Of a stretch of DNA of 64,000 nucleotides, positions 1 to 64,000 are shown piece by piece. The notes under the pieces are model-generated. The model had not been told where the DNA came from, searched no databases, and saw nothing but the letters and a program-made list of their open reading frames with translations. The position numbers were made by a program, and so were the translations under genes. Origin of the DNA: Acanthamoeba castellanii str. Neff (lineage: Eukaryota; Discosea; Longamoebia; Acanthamoebidae); NCBI RefSeq assembly GCF_000313135.1, contig NW_004457654.1, positions 1,436,028-1,500,027 on the forward strand, read 5' to 3'. Position 1 is the first letter of the stretch. Every line of letters starts with the position of its first letter.

Positions 1-2
1 AA

Positions 3-467
3 GTTATGGGCCAGGAGGAGGTGACACAGGGCGCGCTTCACTTTGTCAAAAAGATGGAGACCGGCGCGAGTGATGCCTTCAAGATTGGGCTGCCTGCTGG
101 TTCGTTGCACTTCAAGCCTCTCTCTCTCTCTGGAAAGGAGCTTCTCTTCTGATCACACACACTCACACACTAATGTGGTGTGCGTGTGCCCAACAGTGAT
201 GCTGTTCATCTCGCCAATCCCTGCGATCCCTGCGGTCATGTTGGTGGTAAGCCTGACTCTGCTCTGGTCCTGCTTTTTTGGCGTGGGTTCCTTGCTGACC
301 TTGTTCTGTGGCCGCCCATCCATGCACAGCGCAACACATTGGGCGCCATCTGGGGCAGCACACCTGGGCGCCTCATTCCCTCGCTCATTGGCATCCTGGG
401 TCAGCGGTCCTGGCTGAGCCTTGCTGGTATACGCATTGAGGACTATTACCCTTCCCTGACTGCCTAA
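3..467 (+). CDS. 3' part of a membrane-protein gene (partial at window edge)
   Basis: Three exons are supported by GT-AG boundaries and phase: 3-99, 197-246 and 330-467, with introns of 97 and 83 nt (the second has a strong GTAAGC donor). The joined frame runs from a hydrophilic part (MGQEEVTQGALHFVKKMETG) into a hydrophobic segment (VMLFISPIPAIPAVML) and then RNTLGAIWGSTPGRLIPSLI, ending IEDYYPSLTA and TAA at 465-467. The hydrophobic middle suggests a membrane segment. I do not recognise the family, and the 5' part lies outside the window. The first donor (G100 T101) is not a strong consensus. Without it the first frame would stop at 150-152, so the exon 1-exon 2 junction is the least certain part. 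Confidence 0.5.
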
Positions 468-483
468 AAGCTGCTGTTGTGTT

Positions 484-1640
484 AGCCCCCAGGTGAGGGC
501 AATGTGTGGTGGAAAACAACATAAATGATCTTTCCCTCATAATGACTCTTCGATGTATCTTTTTTTCCATTACGTCGTCGATGGATCGTTTTTTCCCATT
601 ATGGTGTTGGTTTTCGGGTGACCGTCCGATGACGTCGTCGCGTGGATAACGCGGGCGGTGGCCGATCGACCAACAACCGGAGCAGAGCGCTCCAATGGCT
701 CCTGCTGGCGACACACCACCACGGCGGCGACGACGACGACGACGCGGCACTCCTCCTCACCATCGCACTCGACCACTGCGACGACAAAGACGGCGACGTC
801 TCGCGACGGACCACAAACGCGAAATCGATCTTTGGGTTTCATTTCCCCGGTCGCATCACCAGCACCACGCGCACGCCGCGCCGGCGTCGTCGCAGTTCCA
901 CCCGAACATACCCACCGCGGCAACGCCGACGCGAGACCACCACCCTCGACCACCTCCCGCCAAGGTGCTGGCCCGGCGAGCCGTAGTGTGCTGCCGCCAC
1001 GCAAAGAGAGATTGGCGAGAACAAGTCGGTGGACCGCAGGCTGCCTTGGCGCGTGCCGCTCCAGCGCGAGACGGACGTGTCTCCATTGGGCAGAGTGATG
1101 CGCACCACGGCCGGCGCCAAGCAGGCGCTGCATGAACACTGGCAGGACGGCGCCGTCGCCAACACACAGGTTGCGCATGTCGGCGTTGGTTTAGTTGCCC
1201 ACGGCGTTGACGAACGCGGGCGGCAGGCGGTCGTCCATGTCCCACAAGGGGTTTTTGATCCGCGCGCCCAGAGGCCCCTCGACGTGCCCTAGCCCCACCA
1301 ATTGAATGATGGCGATCAAAAGGAATGATTGTAACGAGTTCGAGAGGTACTCAGCACCCAGGGAATTCACTAGTGACGCTCATAGTCCTGTGTTTACGCA
1401 CGCGATAATCTTAGGGCATGTTCCACGAGGATCTTCTGATATGAGGAACCACGGACAGGAACCACCCAAGCCAGACCCATCAGTTCGGCTCTCATGCCAA
1501 GCAGCTTGAACATGCACTGGAGTAGGATGAATGCTTCTTAGTTCCGGCTCTTGGGTGCTCCGCAGACAACCTACTCCCTACAAAGAGGTTTTTAACACTA
1601 CCATGATCGACCACACTCAACCCCTTTCCTCAGGACCCTC
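484..1640. other. CpG-rich stretch without a convincing intact gene
   Basis: Open frames on both strands here look like by-products of GC-rich sequence. On the minus strand, about 1290-1000, short peptide-like stretches such as NPLWDMDDRLPPAFVNAVGN followed by a stop and then MRNLCVGDGAVLPVFMQRLL hint at a broken gene. Nothing could be joined into a model. 1300-1640 shows nothing recognisable. Confidence 0.3.
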
Positions 1641-1706
1641 GTCATGCCCAAGGTGAACTCCAAAAGATTTGAAATGTTGGCGCACGAGGTACATCAGATT
1701 CAGTTA

Positions 1707-3042
1707 TCAGTTCACAGGGACGAACAACAGGTCCCACACATAATCATAGCTTCTGTAACTACCGAAGGGAGAGGCCTGAAGATCCATCGTATTGACGTCG
1801 AAGAACAGCAGGTGGGGAGGGCCACCGAACTTGGCGCTAACCACGTAGATGCCACTCTCCTCGTCGAGCGCAGCCACGTTCCTCTGTACAGTCCAAAAGA
1901 CTGGGATGTGCTTGCGTTGGATCACCACTCCCTTGGTGGCATCGATCGCTGTGGCAAGGAGTAGGCCACGTTAGCCCACCCTCGAAACCTCCACAGCTAA
2001 GCTTGAAGGGGGTTCTACCTTGGAAGACCAGTGTCGAGTTCACTTGCCCAACGGTGTAAATGGTTTTCAGATCACGGGAAAGCACAGGAGCAATCATGCT
2101 TTGCTGTACACGAGCACAGATGATTAGGACCGATGGGAAGTGAGCATGGTCCACTCTCTTGTCGTACCTCGATCTTTTGATTATAGAAAGGTGTGCCAGG
2201 GGCACGAAGAGAGATTCGCCAGGTCTCCCACAGATTGCTGTTAGCACTTGCCATGAGAAGCATCTGTTGAGACGGCATGGAACTCACCCATCAGGCTTTG
2301 TGTCGAGGCAGGGGAAGATGGGTGGCACTGACCTCCTGTGTGTACGGATTGATGGCCACACGGCCGTTGATGCCCCAGCAGCCAGAGGCAGGAAGGTCAT
2401 GCTTGTAGGTGGCCAGCAGTTTTAAGCCTCCTGTCGCTGGATGCACCTGAGAAACCACCACCAAGTGTTAACTTTCTGGGTGATGAGAGGAACGGCTGGT
2501 AGATGCGCATCAACCTCATACAAGCGGAACTCCGGAACATCTTGAACCTGCGTGAAGGCGTAGAGCTTGGAGTCTAACTTGTTGGCCGCGAGTTGCCACA
2601 AGCCACATTCGTCCTTGGCCAAGGTCACATTCACATAGATCCCTTTCACCTGGTCTTCTTCGTGTAACAGCGTGATCAGAGCAGGTTGGCGGAGGGCGAG
2701 AGTGTCTCCTCCCCAGAACAGGGCCTGTGTACGCAGGAGAGGAAGAGGTAAGATAACTGCACACACAAGCTTGGTATTGGAGTTATAGGATACCGTTGAG
2801 CTGCCATATCTACCGACTGAGAGCAGCTTCCTCTGTGGAGGCCAGGTCGTGATGTTTGAGGCTGCTAGTTGTTGGAATAAGATGCTATCATTTGGGCTGC
2901 TTGCGAACTCGCCATAGACGCCGCTTCTGAGCAAGCCCGTCAAGAAGTTTCCCTCCTGGCGAACAACGTTCGCACAGGAGCAGCCTAACAGGAAGCCCAG
3001 CAAAAGGAAGATCAAAAGAGAGTGCAATCTAGTCAGCTTCAT
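1707..3042 (-). CDS. Secreted or lipoprotein-like protein of unknown function, five exons
   Basis: Exons on the minus strand are 3042-2515, 2446-2333, 2263-2168, 2103-2019 and 1948-1707. Introns are 68, 69, 64 and 70 nt, all GT-AG, and phases match at every junction, giving 354 residues. The N-terminus (MKLTRLHSLLIFLLLGFLLGC) is a classical signal peptide, so the protein probably enters the secretory pathway. The body has several N-glycosylation sequons (for example NITT, NVT) and a repeated pattern of hydrophobic strands with LYxVxxxTGxL-like turns (LYEVHPATGGLKLL, LLFFDVNTMDLQ). This recalls beta-propeller-like surface proteins, but no catalytic motif is visible and I cannot name the family. 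The gene is intact and in ordinary CpG-containing sequence. Confidence 0.8.
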
Positions 3043-3229
3043 TGTGTTGTGCTCAACGTCGAAGAGCCAGCCCTAGACAAGCGCTTTCCCGAAAAGCAGT
3101 GCGAAAAGTTGGTATCTCCGTCAAACCTGCGTGGTTTGGAACTCTCCCCGTCCAATTCCTTTCTGATGGTGTGATTTGTCAGCAAATTGCTGCCACCACC
3201 TGATTGGCCCATGTGGGACAACAGGTTGG

Positions 3230-4380
3230 ACTGGTGGTAATTTCCTTCTTACCCAAGTGTCTTACACTTTGAAAAGTGAAATTTATTTGATTTAGGTGGT
3301 GTGAGTGGGAGCCATCATCAGTGGGCATCACTCCACATGTTCTCAGCTGCCTGAGGATGTGCCAACCTTGTGCAATATGAGGCTGCCTCCTCAGTGCACA
3401 ATCCTGCTTGAACAGCTTGCTGAGAGGGAATTTAAGCACCACAGAATTGTGGAAAAAAATTGGTTTCCATTTTGTCCAACTCTGGACTGGAATTTTCTTG
3501 TTGGACCATTCTCTGTTAGTCAACAAAATGTAGCAGTACACAGCAACTTTAAGGGAGCCAACTTCCAGTTTCATGCCCTGAAGTAGTACAGTACCCTTAA
3601 AAATGGAGCCTGATTCCAATTGTGGCACTTCCTTGAAATTTCAAAACTGGGGTTTGGGGGGACCAGTTTTGTCCACATGAGAGACCAGGCAGGGACACAC
3701 AGGCACTCTTGCTTGGCAGGGGAGTGGTGCTCCACTTCAAACCACTCCTTGGGGGACTTGCAGCAGGCATTCATTATTTCACAGAACTGGTCAAACATGG
3801 TGAGGTCAATTTGAATATCAATGTTGTGGGGTAAAGAAAGGTCATTTTGGTATCAGTAGTTTGGGTTTTGTAACTAAAGGACCATCTTGATTACAGACAG
3901 TTGTATAAATAAAATCTTGCCTTGTTTAGACCAAAAAGGAATTACAAAAGTAAGTGTTGGTTTCCAGTCAGTCAGAGACACAGGATCAGGGAACCATTAC
4001 CCAGTTAACTAAACTCTTTGAACTGAACAACTCAGATATGACAGATTATCTGGCCAACAATCAATTCCACTACACAACTAAAGTAATGCCACATGAACTG
4101 AGCTTCTGAAATTATACTAAAAACTCAGTTTTGAAAACTGTGTTTCCATCAATTGGGATGACATTTCCCCAAAAGCTTATTTCACTGAACACCATATTAA
4201 TGGACCAGAGCTGTTGGTGGCCAATTTTTCCTTGTGCCCATGAAAAAGAACATGACCACCAACAACACCTGCACCATGTACACCCTTCCCAATGAGAATT
4301 ACTGTCTTCAATGCATCTATACATCCTAAGGGTTTGTTGATCAAACTACCATTCTAATCAAACAACAACAACAACAACAA
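3230..4380. other. CpG-poor, transposon-like stretch without an assignable gene
   Basis: CG dinucleotides almost disappear at about 3.2 kb. Minus-strand frames at 3798-3571 and 3628-3179 contain protein-like text (MFDQFCEIMNACCKSPKEWF; NPSFEISRKCHNWNQAPF). They may be exons of a decayed mobile-element gene, but no domain could be recognised. A short (AAC)n run lies at about 4361-4386. Confidence 0.3.
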
Positions 4381-4416
4381 CAACAGAAGAGAAAGCACAG
4401 CAGTGGTGCAACTGAT

Positions 4417-5368
4417 GTGGGTCAGATTGCCACACAGCATGTCATTCAGACTGCCCAAGACTGGTGGAGCTCTGTTGGCAACTTCTTCCAGTTTGTCCTG
4501 GACATGGAAGCACTGCTGGTGGGCAAGCTCAACATCACCTTCCTCTGGAGCTATCCTCATGTCCATGGCTGGATCACCTGGATTAACAAGTGGGTGGCTG
4601 GCTCAACAAAGAGGAACAAGGCACTCCACCTGATCAGCCTGCTCAAGTGGCTGGACAGTGAGTCAATCACCCCTGCATCATCTGGGATGCCTCACACTGC
4701 CTCACAAGCCTTTGTGCCTTCTCCAAACAGGGCAAGCAAAAGTACAACCAGTCCATGACCAAGGCCATGAACAACAATGAGCTGGTGGCAGCTGGCAATG
4801 CCCTCCACACCAACAAGCAGCCCACCTTCATCCTCTGGCTCCTGGACCATGTGGAGCACTGCTCTGCTCCCTTCCAGAAATCCCCACAGGACACCACATC
4901 CCTGGCAGTGAAGGTACACAAACAACCAAAGCAATTGAACCAAAGCAATTGTTCTGTTTTGCAAGTCAGGGTTTAGTTATAGAACTATTGGCCAACAGTT
5001 GCATTGTGTGTTTTTGTGAGGAAATCACTAGTTCACAAACTAAACCCTAATTTTACTTTCTCTTTCTCTTCTCTTGTGTGCCAGGTGCCCAAAGCTGTGC
5101 AGGCTACAAGGTGGTGGCTTGCATTTCAGCTGCAGTGCTACATCCAGGTGCTGATGGAGGTCTTCAACAGTGGCTACTGGCAGGAGATTGTCAGTGTGAA
5201 CTGCCTCAAGTGGTTGAGCACTGTCAACACCATTGAGGCAATGATACCCACTGAGAAGTTGACCTGCTTCAAGACTGACAAGGTGCCACTCAGCTCCTCC
5301 ATCAACTGCTACTCACCCTCTGGATCAACACCCATGGCCAGCCACTTCAGTTCAACAGCTACACACAA
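4417..5368 (+). pseudogene. Decayed transposon-type gene fragment, three exons
   Basis: Plus-strand exons can be chained. The first (about 4417-4658) contains IATQHVIQTAQDWWSSVGNF and ends LLKWLD before a GTGAGT donor. The second (about 4732-4914) contains KYNQSMTKAMNNNELVAAGN and ends TTSLAVK before GTACAC. The third starts after a CAG at about 5085 with VPKAVQATRWWLAFQLQCYI and continues to about 5368. All lie in CpG-poor sequence, and the frame ends abruptly where CpG-rich sequence starts near 5370, so the gene appears truncated. The TRWW region recalls the 'TRW' stretch of some DNA-transposase families (hAT-like), but that is only a resemblance. Confidence 0.35.
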
Positions 5369-5539
5369 GGTGTTAAGAGTGTGTTGCAGGAGTTCCATCC
5401 CCTCCTCTCACTGACATCCCTCTCGCGACTACGACCTTGACGTTGTGTTGCTGATTTGAGCGCGACGAGGGCGCGGACAAAAGACGTCGGCATCGGTTCG
5501 CTACTGGCACGCGTCGGCAAAGACGATGGACGCATCAGA

Positions 5540-7480
5540 CCGCTGCCGATGTTGTGCGGGTCCACCGATGACGACGACTACGACGAGGGCGACATGACGA
5601 TACGGCGCAGGCGCTGTTGTGGCGAGGGCGCCGCAGACGACCACGACGCCAACTGGCCGCTGGCGCGGTTGCATCCACGCAGAGTCTCACACACACGCGC
5701 CCCATAGCCTGAGCTCGCCCTCCCCCAGCCCAGCCGACCCGACGTCTGGTACGGCTGCCAAGACCGACGATGTAGTCCGCGCGCCGACCTCTAGCACACA
5801 TCCGGGTTGGCGCGCTGGCCAAGATTTGCGTAGTGCTGCAGGCGTCTGGCATGCTGGCATCTCGCGCGCTGGCGAATGCCGGCCTAGAGTTAACTACTAC
5901 GTAGTGCTGCTCGCGTCTTGCGCGCTAGCGTCTCGCGTGCTGGCGCGCTGTCCAATTGTTGAGTATGGCACCTCGCGCGCTGGCGTCTCACGTGCTGGCG
6001 AAGAATGCTGACGTAACCCAAGAGTTGCGTCGTGCTGGCGTGCCGAGCGCTGGCGTCTGGTGTGTTGGGGTCTCGCGTGTGGGCGTGTCGCGAGCTGTCG
6101 TATAGAGTGCTTATGTGCTGTCCAAGAACTGCGTAGTGTTGGCGCCTCTCGTGTTGGCGTGGCGCGCTGGCCCAGAATTTGTGGTGCCAACGCTGCGCCC
6201 CCGAGCTAGCGTCTCGCGTGCTGCCGGCAAGAGTATAGCGCGGTGCAGGCGATGGCAATGGCTGTAGCGCACGGGCGTGGGCCTGGTGTCTGTGGCGTCC
6301 TTGGTCTGACACAAAGTTGGTGCAAGCCCAACTCTGCTCGGCTCGACTCGACTCGACTCGTCGTCGGGTTGGAGGCTGGACCGCGTGGTGACGCCGACTC
6401 TGAGACGACGATGTCGCGGAGGGGCAAGCGCACTCACGCCAAGCTCGCCGAGCATGCCGCGCCGGTATCAGGGGGCTGCGCTCGCGCGAGTCGAGTAGGG
6501 CCGCGGCGGTATGGGTGGACAGCGCGCGCGAGTCGTGGGGGGGGGACGGATGCGATGGCAGGTGGAGCCAATGTCAACTTGGTTCAAGTCGCCGACGTGG
6601 TGGACCGAGTCGCAAACTCGGCTCGACTCGTCATCCGACACGCAAACCTTGGCCCGACACAAACTCGGCGCAGTGTACTCGGCGCAGTCTACTCGACGTG
6701 CGCGTACGCCGCGGCGAGGTCGGCATGCTCGGCACGACAGACTCTGCGCGGCATCGCATCGTCTCTACGCGGGTATTAGGCGCCTGCACTCGGGACAACA
6801 TACTTCGCACGGGGTACCGGCATACTTGGCGCGGCGTACTGGCGGCATTGATGCAGCATACTTGGCGCAGCATCCTCGTCGCATCCTCTGCGCGGGGTAC
6901 GTGAAGCGCGCGCTTACTCCGCCGCGGAGACCTCAGCATGCTTGGCGCTCTCCGTCGGGTTGGTGTCACCGAGTTTGTGTCGCGAGGACGAGCAGCCGAG
7001 ACGACGACAAGCTGAGTCTGGCTTGCCCCAGGTTTGCGTCGGTGAGTCGGTTCTGTGTCGGTCAAACAAGTTGGCCAGGCTGATCGACTTTGCATCGAGC
7101 CGAGTTTGTGATTGCGCAAGCGGCGGCATGCGACACAGCGTACTTGACTCGGCATGCTTGACGCGCGTACGCCGCTGCGGTGATGTCAGTGTACCTGACG
7201 CGCGCGCTTGCACCGCTGCGGCGAGGTCAGCACGCTTGGCGCGGCGTTGCGTTGTCGAGGTGGTGTCGCGAGGGCGAGCCGACAACAAGTCGAGTCGAGT
7301 GGGGCTTGCATCGAGTTTATGTTGGACCCACTTTGTGTAGGGCCAAGCTTGTGTTGGATGGATGGCGAACCAAGTCAAACGTTTCTGTTGGCTCACAAAG
7401 TTGACGCAAACAGATTTTGGACTGCCACCAGCGCGGCGCGTCACACTCTATGCGGCGCACTCGGCCGGGTGCCTCCCCGC
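5540..7480 (+). repeat. Composite GC-rich repeat, copy 1 of a large duplicated segment
   Basis: This segment is built of short, CpG-dense units such as CGTCTCGCGTGCTGGCGCG (about 5.85-6.2 kb) and GGCGTACTTGGCGCGGC-like units (about 6.65-7.3 kb), with interspersed blocks of the type GAGTTTGTGTCGG. A diverged collinear copy lies at about 54.88-55.9 kb; for example the block starting ACGCAGAGTCTCACACACAC occurs at about 5676 and again at about 54893. Long open frames here in several phases are by-products of the missing A/T-rich stop codons and do not resemble proteins. Confidence 0.7.
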
Positions 7481-7739
7481 GTGCCTCCAACCTACGGCCG
7501 CGGTCGCAAAGCCAGCAACCCCATGCCACCCCACATCGTCGCATGCATCATGCGTGCGCCATCGCCTGTGCTGGCGTTGGCGCTTCATGGTGCTGGCGTT
7601 GGCGCACATGGGCGTGACTCGTGCTGGTGCTGCATGCTGGCGTTAGCGCGTGTTGGTGGGGGCAGTGTGCTGCATGTTGGCAGAGCGGGCGGCCAACGCC
7701 TCTCTTGGCGCGTGGACATACTCACGATTGTATACACTT

Positions 7740-7880
7740 GCTGGTGAAAGAGAAGAAGCTGCTTGTCATCCATCCCACACAGCACACGCAGCTGCTCTTG
7801 GCAGACATGGAAGTTCTTGACTTCCTCGATCTTCTGCTTGACTCAGATGCACTGGGCCAGTTCTTGGTTGTGGTGTAATC
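7740..7880 (+). other. Possible isolated exon remnant
   Basis: A CpG-poor islet between repeat blocks encodes EKKLLVIHPTQHTQLLLADM and FLDLLLDSDALGQFLVVV before a stop at about 7876-7878. It may be a decayed exon. No partner exon was identified. Confidence 0.2.
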
Positions 7881-8029
7881 CAGGGTAGGATGGGGAGAGG
7901 TAAAGGATGGCCATCAAAGGCAATGATGAGAGGATGCTGATGGTGTGTTTGTCTTTCTTTGCAGTAGAAGAGAGTGTTGAGTGTGATGTTGGAGGGGGAG
8001 AGTATGTGCTGTTATGTGCTGTTAGGGTT

Positions 8030-8945
8030 GCCCTAGGGCTCGACGGCCATGGGGAGCGTGGTGACGACGACCACTACAAGCGCAAAGGCGTACTACACGC
8101 AAGGTGCGCGCTTGATTTGGCACACACGAATGGCAGCGACAGCCTGTGGACCACGTTGACGACGGCAGCACATCGTGGGGCCGTGAGCGGGCTGTGCTCT
8201 TGCTGGTGGCTGGCGTTTGCTGTCGGCCTCGCTGGAGCGCGGCGGCTGGCGACTGGGCGAAAGCCGTCGGTGCGCATCGGTTTGGGTTGTTGGGTCGGCC
8301 CGCGCACCAGCCGCGACGTCGACGTCAGAAGCAGAAGCAGTCACCGACACCGCGGTCGGCCCCGACGCCGCTGCTCCGTCTTGTGCTGCCATCTTCCCCG
8401 CGCGCGTCATGCTGCGTCGCCACAACCCAACAGGCTCTGCCTTGGCCTTTGCGTATTGTCGCGCGCTCACTTTCAAATGAACCACAACAAGCGCAAGCAC
8501 CACCCGGCCTCTCTGCCAGCCCTCGCAGCCGCCGTCCTTGCTGCTGCTCGGCTGTCCGCCTGCCCGAATGACGACCCGAGCGTGGAGCCGAATCCATCGC
8601 CGATGTTATCCTCGGCTGGGCACGCCAGAAGCCGCTCTCATGCGGGCGCTCACGCCGTCTCGCCGAAGCCAGAATACTTGGTGCGGCGTCGAGCGTCGAC
8701 CGTGACGGCAACAGCGAGCAATGTCGGGGCACAGCAGCAACACCGGCGCACCCTGTTTCGCCTCGCCGCTTCCGTCTTCGCGTGGCACATGCAGCGCACG
8801 TCTCGCCTCGCGTTTGCACCGCCGCCGACATTGCTCGCTGCTGGTGGTGGTGGTGGTGTCGCCGATGCGCTCGCTACTGTTGCACCCGCGTGCGTGTCAG
8901 CTGCAAAGGCAACTATCCCTTCAAGACACACACTTTGCCATCTTA
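8030..8945 (+). repeat. CpG-rich copy of an interspersed repeat family
   Basis: The stretch around 8400-8510 (GCGCGTCATGCTGCGTCGCC, then a pyrimidine-rich part, then TTTCAAATGAACCACAACAAG) aligns by eye with CpG-decayed copies at about 63.43-63.54, 60.77-60.88 and 57.86-57.95 kb (for example CATGCGTCACACTGTGGCAC and TTTCAAAATAAACAAGACAA), and with an inverted copy near 39.78-39.86 kb. The 347-codon open frame across it is therefore rejected as a gene. Confidence 0.6.
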
Positions 8946-8959
8946 GGTGACGAAAGGGC

Positions 8960-9237
8960 TTGATGGCATGGACCTCATCTCAGTGGGGCATGCTTGCCAT
9001 CTGGGTTATTGCCACTTTTGGCTTCATCGACCAGGCCAATGCCTTCCACCTCCACTACTGCTTTTTGCATTGAACAGCCAAGCACACACGTGCTCAATTT
9101 CTGTCCATCTTCTTCCTTGCCATCATTAATTCGTGGATCATTTACAAGCATCTCATCAACAAAAAGGGCATCTCGTACCATGAGTACTTCTATGAGCTCA
9201 TTGAGGCCCTTGCCAAGCACGGTGGTGCCCATTGATA
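8960..9237 (+). pseudogene. Remnant of a piggyBac-type transposase C-terminal region
   Basis: The plus-strand frame reads IATFGFIDQANAFHLHYC, then a TGA at about 9057, then FLSIFFLAIINSWIIYKHL, GISYHEYFYELIEAL and two stops near 9236. The order 'G-x-hD-x-x-N-x-x-H', then a hydrophobic helix ending iiN-x-w-i-i-Y, then a short helix ending in the protein's last residues, matches the C-terminal part of piggyBac-derived transposases as I know the family. The catalytic DDE core is not present, so this is an inert fragment. Confidence 0.45.
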
Positions 9238-9491
9238 GTGGAAACTGGAAGCCCATGCATCTGTACTGGATGCTCTACCACCACAGGGCTACCTCCGCGA
9301 AAACCAAGTATCACAACCTCGACCTCTCCCATTTGGCCAGAGTGGCGCTCTCTCGCCTCCGTGACCTCTCTGCAAACGTAGATGGTTTCCCGGCCCTGGA
9401 AATTCAATCAAGTGAAACCCTATTTCCATCCACCGAGGCGCGGTGCACCATTTGGAAAGGTTTTCTTTGGGATATTGGGAAGAAGGCTTAT

Positions 9492-10619
9492 CTATTTGTC
9501 CAGTTGCTGTTGAATCCAATTTACCACCTCCTTATAGCCATCACGCCTGGCTGCCTCAAGACACAAATGTGCATTCCAAGGGGCGCCGTTAGCACGCGCC
9601 CACTGCAGCACTTCAAGATGGCCATGCTTTGCAGCAACAGTGCATGTACTCTCGTCCCAGGGGCATCCATTGGCGCGCGCCCACTGGAGCACCTCTAGGT
9701 GGCCTCTCTCTGCTGCTCTGGAGCATGTCATGTGGTCCCAGGGACATCCGTTGGCACGCGCCCACTGCAGCACCTCAAGATGTCCTCCCCATGCGGCAGC
9801 GTGACAGGTCCTTTCGTTCCAGGGGCAGCCTCTAGCCCGCGCCCACTGTAGAATCTCGAGATGGCCGCCACCTGCCGCGCCGGAGCATGTGCCCTTGCTC
9901 CAGGGGCACCAACGGGCGCGTGCCCACTGCAGTACTGGCAGATGGCCTCCCGATGCAGCATAGGAGCAAGTGTCCTTGTCCCAGGGACACCCATTTGCAC
10001 GAGCCCACTGGAGCATCTCTAAGTGGCCTCCAAATGCTGCCATGGTGCAGGTGCGCTTGTCCCAGGGACAACCATTCGCCCGTGCCCACTGCAACACCTC
10101 GAGATGGCCACCTTCTGCTGCCTTCTCGCACGTGTCCTGGTCCCAGGGGCATCCATTGGCACGCGCCCACTGCAGTACGTCCAAACGGCCGCCCTGTGCC
10201 GCACATGTGCAGGTCCATCTGCACAAGGGACAGCCGTTGGCATGTGCCCACCTGAGCACCTCCAGGTGGCCACCCCTAGCGGCAGCAGCTGAGGTCTTGC
10301 TCGTCCACGGGCAGCCATTGGAGCGTGCCCACTGGAGCACCTCCAGGTGGCCACCCCTTGCAGCGAACTCACATGTGTCCTGGTCCCAGGGGCATCCATT
10401 GGCGCGCGCCCACTGAAGCACAGCAAGTCGTCCTTCTGCCGCAACAAGCGAACTAAAGATCGTGGCCGCGCTTTGTGACGGTAACAGGCGTGTGGGCGCG
10501 GGGTTCCGGGAGGGAAGTAGGTCGTTCCATAGGCGGCACACAAAACGGCAGCACGGCAAGCTGAGGTGGTCAACATGACCCAGTATATGGTCCACCAGCT
10601 CCACCGTCAGGTCCTCCAT
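9492..10619 (-). CDS. F-box protein with WARANGCPW-type ankyrin repeats
   Basis: An intact single-exon frame of 375 residues. Residues 1-45 look like an F-box (LTVELVDHILGHVDHLSLPC, then RFVCRLWND), the part that would bind Skp1 in an SCF ubiquitin-ligase complex. From about residue 62 there are eleven tandem units of 26 residues (78 bp) of the form GHLEVLQWARANGCPWDxxT, with CxxAAxxG completing each unit, and a shorter terminal unit (YKEVVNWIQQQL). These are ankyrin-like repeats common in amoebae, some algae and giant DNA viruses, probably serving as the substrate-binding surface. High DNA similarity between units means copy number could change by slippage. The gene is divergent from the hypothetical gene at 10829-11287. 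A broken relative lies at 13890-14123. Exchange with giant viruses is possible but not shown here. Confidence 0.85.
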   Translation of the reverse strand: MEDLTVELVDHILGHVDHLSLPCCRFVCRLWNDLLPSRNPAPTRLLPSQSAATIFSSLVAAEGRLAVLQWARANGCPWDQDTCEFAARGGHLEVLQWARSNGCPWTSKTSAAAARGGHLEVLRWAHANGCPLCRWTCTCAAQGGRLDVLQWARANGCPWDQDTCEKAAEGGHLEVLQWARANGCPWDKRTCTMAAFGGHLEMLQWARANGCPWDKDTCSYAASGGHLPVLQWARARWCPWSKGTCSGAAGGGHLEILQWARARGCPWNERTCHAAAWGGHLEVLQWARANGCPWDHMTCSRAAERGHLEVLQWARANGCPWDESTCTVAAKHGHLEVLQWARANGAPWNAHLCLEAARRDGYKEVVNWIQQQLDK

Positions 10620-10828
10620 GTTGTCGGTGCTGTGGTGTTACGGCGCTGTGGCTACTCTCCCAATATTCCGTGCCCCGATATCTGGCCAATAGCCTTACAA
10701 ATTGGGTAACCAGGCTATTGGCTCAATGTCGGGGCTGGAATATTGTAGACGCTGTCGCCATTGGCCAGGCGTTAGGTCGAGAAATGGCACAACAAGAGAG
10801 GCTGGGAAACACACAACTACACAACACA

Positions 10829-11287
10829 ATGAACGCAGGTCTCGTGGCAAAAGGCCAGTGGGTATTCGGGCAGGTCAAGCCTGATCCGGTGGCTGGTCCC
10901 TTCCCCCCGCAGGTCCTCGCCAGCATAGGCCTCACCCTGAACAAGACCGGCGGCATGACCGTACAGTCGACCATCAACTCGGGCCAGGGAAGCTTCACCC
11001 TGGGTGGAGGCGGCAGGACCATCGCCTTCTCCGGCGTGACGTGGACCGAGCGTGGCCTGGGCGAGCTCCACGTCCAGGGCGACGCTAACGGCACTTTGAG
11101 GCAGCGAATGATTGAGGCTGAGCAGTTTCTGCGGGACAGGCTGTCAAGCGCGGCGGGAGTCTATGACCTTTCACTCAATGACACAGATAATGAGGACCAT
11201 GAGATGGTGATCAAGAGCCAGCAGGATGGCACCAAACTCATCTTCTTCATCAATGGAACAGAGCCTTGGAGCTGGTTCACGTACTGA
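10829..11287 (+). CDS. Hypothetical protein, single exon
   Basis: The frame is open from 10670, but 10829 is chosen as start: it leaves a promoter-sized gap of about 210 bp to the divergent F-box gene and begins MNAGLVAKGQWVFGQ. An upstream methionine at 10784 is an alternative. The product is about 152 residues with a beta-rich middle (TGGMTVQSTINSGQGSFTLG, GGRTIAFSGVTWTERG), then an acidic region and the C-terminus FINGTEPWSWFTY. There is no signal peptide or membrane segment. I do not recognise the family. Codon use is CpG-containing and there are no internal stops, so it looks functional. Confidence 0.6.
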   Translation: MNAGLVAKGQWVFGQVKPDPVAGPFPPQVLASIGLTLNKTGGMTVQSTINSGQGSFTLGGGGRTIAFSGVTWTERGLGELHVQGDANGTLRQRMIEAEQFLRDRLSSAAGVYDLSLNDTDNEDHEMVIKSQQDGTKLIFFINGTEPWSWFTY

Positions 11288-11299
11288 GCCTCACATGCC

Positions 11300-12700
11300 C
11301 GCCACTACTGCTTGTGTACCAAATGCATGAGGAGACAAAACCTCAATAAATTGAATTTGAGTGGAAATGATGACTGAGGTGCAGAAGAATTGCTTCCAAG
11401 CAATCAACAGCAGCTCATAAGTTGCAACTCTGATTTTCTTGAAAGATGATGTGGTGCCTGATTTTCCTCTCACTATGAGTTGATGGACTTTGTTGCTTTT
11501 GTTGCAAAGAACACTTTCATGCTATCATAATGTGACATGAAGTTGGGAAGGAGGGACCTTTAACTTGGGTGAAAATTGGGTGACTGAAAAAAATGACTGT
11601 GTTGCCCTGGATCTAGATGACCTAGTGTGTTTGATGGAGTTCAAGGAGTTAGATGCTTGACATTCCAGACTTTTCTTGTTTTTTGCCAGAAAAAATAATT
11701 GGATACACAAGGAGGGTTGCTCACTCAAGGGGAAGGAGTGAGGTGCACACATGCCTGCTCTCTGGGCTAGAAGTTGGCTGGCATTGAGAACTGGTTTTTG
11801 TTGTTGTTGTTGTGGGCAAAGTCACCACTCTCATCAGTGCAGTCATTGTTGGCATACATGAGGGGCCCAGTAGGATAGGCAGCACTGCTCATGAGACTGC
11901 AATGCTGGAAGTTGACTCCAGCAACGACCTGTGCTCAAGGAGATGGTGGATGGAGTGGCTGGGGGTGATGGGAAACAGGGAGAGTTGCTTAAGGTGTGTA
12001 GAGGACATAAACAACATACAACTTGCACCACCATTGGTAGCCCCCAGTAGTGATGCTGAGCTTGCAGGGAGTTGCAGCAATGCACTGCTGCTTCTGCTGC
12101 ACCTTGTCTGCCTTCTCTTGTGCATGCTTCTTCTGTGCCTTGATCCTTTGGTTCAACTCCCTGATCATGGGAGGAGCCCCAGTCTGCCACATAGGCACCA
12201 ACTCCTGCATTGACCAAAAGTAGGCCATGATAAGCACACAAGTGCACAAGTTACAGCCAGAGTAGCACAACAGGTCTTGAAACAAGGGAGAAGGGTGGGA
12301 AAAGGTACCCATGCCACTTGCTGGAGCTGAGATGAATGTAGTGGTGTGTATGATGCTGCCTGTGGCTGGGACAGTGAGTGAAGGGCAATGTAGGTCAACT
12401 TGAGGGCAATGAGCTTCAATCACAACCCAAGGGATGGCACATGCTCCTGGAGCAGCTCCACAGTGAGCTGCTGGAAAATCTCCCCATTGATCTCCTGCTC
12501 CAGGACCCAGTTGAAGCTTGCTGCTGAATGTGTTGCAATGAAGGTGTTGGTGAGGAGATGATGGAGTTGAGCTGAAGAGAGGCCAGGTGTAACCTTGGTG
12601 GGTGCAGGTGCTGGCATAGATGGCTGCATGTTTGTGAGTGCTCATGCCACAATTAACCCTGGTGCCAGATGACACACCCATGGGGGCCATGTCACAAGGT
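11300..12700 (-). pseudogene. CpG-poor remnant with a SAM-like domain
   Basis: On the minus strand at about 12629-12420 the frame encodes LHHLLTNTFIATHSAASFNW and VLEQEINGEIFQQLTVELL, followed by QEHVPSLGL. The order 'F-x-E-x-E-I-x-G, hydrophobic, LT-x-E-x-L, then P-S-L-G' is that of a SAM (sterile alpha motif) protein-interaction domain. Further down (about 12170-12085) lies a lysine/glutamine-rich helix (ELNQRIKAQKKHAQEK). Frames are interrupted and CG is nearly absent, as in the other decayed mobile-element regions, so this is probably part of a dead transposon gene. 11300-11820 shows nothing recognisable beyond a (TTG)n run at about 11798-11815. Confidence 0.35.
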
Positions 12701-13084
12701 CACATGGTTGAGCGCCACATCACCATTGAGGTATCTTTTGTGATGTCTGCACCACCAACACTGTCATGGACGAGGTCTGTCTTGGCTGGGGGGGGGAGGT
12801 TAGCTGTGTGGCTTGTGGTGAACTGCAGTGTATCACTATGGGAGAATGAGGCAGGCATGGTGGCAGTGGCAGCTTTGTACTGTGGGCAACCTGAATAGGG
12901 CATGTCTGCTTGCTGCAGACCTTGTGGTCATGCTACCTTGTGTCATTGTGTGCTAGAGCTCAACATTGTTGAGCTAGGGAGATTGGGCTCTCCTAAATGT
13001 TGAGATTTATTGGCCTATGTGGTGTGCTTCACCTGCTGGTCCCCTCCTCTAGTGCCTAACAGGTCAATTTTTTATATTAATTAT

Positions 13085-13714
13085 GGTTGCACGTTCCCCA
13101 CTCATGTTAGGAAGTCCAAGGAGAGAAAGCTGCATGTGCTCTACTCTGGCAAGTATGGCACCACGGTGTACAAGGTCCAACTCCACATCATCTTGTGCAT
13201 CAGCCCACATCTGCCAGGCTATGATGTCACTTTGGGAGTGCAAGGCTGAGGCTCACCCTCATTTTCCCTGGGAGTTGTGGCTTGGTGGTATGCTGGCTCT
13301 TCCCTCCTTCCTTGCTCTTCCCTCCTTCCTTGCTGCTCTACTGTCCTTCACTCCCTGGGTGCCTCTGATCTCATACACATGTGCACTGTTGTGTGTCTTC
13401 TTCCTCCTCTTTGTGCAGATGGGCACTATGGTTCCATACCCAACTTCCTCATCCCCTTTTACAAGGATCAGCTGCTGATGAATGACAAGTGGATGGTCAA
13501 TATCATCATCTCACATTATCATGCCCACATAGAGCATGTCAATGCATTCTTTGTTCATCACACCAATCACTTCCATGGTAGTGTTGACCTCCTCTACAAT
13601 GCCATCCACACCACCACGTACATGATGGCCATCCATCTCCACCAATACCTGCATTATGTGCCTTATGGTGATTGGCCCCATCACACACAAACATTGGTCC
13701 TGTGGTTAACATGA
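13085..13714 (+). pseudogene. Decayed DDE transposase fragment (PIF/Harbinger-like)
   Basis: Two plus-strand pieces are visible. The first (about 13103-13249) reads RKSKERKLHVLYSGKYGTTV then YKVQLHIILC, which fits the 'YSGK-x-x-x-H-T-x-K-x-Q' block of DDE_Tnp_4-type transposases. The second (about 13400-13714) contains DGHYGSIPNFLIPFYKD and IIISHYHAHIEHVNAFF, like the 'N-x-x-h-s-x-x-R-x-x-h-E-x-x-n' block that carries the last catalytic Glu (here E in HIEHVN); the usual Arg is replaced by His. Both are frame-disrupted and CpG-poor. A low-complexity TCCTTCCTTGCTCT block (about 13305-13345) separates them. The element is inactive. Confidence 0.4.
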
Positions 13715-13889
13715 CTTGGTGCATTTCACTGGGTATATATTTTATATTTTATATTTTTACCCCATTTCTTTAAAGCTGTATTGTTATGTCAGCTACTTAA
13801 TGGGAGAAATATGGTGTGATGTCCTCGCCTTGTGAGCCAATGATACTCTGCATGAAAGCAACTAACTCAATTAACTCCATAGAGTTGGG

Positions 13890-14123
13890 GTGCTAGCAAA
13901 TTCTGCGGTGGCTTGCCTTGTGTGCCGCCACTGGGACAACGCCTTTCGATACCTTCTTCGCACCACCACCCATGCCACCACCTCTCCACCGCCCGCAACT
14001 TTTGTGAACTGGGGGCACACTAGGGCTTGCTGGCCGTGCTGGCAGTGGGCTCTCAGCAGCATGAGGTGGCCACCCGGCGGTGCTGCAGTGGGCACGCGCC
14101 AACGGCTGCCCCTGGGGTGAAGA
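13890..14123 (+). pseudogene. Broken F-box/ankyrin gene fragment
   Basis: The frame from 13890 reads MLANSAVACLVCRHWDNAFR, resembling the second half of an F-box (hydrophobic, then LVCRHW). In another phase at about 14068-14123 lies GHPAVLQWARANGCPWGEE, the same repeat as in the intact gene at 9492-10619. A TGA sits where a CGA codon would be expected just before it (14061-14063 region). Frameshift plus nonsense show that this is a degenerate relative of the intact gene, on the opposite strand. Confidence 0.55.
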
Positions 14124-14129
14124 GAAAGC

Positions 14130-14890
14130 ATTGTGAGTGGATAAAGATATCTCTCTCTTTTCTCTCGCTCGAACATGTTGGTAGTACATACCTGGGTGGT
14201 GGTGTAGAGGGTGGAGTCCTTGAGGACGAACCTACGCGCGAGTGTTTGAGGGGAGCAGTAGTAGCGTACCTATCATGGTTTTGTTGATACCGCGGGTGGC
14301 GAAGAGGAATGGCGATTCCTCCCTCTTCTTGTGGAAGTCCAGCGCACTCGATGACGCACATCGGCCAATCCTGGACCCCCCAAACACGAGCAAATAATAA
14401 TAATAACAATAAAAGGGCAACAAAGGGGCGTGCGCGTGCGTGACATTGCCGAGTGGTGCAGCTTGCGGTGAGTGCACTCCAGTGCGTCCACTAACCCATA
14501 GAGCGCAGCACCTATGCGCATAGGCAAGATCTGCGCTGTGCCACTCGAGCAGCCAGTCGAGCACGGGCCGCGAGCGCGCACATGTAGGCGTACCATTTCC
14601 CGACTGCGACCTGCGAATGCGAATGCGACGGCGCCCTGCGACCAGTTGCGACCAAAAAGAAAACAAATTCCCTATCTTTTCCTGTGCCCTCAGCGACCTG
14701 CGAATGTTCAGAAAACGAATTTTTATACTGCGCACGGCCACCGGCCGGGAGTTGCCGCGTGGGCCATGGGCCAAGCAGGATATGCATACGTTGCCATGGC
14801 GGCGGCTGCGGCAAACAATCTTGATGTGCTTCTTTCTTTGCTGGAAAAAAACATTTTCCACACCGGCGACCCTGTCGCCGCCGAATAAAC
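14130..14890. other. Gap with possible minus-strand exon scraps
   Basis: On the minus strand, FGGSRIGRCASSSALDFHKK, ESPFLFATRGINKTM (about 14370-14275) and, after a TAG acceptor, FVLKDSTLYTTTQ followed by a GTATGT donor (about 14230-14190) look like short consecutive exons of a truncated gene. I could not identify it. 14590-14720 contains a loose GCGACCTGCGAATGCGAATG-type repeat. Confidence 0.25.
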
Positions 14891-14901
14891 AAACAGCACC
14901 G

Positions 14902-15399
14902 ATGGAGGAGGCGCCACCAATTAAGATTGAAGAAGTGGGCGTGGGTGCAGGCGCGCTGGTGAAGAAGGAGCCTGGAGAACATCTACAAGTTTATGAAATT
15001 TCCTGGAAGGACAAGACCATCTTGGCGAGCGAAGATGCCGTGCGCCTCGAATGGACGACACTACACGAGCAATTCCTCGAGATTTTGGGACCCTTTCTAC
15101 ACTCGCGACTGCAACGACAGCAGTCAACGCTCCCCATCAAGTGTTCCATGCCGGTCTGGGGCCTGCTCGGCACCCTGCTCCAGCATCGAATGGGGCAAGA
15201 GATGCGCCTGTCCACACAGGACCAGATTCGGAACTTCCTCCTGGTATGGGAGAAAAAGATGCACGCTCGCCTCTCCTACTCCGTTATTACCCCCCCATTT
15301 GTGCTGCGCTTTAATGTTGTCAAAAATCAAATCAAAATCGAAATGCATTGCGTGGTGTACAATGCAGCCAATGTCCGTCAATGGCCGCTTAATTTTTAA
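14902..15399 (+). CDS. Hypothetical small protein with SUMO-site-like N-terminus
   Basis: The frame stays open from 14617, but the upstream part is Arg-rich low-quality sequence. ATG 14902 (MEEAPPIKIEEVGVG) gives 165 residues. The N-terminus contains two psi-K-x-E-like motifs (IKIE and VKKEP), the type of site that can be SUMO-modified, which hints at a nuclear protein. The middle contains amphipathic helices (VRLEWTTLHEQFLEILGPFL; SRLQRQQSTL) and a C-terminus rich in aromatic and basic residues ending VRQWPLNF. I do not recognise a family. Its TAA (15397-15399) overlaps the stop of the convergent gene on the other strand by two bases. The close convergence suggests the two may belong to one mobile unit, which is inference. 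Confidence 0.5.
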   Translation: MEEAPPIKIEEVGVGAGALVKKEPGEHLQVYEISWKDKTILASEDAVRLEWTTLHEQFLEILGPFLHSRLQRQQSTLPIKCSMPVWGLLGTLLQHRMGQEMRLSTQDQIRNFLLVWEKKMHARLSYSVITPPFVLRFNVVKNQIKIEMHCVVYNAANVRQWPLNF

Positions 15400-18360
15400 A
15401 TATATTTTGAGCTTACAACATATTTGTGGATGGAGGGTTCATCAGTGAGCGCTGCAGCAGCCCAAGAACGCTCATGGGCAGGGGTGAGGGCGGTGATGTC
15501 CTGGTGGATCTCGTTGCGCAGAAGAGCACACAGCTCCTGTCGTGCTGTCTCCGAAGGTCCGTACCCGAATCCAGAAGAGCCGTAGGCAAGGATCCGTTTA
15601 ATGACACTGTGCTTTCCTTCGAGGGCGTAGTTTGCAAACTTCTCGAGGCCGTTGTACTTGTCGAGGAAGAAGCCGAAGTGGAACACGAAGATATGGATGT
15701 AGGTGGTGACATCCTCTGCTTGGTACGCATCAACGAAGGCCTGCCCAAACTCTCGTGCACGTGTGAGCCACTCCTCCTCGCTGATGTTAACTGTTGCTTG
15801 TGCAGTGAGGCAGACAAGTGGGTAGTAGAGTTCCCACACTCGTCTGGTGCTGGAGATCTTCAGCCTTGTTTCGTCGTCCTTGGCGCTCTTCTCGATCTCC
15901 TTGAAGAATTGCTCGTAGTTGGACAGAATGTGGAGACAATCTGACCGATTAAGCCTTCCCAGGTATAACATTAGCCCTTTGGTGGAGCGGTGGTGCGGTG
16001 GTGTGGTGGAGCGGCGGTGCGATGGTGCAGTGGAGTGGTGGTGTGGCGGTGCAGTGGAGCGGCGGAGCGGTGGAGAGGCGGTGCGGTGGAGTGGTGGTGC
16101 GGTGGTGTGGTGGAGCGGCGGTGCGATGGTGCAGTGGAGTGGTGGAGTGGCGGAGCGGTGCGGTAGAGTGGTGGTGTGGTGGAGCGGTGGTGCGGTGGAG
16201 CGGCGGTGCGATGGTGCAGTGGAGTGGTGGAGCGGTGGTGTGGTGGTGCGGTGGAGCGGTGGAGCAGTGGTGCGGCGGTGCAGTGGTGCGGTGGTGCGGT
16301 GGTGCGGCGGAGCAGCGGTGTGATGGAGCGGTGGTGCGGTGGAGCGGCGGTGCGGTGTCAATAACTTATGTTGGGAACGCACCGTGATGCCTTGAGCCGC
16401 TGAGGGAAGTTTTTGTTGGCTGACTGCACCACCTTGACCTTGCAGACATCCAGGAGGATTTTCTCAATTGCTGCAACCACCTCTATTGAGTTCTGCACAT
16501 CAGCAGCAAGCATCATGAACTACAAACATTGAGGTGAGTACCATTCATTAGTTCTGATGGAAAGTGGGCCGTACAAGCTTTTTGATGATGGCCATCATTG
16601 CATGCAGGTTGCAGGGAATTATCTGCTCGAGGGGCACATAAAGGATTGGCGGTGTGACAACACCACAGTTGTCTGATGCGTACGTTCGCCTTCCACTCCC
16701 CTTGCATTTTGCCACCTCTTCTGCCCACTTCTTCCGTTTCTCCTCTGAGTGGAAAGGCCAGGCCTTTTTGGAGAAATCAGCAAGCTCACTGGATGTGCCG
16801 TGGTGTGTGTCTGTGGTTATTCATTTACCACAGCAGAAGGAGTGAGGCAGCAACAGTACTCTGAGCAGACATCACAGAATGGGCATTTCCACTTGGCTGA
16901 AGGGTGGAAGACGTCGTACAGCCCAATCAGCTTCATGAGGGCCTTGAGATCACAGGTAAGCACTGGTTTGATCTTGTACTCCCTGTCCCCCACTTGAATC
17001 TTTTCCTCGCGGACAAGCTGATTGACTGCCTAAGTACCTCCCCACATACCAAACAATCACATAATAATAACATGGATGTCAGATCATGTTCAAACACCAC
17101 GCATAACAACAAGGTACCTCAATGGTTGCCATGAGTTCAGATCGCAGCTCTTCCTCACTTTCGCCACCAATGTATACCACCCAGACATGGCAACTGGATG
17201 GTGACTTGGTTGCTGACAGAGAGTCGCCAGGCTGGAGCAGGTGAAACCCACCCAGTTCTTGCGGTACGCGCTTCCCTGAGGTAACTGTTGCATTGTCGAA
17301 CGCCAACTTGAGAACCAGTGGTGCTTGGGGATCAGCAGGAGGAGAACGAGCAAGATGCCAGCGCAGGAAGGCGAGCAGTGGTATCTCATAGCCCTTTCCT
17401 CCTGTCCGTTGCACTGGAAGTGTAGCATCCAGGATCCGCCTGTACTCTCGGATGTAGTGAATCGTGCCGTAGCCCTCAAGATGGAAGGTCTTCACGGTAT
17501 CCTCCCACAGTGCATCTTTATTTAAAAAGCATTGTTAGTGGATTAGTGGTGGAGTGGCCGCGGTGGAGCAATGGTGCAGCAGTGTGGTGGAGCGGTGGAG
17601 CGGCGGTGCGATGGTGCGGTGGAGCGGCGGTGCGGTGGTGCGGTGGAGCAGCGGTGCGGTGGAGTGGCGGTGCGGTGGAGTGGCGGTGCGGCGGTGCGGT
17701 GGAGCGGCGGTGCGGTGCAGCGGAGTGGTGCGGTGGAGTGGCGGAGCGGCGGTGCGGCAGTGCGGCGGTGTGCTTCACCTGAAATTAACATCTTGTCTTT
17801 GTAGGCCAGGAGTTGGGCGACAGTTGGACGGCTGTGCTGCTGAAGCTCAGCGAAGGCAGCAAGAAGACCGTTGTAGACGTGCTTCTCTCTTTTTAGCAGC
17901 GAAACTAAGCACTCAACATAGTCCTCACTCTGGTATGCTAGCTCTGTCGCCTAGGAAAGGAATGTGTTAGTGTCCATGATTGAACAGCATTGAAGAGTTG
18001 AAGCCGTACTGTTCTAACGTAGTGTGCCACATCATCTTCCCAGGTTGGGTATGTCCTGGCATCAAGGTTGTGGCCGTCCTCGGCAAGAAGCTTCTCCCGT
18101 ACCCGTGCCAGCCAAGCGTCAATCTTCTCGTGTTTGGTGCGTCGCTTCTCCACGAATGCTGCAGCTGCCTGCTCCTTTTTCTCCCGTCGCTGTCGTTTGT
18201 TGCTCACCAGTTGTTCAGCCTCGTTACACCCTTGGCAGGAACCTCGGTGACAATGAAGCTTCTCCTCCAGGTGACGGACCAGCTTTGCCTTTGACTCATA
18301 ACCCTTTGGGCAGAGCTTGTGAGGACATTGGAAAGGTTTCCCCTTCTCCTGTGTCACCAT
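15396..18360 (-). CDS. Zinc-finger, transposase-like protein (uncharacterised eukaryotic family), multi-exon
   Basis: Minus-strand exons chain well. 18360 to about 18019 has a Cys/His finger (FQCPHKLCPKGYESKAKLVR, then H...C). About 17952-17779 encodes ATELAYQSEDYVECLVSLLK. 17515 to about 17117 contains VLKLAFDNATVTSGKRVPQE and WVVYIGGESEEELRSEL. About 17033-16900 contains VLTCDLKALMKLIGLYDVFH and a Cys pair (WKCPFC). Next comes about 16802-16530 (GVVTPPILYVPLEQIIPCNL), then a short exon ending 16383, and 15954-15396 (EEWLTRAREFGQAFVDAYQA; GKHSVIKRILAYGSSG). The order 'DNA...E', 'DLK-x-L-h-x-x-h-G-h', 'C-x-x-C' and 'I-P-x-x-L-H' matches a widespread unnamed family of probable transposon-derived RNase-H-fold proteins; I recall the pattern but not an accepted name. 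Two introns (17778-17516 and 16382-15955) are filled with minisatellite. No premature stops were found in the chained exons, so it may be expressed. Confidence 0.5.
15978..16364 (+). repeat. Intronic minisatellite of GGTGGTGCGGTGGAGCGGC-type units
   Basis: About 385 bp made almost only of GGTGGTGC, GGTGGAGC and GGCGGTGC blocks, with higher-order repeats (for example GCGATGGTGCAGTGGAGTGG recurs). It occupies most of a 428-nt intron (16382-15955) of the transposase-like gene. On the minus strand it reads as His/Ala/Pro-rich frames, which are artefacts. Confidence 0.85.
17536..17775 (+). repeat. Second intronic minisatellite of the same unit type
   Basis: About 240 bp of the same GGTGGAGCGGCGGTGCGGT-like blocks fill the 263-nt intron 17778-17516 of the same gene. 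The near-identity of unit type in two introns of one gene suggests copying between introns or insertion of a repeat-bearing element. Confidence 0.85.
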
Positions 18361-18760
18361 GCCCTGTGCATGCGTGTGTGGGCAGACTGTGAGTTCCAGG
18401 GCTTACAACATTGAATGTTGTAGCAGCGTACCTGTGGGCACAGGTCACAGGAAGGGGGCCCCCTGCAGGGGGCTCGGTGAACACTCCGCTCATGGCGCTG
18501 GCGATCGGCAGGCCGTGTGAAGTGGTGACGGACACCATCTGCCGCTGCTGTGGGACAAATGCTGTGCCTGCACAGAAACCAGGTCGGCTGGGCTGGGGTA
18601 GGTGGGCGGCGTAGGATCTGCTGCATGGTGAAAACTGTGTGTTTGCCGGTGTGTTTGGCGTTTTATTACCCCAATAAAACTTATAAGAATACAAAGCTAA
18701 GTCCGAAAAAACGCGCTTTGGGCGAAGTCTAGTCATGCTGACGTGCGTGGCGAGGTTCAG
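17938..18760. other. 5' flank of the transposase-like gene
   Basis: Upstream of 18360 the minus-strand frame continues as low-quality sequence. At 18650-18740 there is an A/T-richer stretch with an AATAAAACTTATAAG motif, which could hold the promoter or end of the unit. No inverted terminal repeat was found by eye between here and 14.4 kb. Confidence 0.2.
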
Positions 18761-20050
18761 CCACGCACGTCATCACTGGCCAATCCGCGTGCGTGAAAAA
18801 GTGCGGAATGGGCACGGCAAACTCGGACTTTCCAAGTGAGTCGAGAAATCTCACATGTTTTCTTTGGTCGCAGGTCGGGTTTGTGTCGGATGAGTAGGCA
18901 AGCCGCCAAGCCGCGTCGTGCGTTTTGTTTTTGGGGGGGGGCCTTCTGGAGGGGCCAGAACATCCATTCGCAGAAGCACTCCAGATGACGAGCTCTGCTC
19001 CTCTCTGCCAACGATGGTGGGTTTGTCGCCGTTGTTAAATCCTGGACAGTAGAGCTTAATCTGGAGACGCGCACCTCTGGAGACGTTTGTTACTGTCGAT
19101 GTTGTAGACACTTGCCGCCGGCACTTCCGCGGCTGGAAATGCCGGCGCTATCGCCGCTGATGGTGGTTTTACCGCGGGGATGCTCGCTGACGTAATCTTT
19201 ACTGCTGGAGTTGTCGATGCAAGCCCGCGCCGCTGGAAACGCTTGCTTGCTAGCTGCAAATAACACTCGGTGCCGACGCGCTCGATGTTAAAGACGCTCG
19301 ATGTTTGAGACACTCGCCGCCGACGGTGCAGAGTTTGGGATGATCGGCGAAGGGTTTGACAGCGATGGCATGTCGTCAGCGCCGAAAGCGCGCGCCAGCA
19401 CCAACGCTTGGAGCCGCAGACGCCATCGAGACCGATGGTAAAGAACGCTGGCGTCTGCGCGAGGCGCTCGCGTTGGTGGGCGTCAGGTTGGTGGTGGTGG
19501 TGGTCCCGCCAAAGCCGTGAGTAAACGGCGGCGCTATGCTGCGCACGTCGGCGGCGGCAGCGGGAGGGTCGGCTTCTGTCGGGGTCGGACGGGAGCGCGG
19601 CAGATCTTGTACATGTGCGCTGCTGTGTTGGTGCGCGCACGCGGGTGGCGTCTAAAAACACGTGGGAATGGAGACAAGCGGCTGGGCCTTGGGGGGTTTC
19701 TTGCTCGGCGTGGTCATTTTTCAAAACAAAACCTCCTAGTCGATGCACTTTGCCCATGCCTGCCGCCGTGTTGCCACCATCGAAGCCTTCGCTGCCGATA
19801 CTGCCGCGCGCGTGTACGTGCCATCGGTGTGAGCGGGGTGCGATGACAAAGCCAGCCCGATGAGGCAAAGCAAAAAGCAAAACGCGGCAGCTAGACAGGA
19901 AAATGAAATCATGTCTCGGTCTCGAACACGGCCCGACGGCGACTTTGCCCTCGACCACCAACCTTCAACAGCATGCAGCTTCCAACCAGCGCCGCGCGTC
20001 GCCAACCATCGCGCCAGACACGCATTGACGAGATGAACACGGCGCACCTG
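18740..20050. repeat. CpG-rich interspersed repeat with decayed relatives at 60 kb
   Basis: The block at about 19453-19500 (GTCTGCGCGAGGCGCTCGCG, then TTGGTGGGCGTCAGGTTGGT) corresponds to CATCTGCAAGAGGCACTCAC and CTGATGGGCGTCAGGTTGAT at about 60.19-60.24 kb, with CG replaced by CA or TG. The 301-residue open frame on the minus strand is therefore not accepted as a gene. Confidence 0.55.
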
Positions 20051-20059
20051 CTTACATCG

Positions 20060-20690
20060 ATTTTGGCTGCACAAGTATGATGGTTTGGACCGCTAGCGCC
20101 GCGCGTCGCCGACCATCGCGCCGGGCGCGCGTCAACGAGGCGAATTCGGCGTGGCCTATCGACCTTGACCGTGCAAGTATGATGGTTCCAACGACCAGCG
20201 CCGCGCGTCACCGACCATCGCATCTGACGCACGTCGACGAGGCGAAATTCGGCACGGCCGCATGCATCGATTTTGACCGGGCAAGTATGATGGTTTTGAC
20301 CAGCAGCGCCACTCATCGCCGACCACCAGTTCAGCGCACCTCGGTGGAGCGAGCACGGCGCACCTACATCAACTTTGACCACACAAGTATGATGCTTCCA
20401 ACCACCAGCCACACACATCACCAACCACCACGTTTGGCGCGCCTTGACGAGTAGAGCGTGGTTACATCAATTTTGGCCACGCAGGTATGATGGCTCCAAC
20501 AGCTAGCGCCACACACCACCAACCATCACATTGGAAACGCCTCAGCAAGAAGAATTCAGCGTGCTTGCTTACTTTCAACTTTGACCAAGCCAGTATGATG
20601 GTTTCAACCACTAGCACCACACATTATCAGCATGATGGCATTGCGCCAGCCCTCAGCAAAGCAAATTCAACACCACTGCTTACATCAGCC
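20060..20690 (+). repeat. Tandem satellite, about 103-bp period, CpG-rich array
   Basis: The core (A)AGTATGATGGTTT recurs at about 20074, 20176, 20284, 20386, 20484 and 20592, with spacings of 102, 108, 102, 98 and 108 bp. Each unit also carries TCGATTTTGGC or TTTGACC just before the core and GCCGCGCGTCGCCGACCATC just after it. The later units are progressively CpG-poorer. A single related unit lies near 39.1-39.25 kb, and an inverted, strongly decayed array at 61.56-62.52 kb. Confidence 0.85.
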
Positions 20691-20980
20691 ACAGCGCAAC
20701 ACAACAGCACATCCACAGAAGCAAGACTCAGAATAAGTGATAACAGTGGCAGAGATGGCAATGGTGGCAGAGGGCGCGGTGCAACGAGTGGAGTCAAAAC
20801 ATATCAGGTCAGGCAGCTGCAGGCCACAGTGCGCCACCAAGTCTTGGCATCACATTGCACTGCAGTGCCACATCTCACTGCCACACAGTGGGCAAGAACA
20901 TGTGTGTCGGTGGTTCAAGTCACACTGTCAAGTTGCCATGCAGACAGGCAGCAGGGTCTTTCAGTCAAGCTGCACTGCCT

Positions 20981-21850
20981 TCACCAAGACACAGCACTGC
21001 TGCCTTTGTACTGCTTCCATGCTTTATTTTTGTTTGTAGTGTTTGGTGATGCAAGGAGTCCTGGTGGGTTGGGGGTGGAGCATGTGGTGCAGCGGCAGAG
21101 TGCTCCCCCAAACAAGACATTTCCATCACCATCTCCATCACCAGCAAAGTAGTCAATGGTAATTTCATCACCCTTAGACATTAGGCAGCAGGTGGTGGCA
21201 GTCACATGTACAGCACTGAGGCCATGAAACTCCTCTGCCATGATTCCACTTGTGGGTGATGGTATCTTTCTGGGCCTCAAAAAGGCCAGAGGCACACCAC
21301 ACTGGTGGTTGGCCAGGGTGAGTGGTCCACAGAGGATGTGCAAGAGGCCATAGAGGGACAGGTAGTTGTTGGTCCACAGCTTGGCAAAGGTGGCATCATT
21401 GACCTCAAACAGCACAGCCCACAGGTGATCCATGAAGGGGGAAGCGCCCAGGCGCATGCTGGTCCCATGTTGGGTGAAGAGGCCCAAGCCGCCCAGGGGC
21501 ACTCTGCTTGGTGCCACATAGAGGGGACTTGCCAGGTGGAGGAGGGCCTTGTAGTAGTGCCAGAGCACAGCCAGCATGTTGTTGGTATTGTGCTTGGTGG
21601 TCTTGTCCAACTTGTCCCTCCATTGGTGGCAACAAAAGCAGGGTCCCCACTTGAGTGGGTTGGCCATGTGCTTTACCAGCAGGTGGAAGGCATTGATGTC
21701 AAGTGGCACATCTTCAAACTGGGCATGTATGTTGGTATTTTTGAGGATGTGGCGCTTGAAAAACAACCAGTAGCTGACAGCACATGGGATGGAGTTGTGT
21801 TGTGGCTTGCATTTGAGTGCACTCTTGCTCAACTTGGCCAACTCTTCCAT
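20981..21850 (-). CDS. SET-like domain protein in CpG-poor, transposon-like sequence
   Basis: A long minus-strand frame; ATG 21850 (MEELAKLSKSALKCKPQHNS) gives 289 residues and avoids the foldback element upstream. The middle has LGGLGLFTQHGTSMRLG, then ANHQCGVPLAFL, and near the end GDEITIDYFAGDGDGDG followed by CRCTTC. This order (G-x-G-x-F, NH-x-C, G-D/E-E-I-x-I-D-Y, then a Cys cluster) matches the SET fold of lysine methyltransferases, whose NHxC and ELxxDY blocks bind S-adenosylmethionine and form the active site. An aspartate/glycine run has been inserted after the DY block. A Cys-rich motif (CFCCHQW) precedes the domain. The frame is intact although CG is nearly absent. A chromatin methyltransferase encoded by a mobile element would be unusual; activity is unknown. 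Confidence 0.5.
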   Translation of the reverse strand: MEELAKLSKSALKCKPQHNSIPCAVSYWLFFKRHILKNTNIHAQFEDVPLDINAFHLLVKHMANPLKWGPCFCCHQWRDKLDKTTKHNTNNMLAVLWHYYKALLHLASPLYVAPSRVPLGGLGLFTQHGTSMRLGASPFMDHLWAVLFEVNDATFAKLWTNNYLSLYGLLHILCGPLTLANHQCGVPLAFLRPRKIPSPTSGIMAEEFHGLSAVHVTATTCCLMSKGDEITIDYFAGDGDGDGNVLFGGALCRCTTCSTPNPPGLLASPNTTNKNKAWKQYKGSSAVSW

Positions 21851-21949
21851 TCCTGAGTAGCCCCTTGTGGCCAATTCTGAATAAATGAAAATAATATTGA
21901 TGAACTTTGCACAAAAAAAAAGAAACGGCAAAATAAATTCACATCTTTC

Positions 21950-22226
21950 GGGGCCATCCCGAAGTTTTTTTAAATGGTGGCCGCGACGGAACGCAATTTG
22001 GTGTTTCCGAAATTTTTGGAGCGCGCTCGAAGGAAATAACCGGGCGGCGGGGCCGGAGTTTGAGAAAGTGGGTGTTTTTTCCCGGCACTGAACCGCCCAC
22101 CAAAAGGCACGTGAAGAATATGGGTGTATTATCCTGGCAAAATCCTCCTGTCGACGCAAATGATTTCCGAAACCCAAATTGCGTTCTGTTGCCACCACTG
22201 TCTTCGCGAAACTGCGGGATGGCCCC
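21950..22226. mobile_element. Foldback / MITE-like element with long inverted repeats
   Basis: The ends are GGGGCCATCCCG (21950-21961) and CGGGATGGCCCC (22215-22226). Inward, the arms remain similar for about 65-75 bp (left ...GAACGCAATTTGGTGTTTCC; right, reversed, ...GAACGCAATTTGGGTTTCGG). The centre is unpaired and contains no gene. The flanks do not show an unambiguous target duplication (TTC left, TTA right), so the superfamily cannot be assigned. The element remains CpG-rich while the SET-like gene next to it is CpG-poor. Confidence 0.6.
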
Positions 22227-22269
22227 TTAAGGCCTTGGGAAGATGAGACTCGTTTGGCCACAAGAGTTG

Positions 22270-22427
22270 TGTTGTGTAGTGTCAACTACACTTGCACACA
22301 ACTCTGGTATTCCGTTATATCTTTATTAGGTAGTTACCATATATGTGACATGTACACATTAGATAATAAATCAAAGAGGCTCTTCTGAGCTCTCTTATCT
22401 TTCCATCAACTGTGTGATACCTCAACA
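22270..22427 (+). repeat. 5' LTR of the copia element
   Basis: 158 bp, TG...CA. It differs from the 3' LTR at five sites, and at each the 3' LTR has CG where the 5' LTR has CA or TG. Confidence 0.95.
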
Positions 22428-22440
22428 GGTTATGGGCCCA
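22428..22440 (+). promoter_or_regulatory. Primer-binding site complementary to the anticodon arm of initiator tRNA-Met
   Basis: The 13 bases GGTTATGGGCCCA begin directly after the LTR. They are the exact complement of TGGGCCCATAACC, the anticodon stem-loop of eukaryotic initiator tRNA-Met (CAU anticodon inside). Most LTR elements use a tRNA 3' end. Priming from an internal tRNA cut is known for Drosophila copia and yeast Ty5. Confidence 0.85.
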
Positions 22441-22454
22441 CACTCAACTGGAAG

Positions 22455-25400
22455 ATGAACCCATTTGAAGCTCAATTGAAACTTCTCAACTCTAAACTGG
22501 TACTCAAATCCACAAGTGGTTATGTGACATGGCGTGATGATTTGTCTGTGACTCTACAGTCTTGAGGACTGTTCGAGTACGCCTTTGGGTCCATGGAGGA
22601 ACTGAAGGGGAGGAAGGATGAGAGTGAAGTGAGTTTGGAACTTTGAAAGGACGATTTCAGACAGAAGGTGCAACAGACCATGGGCTACATCTGCATCTGT
22701 CTGGATTGGCCATTCTGAGCCATGATTAAGGGGCTTGAGACCAACCTGTGGAAGATGATGGCTACCCTTGATGTGAATCTTGTGCTGAAGGCTAATGTGA
22801 GCAAGTTGACACTGTTGACACAGCTCATCAACATCAAGTGCAAGACTGGAGAAGTGCTTGACTCCTACTTTGGCTGGATTGTCAACATCAACATGGAACT
22901 TGTCAACAATGACTTGGCGCTCCCTGAAGTGTTCATCCTTATGGTGATCCTGAATGGGCTGCTGGTTGAGTACGATACCGTGTGGCCAGTAATTGAGGCG
23001 CAGACCAAGATCAACCTGCATGATGTGATGAGTTGACTCCACAACTGTGAGGCAAACTTGAACACATGTTCTGAACAGAATGAGGCTGCCAACACCATGT
23101 GGTGTGACAAGCCTGATTGTGCGCATGGCAAGTGTGGTGGCGAAGGTTGTGGCCTGTTGAAGCAGGACAAGGGTGGCGAGCGCCATGGCCATGGTTGGAA
23201 GTCAAGCAAGGGCCCCAAGCAGGGGCCACAGGAGGGTGATGAGACCACCTGCCACTACTGCCACAAGCCTGGCCACTGGAGGAACAAGTGTCTGAAGCTC
23301 AATTGGGGTGACGGTGGTGATGGTGGCGGCGGCGGTGGTGACAGCCACAAAGTGAATGCCGCTCAGGCGCAGCATGAGAGTGATGAGGATGAGGAAATCA
23401 TCCTGTCCATCGCCAACCAGGTAAATGCTGTGGCTGATGAGACTGACCAGTGGTATCTGGATTCAGGTGCAACCTGCCATGTCACCTGTCGTTGTGAACT
23501 GCTCCACAACTACCAGCCCAGCCGCAGCACCATCAACTTGGTGCTGGGCAATGACTTCAAGTGCTGTGTCAAGGGGACAGGCACCATCCACGCCACCATT
23601 GTTGTAGACAGTACAATGAAGACCATTGTGCTCATGGATGTGTACTACGCCCCTGAGCTGGCGAAAAATCTGGTCTCTATGGCGCAAATCGCCAAGTTGG
23701 GTTGCACCATCCTCATTGAAGCCGCAGGGTGCCATGTGGTGGATGGGCGTGGACGCGCAGTCCTTCAAGGGACAGCCCAAGGCAATATGCTGGTGCTGCC
23801 ACTCAACCCATTACTCCCAGAGCAGGCATATGCCACATGCATTGACCTCTCACTCAACACACTACACTGGCGTTTTGGGCATGCATGCAAGCGTCGCCTG
23901 CGCACAATGCTCAAGGCGAAGGGCATCATGCCCACCACCAAGTCACTCTCGCCATGCACCATTTGCATCAAGAACAAGACGACACACAAGCCCATTCATA
24001 AGGGGCCAGCAGCAAGGAGCACTACACCAATGGAGCAGCTCCACACTGACGTGTGCAGGCCATTTCCCATCACCACCAAGACCAGCAAGCACTACTTCAT
24101 CTCAATAATCAACAACACCACTCATTTCACCGTCATCATCACCATACACAAGAAGTCCAACATCAAAGCCATGCTGCACAGCCATCTGGCTGCAACACCT
24201 GCAGACCTCAAGTGTCAACACCTCCACAGTGATCAGGGTGGCAAGTACACCAGTGAGCAAGTGCAGGAGCTTCTGTGCACCACCAGCATCATCCACAAGG
24301 CCACATCATCACACACTCCTGAACACAATGGCATCGCCAAACAGTTTAACAGGACCATTGTTGAAATGGTCCAGTGCATGTTGCACAACAGTGGTCTTGC
24401 CCAGTGCTACTGGGGCGAGGCACTGCACACCACCACTGCCATCTACAATCACTTGCCCACCAACGCCAACAACGGCGCATCACCACTGGATCAGTGGGAC
24501 GCCAACCATGCAGGGGCACTCAAAGACATGCACCAGTTCAGGGCCAAGGTGGAGGTGCTGGTACTGCCCAGCAAGCGGACCAAGCTATCTGTGCACACAC
24601 ACACTGGAGTTTACCTCAGGCCAGCGGACAGTGGGACCAGCAACCATCAGGTGCTGGTGCAAGGGCACATCCTCATGACATGCAAGGTTGTCTTCCCCTA
24701 CAACACACATGACATGCTCATGGGCGATGACATGTCCATCGCAGTGGCGCCTGCCATTGTGAACCCACTGGCCAAGGAGGCCAATGTGGGCTCTGCTCTG
24801 CAGTGGGCCTCCATTGACCAGTCCACCACACTGGCGCCATCTGTGCTGGGCGCCAGTGGATCTGCTGAGACTTCACCCCCACACTCACCAAGTCAGGTGG
24901 AGCTGTCCATCATTGAATGGACGCCGCAGGGCGAGTTGCCCATGCAGGTCAAGCCACCAGACCCCCTCACACCGCCTGACATGCCAGTGATGGATGATGA
25001 CCCCACTCTCAAGGAGAGTGAGGAGGAGGAGCATGCTGCTCCACCCAGCCTGGAGGCCAATGACATTGTTGTAGCGGTCAAGAAGAAGTGGCCCATGCCA
25101 AAGAAGCCACCAGCCCACAAGCGCAAGAAGAACACCAAGTTCTACAATGATGATTTCTGTGCATTCACTGCTGAGGTGTTGCAGGCGCTTGATGTCAGTG
25201 ACAGCGCCTGCACTCCCAACAGCTACAACGAAGCTGTTGCCTTGCCTGAGGCCGCCGAGTGGATCAAGGCCATGAAGGCCAAGTATGGCACACTTGACTG
25301 CAATGGCATGTTTGAACTAGCTCTGCTGCCTGTGGGGCTGTGAGCCATTGGGTTGAGATGGCTATTCAAAATCAAGTGCAAGGCCAGTGGCGTCATTGAT

Positions 25401-26807
25401 TGTCTCAAGGTGAGATGAGTTGGGAAGGGCTACACTCAGTGACTGGGCATTGACTATGATGAGATGTTCTTGCTGGTTGTCATGATGGAGCATCTTCAAC
25501 AGTTGCTCACCCTCGCCGTGATCCTCAATCTTGAGGTCCACCAGATGGATGTTGAGAACACCTTCCTCAATGCTACTCTCTCTGTCCACATCTATGTTGA
25601 GCAGCCGCAAGGATTCATTGACCTGGAGTGGCTGGACCATGTCTGCCTGCTGCACAAGAGTCTATATGGACTCCATCAAGCGCCACTCAAGTGGAACAGG
25701 ATGATGGACCGCCATCTGCGCAGCCACCACTTCCTTCCCACTCACACCAACCCCTGCATCTACATGTTGCAGGAGTCAAGCGCCCTCGTCATCATCACTG
25801 TCTACATTGACAACTGTGTGATAGTCACCCCTCTCAAGCACATCGAGCGCGCCAAGATGGTGCTGCACGACAGCTTCAGGATGAAGGACCTGGGCCAAGC
25901 CAGGTCCATCCTGGGCATGGAGGTCATGCGTGACCGCGAGGAGGGCGCCCTCTACCTGCGTCAGGCCGGCAAGATCATGGAGATTCTCCATGACTTTGGC
26001 ATGGCTGACGCAAAATCCATCGGCACGCCCATGGACCCTGGCCTCATCCTCCACAAGCTCAAGGTCACGGCACCGGGGCACCTCGGAAAACCATACCGGT
26101 CGGTAGTGGGGCGGCTGAGCTATCTGTCTCAGGCCACACGTCCGGATATCGCGTTCGCCGTCAACGTGCTGAGCCGTCACGTCAACGGCTACGACCAGTC
26201 CCATTGGGGCGCCGTCAAGCACCTTCTTCAGTACCTGCGCGCCACCAAGGACCTCACAATCAAGTACACCACCAGTGGGTCTCATTCCCAGTCTGGCGGC
26301 CTGCTACCGGTAGGCTACGCGGACGCAGACTGGGGCAGGGACGTCAAGACACGGCGCTCCATGTCAGGCATTTTGTTCACACTTGGTGGCAGTCCCATTC
26401 AATGGGGCGCGCGCACTCAGAAGTGCGTAGCCACCTCCACGATGGAGGCAGAGCTGAACGCCATCGCCGAGACAATCAAGGAGGCAGCTCACCTCAACAG
26501 GATCACGCGAGAGCTTTTCCCACACATCGATGCCACACTACAACTGTACTGCAACAATCAGTCCGCCATCGTCATCGCCAAGTCGAAGCCCGGCGAACAC
26601 ACACAGCGCACCAAGCACTACGCCCTCAAGCTCGCGTTTCTACACGAAAGTGTGAGTAAGCTGAACGTCGACTTCAAGTACCTCCCCACAGAGGTCATGC
26701 CCGCTGACGTGTTCACCAAGGCGCTGGGGCGCGCACGCGTAGTCGAGCTACGCTCTCTCATCAACCTCGTCGAACCGAAGATCGAGAGCAAGGGGCGTGT
26801 TGTGTAG
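22455..26807 (+). pseudogene. gag-pol: copia-type gag-pol polyprotein frame, inactivated by TGA codons
   Basis: One frame of about 1,450 codons starts at ATG 22455, 14 nt after the primer-binding site, and ends TAG 26805-26807, just inside the 3' LTR. Domains in order are: Gag with a CCHC knuckle (CHYCHKPGHWRNKC, 23250-23291); aspartic protease (WYLDSGATCHV, about 23451-23483); integrase with an H-H-C-C zinc region and D,D positions (HTDVCRP; SDQGGKYTSEQ); reverse transcriptase; RNase H (VGYADADWG; TMEAELNAIAE). Seven in-frame stops (22563, 22644, 22716, 23034, 25341, 25416, 25440) are all TGA. The usual integrase Glu is Lys (codon 24339-24341) and the second Asp of the reverse-transcriptase YxDD motif is Asn (codon 25812-25814). 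Both changes fit a CpG-to-CpA step. RNase H, in the CpG-rich part, looks intact. This copy cannot move by itself. Confidence 0.95.
26784..26797 (+). promoter_or_regulatory. Purine-rich stretch before the 3' LTR (plus-strand primer candidate)
   Basis: GAGAGCAAGGGGCG ends exactly at the first base of the 3' LTR, where the polypurine tract of an LTR element should be. It lies inside the pol coding frame. Confidence 0.6.
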
Positions 26808-26955
26808 TGTCAACTACACTTGCACACGACTCCGGTATTCCGTTATATCTTTATTAGGTAGTTACCATATATGTGACACGTACACGTTAGATAATAAATC
26901 AAAGAGGCTCTTCTGAGCTCTCTTATCTTTCCATCAACTGCGTGATACCTCAACA
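26798..26955 (+). repeat. 3' LTR of the copia element
   Basis: 158 bp with CG kept at all five sites that differ from the 5' LTR. The pol stop codon lies 8-10 bases inside it. Confidence 0.95.
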
Positions 26956-26960
26956 AGTTG

Positions 26961-27690
26961 CACGGCCCACCTGTACCCTGCAGGAGAAGTCAGGCGGCAG
27001 CCTTTGGGTTGGTGAGCGCCCGTCTAACTCTGCTAAAAGATGGCGCGTACCAGCCTCTGGGCCAGGGATGGGTTTGGGCGACCAATTTCTTCTAGACTGT
27101 GCAGAACGAAACCAGTCCAAATAAGTTGGATTGATGGAAAATTGGGCTTGCCCAAGTCAACACGTCGCACCAAGTATGCAGCGCACGGGTGCTGTATGCG
27201 GCGTAGAGCACGCGCCGCCAAGTAGGCGACGTCGAGCTCACTGTGCACAGGCGCGAGCCCAACTCGCTGCAAATTGGGTCACACTGGGTCGCCTTGCTGA
27301 CTCGCCAGCCGACGCAAACTCGACTCGCCTTGCCATTCAACACGAAACCCGGCTCACCAAACTGGTTTCCTCCCAACACAAATTTACCAGCACCAAGCAT
27401 GTCGTGCCAAGTACGCAGCATTAGGCATGTCGCGCCAAGCATGTCACAGCAAGCGTGAGGCCGCGTTGGGCGTGGCGCGTCGACGACCGCAGACTGCTAC
27501 CCACCACCTGGCTCTTTGCACAAAGTTAGCCATGGCCCATGGACGAGTGGGTAAGTGAATGCTGGCGATGAGTAGGTGTTTACTTAAGCTGAAATGCGCT
27601 CGCTGCCAACTACGGCGCGCTGGTGGTGGTTGAACCAATTCGGGCACGAGTACCACCTGCTTTGGCCGGACCCGCGTGTACACCGAGAGT
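26961..27690. repeat. CpG-containing composite repeat
   Basis: Blocks such as CGTCGCACCAAGTATGCAGC, GACGCAAACTCGACTCGCCT and GCATGTCGCGCCAAGCATGT belong to the same dispersed family as 6.6-7.4, 31.8-32.1, 38.4-39.5 and 55.3-55.8 kb. No gene was seen. Confidence 0.5.
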
Positions 27691-27698
27691 GGACTGGT

Positions 27699-30665
27699 TT
27701 ATTGGGGCGCGGCGATGCGGCTGTAGAGGGGAAGGAGGAGGTGCTGATACAAGTACGACGCCCGGCCCATAGAATCGGCAGTGTGGGTCATAAGGTCCAC
27801 CTTGGTGAGAAATGGGAACAGGTCACTGTGGCACCAGTTGAGTAGTGCATTAACTACTTTCAGCTGGTCCACCTGGCTGCTTCCCGACTTTGCTTCTGTC
27901 GATGATCCGTCGTCGCCTTGGCGCTCAACGGTGCGCTGCAGTTGTATCCTCTTCCTCTGGAGGTTCTTCTCCACAAGAGCAGTCATATTGGCGCCGCTTG
28001 CTGACGCCAGAGTCGTGTAGGGCACTTCGGCGAGCTTGAAGATGAACGGCGTCGGCAGCCTGTGCCACGCCAGGTTGAGCCGTTCGTCCGTCGTCCGCTT
28101 CTCTTTGTTGCAAGTCTGGGGCGGTTGCTCGCCGTTGGACAGGTGCTTGTCGGTCAGGGTGCGTATTCTCGCCCACTCCTGCTGCTCCTGGTCGAGCCAC
28201 GTCCGGTCCTCGTCCTCAACACGCCGCTTCTTCTCGTCCCGCTGCGGGTGTCCGGCTTCCGGGACGTCGCGTGCTTCATCAGGGATGCGATCGTGGGGTT
28301 CGCGCTCGGCTCGTGGTGGTAGTTCTTGCCCTGGCTTGTCCTCCCGTCGGCTCCGTTTGTCACGGTTGGCTCCCTGGTGGTGGTTGTGATGGGCTTGCCG
28401 AGCGTACGACGAGTGGGTAATGTGGTCCGTCCTTTCTCTCGAACGCTTCCTGCCGCGAGCTGTGTACGATGTCGTTCCCATGTGCTTGTTATGTCCGTGC
28501 TGGGAATAGTTGCGCGTCGAACTCGATCGCCAGTCCCGTCGCGGTGCGCGGTGAGTGTGTTGGCGAGTATGGTGACACTCAGCATCTGAACGGCAGCGCG
28601 TGTCTTCAGACCAATAGGACTGGTTGTCGTGATAGGACCGCCCCCTACCTTGTCGCACATAGTTGCGCTGATTCTCTTGGCTACAAGCCCAGGGATGGCG
28701 CTCCGTTGGCCTCTCTGTAAGAATGAAGACATTGGTCTGTCAGAACCTGGCAGGTGCGTTTCAGGGAAGCTTATGGGCGAACAATACCCTCTCGCGCATG
28801 GACAGTTGGGAAGGCCGACCAACTGGGCGGGTCCTCCAGTGCAGGCTGGTATGGTTCTTGTTGCGGAAACGTGGAGCTCAAATTCTGAAGATGAGGCGGC
28901 TCGTACGCCGGCGAATCCGAATGAAGCTCTTCACCAGCATGAATCTCCCCACCCTGCCCATTTTTAAACAAACTACACTTGATAAGGCGATGCGGCCTGG
29001 AGTCCCAAAGGAAAAATTGCGGTGTAAAGGGGGCGTACCAAACGAGAGGAAGAAGTGGTTCCTGGTCTCTCCGGCTCTGCCACCTGATCGCGTTCGTAGA
29101 GATTATCCTGCTGGTCGGCGCCGGTGGCGGTGGAATGATCATCTGACTCCCCAGCGCTTCTCTTCCAGTGTGGGTCCGTAAGATCTGCATCGTCGTCAAT
29201 GTCGCCCAAGAGTTCTTCGACGTCCATCCAGCATGTTCTCTCCGCTTGCTCGGAGCTCGGTGCGTCGTTGCAATCGTTATCGACTGTTGAGTAGGATCGG
29301 CCGCTCGTTGTGTCGTCGGGGGAAGAGCACTGAGAAGCGGGAGACGGGAGGACGATATTTTCCGGCCGCGGGCGCACTGGGGCAATGTGGGGCACAATGA
29401 ACTCTTCACCAGCGTCGTCGTCCTCCTCCTGAAAAGAGGACGCGGTGGGCAAAAACCTTTACCCCAGTCACTACAGAGGGACCGGAGGTCCGTACCTCCT
29501 GGCTGTCAGGCACGAGGAGTTCATACTCGCCAGTACCGGAAGCGACATGGTCCGTTGGCGTGAACCCCACGAGCCGCACGTAGGCTGACTTGACGAGGCC
29601 CAGCAGGTCGTCGATCGTGTCGACATGGCCCCCGCCGTGGCGTCCGCGGGCGGTGGTGACAGAATGGAGATAGTGCGCTACCTTGTCAGCCACGTGGTCC
29701 CGCCACCCTACCAACGAGTAGTCATCATGTGACATGTCGAGGTCGGCCTCGGTGGAGCTGGCATCGTCCTCATTTACGCCCACAAACGCGGTAGCATGTC
29801 CCGCGTGCGAGACGCTTGGCCCAGGGGTGGAACACAGCAATGGTGAGGCCTTAGCTTCGTCATTCTTCGTTTTCTTCTTGCGCTTGCTCTCGTCGACGTT
29901 GAGCTTGTAGCCCTTGAACGTAACCAGCCCAAGGCCCTGTTCCGCAGCACAGGCTTCAATTCACTTTCAAGGATGATCCGAAAGAATAAAAAAAAAGAAT
30001 GAAAAGAAAATATGTACGAGGGTGTCCCTGGTCCAGGGCCAAGGGTTGGCGCAGGGCTTCTTCCGCTGCAGCAGGCCTGGGTCCAGCAGAGCCTGGCAGG
30101 CCCAGCAACAGCGCTGCCTCTTCTCCTGGGCCGTCCACAGCGGGTGGTACGCGCACTTGGCATGGCGCGGGCTCCTTGGTTTGGGCACGACCGGAGAAGG
30201 AGGGAGCTCATGGCCAGCTGGAGATATGGAGAGATGGAGGTGCCTCCATCTTCCAAACGTAGACAGCACAAAAAGGCGCAATGTGGGTTGTCTGGTGATA
30301 GGTCGTGCACAAAACTAAATTTAGCGCAAGGCAACGCCGATCGGATCTTTGTGCGTCTACGGCACCAAGCAAACAAGCTTTATGTGCGAGCTTAACATGT
30401 TGGCATGGTCCTGAACGGGTGCCATAGCTTGAATTAGTTCCTGGACTCTTTGTACAGCGCCCAACAGCTCTTGCGTGTCTGCTATGGGGTTCGATACGTC
30501 AGCGGGCGCTCCAGTAAGTTGCTCGTGGGAGCACTCCTGCACTGCGTGAAGAATAGCGTCGATTTCGTCACATCTGTCGTCGTGTATGGGGTCCATCGTG
30601 TCGGCGTGGTTCGGTGCGTTTGGTTGCTTGCTGGCAAAATGGTGGTTGTTACAAAATCGCCCCAC
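27699..30665 (-). CDS. Unrecognised multi-exon gene: acidic N-terminal half, Arg/Ser/His-rich middle, helical C-terminus
   Basis: The minus strand carries four protein-like blocks. 30665 to about 30390 contains MDPIHDDRCDEIDAILHAVQ, helical. About 30210-30020 reads HELPPSPVVPKPRSPRHAKC with a Cys pair (CCWAC). About 29930-28973 is acidic, with LVTFKGYKLNVDESKRKKKT, SLVGWRDHVADKVAHYL and VEELLGDIDDDADL. 28658-27699 is rich in Arg, His, Ser and Asp in the manner of RNA-processing proteins (RSRREDKPGQELPPRAERE), then LNLAWHRLPTPFIFKLAEVP, and ends LNWCHSDLFPFLTKVDLMTH and LYQHLLLPLYSRIAAPQ. CpG content is normal and the blocks lack scattered stops, so a real gene is likely. I did not resolve all splice junctions; two genes in tandem cannot be excluded. 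The RS-like part suggests a nuclear protein; function unknown. Confidence 0.45.
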
Positions 30666-30899
30666 CTTCTCGACTGGACTTACTATACTTTAGTCATCAG
30701 CAGTACGTTCGCCGTTGATGGGAAAGGAGAGGATGTGACCGTGGCTGGGCTACGTGTGTGTATGCGTTTGCGCGATAATAATTATATTATAAAGCATGCC
30801 ATCCTCGTCACATCCGCGGATGTGAGCAGCATGTACCGGAAGCAGTAAAGTTTGCGCACGTCGAGTACGCGGTGTCAAGATTGTGCGCGTCGAGTAAAT

Positions 30900-32130
30900 G
30901 GTGTCAAGCCTGCACGTTTGCGCAGAGTACGTGGTGTTGGGTATGCCACGCCGTGTAGTTGTGTTGGCAGCAGTCTAAACTCAGCATAGGTGCCGATACT
31001 GGTAGGTGGCGCGAGCTTATGGGCGCACGCGAATACCAGCCGGGCACTGCAAACCGGGGCGAGGCAGGGACGCGGGTTGGCACCAAAAAGCTGACTGACT
31101 GCTGACTGACCGCTGACCCGCTACGCGAGCTAAAAATAAAATAGCGGGCGGTACTACGCGGCGTAACCCTTCTTTGTGTTAATAGATGGTCCAATCCGGT
31201 GCATGAGTGAGCAACGTGGGGTTCGAGCGCGTGTGATTCGGATGACATTTCAATTACGGTGGTGACATGGCACGGTGTCAGATAAAAATAGGTACTAGGT
31301 ATACGAGACGACGGCGAGATGTGCGCGTGCGGGCGTGTCGTGTCGTGTCGTTGGTCGTGTCGTGTCCAAAGTTGCGGTCGGGGGGGGGTCGCCCGCGGGC
31401 GAGCGCTGTGGGTGGTTGGCGGGTGGTGGTCGAGTTGTGTTTCGTGTTTTGTGTTTTTGATCGAGCGGGTCCTCCCCTGCGCACTCTGTCCTCCGCGTGT
31501 CGAGTGTCTCCTTGCACTTGCATGTCAGTATCGGAAGCAAGTTGGGCCGCCAACCAAACTCGCGAGACGCGGTTGCGCAACTTGGCTAGCCGGGCCGATG
31601 CCAACGCCCCCCCCCTCAATCCCCTGTTGGGAGCACGCAGAGAAATGTGGAAAAAACATGGCGGGAAAATGGTCCAAAAATAGCTGATTATAGGGTGCAG
31701 TCCGCGTCGTGGGCATGGGCGTTGGTTCGGGCAGGGGTGGCGCGCTTCGTGGGCGTAAACGTTGACGGGGGCAGGATGGGGCGTGGTTTGATGGGGCGAC
31801 CAACTGGTTCTCGAAACTCAGCGATGCAACAGCGAACACGCTGCGCCGAGTATGCCGCGCCGAGTAGGCCGCGTCGAGTATACCGCGGCGAATACGCCAG
31901 GCCAAGTATGCTGAACTGGATAGACCGTGTCAAGTAGGCCGCGTCGAGTATGCCGCGTCGAGTATGCCACGTCAAGTAGGCCGCGGCAAGTATGCCGCGG
32001 TGAGTGTGGCGCGTCGAGTACCGCGGTGGAGGTGATGGGCTGGCGGCAGGCTGAAGTTTGTTTGCGTTGGAAACCTGGTGGGCCAGCATAAACTCGACTT
32101 GGTTGACCATCAGACACAAACTTGGTCGGC
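30900..32130. repeat. CpG-rich repeat region with GCCGCGTCGAGTA array
   Basis: 31.84-32.03 kb is a loose tandem array of 14-15-bp units of the form GCCGCGTCGAGTAT. It is followed by the block AAACTCGACTTGG...ACACAAACTTGG (32085-32150) seen in the other copies of the composite repeat. 30.9-31.6 kb is CpG-rich with no recognisable gene. Confidence 0.55.
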
Positions 32131-32232
32131 CACAAACACAAACTTCCGGGGACTTTAGTCGGCACCGGCGGGAATCGAACGCTCATCAATAATAAAAACA
32201 GAAACAGTCGGATAAAACCAGCCATTCTGACC

Positions 32233-32291
32233 CGAACCCGAACGCGAGCGCGAGTACCAGTCGGTCGCGCTCGCGCTCGCATTCGGGTTCG
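32233..32291. repeat. Near-perfect inverted repeat (hairpin), 22-bp arms
   Basis: The left arm 32233-32254 starts CGAACCCGAACGCGAGCG. The right arm 32270-32291 is its reverse complement with one mismatch (GCATTC against GCGTTC). The loop is 15 nt. It is not followed by a T-run, and its role is unknown. Just left of it (32160-32180) the minus strand has GTTCGATTCCCGCC, a B-box-like sequence, but no tRNA fold can be made. Confidence 0.6.
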
Positions 32292-32971
32292 CACTCGCTC
32301 CGCAGGCAGAGCACGTCCCTTAGTCGTCACCTTTTACCCGGCCGCATGGGGGGAAAACAAAATAAAACCTTTTTCTCTTCTCAATTCCTGCGTTCGCGGT
32401 GCCAGGTCGCGTTCGCAGTCGCAGTCGCATTCGCTAGAAGGAAATACAGTTTGGAGCAGCTGCGGCGAGGAAGCCACGCCGGAGGGTTTTTCGTGGCCAA
32501 GTCGCCATCCATTTGGTAAAATAAACACCAAACACATGTGAGTGACGCTTTCTTGATTCATGGAGAACCCCCTCGGCACACGCCAGCAAGCGGACCCCTG
32601 TTCGTTTGTGCAAGGGTGCAGACCAGGGTACGAGGCTGGCCCAACACTACACATGTTTGCATTTGCAATAAGTCTACCAGAATGGAGTGGCCACTATGCA
32701 GCTATAGTATGAACTGGTGGAGTGTTGAATCAGCTAGTGCACTCGCATTGGCCAACACCCCTCCTCCTTAATTTTGGTGCTTTGCTGAGAGTAGATCACT
32801 GTGTGCCCAACAGAAAGGCGCTGTCCCACAACTGTGAAGTACACATACCGATCAGCAGCATCTGAGAGGATGAGGAACCAGTCTGCCAAGCCCTTGGTGT
32901 GGCACCTGTGGAGCCCGGCAGAGCTTGATTCGCCCTCCCTCCCCAGGCCGCATCATGTTGCCAGGTCGGTC

Positions 32972-33517
32972 ATGGCCGTGGAGCTACGTTCGGCAGCTCC
33001 CTCTCTCTATGCTTCCTACAACGAGCGCTGCTTTAGCGGACAACTGCCAGCTCACCTGCGCCTCTGCTGGAGCAAGCGGCTCATCACGACTGCTGGACGC
33101 AACCTGTGCTTTGGCGGTGAGGGTGGAGGGGGGCGTACCTGCGAGATCGAGCTCAACCCTCGGGTTCTGGACACTATGGAAAAGCTCCGCCACACTCTTG
33201 TCCACGAAATGTGTCATGCCGCCGTCTGGCTGGGCCTGACTCCCATCCTGGCGCACCGGGATGCCCAACCAGATCGGAGCGCGCACGGCCCCCAGTGGCA
33301 GGCCTGGGCATCAGCAGCTGCGGCCGCCTGTCCCGAGCTATCGCCCCTGAAGCCCCGTCACAGCTACGCGATCGCTTATCGCCATCTCTACCGCTGCGGC
33401 CAGTCTGCCAAAAGCAGCAACGCGGCCTGCCTGAAGTACTACGGGAGCCACTCGTTGCTCAAGGTGACCGCGCTGTCACGCTATCGCTGTGGCTCCTGTG
33501 GCTCAGACGGGTTCTGA
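32972..33517 (+). CDS. SprT-like zinc metalloprotease
   Basis: ATG 32972 (MAVELRSAAPSLYASYNERC) gives 181 residues. The frame is open from 32801, but the upstream 57 residues do not look like the family. The SprT-like domain starts LYASYNERCFSGQLPAHLRL. The zinc-binding motif HEMCHAAVWL is followed at the expected distance by HGPQWQAWA, giving the third zinc ligand. The C-terminus has a partial Cys cluster (YRCGQ...AAC...GSHS...YRCGSCG), as in SprT-like proteins with a zinc ribbon. Family members cleave DNA-protein crosslinks (Spartan) or act in germline/SUMO-linked genome protection (GCNA). The small size and absence of a PCNA-binding or long acidic region here leave the exact subgroup open. 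Its stop lies against the broken end of a kinase fragment on the opposite strand. Confidence 0.8.
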   Translation: MAVELRSAAPSLYASYNERCFSGQLPAHLRLCWSKRLITTAGRNLCFGGEGGGGRTCEIELNPRVLDTMEKLRHTLVHEMCHAAVWLGLTPILAHRDAQPDRSAHGPQWQAWASAAAAACPELSPLKPRHSYAIAYRHLYRCGQSAKSSNAACLKYYGSHSLLKVTALSRYRCGSCGSDGF

Positions 33518-34170
33518 TCCTTTAGCACCTTGACGGCCACCTCTCCTCCACGCCACGTCCCCTTAAACACCTATAGAGAGAAAGAGAGTTTGAGCAGAAT
33601 GGTGATGGGGGGGGGAGATTGTACCCGCCCAAAGCCGCCGATGCCGATCGCAGGCCCTTGCACGGCGATCTCCTCATAATCAAACAGCGTCGAGAGTTCA
33701 GATTCCAGTTTGATGTTTAACAGCGTGTGGCCAATGTCTGAGTGTCACGGAGAAGAAGGGGATGAGAATAGGGGTCATCACCGGCAGGGACGGCGAGGGC
33801 AGAGTCACCTTCAACCTCGATATAGACCGGCTGGTCAATAACGGTGGTGAGTTTGACCACCATCTCAACAACGATTGCCTTTTCTTTTTTCTGTAGCAGC
33901 AGAAAGATTGGAGAGGGGGGGGGGGCATGTGTGAGTGCTGTCAGTCCTTCCTTGAAGAGGGGCCAAGGGGCGTAGGGGCTTTATCTTGAGAACAGGGGGA
34001 ACGTTGAACAGCAGCGAAAACTTGTGGCTGCGGTAGGGGTAGTAGAGGCGGACGCGGAGAGGCTTTTTGCCGGTGTTGGCGAGGATGAGTGTGTCGGTGA
34101 GTAGTGCGTTGACCGGGCATTGCTTGCGTCGGTCGATCCCAAAGTCGAGGAGAGTTTTGTTCAACTGGGT
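33500..34170 (-). pseudogene. Truncated Ig/MSP-like domain plus tyrosine-kinase-like N-lobe
   Basis: Minus-strand exons give, in order, LNKTLLDFGIDRRKQCPVNA, LLTDTLILANTGKKPLRVRL and KFSLLFNVPPVLKI (a beta-sandwich domain with the DFG...CPVN...LTDTL pattern seen in amoebal kinases). After an intron comes VVEMVVKLTTVIDQPVYIEV, after another HTLLNIKLESELSTLFDYEE, the glycine-rich loop GPAIGIGGFGR, and after a short intron VFKGTWRGGEVAVKVLKDQN with the ATP-binding Lys. Directly after KDQN the frame runs into the C-terminal end of the SprT-like gene and stops. The catalytic loop, DFG motif and C-lobe are absent, and the N-terminal side is cut near 34170. It is a gene fragment, not a working kinase. 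Confidence 0.75.
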
Positions 34171-34199
34171 ATGCAGGGGCAAAACGAACAACGTTGTAA

Positions 34200-36031
34200 G
34201 TTCAGAGAGGATGTGGTGTGTGGTGGGAGTGCCTTCCCCGATTGGTTCGCCAATGCGTGGGGCAGCTACGCGATGGGTTTCCTCGTGGCCATGCGCCCGT
34301 CCTCGTTCTTTGAACGGTACAAAGTGCCCCCTACCCTTCATCTCCTCATCTCTCGTCTCGCTCAGGTTTCCTCATCCCCGCATACAACCCCCCCCCAAAC
34401 CCCACCACACCAGTCGCTCATGGCTGTACGTAGGCCTCGCCAGCGGTTACTGTGGGTCCACGACAACCTTCTCTTCGTGGAACCAGGACGCGGCAGCCCT
34501 CGTTGTGAACTCGGCCGATGTACCACTTTACCTCTTCCGCAAAATGCGGGCTCTCCTCCTTCTCTCTCCTCTCAAGTCCGGTTGTCGCAACAGGTGGTCA
34601 CGTTCTTGCTCATCCTTTTTTGCGGGGTCGCCGTGCCTTTGGTCTGTTTCCACATGGGTAGGGCCCCCCCCCCGCCGCCGCCAACCTCCTCACCCTTTCC
34701 CGCCCTCTGTTTCGCTCTTTGACCCCTCTCCCTCACCTCATTACGGCGAGGTAGGCAGGCACACACACGCGGTTTTGCAGCTCGTCAGAACCACGCGAAA
34801 GCGCAAACGTGAGATCATGGTCATGGAGGAGGTGAACGAGCGCCACACCGACAAAAGAACCCGAAGAGGCTCTCGCCGGAGAGAAAACCCAGCGGTGGTC
34901 GCCGGCGAGGTGGAGAAGAAAGAAGTCGTAGCGGCAGAGATGAATGACGAAGCAAAGGGCAAGTTGTCCCTGAAGGGAGAGGAGGAAAAGGAGGTAGAGG
35001 AGGCAATGGCAGAGGTGAACAAAAGCGACGACCGACACACCCCAGCAGGGATCGCAGAGAAAAAGGGGAAGATGCGCGCGGAAGAGGAGGACGTAAACGA
35101 GAGCGACGCCGACAGAAGAAGCATGACCGATCGTCGCAGGAGAGAAAACCCAGCGGTGGTCGCCGGCGAGGTGGAGAAGAAAGAAGTCGTAGCAGCGGAG
35201 ATGCAGGACGCAGCAAAAGGGAAGCTGCCCGCTATCGGAGAGGAAGAGAAACTGATCATGGAAGAGGAAGAGATGAACGAAAGCCAAGGCGACAGAAGAA
35301 ACGATCGCAGAGAGAGCGCGGCAGTGGTTGCCGGCGAAGTGGAGACGCACGAAGGAGCCGAGGAGGCCAAGTCGAAGGAAGAGAGGCTACTGCCGCTGCC
35401 TTATTGGCACTGCACACGGACGGATCTCGCGTATTGCCTTCTTCTATGCTCTGCTCTCGCGCTCCTCTGCCTGGCGTGGTTTCTGCTGGTCGTGTACGGG
35501 GGCGTGGCCAACCGCTATATCTGGGTCTCTTGCCTCTTTGCTCCGTTCGGTACGGACGTGCCAGTCGACGAGTAACCGACAGTTATCACCGACATTGACC
35601 GGTCCTTCTGCCGCTGCGCAGGAGCCATGATTCGCTATGTGCTGTCGCGATACAACACTTGGCGGCGGTGTGTGCGCTTCCCCCTCTTCACCTTTCTCGT
35701 CAACGTGGTGGGCTCGATCGGTCTGGCTTTCACCACCATCAGCATTGAGCTACGCGGCTATGATCTTGACACCGATGTTCCTGGCTCTGTCCTCCACGCA
35801 TTTCAAGGGGCTTCTTTGGTGAGCGATCCCCCCCCCTCTCGTTCATTCGTGATTCCTCCTCCCAACTCAGCATTGGGTTGCACAGGCTCGTTAACGACTG
35901 TCTCCACCTTCATCGGCGAACTCTACGCTCTGCCTCCGGTGCCGTTCGCGTACGCGTACATCATCGCTACCCTTGGCATGACCCAGGCCGCTCTCATTCC
36001 CATCAACGGTCTCTACACATGGCTGCAATGA
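34200..36031 (+). CDS. FEX: Fluoride exporter (FEX/CrcB family), apparently 5'-truncated, with repeat-bearing linker
   Basis: Exons about 34200-34316, 34414-34519, 34594-34657, 34755-35549 and 35622-36031 (introns 97, 74, 97 and 72 nt) join in phase. The first CrcB domain shows FPDWFANAWGSYAMGFLVA, GLASGYCGSTTTFSSW and VVTFLLILFCGVAVPL, then FHMGRHTH. The second shows CLFAPFGAMIRYVLSRYN, FPLFTFLVNVVGSIGLAF and GCTGSLTTVSTFIGELYAL, then NGLYTWLQ. The paired GSxTTxS signatures and two-domain layout are those of eukaryotic plasma-membrane fluoride channels. Between the domains lies an unusual charged linker of about 200 residues (34800-35390) with duplicated ENPAVVAGEVEKKEVVAAEM units 261 bp apart and a third partial copy. 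Oddities: the segment before FPDWFANA, where the first membrane helix should be, is missing and faces the kinase fragment. A GT-AG intron at 35819-35870 (52 nt) would break the frame by one base, while reading through adds 17 residues. Confidence 0.8.
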
Positions 36032-36059
36032 GCGGACGAATTCTCCGTCTGTCGTATAT

Positions 36060-36930
36060 TGAGCAGCGTCATGTTCCCTTTACCGCTCCGGCGTTTCGTT
36101 GGAAGTAGCGACGCGGGCAGCCGTCTCTCCCTCTTTCTCGTCCTTCTCTGACGCGTTCTCCTCTTTTGTGTCTTTGGGGTGACACTTCTTGGGCTCGTTG
36201 AACTCTTGTAACTTCGTGTTCAACTCTTCCACCAGCTACTTTGCCCTGTCAGCACGAGATTGTGCGTGTTTGGTCAAGAGCTTCGTAAGGGGCGCCCGTG
36301 ACAAAGTGGCACCATGAGGCCCAGCAGCGCGATGACAGTCGCGTCCTCCATCTTGCAGCTGTTGTTGCGTTGTGTTGTTGTGTGTTGTGTGAGCAGAACT
36401 GTCTCGTGGAAGGACTCGAGGCTGAAGAAGTGGCTGGCCCAATAGACAGGACCACCATGCCTTCACAGCCTCTTTCTTGTTTATTTCCAACCTGCATTAC
36501 TCTCCCTAATGCCACAACACTCCACATCTTGTTTATAGCATGCTTCCTTGCCTCATGGACTTCCTGTGCCTGCAGTACCAGTGCTGTCCTTGATAGTGAG
36601 GTGAGGCCTGCATAGATGGGGGTGAAACATGTAGTCTAGGTACTTACACATATTGAGTTGCAGACAGGCAAACCTATTCATAATGCCCCTGGCAGGAATG
36701 AGTAATGGTGCCATCATTGTGCTATGTCTATAACTTGGTATTATAGCATCTCTTCTATGATGCCCAATTAGGTCAACAGGAAGATACATTGGTCAGTCTG
36801 TATTATCACACTTGGCACACAATGTCTTCTTTGTCCTTTCTTCATCAGGTGTGGTCATCCTTCTCCATCTTCTTCCTGAGGCCACTGGTGAGTTATTACA
36901 TTTTTATGGGTGCACCCAATATTGTACATG
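36060..36930. other. Intergenic, no gene seen
   Basis: 36.1-36.35 kb is CpG-containing; 36.35-36.93 kb is CpG-poor. Open frames are short and lack family features. Confidence 0.4.
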
Positions 36931-36932
36931 CC

Positions 36933-37696
36933 TTAGGAGGCAAGAAAGTTGATCCAATTGGCGGCCTGGGGGAACTGCTGCTGCAGGGCGGTCTTGTTGC
37001 CCAGGTAGTCGTCCTGATAGACAAAGCCAGGGGTGTTGGTGTTGCCCATGAAGGCATAGTCACTGGCTGACACAAAGGTGCTGAACCAGGTTCCAGTGGG
37101 CACCACGTGCTGCATAACCTTGCCGGCCAGCATGTTATGGCCCATTTTGATTATCTCCACCTTGCTGTCTGGATGGATGATCACCATGGTGAGCTGACCA
37201 CCTAGCAAAGGGCTGTAATGTGAGAAGAGCATAAATATGAGCAAAGTGTCTGCAGGCCATCCTCACCAAAGCCAAAAGTAGGAACAGTACCAAGATAAAA
37301 GTGCCATACTTTGTCCATCTGCAACAGGTGCAAGTGTGACTTGTTGCTAAAGGGAGGACAATGAAGGAGGAAGTAGATTGTGGTCAAGTAGGGGCAGGTA
37401 GGAACATCCTGCGAGAACTGGAGAGGGAGCATGGACACTGGGATAGTTCTGTTGGCAATGTAGGTCTGGATGAAGAGACCTCCCTTGCCAGACAGAGGCT
37501 GCATGTTGTAGGTTGTGACCAGGTCCTGCCAGGTCGTGTGCCTGCAGGACTTATCCTGTGTGGGGGGAGAGGTAAGTAATTGCAGGTCCAGAGTATGCAG
37601 CAGCACAGGATATGTATGATGAACCTTCGTGGCACTGGCCCCAGCATGGCACAGGCAGAAGAGAAGCGCCAGCAAAGCAGCCCAGGTATGCTTCAT
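36933..37696 (-). CDS. Secreted cupin (DUF985 / Cupin_5-like) protein, three exons
   Basis: Exons on the minus strand are 37696-37625, 37555-37267 and 37201-36933 (introns 69 and 65 nt, GT-AG, phases match), giving 209 residues. The N-terminus MKHTWAALLALLFCLCHAGA is a signal peptide. The body follows the Cupin_5 order: GGLFIQTYIANRTIPV; LTTIYFLLHCPPFSNKSHLH; KVWHFYLGTVPTFGFG; then VMQHVVPTGTWFSTFV, YAFMGNTNTPGFVYQDDY and the C-terminus ANWINFLAS. In the family these blocks build a small beta-barrel, usually holding a metal through His and Glu residues. Several family His/Glu positions look altered here (for example DKVWHFY keeps the WHFY block), so a sugar-binding or structural role is as likely as catalysis. 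The gene is open although its surroundings are CpG-poor. Confidence 0.75.
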
Positions 37697-37879
37697 GTTG
37701 GTGTTGGTAGGAGTTAACTCCATGTCCAGTCTGGAAGTGGATACGCCTGCACTGTGGTTGCCTGACCAATGATATACACCACTGGAATGGGGACTTGACT
37801 CTTTTTTACTGGGCCATTGTCTTGTGGGGATCTCAAGCCCGCAAAAGGACTTGCCCCGCAATAACGGGGCAGAAGCCCA

Positions 37880-38200
37880 TTGACAGCTTTTGCCAGCGGA
37901 CGATATAATTTCAAAGAGTGTGAGCTGAAGATAGCGACCTTTTTTGATGTCATGCCCACCGCGCCAAGGGTGCTGATGAGGCGTTGCTGGCACGGCAAGC
38001 CGCGCAAGAGGCCCTCCATGGACGATGTGGTCATGCCCTCAATACCCAGCTCGACAGCCTTGCCGTCTAAGCCCCCTACCAGCCGTAGTATCTCCTATTT
38101 GATGTTGTTTTTAATCTGCAAGCTCGACAGTCCCGTTGACGAAGAGGCGAGCACTTCTTTGTCGTACAGCTCTGGATATCACTCGCGCTGGCCGGAGTAG
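37880..38200 (+). pseudogene. C-terminal tail of a tyrosine-kinase-like kinase (fragment)
   Basis: The plus-strand frame contains MPTAPRVLMRRCWHGKPRKR followed by PSMDDVV. The pattern 'P-x-x-h-x-x-L-M-x-x-C-W-x-x-x-P-x-x-R-P-S-M-x-x-V' is subdomain XI of TKL/tyrosine-type kinases. Upstream blocks of the C-lobe (HRD, DFG, APE) are not present in the preceding sequence, so only the end of a kinase gene remains. It lies 3.8 kb from, and in opposite orientation to, the N-lobe fragment at 33500-34170. Confidence 0.6.
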
Positions 38201-41050
38201 GCAAGGGGAAAGGTCTCGCCGCCGCGTTGTCGAGCCTTGCCGTCACGCCGCTCTGGGCTGCCGAGTCATTGCGCCGCCGAGTTGATGCGCCGTCTGGTCT
38301 CGCTGTCGCGCTGCGATGTCGTATTCGTGCGCGGGCTTCCCCGTCACGCTGCAGCACAGCTGAATTGTGTGGCCGCGCGCGCTGCCCAGGCGTCCTGTCC
38401 CACAAACTCAAAGTGAGGCCGGCTCTACTTGTTGTCTTGCCGGCTCGCCCTCACGACAGCAACTCGACGACGCCAAGACGCCGCGCATCAGAAGGCCGCG
38501 TCAAGTAGGCCGTGTCAACCATACCGCCTCGATTACGCTGCGCCGTGTACTCCGCGTCAAGTAGGCTTTCCGAGTACGCCGCACGCCTCACGTATGTTGC
38601 GGCGGAAGCGTGCGCGTCAAGATGCTGCTGCCTATGCTCGCATGAGTATGCCGCTGGCGCCAGTCCAAACTCGGCGCCAGACAAACTCGATTCGCCTTGC
38701 TGGGTTGTTGGGCCGACACATACCCGACTTACCTCGCCATCAAACTCAAACTTGGTCGGATGCAAACTGGATACAAGCCCACCTCCACCCGCCTTGGTAT
38801 TTTGCTGCGCCCACCCAAACTCGACCGCGCCGAGTATGCTGACCGCTGATGCGAGCGCGGCACGCAGAGCTTCTGCGTTTAACGCAGCGCGGGGGCAAAG
38901 CTTGAATACTTTGGAATTACGACTTGCCAGCGTGCGCAGAAAAGTGGCTCGGCAGCGCGCACCGTTGGCGCTTGTGCGGCGAGAGCTCGGGATGTAGCAA
39001 ACGGTGGGCAGGCATTGACGAGTTGGTGAGTGTGGTTGGCTTTGTGTCGTTGGCTGCGAGGCAGACAAAAATTTGACCCCACGGCCTCGAACACAACCCG
39101 ACGTCAACTTTGCCCTCGACCGCCGATCAACGTACATATTTCGACCAGCAGCGCCGCGTCGCCAACAATCGCGTTGGGCGCATCGACAAGACGAGCATGG
39201 CGGGCCCGCTTACATCAACTTTGACCGTAAAAGCGTCAAGTCGCGCAGCTGCTGGCCGCGAGCCGCGAACCCGGTTCGTTGACACGAACTCGACTGGCCT
39301 CGCCCCCGACGCAAAATTGGTCCGACGCAACGGCGATGTACTTTCTACTCGACTTGCTGTATCACCGACTCGCCGACGCCGGGCCAAACACGCAGTGCCA
39401 AGCACGCCGGGCGAAACACGCAGCATCAAGCATGACGCACCAAGCATGGCCGAGAATGCCGCGCCGAGTACGCAACGTCAGGCATGCCGCGCCGAAACGT
39501 CGCGTCGGCTACAGGCCAGACTCGGCAGTAAACTGTATTTGCGTTGCCGACTTGGTGAGCTAATACTAGCCCGACCGTCCGGCGCAAACTTGGTGGAACG
39601 CAACCGTGATGCAAGCTTGGCTCGGCTTGTCGTCGGCGTCCTCGCGGCACAAACCCGATGCGTGTTGCCGTCGCCGGTGCCGTCGGCGCGGTGGCGCGCG
39701 GGTCAAGAACAGCAGCGTCATGAGCAGCAGCCAGCGAGGGTGGTGACGAGGGCGGGGGCTGGGGCTGCGTGCGGTGCTCGCGTTTGTTGTTTTTATTTGG
39801 AGTGCGCGCGACAATACACCGACGCCAAGGCAGAGCTCGCTGGGTCGCGGCAATGCGACTCAACGAGGCGCCCGTGGGCGGCAGCGGCCGAGCACGTCTG
39901 CATCAACACACGCCCCCACGAGAGAGCACGCGCCGTACCCACCGCCGCCGCCGCCACCCATCGCCGCCCTACCCACCGGCCGCTGCCGCAAACATTGGCG
40001 CGCGGCGCGTTTGCTGCGGGCGCAGAATTGGACGCCGACGCAAACATCGCGCCTCGGCGGTGGCGCGTTTGCTATCAGTCCTGGTGGCTGTGCCTCTTCT
40101 TTGACGCTGGCGACTACGTCGCGTCGGTGTGGTGCGGCATGGCAATGTGTGCGAGCGCTCGAGCGGTACCTGTCGTTGTCAGGGCGTCCAGGGCTCGAAC
40201 ATCAGCGCCGAACGCGTCAGCGGCAGGAGCGAGAGCGCAAGTAGCAGCAGCAGCGACAGCGACAGCAACGAGTGCATCATCAGCGAGCGCGGCAGCGGCA
40301 GCGATGGCGGTGCAAGCGCGATTGCCGTGGGCGGCGCGCGGGGCGATGACGGCAGCGATGCGTGCACTGCCGCAGCGCGCGTCTGCGTAGGGATCGCCTC
40401 GGTACCAATGCGTCGCGTAGGGGCCAGCGGCATGTTGAGTGGTGCTGGCGGCATGCGGGGGCAGGCGGCATCTCGCCCGGTTTGATCATTGTCACAACAA
40501 AACCTCCAAGCCGACGCACGCTCGTCACCACCTCCCCTCTGCTGCCGCCGCCACGTCGCTGCCGCCGTCGCTCTCTCTTTTCTGCTGCACGCGCGCGATC
40601 GTGCCCGTCGTCGCTTTGACGCGAACACGGCGGCGACTCTGTTCGCCCTTCGTGATGATCACGATGGATTGACGTGCGGCGCGATGACGGGACCGCACCA
40701 CTTCTCAACGATTTTTTCAGTGTTCAGCGTAGCTTTTCCTTGCCGCCAGTGGTCGCAGGTCGCAGGTCGCAGGGGGCCTGCTGCGCAAACGCCACGAACC
40801 ACATACGCGCCCGCGGGCTAGGCAAAGCGCAGCGCCGCAGTGACTGCCTCTTTGGGCGATTGTCGGCGGGAGTTGACTCGTAACGAGTTGTGTGGAGTCG
40901 AAAAGGCATCGAGTAGGACTCAGTCTGCGAGTCGAGTTTGGACCTTGACTCGAGTAGGTCTGCCGCGCGCCCGACTGATCCCTGCAAAAACTGACGTGCC
41001 CTCAGCATTGCTCCCGCCGCCGTTGCTCCCGCCCCTGTTGTTCCCGCCCC
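38200..41050. repeat. CpG-rich composite repeats and low-complexity blocks
   Basis: 38.45-38.65 and 39.37-39.5 kb carry the GTCAAGTAGGCCGTGTCAAC / AAGCACGCCGGGCGAAACAC-type units. 39.1-39.25 kb carries one unit of the 103-bp satellite. 39.75-39.9 kb is an inverted CpG-rich copy of the 8.4-kb repeat. 40.2-40.35 kb is a run of AGCAGCAGCGACAGCGACAG-like triplets. The 426-codon frame through this region is an artefact. Confidence 0.55.
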
Positions 41051-41129
41051 TGTGTCGAGGTGCGCATCTTCGCGTCGCCCTTTGCTTGCAGTGTTGGCGC
41101 ACTCGCCGAGTTATTCATCCCCGCACTCC

Positions 41130-42656
41130 CAACAGCCGGTGCTGTTGGAGCCGGGATCGTTCTTTAAAGCCTGCGCCATACTCGCAGCCAACGTCCACAA
41201 TGTTGAACTCATGTTGGTAGACATTGGGGCCAATGGTCAATGCCAGATCAACTCACCCCTGGACCTTCAGCACTTCCCCAGAAGCCATAGTCCACATCTG
41301 TTTGCACAGTCTTGTTGTCACCCCAGTAGGCAGCAGTGCAAGCTTGACAAAGCAGCCTGCTGCTCTGGAGTCAACCAGGAGATCAATCATTCATTCTCCC
41401 AACTGAGCTTGGATGGTGGGTCCTGACCCACCCATCTTCATCTTGACAGACGTTGTCTTGACGCCCTGGATTGTGTTGACTGACTTGCCCAAGGATTTGT
41501 CCTTCTTGTATGATCCCTCCACTTGTGGGCATTTGGACTGTTGATGGCCCTCTTTCCTGCACATCCAGCAGCTTGTAGGCCTCAGTGGCCCTCATGGCCC
41601 TGACCCACCCTTGCTCCTTGAACCAGCACTTGGAGGCTGTATGCCTCCCACCTTTAACAATGGTTTCCCACTCAATCAAAGCCATGAAGCTTCTCAATCC
41701 CAAATCCTTTCCTGAGATGAGCTCTCATCTTGCCTCCTCCTTGGAGGCAGCCTTGACAGCAGTTTCAAGGTTGGGGTACACAGTACCCTTGACCTTCTTC
41801 CAAAGCTTGGGTATGAGCCCATTCATGAAATGGCTCACCTGGAACGTAGCTGCCATGTCCAGCATCATCACCCACAGCTTCTCCTTGAATTACAATCAGT
41901 AGATGGTGACCAACTCCAACTTCTCTTGTTGGACCTTTGCTAGTTGCTTGTATGTGTAGTAGTAGTCTAGCTTCTTGCAGCCATACACATGGGTCAACTG
42001 CTCTTGCAGTGTTGCCCATGTTAGTGGGACACCAGCCTTCAGACCTGTGCATGCCCACTTGCATATAGCCTCAGCCTCCCCCTCAAGCTGGTTGGCGGCC
42101 CACCTGACTAACTCATCATCAGACCATCCTCCCTGGCTGGCAGCTTCCTACATCTTGTCAAGGAACAATATGATGTCTTTGTTCTTGTCACCCTTGAACT
42201 TGGAGGTTGTGTAGATTCACTACCACCCATCTTGGTTCCTGGCAAGCTCAGGGAAGGCTCTTGTGAGCCCTTCACCCTGGCGCAAACAGTGTCAAACCAA
42301 CCATCTGCCAGTTCCATCACTCCCACATCAAGGTTGTGTTGGTCAAACTAGACAGTTTTGAAGGTGTCTTGGGGCATTGCTGTCATCAATCATACTCCAA
42401 TTAGAGTAAGTGTCTTCTCCAAACCCCCTTTGATGGCGCAGACTCTCTGGTTGATGGCAGCCATCAAGTTGAGTAGCTGAGCCATCATCATCTCAAGCTG
42501 GCCAAGCTTGTCTTCTTTCTTGGCCTTTTCCTCAACTGCTGGGGTGGTTGCAAGGCCTGATGGCAAGACCACAGGGCCTGATGACGCCACCTTGACAGGT
42601 GACACTGTTGCCCTTGGCATTGGCTTGGTAGCTCTCATGGACAAGGTCAAGCTCAT
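41130..42656 (-). pseudogene. Decayed Ty3/gypsy-like gag and protease fragment
   Basis: On the minus strand the reading goes from MSLTLSMRATKPMPRATVSP (42656), through a helix EDKLGQLEMMMAQLLNLMAA, to DDELVRWAANQLEGEAEAIC, LKAGVPLTWATLQEQLTHVY and FMNGLIPKLWKKVKGTVYPN (about 42120-41760). This is the typical order of a retrotransposon Gag capsid domain. A zinc knuckle CWMCRKEGHQQSKC follows (about 41568-41527), then IDLLVDSRAAGCFV (about 41385-41340), the aspartic protease site with the usual Gly after DS replaced by Arg. Stops and frameshifts are frequent and CG is scarce. Reverse transcriptase is absent: the element stops near 41130 at CpG-rich sequence. No second LTR was recognised. Confidence 0.65.
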
Positions 42657-42659
42657 TGT

Positions 42660-43130
42660 GTCAGAATCAGTGGGTTCCCCTTAACCTTGTAGTATTGGAT
42701 TGTCTTATATGAAGATGATCCTGCTGTTGTTGCCAAATGTAGGAGTGTGGGAGGAATAGACCAACTGGGTCTCAGGTAGATGGGCCTCAGGGAGGTCCTG
42801 TCCTTGTCTAATCAGAAGAAGTCCCTTTTATTACCCCTTGGTAACATCTTATATACAGGAGTTATCTCCAGAGATAACTCACCAGGAAAATTTCATTTCC
42901 CTTTGGGTTTTCCAGGTGGATGGAGGCGAACTCTGGCAGCTGGCAGAACAGGGGCTCTGCCACACTGCAGATGCAGCTCCCTTCTCTAGTTGGCTCCCAA
43001 TTTCTCCTGCTCTTGCACCACCCCATTCAAAGCTACAAGGGCAAAATGGAATTCATCTTTCCCCCTCCCTGAGGAAGAATTCTTTGCATGTTTTTGGTGT
43101 TTTTTGGGCTTGACATTTATCCCACTTTAA
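42660..43130. other. Probable 5' flank or LTR remnant of the gag fragment
   Basis: CpG-poor; contains TTATATACA (about 42850) and runs that could be an old LTR on the minus strand. No second copy exists in the window to prove it. Confidence 0.25.
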
Positions 43131-43139
43131 TGTTGTGTA

Positions 43140-43640
43140 TGGTGGTTGTGGGGTATGGAGCACTCAGGATAGTGGCCATGGTTGAGGCGCAGCTGGACAG
43201 CTCTGAGGCTTCCACTGCCAGCTGCTTGGGCGATGGTCCTGTTGGTGGTTGGCGCCACGCCATGTAGAAGGAGCTTGAGCATGTCCACGTTGCCTTGCGC
43301 AGCTGCACACTGTGTTGTTGTTGTGTGGAGCTCCATGAGCAACCCAATCACACTCACACACACATGCACACACACACGCACTCACACACACTCACACTCA
43401 CGCACGCACACACACGGGGACGTACATCAAAGGCTTTGTTGATCACCACTATTGTGCACCACGCACTGTGGATCGATATGGACCATCCGCTTGAGGATGT
43501 CTGTGTTCTCTTTCGACGCTGCAGCAACACATGCACTCCATGCCCAACCCATTCCCTTTGAATGCAACCACTGGATGACGGCTAGGCCCCCTCCCAAAGC
43601 TGCTCAACAATGGGCTCTCTTGGTCCCGGAGATGATTGCA
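43140..43640 (-). pseudogene. Ankyrin-repeat gene fragment, two exons
   Basis: Minus strand: WLHSKGMGWAWSACVAAASK, ENTDILKRMVHIDPQCVVHN (about 43580-43440), then a GTACGT donor and a CA/TG-rich intron, then CAAAQGNVDMLKLLLHGVA and QAAGSGSLRAVQL (about 43310-43175). These are ankyrin-like units (AAA-x-G-N-x-D-h-L-K-x-L-L). The frame is lost on both sides and the surroundings are part CpG-poor. It lies directly downstream of the EGF-domain gene on the same strand. Confidence 0.5.
43348..43422 (+). repeat. CA-rich microsatellite
   Basis: ACTCACACACACATGCACAC-like dinucleotide runs of about 75 bp inside the intron of the ankyrin fragment. Confidence 0.85.
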
Positions 43641-43712
43641 ACCCGATAGCAACAGGCGTTTCATGTTTTGTGACATTGTTGAAGATAGTGACCCAATCCG
43701 TGTGGGGTTACA

Positions 43713-44875
43713 TCAAAGTTGCTGGAGCTGAAAGTAGAGGGGTGCACCGTTGCCGAGATAACAGATAGGCAGGAAGCCGCTCTGCGCCAAGCAGCCCTTT
43801 GTGTCGGGAGCCATGATGAACTTGAGACGACATGTGGCGACCGATCCACTTGTCAGTTTTCGCGTGACCATCCACACGCCCATGCTCGCGTAGGTTACGG
43901 CTTCCGTTGTCCCGAAGGAAATCTCGTACGGCGCCGCGTTGAAACTCGATAGGCCAATCGACGACCCGTCGCTCTGGTCCTCAGGGTAGCCCCGAATGAA
44001 CCACCTGCAGTCGTCCGGGTTGCGATCGCTGTCGATGGCCATGTAGAAAAACTCACCTTGACGGAAGTTTTGCCAGGTGAACTGGACGAAGAAGTAGGAG
44101 GAGTTGAAGGGCGGCACGATCATGTCGCAATTGCTGCCGTACCAGCCTTTGCTGCATTGGCATTGCTGCGTGCCGCCACTTTGCGGGACGCAGGTGCCGT
44201 GGACGCAGTTGTAGGCATTACAAGCCGAAGGAGGCGAACCGGTTCGCACTAAGACGCAGGACACGCACGACACGAGCGCGTTAACGGCCGCACGCACACG
44301 ATCAGCCCGGAGAGGCGGGCCACGTACCAAAGAAGGAGAGACCGCCGGAGCATCCGAAGTTGGTAGAGACTGGCCAGACGCTGCCGGAGTTGATTTGCAT
44401 GTACCAGCTTACGGGCGTACCCAGCGAGACCACGTTGCCTGGGGGGTGGGGGTTGGTGAAAAAAGCAGGAGCAAGACAGGTTATGTGTGAGTAGACGTAC
44501 TGGAGGGGTATTGGGTGGAACACCAGGGGTTGCCGTTGGTAGAGTAGGGCACCACAGACTGGCCGGCCCACTTGACATCAAAACAGCAGCTGGAGACGTC
44601 GCCCCCGAGGCTATAGAAAATAGATTAGTTGGAAAGAAAGGCTCCCAACTGACACCCAAACTGCGGTGGTACCTTATGATGCCTGAGTTGGTGTTATATT
44701 CTTGAATGAAGGTGGCCGACGTGACGGAGTTCCATGTGTAGGGCTGCCAGCCAGGGTAGTTGGAGCCTGTGGGACCCACCGCAAAATAGTTGGCTCCGCT
44801 GAAAGCAAGTGACGCTACTAACAGCCAGCCCACCAAAGACAGCCTTCCCAAGTGATTTAGCTCCTGGCTGGTCAT
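43713..44875 (-). CDS. Secreted protein with an EGF-like domain, four exons
   Basis: Minus-strand exons are 44875-44673, 44610-44501, 44438-44328 and 44248-43713 (introns 62, 62 and 79 nt, GT-AG, all phases consistent), giving 319 residues. The N-terminal hydrophobic stretch LVGWLLVASLAFSGA (after a short polar start) is a signal peptide or anchor. Exons 2 and 3 encode a Cys-containing region (VSSCCFDVKWAGQSVVPYS; SGSVWPVSTNFGCSGG). Exon 4 starts with a complete EGF-like module (ACNAYNCVHGTCVPQ, then CQCSKGWYGSNC: six Cys in EGF spacing) and then a beta-rich region (YFFVQFTWQNFRQGEFFYMA) with further Cys. This looks like a cell-surface or extracellular recognition protein. Ligand and family are unknown. 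No internal stops; CpG content is normal. Confidence 0.85.
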
Positions 44876-45039
44876 TCGATTACTTGAGCCGCTGGACGTC
44901 CAAACTGCAAAGAAAGTTGTGCTTGTCGGGGCGCAAAGGACCTCTTGTTGTTATTTATTAATGCTGCAACGCATGCCATTGGCTCCCAGACTTCAGAATA
45001 GTCCCCAGAATAGTCCTACACGCTGAGAGTGCGGGGACT

Positions 45040-45470
45040 GTAATGTTTCTTAAATAGTTTCCTTGGGTGGCGTTGTTGTTGTTGGCATTGCCGTACAATC
45101 AATCTTTCGCAAGACAAGAAGGCCTGATGTGTTGTAGTGAAGAGGAGGTCGCCCCAATAGTTCTGCACACTCACCATGCCTTGGACGGTCATGGTGGTGG
45201 ATTGCACCCTCTTGAGTCTGGGGTTGTCTATGTGCAGCTTGTTGTCACCTCTGTGCTGGTGTGCCACCACGCCATTGAGGGACCACTCTCATGCCACATC
45301 ATGGACAGCAAGGAGCTGGTAGGGAGATCACACGGCTCTCTCCCTGTGGTAGGAGTTGAGCGCCTTGATTGTGAGCATCACCTTTTGTGGCTCCATGGCA
45401 GCTGGTGCAATGGAGCATTCAAACATGTGGTCCATGTCCATCCTGTAAAAGTAGTTCTCCAGGCCTGAGC
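45040..45470 (-). pseudogene. CpG-poor mobile-element gene scrap
   Basis: Minus strand: LENYFYRMDMDHMFECSIAP, VMLTIKALNSYHRERAV, stop, then NGVVAHQHRGDNKLHIDNPR and VSVQNYWGDLLFTTTHQAFL. The text is protein-like but interrupted, and ends at the CpG-rich border near 45.04 kb. I could not assign it to a family. Confidence 0.3.
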
Positions 45471-45735
45471 TTCTTTAGGAAGGACCTGGTTGATGATCAT
45501 GGGGTTGTGTTCCCTGCCTGTGAATGGTTGAAGCACCCTTGGGATGTTGATGAAATACTACTACAAAGAGCTCATCTCCATGTGTGACTTGGGAGGGAGA
45601 GCTAGGCTGCCTGGCACTGCCCAAGCAAGTCTGGGAGGCACTGAGCTGTTGCTGAACCTCTTCATTGCTGGCGTGATGCTCTTGATGCCATGAGAGATTG
45701 TGTTGGAACTGTCACCCAATGTCATTTCCATATCC

Positions 45736-45775
45736 AACACTGTGTCCAGAAAAAGGTGCCAGTGGCACCTTTTGT
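45736..45775 (+). repeat. Left terminal inverted repeat
   Basis: Starts AACACTGTGTCCAGAAAAAG; its inner part also forms a small hairpin (AAGGTGCC-AGT-GGCACCTT). Confidence 0.7.
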
Positions 45776-46209
45776 TAAGTAAAATCTGTACAAGTGATAT
45801 ATGTGTATGTGCAGCGAAAGCAGTACTTTTGTGAACATGGTGTGTGAGTGGTTTTGGCAAAATATGTACAGAGAGTGGCAAAACAGGGAAAAATGGTGTA
45901 GGTCATGGTAAAAGCAGATGGGGCCAATGACAAATTTCAAGGCATAAGTGTAAAAAAGGGCTAATGTATTTTGTTGAAATGAGGAACAGAACAGAGTGGA
46001 GGGAAACATTAGCCAATGGACTTCTGCACTTTCTGTGGACTGGAAGAGGAGGAGGAGCTGGTCTTGGGTGTGAGAGGGGCAAGGGCAGGATGTGAAGTTA
46101 GGCCTTGTAGGAAGGAAGTGATGGCTGTGAGATCTGACTCCTCCAGGAATTTAGAGTGGAAGGGGAGGAGCCAGTTGGCGAGAGAGGAGATGTTGCCCTC
46201 TGCTATGGG

Positions 46210-49200
46210 GGTAGAGGAGAGGCAGACAAAGCTGGAGTAAAGGGCAGCACAGAAGGAGAGGTAGTAGGTGGGATTTGCCTCATAGAGAATGTGGTAGGGA
46301 GTGGTGGGTGATGTGATGGGTGGGGAGAAGGATTGGGAAGCTCTAACCTCTGGATGAGGAAGCTGTAGAGGCTGATGTGAAGTGGGGTGTGGTCTGATGA
46401 TTGAGCAGTGAGGAAAGCAGGAGCAGAGTGGACAACCTCATGTGTTGGGTGTGGGATGGGGATGTGGTGCAGATAGCAGAAGGGTTTGGGGATGGTGTCA
46501 CTGGCCAGAGGATGCCAGATGGTGGACATGTTAACCCTCTTGTGGCTGAAGATGAGAACATTGAAGCCACTGATGAGAGGTTTGGAGGCAGGCATGGAGC
46601 TGGAGTAAGTTGGGGAGCTGTTGTAGAAGTGGAGTAGGCAGAAGACCTGGAGGGTGGAGTGTGACTTGAGTGAGGTGATGGCATTGGTGATGTTGGAGGG
46701 AGATGAGGAGATGTAGAATCTGATGCCATAAGACTTTGATAGGTGAGTTGCTGTGTCCTTGATGTTGAGAGGAATGTCTGTGCTGTGGATGGTAAAGTTG
46801 TGCATGTAGATTGACACCTGTGGAAGAAAAAAACCAGTGGACATCAGGAAATAAGTGAAATTAGAAAAACTGATATGCATCAGGGAAAAGAGTTGACAAA
46901 TAAAAACCTGATGCGCATCAGGAAAAGTGTCAACAAATAAAAAAACTGATGCGCATCAGGAAAACAAGGCAGGCTGATAAATGCACTGGCCATTCATGGA
47001 ATTGTGTTGGTTGGGCAAGAAGCTTGGTGAGTGGCTCAGTGAATTGGGGGAGATACTTTTTCTGGAGAGCAAGCTCTGCTTTGTGCTTGATGGTAGATGG
47101 CGACTTTTCCTCTTCAGCCTTACCCTTGCCACGTTTCTTGGTAGCTGTAAAGAACAAGCATGTGGTGAGCTTGGAACTTTACCAGCAAAATGAAAACATA
47201 CTGGTTGGGGTGGTCAGAGTGGTGCCAGAAGCTTCAGTGGCAGTGGGTACCACAGGCTGAAGTCAGATAATAGTGGTGTAAGTGAAAGTAATGGGGTGTG
47301 AATTGGAACAGGAAGGAGTTGATTTGTACCATTTTCCCCTTGGCCAACACAGAAAGACGCTGGTGCTGTTTGCTTGTGGACGTTGAGGCAAGGGAGGCCT
47401 CCTCTGCTCAAGAAGCTGCAGTGGCACATGCAATCTCCCCTCATAACTGGCAAGGTGTGGTCTCCTCTGCCTCATCACTGAGAAGTTTCAACTGGAACAG
47501 GTGCTTGTGGAACATGTTGACAACTTTGGAGGTGATGCTGTGGGGCTGCTTGATCTTGATGTTTTTACCGCACAGCATGATGTATTCCACAACACAGATC
47601 CAGTCCCAGATGTGGTGAAGCTCCTCAGGATCTTTGCAGAAGCAGTCAGCCTCCATGGCTGCATGAATGGCCTGATGAAAGGCCTCCATCTGCCTTTTGA
47701 TCATGCTCCAGTGGTTGGTGATTAGTGACCAGAAGTTCTCTGGCAAGAGGGAAGTAGTTAGACTTGTGGGGAGAAGAACAAAAGAACTAAAAAGAAAGGA
47801 CATACTCTTGGAAGGGGCTTGGTGTTGATAGTGCTTATAATGACAAAGCACAGTGATCATGTCATTGGCACTCAATTCCCTGAAGGCACCAGAGTTGAGG
47901 TTGTCAAGGGAGATGAACACCTGACCCTCTGGAATGAGGTGATTGAGTTCCTTGATAAGACTGGAAAAGGGGAGCGAGGACTCAAAACAAAGGTGAAGAG
48001 TTAGAGTAGAAATAACATACTCCACCACTCCTGGAGCATGGAACAGGGCCCTTAAGGTAGTCAAGTACTTCTGCAGAGTGGTGGGCTTTGGTGCAGCATG
48101 ACCCTTGAGTGTTTTCTGTGAGGTGTGGGGTGATGAGTAATGGTTTGAAATATGAAGGTGGTGGACATACCAGGTGCTCAGTGAGAGCATTGTAGTTGGT
48201 AACAGTTTTTTTGCCATGTGTGATCTGGAAGAGTGGGTTTTGGCCAAGGGTGTAGTAGTTCAGGGCCTTCTCAAAAGCATTCAGGATGACTGAGCCTGCT
48301 GAGTTGATGTAGTTCTCAAAGCCGGAGATGTGGTTGAGGATGATCCAGCTGAGTTCCATCCCTGCAGCTGCTGGCACAACTTTGTAGACATTCTCCCACT
48401 GCCAGTGCTCAATGAGGTTCCACACCACAACTCTGTGGTTACAATTGATGGCCTCTGGAAGGTTAAAAGTTAGTACCCAAAAAAACCAATGTGCATTGGG
48501 AATTGCAAATAGCCTACAAACTGAATGGCCATGAGTGCAGCTAAAATGAACTGGTGTGGGAAGTAATACCAAACTCATCAATGTTGTTTTGGTCAAGGCG
48601 CTCATCTTCATTGAGAAATCTAACAATGAAGGGCTTGGTTGTGAGACACCCTCCATCCACAACAGACAGCAGCAAGTGACAAATTCCTGGAACTGTCACT
48701 GGGTGATGCTGTTCTGATGGCAGTGCAGGCAGTTAGCAAGTGAAAGCATCTACACATTGCCAGAATGAAAAGAGGAGTTGTACCAAAGATGGTGCAGTTC
48801 CAAATGTCAAGGTGGCATGATGTGGGTTTAACCCAGGTACAGTGCAAAGTTGAAGGGTTGATGCAATCAAGCTGCTCCTTCTGCTGGCGAATTGCTTGGT
48901 CATTGTGGGTCACCCAAAGGCTGGCGCTGATGATGTTGGGGTTGGACTGAAGTGATTGGAAATTTGGGAGTGTATGAATTTTAGTTTCTGAATAGTAAGG
49001 TTGAGGTCAGCAACACAAACTGTTAGAGAACGTGGTTCTCACAAGGTTGAATAAAAAACTGATGTGCATTGGGAAAAGAGTTGACAAATAAAAACCTGAT
49101 GCGCATTGGGAAAAGAGTTGACAAATAAAAACCCAATGCACATTGGGAAAAGAGTCAACAAATAAAAAAACCCAATGTGCATTGGTTTGGAACATGTCAG

Positions 49201-49933
49201 TGTGGTGAACAGTAAAAACACACAAAGTGTACATACCTAGCTCCAGGTCAGGCAGGGCAAGTAGTCTGGTGGCCTCCTTGTGTTGCTCTTTGGTGTTGCC
49301 TGTGGAGTACTGACGCACCACTGGCTGCTTGTGAGGCTTGGTCTTGATCTCCTCCGCCTCCATCTCCTTGTCCACATCAATCACCTCTGGGTGTGCACAT
49401 TTCCTCTCCTTGTGCTCTTCCTCTACCAGCTTGCACTTCCTTGGCAGCACTTGGTGCTCCTCCTCCTCCAGCTCCTCCTCCTGCTCCTCCTCCAGCACTT
49501 CCTCTCCCTTCTCCTCCTCTTTCTCCTCCTCCACTATGTCCTCCTCCAGCTCCACCCCCTTCTCCTCCTCCTTCTGCTCCTCCCCCTGCTTCTCCTCCTC
49601 CTCCTCCTCCAGCTCCTTCTCCTGCTCTTCCTCCTCCTCTGTCTCCTTTTCCTTCCTCTCCTCCTCCTCCTCTTCCATGTCCATCAGCTCTTTTGCTCCC
49701 TCCTCTGCTATCATTGGAATACACTGTGTTAGCAGTTTGAGCAACTGCTGCTTTGTGGAGCCAGTGTCTTGGCCCCACACCTGCAGCAACCCATCAATGT
49801 ACACCTTGGTGATAACCTTGGTGTTGGGTTGCTGGTGCACCTTTGCTAGGGCATTATGGGAGCTTGCTAGAAGCTCAGTGGCCAACATGGCTGAGAAGTT
49901 GGGAAGGCCAGAGGCAGCTTGGTGAGAAGACAT
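46210..49933 (-). CDS. Long multi-exon gene of the DUF7869-like transposon, unknown function
   Basis: The first exon (49933-49237) starts MSSHQAASGLPNFSAMLATE, has a helical region (TKVYIDGLLQVWGQDTGSTK) and a very acidic stretch of mostly Glu (about 49690-49440), and ends QHKEATRLLALPDLELG before a GTATGT donor. Further exons follow with plausible GT-AG borders: SASLWVTHNDQAIRQQKEQL (about 48.99-48.77 kb); KPFIVRFLNEDERLDQNNID; EAINCNHRVVVWNLIEHWQW (about 48.46-48.17 kb); VFISLDNLNSGAFRELSAND; NFWSLITNHWSMIKRQMEAF (about 47.74-47.45 kb); SPSTIKHKAELALQKKYLPQ; and MHNFTIHSTDIPLNIKDTAT (46.82-46.2 kb). I do not recognise the family. It could be the element's DNA-binding or accessory protein. 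Exons are largely stop-free despite CpG loss. Confidence 0.4.
46833..46963 (-). repeat. Palindromic intron repeat array 1
   Basis: Palindromes CTGATATGCATCAG (46870), CTGATGCGCATCAG (46908) and CTGATGCGCATCAG (46946) are spaced 38 bp, separated by GGAAAAGAGTTGACAAATAA-like linkers. A degenerate copy precedes them. The array lies between the last two exons of the long gene. Confidence 0.75.
48478..48502 (-). repeat. Palindromic intron repeat, single copy
   Basis: AAAAAAACCAATGTGCATTGGG lies in another intron of the long gene; the core CCAATGTGCATTGG is palindromic except at the central two bases. Confidence 0.6.
49050..49190 (-). repeat. Palindromic intron repeat array 2
   Basis: Four units (cores at about 49059, 49096, 49133 and 49172; period 37-39 bp) alternate CTGATG..CATTGG and CCAATG..CATTGG cores with AAAAGAGTTGACAAATAAAA linkers. 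They lie in the first intron of the long gene. Confidence 0.75.
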
Positions 49934-50189
49934 TGAAAGGAAGTGTGTGTTGAACGTGGGTGGTACAACAAAATGATCAAAACAGGTTGTTCAACGTTTT
50001 ATAGGTAATGTAGGTCTACAAAAAAAGCTGTCCACATTAAATTCTAATTGGAGGGACAGGAAACAGGGGGCGAAATTTCATTAACCCTCAGAGTAGGCTC
50101 CTTGGGTGTGGTAGGCTTTGTCCCAGATCACTGGTAGAACGCCTCAGTTACAAGGACCAATGCCACCAAGCAACAAGTCAACCAAGTCT

Positions 50190-51663
50190 TTACATGAGCC
50201 TGATCATTGACTACTCCAACCCACTCCCTCTCCCCACCCACACTCCTGTGCCAAAGGCCTGGATGCACTTTGGCAACCAGTTCACCATGGTTCTTGGTGG
50301 TCTCATTGACCACAGCCATGGCAAACACCTCTTTCTACACCCTCAGCCCTTTTGGCCAAAAGATGCTAACCTTGTCATCTCCACACTCTTTCACCACATC
50401 TGAACTCGCCTTTTGACTAACACTGCCTCCAACACTCGCCCTTCTATCCTCTACCTGCAGGCTGACAATTGTGCTGCTGAGAACAAGAATGTCTTCATGC
50501 TTGCCTTCCTCAGTCTCCTGGTCAGCCTGGATATGTTCCAAGAGGTCTACCTGAGCTTTCTGTTGGTTGGGCATACACATGAAGACATCAACCAGCTCTT
50601 CTCCACTGCTCAGACAAAGTTCCATACCTCTTCCATTCACACCCCAAGGTAATGGTCATCACTCTTTTTTTGTGTTGATTGTTTTCCTGATGTGCATTGG
50701 GTTTTTTATTTGTCAACTCATTACCCCAATGCGCATCAGTTTTTTCTGTCAGCATTAATGATTGCCCCTTTTTGTTCACCTTCCTAACTTCATCTTCAAA
50801 TTTCAGTCAACTTTCTGGTTTTCTTGAGCAGGCTTACCAATCCACTGGCCCAGCTCCTTCCCTGCACACCCTTGAAACTGTTTGGGACTGGAAGAGCTTG
50901 GAAATCACATGCATGGCCTGACTGGTCACTCCACCCCCCATGTTTTCCATTTTTTCTGTGATGCTTCAGGCAAACCAGTGATCTGGGACAAAGCATACCA
51001 CACCCAAGGAGCCTACTCTGAGCCATACCAGCTTCTCACATCCATTCTGACTGGTTTACTCCCCTTCCTCCTCACTATGTTGCACACACCCTACCAAAAG
51101 ATATCACAACTTACACAAACCACATCAGGAGCACCTTTCACTATCCTGCCTCAGCAATTTCCGCCTGAAGTGCTTACTGAGTTGGCTGACAACTGCCATG
51201 CTCCACTGTTCCTTGAGTCTGAGCTTAGTGAGTGGGCTGTTATCTTTGAAGCTCATGAGGCTCCCAACCCACCTGTGCTAACTTGATTTTTGATGGACTC
51301 ACAGCTCACCCCATCACTAATCCTCTCCTTGATGGTCCATTGTTCCATCTCCAAACCAGGGTCAAGGTTGTCCACACACAGACTACACCCCAAGTCCAAC
51401 GTTTCAACTTTGCTCCTGGTCAGTGGGTTGCTGTCTGGGCTGATGCTGATGAAGACACTCAGGACTTTTGGATATGCAAGATCATCAGCGTTCTCCATAA
51501 GAGGCTCCATGTCCACTGGTGGAACTTTGCTAATGGACGCTGGACTGACCATGGCTCAGAAAGCACTGTTCCAATGGGGTCTGTTTTAGCTTGTGGCTTT
51601 GACTTTAATGCCAACACTGGAGTTCCCCCACCCACCCTTCAAGAAATATTTAGACACCTGTAA
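50190..51663 (+). pseudogene. DUF7869-like gene, probable transposase candidate, degenerate
   Basis: The frame from about 50194 reads SLIIDYSNPLPLPTHTP, HFGNQFTMVLGGLIDHSHGK, a TGA at 50401, then ILYLQADNCAAENKNVFML and VYLSFLLVGHTHEDINQLF (to about 50650). The order 'I-x-D-Y', 'L-Q-A-D-N-C-x-x-x-N-K-N' and 'L-x-V-G-H-T-x-E-D-h-x' is that of DUF7869 as I know it, with Asp residues spaced as in an RNase-H-type fold. After an intron come VFHFFCDASGKPVIWDKAY (about 50942-51000) and FNFAPGQWVAVWADADEDTQ with FWICKIISVLHKRLHVHWWN (about 51405-51525), resembling a small chromatin-reader-like barrel, to TAA 51661-51663. Phase changes between blocks are part introns and part decay. The TGA is again where CGA is expected. 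Catalysis is inferred, not known. Confidence 0.55.
50683..50745 (+). repeat. Palindromic intron repeat in the opposite-strand gene
   Basis: CCTGATGTGCATTGGG and CCCAATGCGCATCAG, separated by a TTTTTTATTTGTCAACTCAT-type linker (the reverse complement of the linker in the other arrays), lie in the intron of the DUF7869-like gene. Confidence 0.7.
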
Positions 51664-51737
51664 ATAAAACTTCTCTTCTCTGTGTACATTCAAATTCCAC
51701 AGTGTTTTTATCTCCTGTACACCTGTTTTTAGTTTCA

Positions 51738-51777
51738 TTAAAAAGTACCACTATCACCTTTTTCTGGACACAGTGTT
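51738..51777 (-). repeat. Right terminal inverted repeat
   Basis: Reading inward on the minus strand from 51777 it matches the left end for the first 23 bp without mismatch and then with about four mismatches over the next 16. Confidence 0.7.
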
Positions 51778-51781
51778 ATCC

Positions 51782-52435
51782 AGTGCAGAGCTTGCTTGCC
51801 AAACTGAATTTCACTTCCTCCTTTAATCCATCTTGAATGGGATTGTATTGACTGATATGAAGTGGGAACTGTTGGCCAGTTGTATCTGGTGGTTGGTGTT
51901 GTATATGTACATCTTTGTCCTGTCCTCAGCTTAATACACTTGATTTTGAAATGGTTAGGGATGTAACAATTCATATTTTGGTCCACCCTCACAAAGCACA
52001 AATCAAGGATTGCCCTCTGCATTGCTGAGAATACTTTGATTGATTCTCCTATAACTTGCGCTCATTTGAAATGAGAGGTCACAAATGACCATGGAAATTA
52101 TGTTGTGCTAAAATTGTGTGAGATTTGACATTCTTGCTTTATAGGGCAGTTTTGAAGATTTGGAACTGAATCTGTGATATTGATATGCTAGACTGCTGCT
52201 GATAAGTGATATTGAGGGACTGGAGATAAAAAAGATTTCATAAAAACTTGAAATGTGTGGAGTTGAAAGTGATTGTTATCAGTGAGCGTGAGAGAGCTTT
52301 GTTATGGTGGAATTTTATCTTCAGGAATAGTGCTCCAATTCAGCAGCACAAATAACTTGTGGTCATTTGAAATGAGAGGTCCAGTCATTTTGAAAAGTGA
52401 TTTTGTTTGTGAGTTTAAGCCTCTATAAATGGTTT
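51782..52435. other. A/T-rich stretch without gene
   Basis: The lowest-GC part of the window, with many stop codons. Apart from the two TCATTTGAAATGAGAGG copies nothing was recognised. Confidence 0.4.
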
Positions 52436-53060
52436 TGACAACACAAAAATGATTTTAATTTAAACATAGCAAGACAAAATTGGGAGCATCTTGAGAAATG
52501 GCAGATTCAAATACCATCATCATGAGAGACATGACACTGTAACTGGGCCATCAGATTTTCCAAATCATGTACATGTACACAATAAACTTAGTATCAGTAG
52601 GTCAAACATGTAGTCATTGCATATGGTGTACATGATAAAGTAAATGTCCTGTTTTACAGCATAATATTGCTCAGCTGGAGTACTTGCAAAAAAAGAAAAA
52701 GTTGCCACATCACACAGTTCAGAAGAACCATAAAAGCTGACATGCCTCTTTCTTTTTTGCCACCAACAAGTTCTTGGGTGGATTTTGCACCAGCCAAGCA
52801 ATACTCCATACTTGGTGTTTTCAAGTGTGCTCAATGGTACATCACCACCATGTGAAGAAAATAAAGAACAACTGGCTAACCCAGTGACATTACGCCAATC
52901 TTTTCCCATTGCACCACACCAAACTAATGTGACCTTGACTGATGGCCCAGTTACAGCATCATAATATCTCTCATTATGGTGATATTTTAATCTGCCATTT
53001 CTCAAGATGCTCCCAATTTTGTCTGGTTATTTTTAAATTAAAACCATTTTTGTGTTGTCA
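52436..53060. mobile_element. Foldback element with arms of about 120 bp
   Basis: The left arm 52436-52554 (TGACAACACAAAAATG ... CTGTAACTGGGCCATCAG) is repeated in inverse orientation at 52939-53060. Similarity is high, including AAATTGGGAGCATCTTGAGA. The core encodes on the minus strand a CpG-poor open frame (HGGDVPLSTLENTKYGVLLG, CKIHPRTCWWQKRKRHVSFY) of unknown family, perhaps part of a former transposase. Just left of it the motif TCATTTGAAATGAGAGGTC occurs twice (about 52071 and 52366), also palindromic (TCATTTGAAATGA). Confidence 0.6.
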
Positions 53061-53308
53061 GTGACTTAAGAACAAGTCAAGAGTTGAGGAGTTTAGAATG
53101 GGAGCCATTGAGGTTCATCCCTGTTATAAGTGTGGGTGAAACCATAACCTGTTGTGGTTTCATGCAGTTGATGGGAGAAAGAGACACAACTGCTTTGTAT
53201 AGGTTTATTTCTTCCTAAAACAACAAGAAAAGGTGAAGTAATGGCAAAGAAAGGAAAGAAGGAGAAGTGTTAGGGGGAGTTGTTGGTTTGTGTTTCATCA
53301 TGAGCTCA

Positions 53309-54042
53309 TCAGCCCTTGCGGCCGAAGAAGGACGAGACGCCCTTCTTGGCAGCCGCGCCGGCACCGCCCGCACCAGCGCCGCCCTGCTGGACCTTCTTGA
53401 GCTCGGTGTTGAGGTTGTTGTTGGCAGCCTGGGCCTTGGCCAGTGCGATCTTGGTGGCCACGAGCTGCTGCTCGAGGGGCTTCATCTCGGCCTGCATCTT
53501 GGCCAGGCGGTCGTCGGCCACGCTCGTGTTGGACTGGATGTCGAACTTCTCGGCCTGCATCTGCGCCAGGGCCAGCTTGCTGTTGATCAGCTGGTCCTCC
53601 ACGTCCTTGAGCTGCTTGCTCAGCACCTCCCTCCGGAGCGGAAGCACTTGCGGACCGGGTCCGCATCGGTGGTGGCGGTGCCGATGGCCTGGAAGAGTGT
53701 GCTCAGCACTTGCTCAATCCTTGCACAAGACAAGGCTGGGAAAGCGAGATCTCTGACCTTTGGTGCGCGCACAGGGGATGGAGTTGGGGCTTGGTCGTGT
53801 TGCCTTTGCCGCGGCCTCCCACCATTGTTGGGTGGCTCTCCCACGCAACCTCTCGCTTGGTAGAAGCCAGCCAGCACATTGCTGAGCGCGGCCCCCGCGC
53901 TCCGAATAATAGGGTCAGTCACCCTCGCTGGCCTGACAGCCTGCTCTGCTGTGAGGCGGGGCTCCTGTCTGATTGGCCGCAGCTTGGTGGCGACCGCTCC
54001 GCTGGCCGTGGGGGTCGCGCGCGGCTGTGGGCGGTCCCACAA
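53309..54042 (-). CDS. Coiled-coil protein, at least two exons, possible frameshift
   Basis: Minus strand: NVLAGFYQARGCVGEPPNNG with a GTCAGA donor (about 53880-53760), then AIGTATTDADPVRKCFRS (about 53690-53640), then in the next phase EVLSKQLKDVEDQLINSKLA, LAQMQAEKFDIQSNTSVADD and MKPLEQQLVATKIALAKAQA, ending GGAGAGGAGAAAKKGVSSFF and GRKG at stop 53309-53311. The last 100 residues are a strong coiled coil with a Gly/Ala linker and basic tail, typical of a cytoskeletal or scaffold partner, though no family is recognised. The step between KCFRS and EVLSK (near 53640) needs a one-base shift or a missed junction. CpG is abundant, so it looks like a host gene or a recently lost one. Confidence 0.5.
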
Positions 54043-54126
54043 GGCTCGCTAGGCCTTTGAGGAAGCGAGGTGGCCGCTCTTGATCATTGAGGACTGACTG
54101 GCCGACTGGCCCCTGCTCGGCAAAGC

Positions 54127-54152
54127 CGTGTGTGTGTGTGTGTGTGTGTGAG
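54127..54152 (+). repeat. TG microsatellite
   Basis: About eleven TG dinucleotides at the border from coding to repeat sequence. Confidence 0.85.
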
Positions 54153-54199
54153 TCGCCTGTCCAACTCGGCCCACCGACATGACCTCGCAAGCTCATTGC

Positions 54200-54880
54200 C
54201 CACCGCCGCCAGGGCGCCACACTCTGCGCGGCGGCGTGCTCTGCGCGGCGCTACGTCGTCGTCGAGTTTGCCGCGGTGTGCTCTGTGCGTTACGCTCTGC
54301 GCGGCCTACTCGGCGAGTGCCACTCTGCGCGGCCTAGCCGACGTTGCATGCTCGGCAGGCGGCGTCGAATTTCTGTGGTGCAGCGCTGTTGTCGTCGTCT
54401 CCGTTGTTCTCGCTGTCAAGTTTGTGTCGCGATGGGCAAGCCGCCAAGACTAACTGAGTTTGCGTTTGTCTGCGCTGCGCCGAAGTTGTTGGACCAAGTT
54501 GGAGTCAGACGCCAATGCATGCCCACTTTACAGCAAGCCCTACTCTCCCCCATACTTGTCGAGCGGACGATGCTTGCCGCCGCCAGCGTGCTGGCACACA
54601 ATAGAGCTTGCACCGCCGCCAGCGTGACACACACCCTACTCGCGCTGTCATCCCCGCGCCCAACGCAGCTAACACGCCGCGTCGCGCTCGCTGTTGCCAC
54701 CGCTGATACGCGGGCGACGACGATGACGATGATGTGGGCATGCTGGCGTCGTGGACAGTCCCGCTGATGAAGCGAATCAAGGCCTCCAGCGCCGAGCGCC
54801 CGCCGCCGGCCGCAAGGTTCGTTGGTCTCTATGCCGACGCGCCGCTGTTGTTCTGCTCGCACTCGTCTTTGAGTTTTATA
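54200..54880. repeat. CpG-rich composite repeat
   Basis: CTCTGCGCGGCGGCGTGCTC-type units (about 54.22-54.36 kb) followed by AAGTTTGTGTCGCGATGGGC, as in the other copies of the composite family. No gene was seen. Confidence 0.45.
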
Positions 54881-54882
54881 AA

Positions 54883-55890
54883 GCGCCCATCCACGCAGAG
54901 TCTCACACACACGCGCCCGATAGCCCGAGCTCGCCTTCCCCCAGCCCAGCCGACCCGACGTCTGATACGGCTGCCAAGACTGACGATGTAGAATGGGGAA
55001 GCACTGCGAGCAGCAGCGAGGGGCGAGGCATGTGGTAGGGCTCGTGGCAAGGGTGGCGGCATGGCGCTGTCATGGAGTCCGCGCTCCGACCTCTAGCACA
55101 CATCCGGGTTGGCGCGCTGGCCAAGATTGGCATAGTGCTGGTGGCGTCTGGCATGCTGGCATCTCGCGCGCTGGCATGCTGGCCAAGATTTAACTACGTA
55201 GTGCTGCTTGCGCCTTGCGCGCTAGTGTCTCGCGTGCTGGCGCGCTGTCAAATTGTTAAGTATGACACATCGCGCGTGGGCGTCTCACGTGCTGGCGAAG
55301 AATGCTGACGTGTCTTGACGGGGTACCCGCCTCGGCATACTTGGCACGGCGTACTTGGCATTGTACTTGATGCAGCATAATTGGCGCAGCATCCTTGTTG
55401 CATCCTCGGCGCGGCGTACTTGAAGCGCTTACTCCTCCGCGGCGAGGGCATGCTTGGCGCGCTCTGTCAAGTTGGTGTCATCAAGTTTGTGTCGCGAGGA
55501 CGAGCCGCTGAGACTAAGACAAGCCAAGTCTGGCTTGCCCCATGTTTGTGTCGGTTGTAGATGGCGAGGTGAGTCGGTTTTGTGTCGGTCAAACAAGTTG
55601 GCGAGGCGAATTGACTTTGCATCGAGCCGAGTTTGTGATTGCGCAAGTGGCGGCATGTGACACAGCGTACTTGATGTGGTGTACTTGGCGCAGCGTACTT
55701 GAATTGGCATGCTTGACGCGCGTACGCCGCTGCGGTTATGTCAGTGTACCTGACGCGCGCGCTTGCACAGCTGCGGCGAGGTCAGCACGCTGGGCGTGGC
55801 GTTGCGTTGTTGAGGTGGTGTCGCGAGGGCGAGCCAGACAACAAGTCGAGTCGAGTCGGGGTTGCGATCGAGTTTATGTTGGACCCACTT
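54883..55890 (+). repeat. Composite repeat, copy 2 (diverged, shorter copy of 5.67-7.4 kb)
   Basis: Order and orientation match copy 1: the ACGCAGAGTCTCACACACAC block, the CTAGCACACATCCGGGTTGG block, the CTCGCGCGCTGGC blocks, then the GATGCAGCATAATTGGCGCA and TTTGCATCGAGCCGAGTTTG blocks. About 0.9 kb present in copy 1 (around 5.95-6.75 kb) is missing. Confidence 0.7.
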
Positions 55891-56359
55891 TGCGTCAACG
55901 CCAGAGTCAGTACAAGCAGCTTGCGCCAGCACCAGCGTCTCACGCATGCATGCACGCGAGTTGCCTATGGCAACAGCTGCCGCCCTTGTTGCATGCATGT
56001 GGTTGTCCACGGCAGCCATGCTTGCGTCGTTGCCGCTGCTCGCCACTGGATGGTGCGCGACGGCCTCGCGTCTCGCTGCCATTGCCAGGTGCGCCAAGTG
56101 CATGCGCGCGCATGAGCATCGTGAGCGCAAGTGCTCATGCCTACCCCACGATGTGAAGCGCACAGTGCAGCGTACATCTTTGCGGTGCTCTCGCCATCGT
56201 TGTGTGCTGTGCAAAAGGTTTGAGGAGGCTTTGGGACTTGGATGTGTTTTGTGGCATTGATGTGCATGGTGTCAGCCACGCCATGCCCAGACCATGCTTA
56301 TGCATGCTCGCTGGTGTTGTTGTGTACACACCATCTCTGAGCTACGTAGCTGCCCACGC

Positions 56360-56525
56360 ACGATCGCAGCTTGTGCCAGCGTCAGCCTCGGCCTCAACAC
56401 CAGCCTTAGCACCAGCGTCAGCCTCAGTGTCAGCCTCAGCCTCAGCGTCAGCGTCATTGTCAGTGTCAGCCTCAGCCTCAGCCAACATCGCGTGCGTCAG
56501 CGTCAGCTTCAGCGTCAGCGTTTGC
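56360..56525 (+). repeat. Hexamer-type repeat GTCAGC/CTCAGC
   Basis: About 165 bp of GTCAGCCTCAGCCTCAGCGT-like hexamers. Frames through it (Ser/Ala/Val-rich) are artefacts. Confidence 0.8.
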
Positions 56526-57119
56526 ATTAGTACGGCCACTGTCGCCGCCGACCCACAAAAAGGTCCAGCCGCGGTCCATCTATGCCACGCCTGGCGCGCT
56601 CCAGCATTGTTGGAAGCCTGACGCCGCAGCAACACCTCAGTTGGCTTGCGGCCATACCAGGACGCTACTGTGGGTGGCGCGTAGCGTTGCATCAACAGCA
56701 ATCAAAGTCCGCCATCCTCGTCCTAACGCCGACGCTGAGACAGTCGTGCTGGGTTGATGCGCTGAGCGCTAGTATACAGTGGGCAGCGGATAGCGACGCT
56801 CGCGCCCACAGCCTAAGGACACCTCAGTCCCTGCCGTGCCAACATGACCGCAAGCAGGCCAGCCTGACTCCGACGTGGCCGAGCCGCAGCGTGCTGTGCC
56901 AGCACGTCGCAACATCACTGCCTTGGCTGCCGCCATCGCTGGCGTCATCGTGGGAGCGCATGTGAGAGTTGGGCGCATGGCTGCACCAACGTCAGAGACT
57001 CGCGCGGGCGGGCGACATCAACCTCAATGGCTTGCAGGGCTGCTCGCAAGTGCAGCTGACACAGTTGGCCACAACCAATGGGCCAGCACCGCATGCATGC
57101 GCCCACACACTCACACCTA

Positions 57120-57345
57120 CCTCGGGAGCTGCACCAGCACCAGTAGCAGCAGTAGTGTATGCATAAGCAGCGACAGCAGCGTAAGCTGCCGCAGCAGCAG
57201 CATAAGCAGCAGCACCAGCAGCGTAAGTAGCACGCCAGCGGCGGCAGCAGCAGCGAAGCGTGAGCAGCACCAGCAGCGGAAGCAGCAGCAGCAACATAAG
57301 CGTAAGCAGCAGCACGCCAGCGGTAGCAGCGTAAGCAGCAGCATG
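57120..57345 (+). repeat. AGC-rich triplet repeat
   Basis: Interrupted AGCAGCAGCATAAGCAGCAG-type runs. Confidence 0.75.
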
Positions 57346-57499
57346 CCACAGGCAGAGAGCATCTCTGGCATTGACCACAGCACCAGCACTGTCTGTATCA
57401 CACAAGTCCCTAGCAGCAAGCGCTGTCACTGAGGCAGTGCTCACACCAGGGGTCATCAACGTCAAAAACTTGTGTCAGCAGTGACAGCAGCACACTCAT

Positions 57500-60400
57500 T
57501 GCCAACGCCAGCAGCAAGCACCTCCAATATATAGACAGCGCCAGTAGCAAGTATCACTGACCACGCCAACAGCGAGCACCAACATCAAGAGCATCAGCAA
57601 CAAACACACTGACAGCTAATGCTTCCCACATCAACAGCGCCAGCATTGACAGTCTCCAGCTCTGGCAGTGATTGTTGGCGCCAAACATGTAGGTGTCCAA
57701 CTTTGCAATGGAAGTGACTTGGGGCCAGCACTGTACATGTTGGCAGCAGCAACAGACACCACCACTGACACTGACATGAGTGTTGGCTTCAAACCCTCAG
57801 CTGCTGATGCTGCTGTGTCCTGTGCTTGCCTTTCACTTCCATCTGTCTTGCCTGTGCACATGCATCACACTGTGTCATCACAAACTGGCAATCTATTGTC
57901 TAGCACACTCTTTTGTGTCTTTCCAATAAACAAAACACCATGTGTGATGGTGACCACACATCCCAGCCCTTGCCTCGCTGTCCTTGCCTCTGCTCAGCTG
58001 CTTGCTTGGGGGTGTTGTCTCCTGACGTGCACGCTCACACTGCTGGGTATGCTAACCTTGGTGCACCATACTCAGTGCAGTGTTGTTGTTTTTGGGCTGG
58101 TGTCAGTGAGAGTGAGTTGACAAGTCGAGTTGAGTTGGACTTGCTTGCACCACATCTGTGTTGAGCCAAGTTACATCTTTTAGTTGTGGCAATGCACTTG
58201 GCCCAGCATATTGGTTGTGGCGTATTTGATGCAGCCTGCATGGCACGCACTTGCACCTCTGTGGTGAGGTCAGCATGCTTGATGTGGCATAATTGGCCAT
58301 GGTGGTGTTGCCTTCGAGTTGGCATCGCCAATGTCTATGACAAGCTGAGTTTAGTTGGGCTTGTGCTGTGTTTGTGTCCAATCAAGTTTGTGTTGAACCA
58401 AGTTTGTGCTGGATGACAAGCCAGAGCCAGACCAAGGTTGGCCAGTTGGCCCACCAAGTTGGCAAGGTGAATTGAGTGGGCACCAAGCCAGGTTCAAGGT
58501 TGTCTCATGCAGTGTACTTGCTGTGCATGTGCGCCTGTCGCCATGCTTTGGCGTGTCTGCACTTTCACTGCTGTGACAAAGCCTGTGTACTTGCCACATG
58601 ATCACCCACACTAGTGTCTTTGAGTCAGGCGCAGTGCACTCAAACATCAGCAAGTTCACCTTGGCCGTGGTCAACATGCTTGCCTCAGTGGTGTGCTTGG
58701 CGTTGTGTCAGTGTTGTCATCAAGTTGTGCCAAGTTGCCAAGAGCAAGCTGACAAGACGACAAGCCAACAAGCCAAGCAGGGCCTTGCACTGTGTGTTGA
58801 GCCCAGTTTGTGTTGGATGGCACTCACATCACCACCCTCCAACATGGCCTATTTGGTACTGCGTGCCTGGCGCAGCACACTCAGTGCAATAACATACGCC
58901 TGTTGTCATTGTCAATCCCCACAGCTTTGTTGTTGCTGCCAGTCAGTGTGGGCGCTGGGTTGTGGTCAGAGACCATCAGCAGTGCCGCGCACGGCTACCA
59001 AAGCCAGCGCGCAATGGCAAAGACAATGGCAATGCCAATGGTGGACACTCACTGGGCGTCGCTCAGTACACTTGTGTGTGGGCATGCTGTCACCTCAACA
59101 GCACTCATGGCAAGTTTGGCTGTGGGATGTTGTTGTGACAGTGTCAGCATCACATTCACCACCACTGTCTCAGCTCGCCATCACCAAGTGCAATGTCTTG
59201 AAGCGCTTGCTGATCTTGTGGGCGCCTGCACATCACGTCTTGCTGCCATCTGCTCACACTTGCAATGAGATCACTCACACACACATACACTTGGATACCC
59301 ACTGCCTCTCATGCATTGCAGACACTTGCAAGGTTGGCGCCAATCTTCTGCCCTGCACACTCATGGCCCATGTGCCTCCTGCTCCACACCAGCAGCCTGC
59401 ATATGGGCCATTGTGTTGCGACTACTGCCCTGTCCATTGCTAATGCTGTCACTCTCTGGTGTTGCATAAAATCAACCTTGGCTGCATACAACAACCCAAG
59501 CCAATGCACACACCCTTTGCCCCGCCACACCATGCCACCACCGCCACTGCCATCTGTGTTGTCGCCCTGGCTCACCGCATGCAAGCACTGCCATTCCAGA
59601 GCCAGTGAGAGTGCTATGAGAGTGCACTCAGATCAATGTGCGCCCAATATATCCCCCACCCACCTCTGCCTGAATATCAACAACAGGTCCCATACACAAG
59701 CTAAAACGGCAGGTGCTGCTGATGCTGCTGGATTTCATGCTTGCCACAGTCAATGCCAGATACACTGGGCACTAGTGGCACCAGAGACACAGAAGTGTTT
59801 GGTGTGGGCGTGCTCACTGCTGGCATGCTGGCGTGCTGACGCACTCAGCACTTTTTTGGATGCAGGCACAATCAAAGCTAAAGACATGCAATGCTCAACA
59901 CAATTGTGATCTTGATGGTAATGTTTGCCAGTGGTGGCAAAGGTCTGGTGCTGGCGTGGTTGTTGTGGGCGTAGATTTATATGATACCATTGCCTATCAA
60001 CGCCGCCCATGGCTGGCAAATGACGCTCGTTGCTGAGGCACACTCAGTACATTGTCAGTTGTGGTGATGGTGTTGGTGCCTGTCTTTGGTGCTGGCAACA
60101 ACAGCATGCAGGGGCGACCCACCAATGCACTCAAGCAAGTGCACACAGTACGTTGGCTGGAGGCGATCAACAATGGCGACAGCAAGGCACATTGGCATCT
60201 GCAAGAGGCACTCACACTGATGGGCGTCAGGTTGATGGTGATTGCGCACGCATGCGCATCAATGCTGCACTCAAAAGGTTGCCCAAACCAGATGTGGCAT
60301 ACACACAGCAGCAGCAAGCACCTCAGCAGGCATGGCACAATTGCAAGTGCGTCATCAATGGCAGAGGTGGCTGGTGCAAGAGGAAACAGCACATGCGTGC

Positions 60401-61310
60401 ACCCACGGGGACACAGGCCAGTGGCATGGGCGCCATCAAGGCATGGCATGGGTGAGTATGCATTGCAGAATGGGTGGGCAGGTGGTGTCTCAATCACACT
60501 CATGGATGTTCAACAGGGCTTGACATAGGGGACAAGGACTAAAGCGCAGCCAAGTTCCTGTTCTCATATTCAGGTGTCCATGCAAGGCTCACACAAACGC
60601 AACCTTGGCCAACAGTTGTCCAAGCCTGCAATCCTTTCACAACAACAACAGCACTGACAACAAGAGCAACAGCACCAACAAGGCTGACAAGAGCAGTGGC
60701 AACACCCGCGTGGGGTGAGTGGCATGTCATGACAGTGGCAATGCTCATCTCTCACTGCCGCCCATCTCCCCCACATGTGTGTGTCACACTGTGGCACCAC
60801 AAACTGGCAAGCTCTGACTGTTGCTGTGCGCGCGCGCACTCTGCCATGCCTTTCAAAATAAACAAGATAAACATACCTGGCATGTTGTGGCATACTCAAT
60901 GCGTTGTTGAGTTGGCGTCGTCGAGGGCAAGCCAAACTCTGCTCCTCATCTTGTCAGATTGCATCATGTTTGCGTCATGTTTGTGTCAGACCAAGTTTGT
61001 GTGTTGAGCTGAGTTTGTGTTGGATGGCAAACCAAGTTGAGTTTATGTCAGCCCACCAAGTTGGTCAGACTGCTGCCAGCACGTCACATCTGCCATACTC
61101 AGCATGCCGCACTCGCTGTGGCATACTTGGGGTGGCATACTCAACCTGGCATACTCAGTGCAGTCAGCATGGCATAGCTTGGCACCAGCACAGTGTGAAA
61201 AGTTGCCACAATGGCCATGGTGACAGTGTGGTTGATTGGTCAACTCATGTCTCTTGTGACTCACAACCCAAAGGGCAAAATTGGGGGTTGATTTCCTTGC
61301 TCCCTCCAAT
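57500..61310. repeat. CpG-decayed composite repeats
   Basis: Blocks match CpG-rich copies elsewhere with CG changed to CA or TG: for example GTTGTGTCAGTGAGAGTGAG (58.1 kb), the TTTGTGTTGGATGGCA...CCAAGTTGGCAAGG block (58.4 and 61.0 kb), and CATACTTGGGGTGGCATACT (61.1 kb) against GCGTACTTGGCGCGGCGTAC. No credible gene; the 281-codon frame at 58.6 kb is within these repeats. Confidence 0.6.
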
Positions 61311-61559
61311 GTTCTAGTGCACTCTGCTGGTTCTGGATGCCAATGCTCATCTGCTCAGGGCACTGTCCCACAGCACTCACTGCCAAAGTTGATGCAAACG
61401 TGTTTGCCTTGTCAACACATGTTGAACATGATGCTTGGCATAATGCAACACTGCTTGTTGAAACCTTTCGCTGTCAGAGTCACTCCAAATGTGGAACATT
61501 CAGCTCATCAATGTGAATCACATGCAGTGGTCAGTGACACACAGCACTGGAATTGAAAC

Positions 61560-62520
61560 AGCCAAAACCATCATACTTGCACATTAAAAATCAATGTAAG
61601 TGGTTGCATTGTGATTGTTTTGTCAATGCACATCCAATGCAATAGTTGACAAGCGGTAGCCAAACTATCACACTTGCACAGCCAAAGTCGATATAAGCAC
61701 CTGCACCAAATTCACCTCATCAATGCATGTCCAACACAATGGTCACCAACACACAGTGCTGTCAGTCCAAACCATTATACTTACACAGTCAAAATAAATG
61801 TCAGTGCCTGCACTGAATTCGCCTCATCAACACACATCCAACCTGATGGTTGACAGCATGTGGCACTGCCAATCAAAACCATCATGCTTGAGTAGCCAAA
61901 ATCAATGCAAGCACCCACACTGGATTTGCCTCTTCAAAACTATCATGCTTGAGCAGCCAAAATTGATACAAGCACCCACACTGAATTCACCTCATCGCCG
62001 CACATCCAACATGATGGTTGGTGGCATGCAGTGCTGCCAATTGAAACTATCATACCTTGCATGGTCAAAATTGGTGTAAGCACCTGCACTGAATTCGCCT
62101 TGTTGCCATGCGTCCAGTTGGCGCCATGTGGCACTGCCAATCAAAACCATCATACTTGAGCAGCCTAAATTGATGTAAGTGGTATGTTGTGATTGTTTTG
62201 TTGACACACATCCAACATGATGGTTGATGGCATGTGGCACTGGCAGCCAAAAATGTCATACTTGCACAGTCAAAGTTGATGTAAGTGCCTGCACCATATT
62301 TGCCTCATTGATGCATGGCCAACATGATGGTTGATGGCATGTGGCACTGGCAGCCAAAACCGTCATACTCACATGGTCAAAGTTGATGTAACCACCCATG
62401 CTGTGTTTGCCTCATCAATGCATGTCCAGTGCAATGGTTGGTGGCATAATGGTCAGTGGTGCACAACACTAGTGGTTGAAACTGTCATACTTGTGCAGTC
62501 AAAGTCAATGTAAGCAAGTG
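61560..62520 (-). repeat. Tandem satellite of about 103 bp, CpG-decayed array
   Basis: The inverted core (C)CATCATACTT occurs about ten times (near 61571, 61667, 61773, 61879, 61939, 62047, 62145, 62250, 62361 and 62482), mostly 96-121 bp apart; one unit is shortened. On the minus strand the units read like the 20-kb array (ATTTTGGCTG...AAGTATGATGGTTT), but with almost no CG. Confidence 0.8.
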
Positions 62521-62529
62521 CGCCATGCT

Positions 62530-64000
62530 TGGCTTGTAGGCAGGTGCTGAATGCAATGGTTGGTGTGCACTGCAGTGCTGGACTGCAACACCTCATGTGT
62601 GCGCACCACACCAATGGCATGCACACATGTGTGAGACAACAATGGCAACAACAAAGAAGTGATGGCAGCAACTTGGTGGCAGGCATGGACAATGTGCATT
62701 GGCTTTGAGGTTTTGTTTTGACAATGGTCACACACACTGAGCAAAAAAAAACCCCCAGGTCTGTGTGCGCCTGGGGCGTCCTCCATGTGTTTTTCAATGC
62801 CACACACATGTACCAACACTGCCATGTGTGTGGTACCAAACGCTCCCACCATCCATGTGACCATGATCATGACACTGACATGTGCCATGCCTTGGCCTTG
62901 CCTGCATTTGCTCCTGTGACTCGCACCTCCTTGCCCCTCCTCATGCTGTCCACCATGGCTGCACTCACTGTCACTGTACTTGCCCAAACTACTACTGCTC
63001 TTGTGGCTGCTGGAACATGCAGTGGAGAAGCATGCAAGATTGTGACACCAACTTGATGCCCTGCAGCACCCACACCACTCACTTGGCGCCAGCATGTTTC
63101 ACTGGCACTGCTTGCAACACTGCCACCACAAGCACACCTTTGTCACTGACACCCTAAGCAGACCCCAGTGTGGGTACATTGCTTGGCGTTGAGGGAGCCA
63201 GCTGTGGGCATCTGCTTTCAATGCTGGTGTGCATGACTGGACACAATAGCATGGGGGTCTGCTTTGCCCAAGAGTGTTGCCCACTGACAGTGATTGCATC
63301 TGCCCAGTGCACCACTGCTGACACCAATGCTGCTGGCAAGCCATCAGTGTCAAACCTCAGCAACAGCAGTGGCAGTGGCAGCCGTTTTAGCCTGCATGCT
63401 CACCTATCACTGCCACCCATCTCCCCAGCATGCATGCGTCACACTGTGGCACCACAAACTGGTGAGCTCCCTCTATTGCTGTGTGTGTGCACCCACTCTG
63501 CCACTCCTTTCAAAATAAACAAGACAAACATGAGCACCATGCAAGGCCTCTCTTTGCCTGGCCCTTGTCACCACTGTTCTCACCGCTGCTGGCCTGCCTG
63601 CTTGGATGGCGTGCTGTGGCATACTTGACATGTGCACTCAGCATGCCTGGTGTGCTGCAACATACTTGATGCACTGTTGAGTCAGTGTTGTAGAGGGCAA
63701 ACCAAACTCTGCTTCTCATCTTGTCAGCTTGCATCACATTTGCATCTAACCAGGTTTGTGTTGGACCAAGTTTGTGTCAAGCCAAGTTTGTGTTTGTGTC
63801 AAGCCAAGTTTGTGTCAAGCCAAGTTGTGTTGGATGGTGAACCAAGTCAAGTTTATGTTGGCCCACCAGGTTGGCAACAGAAATGGAATTCAGACTGCTG
63901 CCAGTGCATCACATCCACTGTGGTACTCAATGCACCACACTTGACATGCCACACTCACCATGGCATACTCAGCATGTCATACTTGGCATGGCAGACTTGG
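62530..64000. repeat. CpG-decayed composite repeats to window end
   Basis: 63.36-63.54 kb is the decayed copy of the 8.4-kb repeat. 63.6-64 kb carries GCATACTTGACATG-like units and several AAGTTTGTGTCAAGCC blocks. No gene was seen. Confidence 0.55.

What the first reader, a model, noticed from the sequence alone, without database searches (positions are those of the whole stretch)
45736..51777. A 6-kb terminal-inverted-repeat transposon built around a DUF7869-like gene
Seen: matching inverted ends (first 23 bp identical, about 39 bp similar), ATCC directly outside both ends, and two divergent genes inside. One gene has the IxDY / LQADNCxxxNKN / VGHTxED pattern of DUF7869. The other encodes a long unrecognised protein with a Glu-rich stretch. 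Inference: DUF7869, with spaced Asp residues, may be an RNase-H-fold transposase, and this element gives its boundaries, partner gene and possible 4-bp target duplication. I know of no established mobile-element family defined this way.
Basis: partly seen in the sequence, partly recalled or inferred. Interest (0 to 1): 0.88.

Follow-up and report, generated by a model that had tools for sequence, protein, structure and literature searches.

The report
Jumping gene powered by DUF7869 protein
The window holds a broken copy of a repeated "cut-and-paste" jumping gene of an amoeba, whose moving enzyme is very probably a protein domain so far listed only as "of unknown function", so the find may give that widespread domain a job.

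Summary
The finding holds up. The element at 45736-51777 has inverted ends (23 bp identical, 34 of 39 overall) and ATCC on both sides. The genome is Acanthamoeba castellanii Neff. At least 20 left and 14 right ends of this family (A) occur there. All 9 copies with both standard ends carry a perfect 4-bp direct repeat, each its own. Two more DUF7869 families with other inverted ends also show 4-bp repeats: C in 7 of 11 pairs read, B in 1 of 2. Two family A copies have uninterrupted paralogous empty sites.

The window copy is dead: DUF7869 is 5'-truncated with a stop and a frameshift, and the partner gene stops early. The partner occurs in families A and B, was not detected in the one family C element examined, and has no known role.

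Open: a new superfamily, or a lineage of a known one with 4-bp duplications (Sola is the main candidate). No tool here held Sola sequences.

The parts
45736..51777 (.). Transposon copy, family A, internally deleted (6042 bp against 7433 bp of L020)
   Evidence: Ends shared with other copies; 4-bp repeat outside; comparison with L020
45732..45735 (.). Left 4-bp target duplication ATCC
51778..51781 (.). Right 4-bp target duplication ATCC
45736..45774 (+). Left terminal inverted repeat
   Evidence: 34 of 39 match the right end
51739..51777 (-). Right terminal inverted repeat
50136..50650 (+). Remaining part of DUF7869 exon 1 (acidic motifs kept, one TGA inside, 5' part deleted)
   Evidence: three-frame translation; PF25273 match at G000:C44:1486308-1486679; intact exon in L020
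50823..51663 (+). DUF7869 exon 2, frameshifted near 51283; exon start approximate
50082..50135 (.). Break of a deletion of about 1.28 kb relative to L020, filled by an inverted copy (50087-50135) of 50974-51022
46203..49933 (-). Partner gene of unknown type, several exons, Glu-rich first exon, last exon stops early here
   Evidence: exon borders not determined
46865..46967 (.). Palindromic minisatellite, unit about 38 bp, cluster 1
49053..49190 (.). The same minisatellite, cluster 2
50652..50745 (.). The same minisatellite, cluster 3, between the two DUF7869 exons

Best explanation
The element is a non-autonomous, internally deleted copy of a cut-and-paste DNA transposon. The DUF7869 protein is its transposase: an RNase-H-like DDE/D enzyme that pairs the two inverted ends, cuts them, and joins them to target strands staggered by 4 bp; gap filling leaves the 4-bp direct repeat. 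Shown: repeated ends, 4-bp duplications in three families with different tips, empty sites, DUF7869 inside the elements, conserved acids, predicted fold. Inferred: catalysis by DUF7869, cutting out rather than copying, and that the inverted filler and internal deletions come from failed gap repair after excision. The second gene (families A and B) may be an accessory DNA-binding or assembly factor; that is a guess.
Against: No Foldseek match reaches E <= 0.001, and the model (mean pLDDT 71.7, pTM 0.63) is of a homologue, P0005, 35% identical to the family A exon in alignment A1. Four of 11 family C pairs and 1 of 2 family B pairs lack a matching 4-bp repeat; a possible tenth family A pair is imperfect, AGAC/AGAT. 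By sequence no link to a known transposase family: Pfam's only other transposase hit is at E 0.31 in 1 of 28 proteins, and no transposase in the PDB is hit at E <= 10. No activity was tested.
Confidence: 0.86

Rival explanations
1. It is a member of the known Sola superfamily (DDD/E transposases, 4-bp duplications), and DUF7869 is Pfam's unlabelled name for a Sola lineage. The mechanism would be the same; only the novelty falls.
For: 4-bp duplications as in Sola2 elements of the amoebozoans Dictyostelium fasciculatum and Polysphondylium pallidum (PMC3627910 passages); Sola encodes a DDD/E transposase (PMC9587614 passage). From memory, Sola transposases carry related DN(C)xxxNKN and GH(T/S) motifs.
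Against: No Dictyostelid or Sola-named protein among the 60 and 41 hits (both searches capped by shared words). Those Dictyostelid Sola2 duplications are AT-rich; here they are not. None of this is decisive.
Confidence: 0.45
2. DUF7869 is a passenger or accessory gene, and another protein (the partner, or one encoded elsewhere) moves the element.
For: The partner is conserved in families A and B; many copies lack an intact DUF7869, so they must be moved by something supplied from elsewhere.
Against: The partner was not detected in the family C element examined and has no nuclease-like domain found, whereas DUF7869 is in all three families and has the transposase fold.
Confidence: 0.08
3. The copies arose by segmental duplication and the inverted ends are a chance repeat.
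For: 49 inverted-repeat pairs exist in the stretch.
Against: Each copy has its own flanks and 4-bp repeat, and empty sites exist.
Confidence: 0.01

Closest known systems
Sola superfamily (Sola1/2/3)
   Same: DDD/E transposase; 4-bp duplications, reported in other amoebozoans
   Different: Not testable by sequence here; reported Dictyostelid Sola2 targets are AT-rich, the duplications here are not
mariner/Tc1 (Mos1, Metnase domain)
   Same: Best structural match of the predicted catalytic core
   Different: mariner/Tc1 duplicate TA, 2 bp (PMC10045372 passage); 4 bp here. No sequence match to those solved structures at E <= 10
Kolobok and piggyBac
   Same: 4-bp duplications
   Different: Kolobok and piggyBac are TTAA-specific, piggyBac has 5'-CC ends; here 0 of the 17 perfect duplications is TTAA and the ends are 5'-AA
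Ginger1/Ginger2 and retroviral integrases
   Same: 4, or 4 to 5, bp duplication for Ginger (PMC10045372 passage); integrase folds rank high for the model
   Different: No Pfam integrase match in the 28 aligned proteins at E <= 1

Membership tests
Cut-and-paste TIR DNA transposon | Terminal inverted repeats shared by dispersed copies | tested here: met
Cut-and-paste TIR DNA transposon | Target duplication of fixed length | tested here: met
   4 bp in 9 of 9 family A copies with standard ends, 7 of 11 family C pairs, 1 of 2 family B pairs
Cut-and-paste TIR DNA transposon | Uninterrupted empty site with one copy of the duplication | tested here: met
   two copies, paralogous sites: 4 of 4 fetched for L025, 2 of 2 for L019, the latter diverged
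Cut-and-paste TIR DNA transposon | Encodes a DDE/D transposase | tested here: met
   predicted fold and conserved acids; catalytic activity not tested
Cut-and-paste TIR DNA transposon | Excision from the donor site | not testable with these tools
   only indirect: internal deletions and an inverted filler
Sola | 4-bp target duplication | tested here: met
Sola | Significant sequence similarity to Sola transposases | not testable with these tools
   no Sola sequence at hand; defining papers not held
Sola | DDD/E catalytic triad | tested here: inconclusive
   D210 and D315 conserved; the third acid may be E354, D355 or D357
mariner/Tc1 | TA target duplication of 2 bp | tested here: not met
   4 bp in 8 of 8, 2 bp in 1 of 8 by chance
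Kolobok / piggyBac | TTAA target | tested here: not met
   0 of 17 perfect duplications
Ginger | Retroviral-type integrase core by sequence | tested here: inconclusive
   no Pfam integrase hit in 28 proteins at E <= 1; integrase folds are among the structural matches

The most novel reading that the evidence does not exclude
DUF7869 defines an undescribed superfamily of eukaryotic cut-and-paste transposons (AA...TT tips, 4-bp duplications without a fixed target sequence, a CxxC motif before the catalytic core, a D...D...GHTHED signature), present in Amoebozoa and several animal phyla, with an Acanthamoeba branch that carries a second gene of unknown type.
Probability: 0.4. Interest if true: 0.72.

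Novelty: new variant of a known kind. Interest (0 to 1): 0.62.

Why it matters
DUF7869 is a Pfam domain without a function, found here in proteins named from sea urchins, a hydrozoan, a coral, bivalves, a nemertean, a hemichordate and in many unnamed environmental contigs. Assigning it to a transposase gives those proteins a testable activity, suggests that many are mobile-element genes rather than host genes, and supplies families with exact ends and duplication length, so a transposition assay can be designed directly. If it is not Sola, it adds a superfamily to the roughly 20 DDD/E superfamilies listed in Repbase (counts).

Tried and rejected
Homes of DUF7869 in viral or bacterial contigs: 0 confirmed loci in viral contigs (23 stretches matched the pattern, none a relative); 2 loci in contigs binned as Bacteroidetes (L088, L089), probably mis-binned eukaryotic DNA, with no convincing inverted ends in L088 (L089 was looked at for inverted repeats only). 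Sola test by motif: a degenerate DNA pattern for a Sola-like motif recalled from memory gave 4 viral loci, none a relative; the same motif as a text search gave 5 unrelated papers. The profile search at E <= 10 gave 41 proteins, 40 with PF25273 and one (P0100) without a Pfam domain (only the 7986 candidates sharing most words were scored). Partner: no Pfam, NCBIfam or convincing PDB relative; the AlphaFold2 model of P0064 is unusable (mean pLDDT 43); no homologue in the C210 element of family C (best E 0.21). The BFVD structure search gave nothing at E <= 0.001. The pairing C142:56035-66571 was dropped as wrong: its left tip more likely belongs with the family A right end at C142:61678, where the flanks read AGAC/AGAT, an imperfect duplication. 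The family A ends in L026 and L027 face the wrong way to pair, and L028-L036 hold at most one end each. Several further family C pairs visible (for example on C9, C94, C229) were not fetched. Print: DUF7869 occurs in 0 papers of the held library; 36 papers hold at least one of 'GHTHED', 'PF25273', 'DUF7869' inside words, and the 20 listed are unrelated and hold only the first. The listings of searches show no such family by name; I did not open most of those papers. Read as passages found by term: PMC3627910, PMC10045372, PMC3985635, PMC4495683, PMC4455052, PMC10294476, PMC9587614, PMC12210455. The original Sola paper and the catalytic-domain survey are not held; what I say of Sola beyond searches is recalled.

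Full report
What was checked. The window is G000:C44:1436028-1500027 in a 38.4-Mb assembly of 250 contigs. Four partner-gene homologues are named proteins of Acanthamoeba castellanii str. Neff, and two of their contigs have 614167 and 165220 bases, the lengths of C93 and C248 here, so the host is that amoeba (lineage).

Ends and copies. The first 23 bases of 45736-51777 equal the reverse complement of the last 23, and 34 of 39 match; ATCC flanks both ends. The left 65 bp match 22 places and the right 98 bp match 15; two of the 22 are right ends found through the inverted repeat and two of the 15 are pieces of one end, so at least 20 left and 14 right ends exist. Many are unpaired. Twenty loci were fetched. 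In eight, both ends were found by pattern, and 8 of 8 have a perfect 4-bp direct repeat: CTCT, ATCC, TGGT, GGCA, CCTC, AGCT, CCTT, CATC. At other lengths, 2 bp fits one of the eight and 3 or 5 to 12 bp fit none; 0 of 56 mispaired flanks match at 4 bp. A ninth copy, L022, escaped the pattern because its right tip is two bases shorter; its flanks are CAGT/CAGT. A possible tenth with a variant left tip (C142:56035-61678) reads AGAC/AGAT, an imperfect repeat.

Other DUF7869 families. PF25273 gives 44 matches in the genome, 43 over the cut-off, and none in 14 control genomes. By DNA similarity they fall into family A (this one), family B (about 70% identical to A), family C (mostly 87-96% among themselves) and a few relics. 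Family C has different tips (AACTTGTGGTCATTTGAAATGAGAGGTC); its right and left ends gave 42 and 40 matches, both lower bounds. Of 10 pairs fetched, 7 have perfect 4-bp repeats (CTTG, CCCA, CCTT, TAGG, TTGT, TAAG, CTAT) and 3 do not; 2 of 90 mispaired flanks match. An eleventh pair, L062, does not match (CAAT/CAAG). Two of the seven are long elements whose span holds a DUF7869 match: C210:27845-34092 (6248 bp) and C124:201193-209261 (8069 bp); the shortest fetched pairs span 378 to 630 bp and are probably deletion derivatives. Family B has tips AATGGAGTGCTC; the pair on C48 has TTGT on both sides, the pair on C62 does not match. All three families begin AA and end TT.

Empty sites. The joined flanks of L025 match several places across the insertion point; in the four fetched (91-98%) the sequence runs through it with a single CATC. 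Some of the matching places lie, by coordinates, within family C elements (C124:202037, C154:4202, C207:316296), so this copy of A had probably landed in a copy of C. The joined flanks of L019 match more diverged paralogues (75-76% in most rows); in 2 of 2 fetched the alignment is unbroken at the insertion point, with small gaps a few bases upstream. One search showed no such site for the other six copies. This is direct evidence of insertion with duplication.

State of the window copy. Against L020 it lacks about 1.28 kb that includes the 5' part of DUF7869, and an inverted copy of 50974-51022 sits at the break. The kept stretch has all three acidic motifs but one TGA; exon 2 is frameshifted near 51283; the partner's last exon stops early at 46203. 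The eight copies compared range from 1552 to 7433 bp, with different internal deletions between kept ends. Such deletions and inverted fillers are what failed gap repair after excision leaves (inference; recalled from other cut-and-paste systems).

The partner gene. It starts at 49933 on the minus strand and runs towards the left end in several exons, Glu-rich near its start. A 299-aa piece gives 37 matches, in family A copies and more weakly on C48 (inside the family B element), C62 and C51, and 6 proteins in the large database, 4 from Acanthamoeba and 2 unnamed. It has no known domain, no convincing solved relative and no usable model. The C210 element of family C has a charged minus-strand frame in the same half but no detectable similarity. 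So a second gene is not shown to be required.

Reading. Fixed-length duplications, empty sites and repeated inverted ends establish a TIR transposon. One gene type shared by three families with different tips, with the predicted transposase fold and conserved acids, makes DUF7869 the transposase with high probability. What remains open is the superfamily. Sola shares the 4-bp duplication and is reported in other amoebozoans, but no Sola sequence was at hand and the defining papers are not held. I therefore call it a new variant of a known kind, with about 0.4 for a new superfamily.

Noticed in passing
window 46865-46967, 49053-49190, 50652-50745; L020 1348-1425, 3081-3195, 4136-4438: A palindromic minisatellite (unit about 38 bp, core close to CCTGATGCGCATCAGG) recurs between exons of both genes, with different unit numbers in different copies. 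A genome search gave 46 matches; by coordinates 42 lie in or beside family A loci and 4 on C207:454771-456545.
   Followed up: partly
window 52053-52080 and 52354-52380: Two ends of family C lie just right of the element: a right-type end and, 300 bp on, a left-type end, both with their bodies to the right.
   Followed up: partly
window 50082-50135 with 50974-51022: A 49-bp inverted copy of element sequence fills the break of an internal deletion.
   Followed up: partly
P0067 (Tubulanus polymorphus, 920 aa): A predicted protein with both protein kinase domains and DUF7869, perhaps a fusion of a host gene with a transposon gene or a gene-model error.
   Followed up: no
P0005; L088; L089: DUF7869 genes in contigs binned as bacteria (Vulcanimicrobiaceae, Bacteroidetes MAGs), probably eukaryotic contamination.
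   Followed up: partly
window 43713-44875, minus strand: Open frames with an EGF-like cysteine pattern and a hydrophobic N-terminal stretch left of the element, judged by eye only.
   Followed up: no
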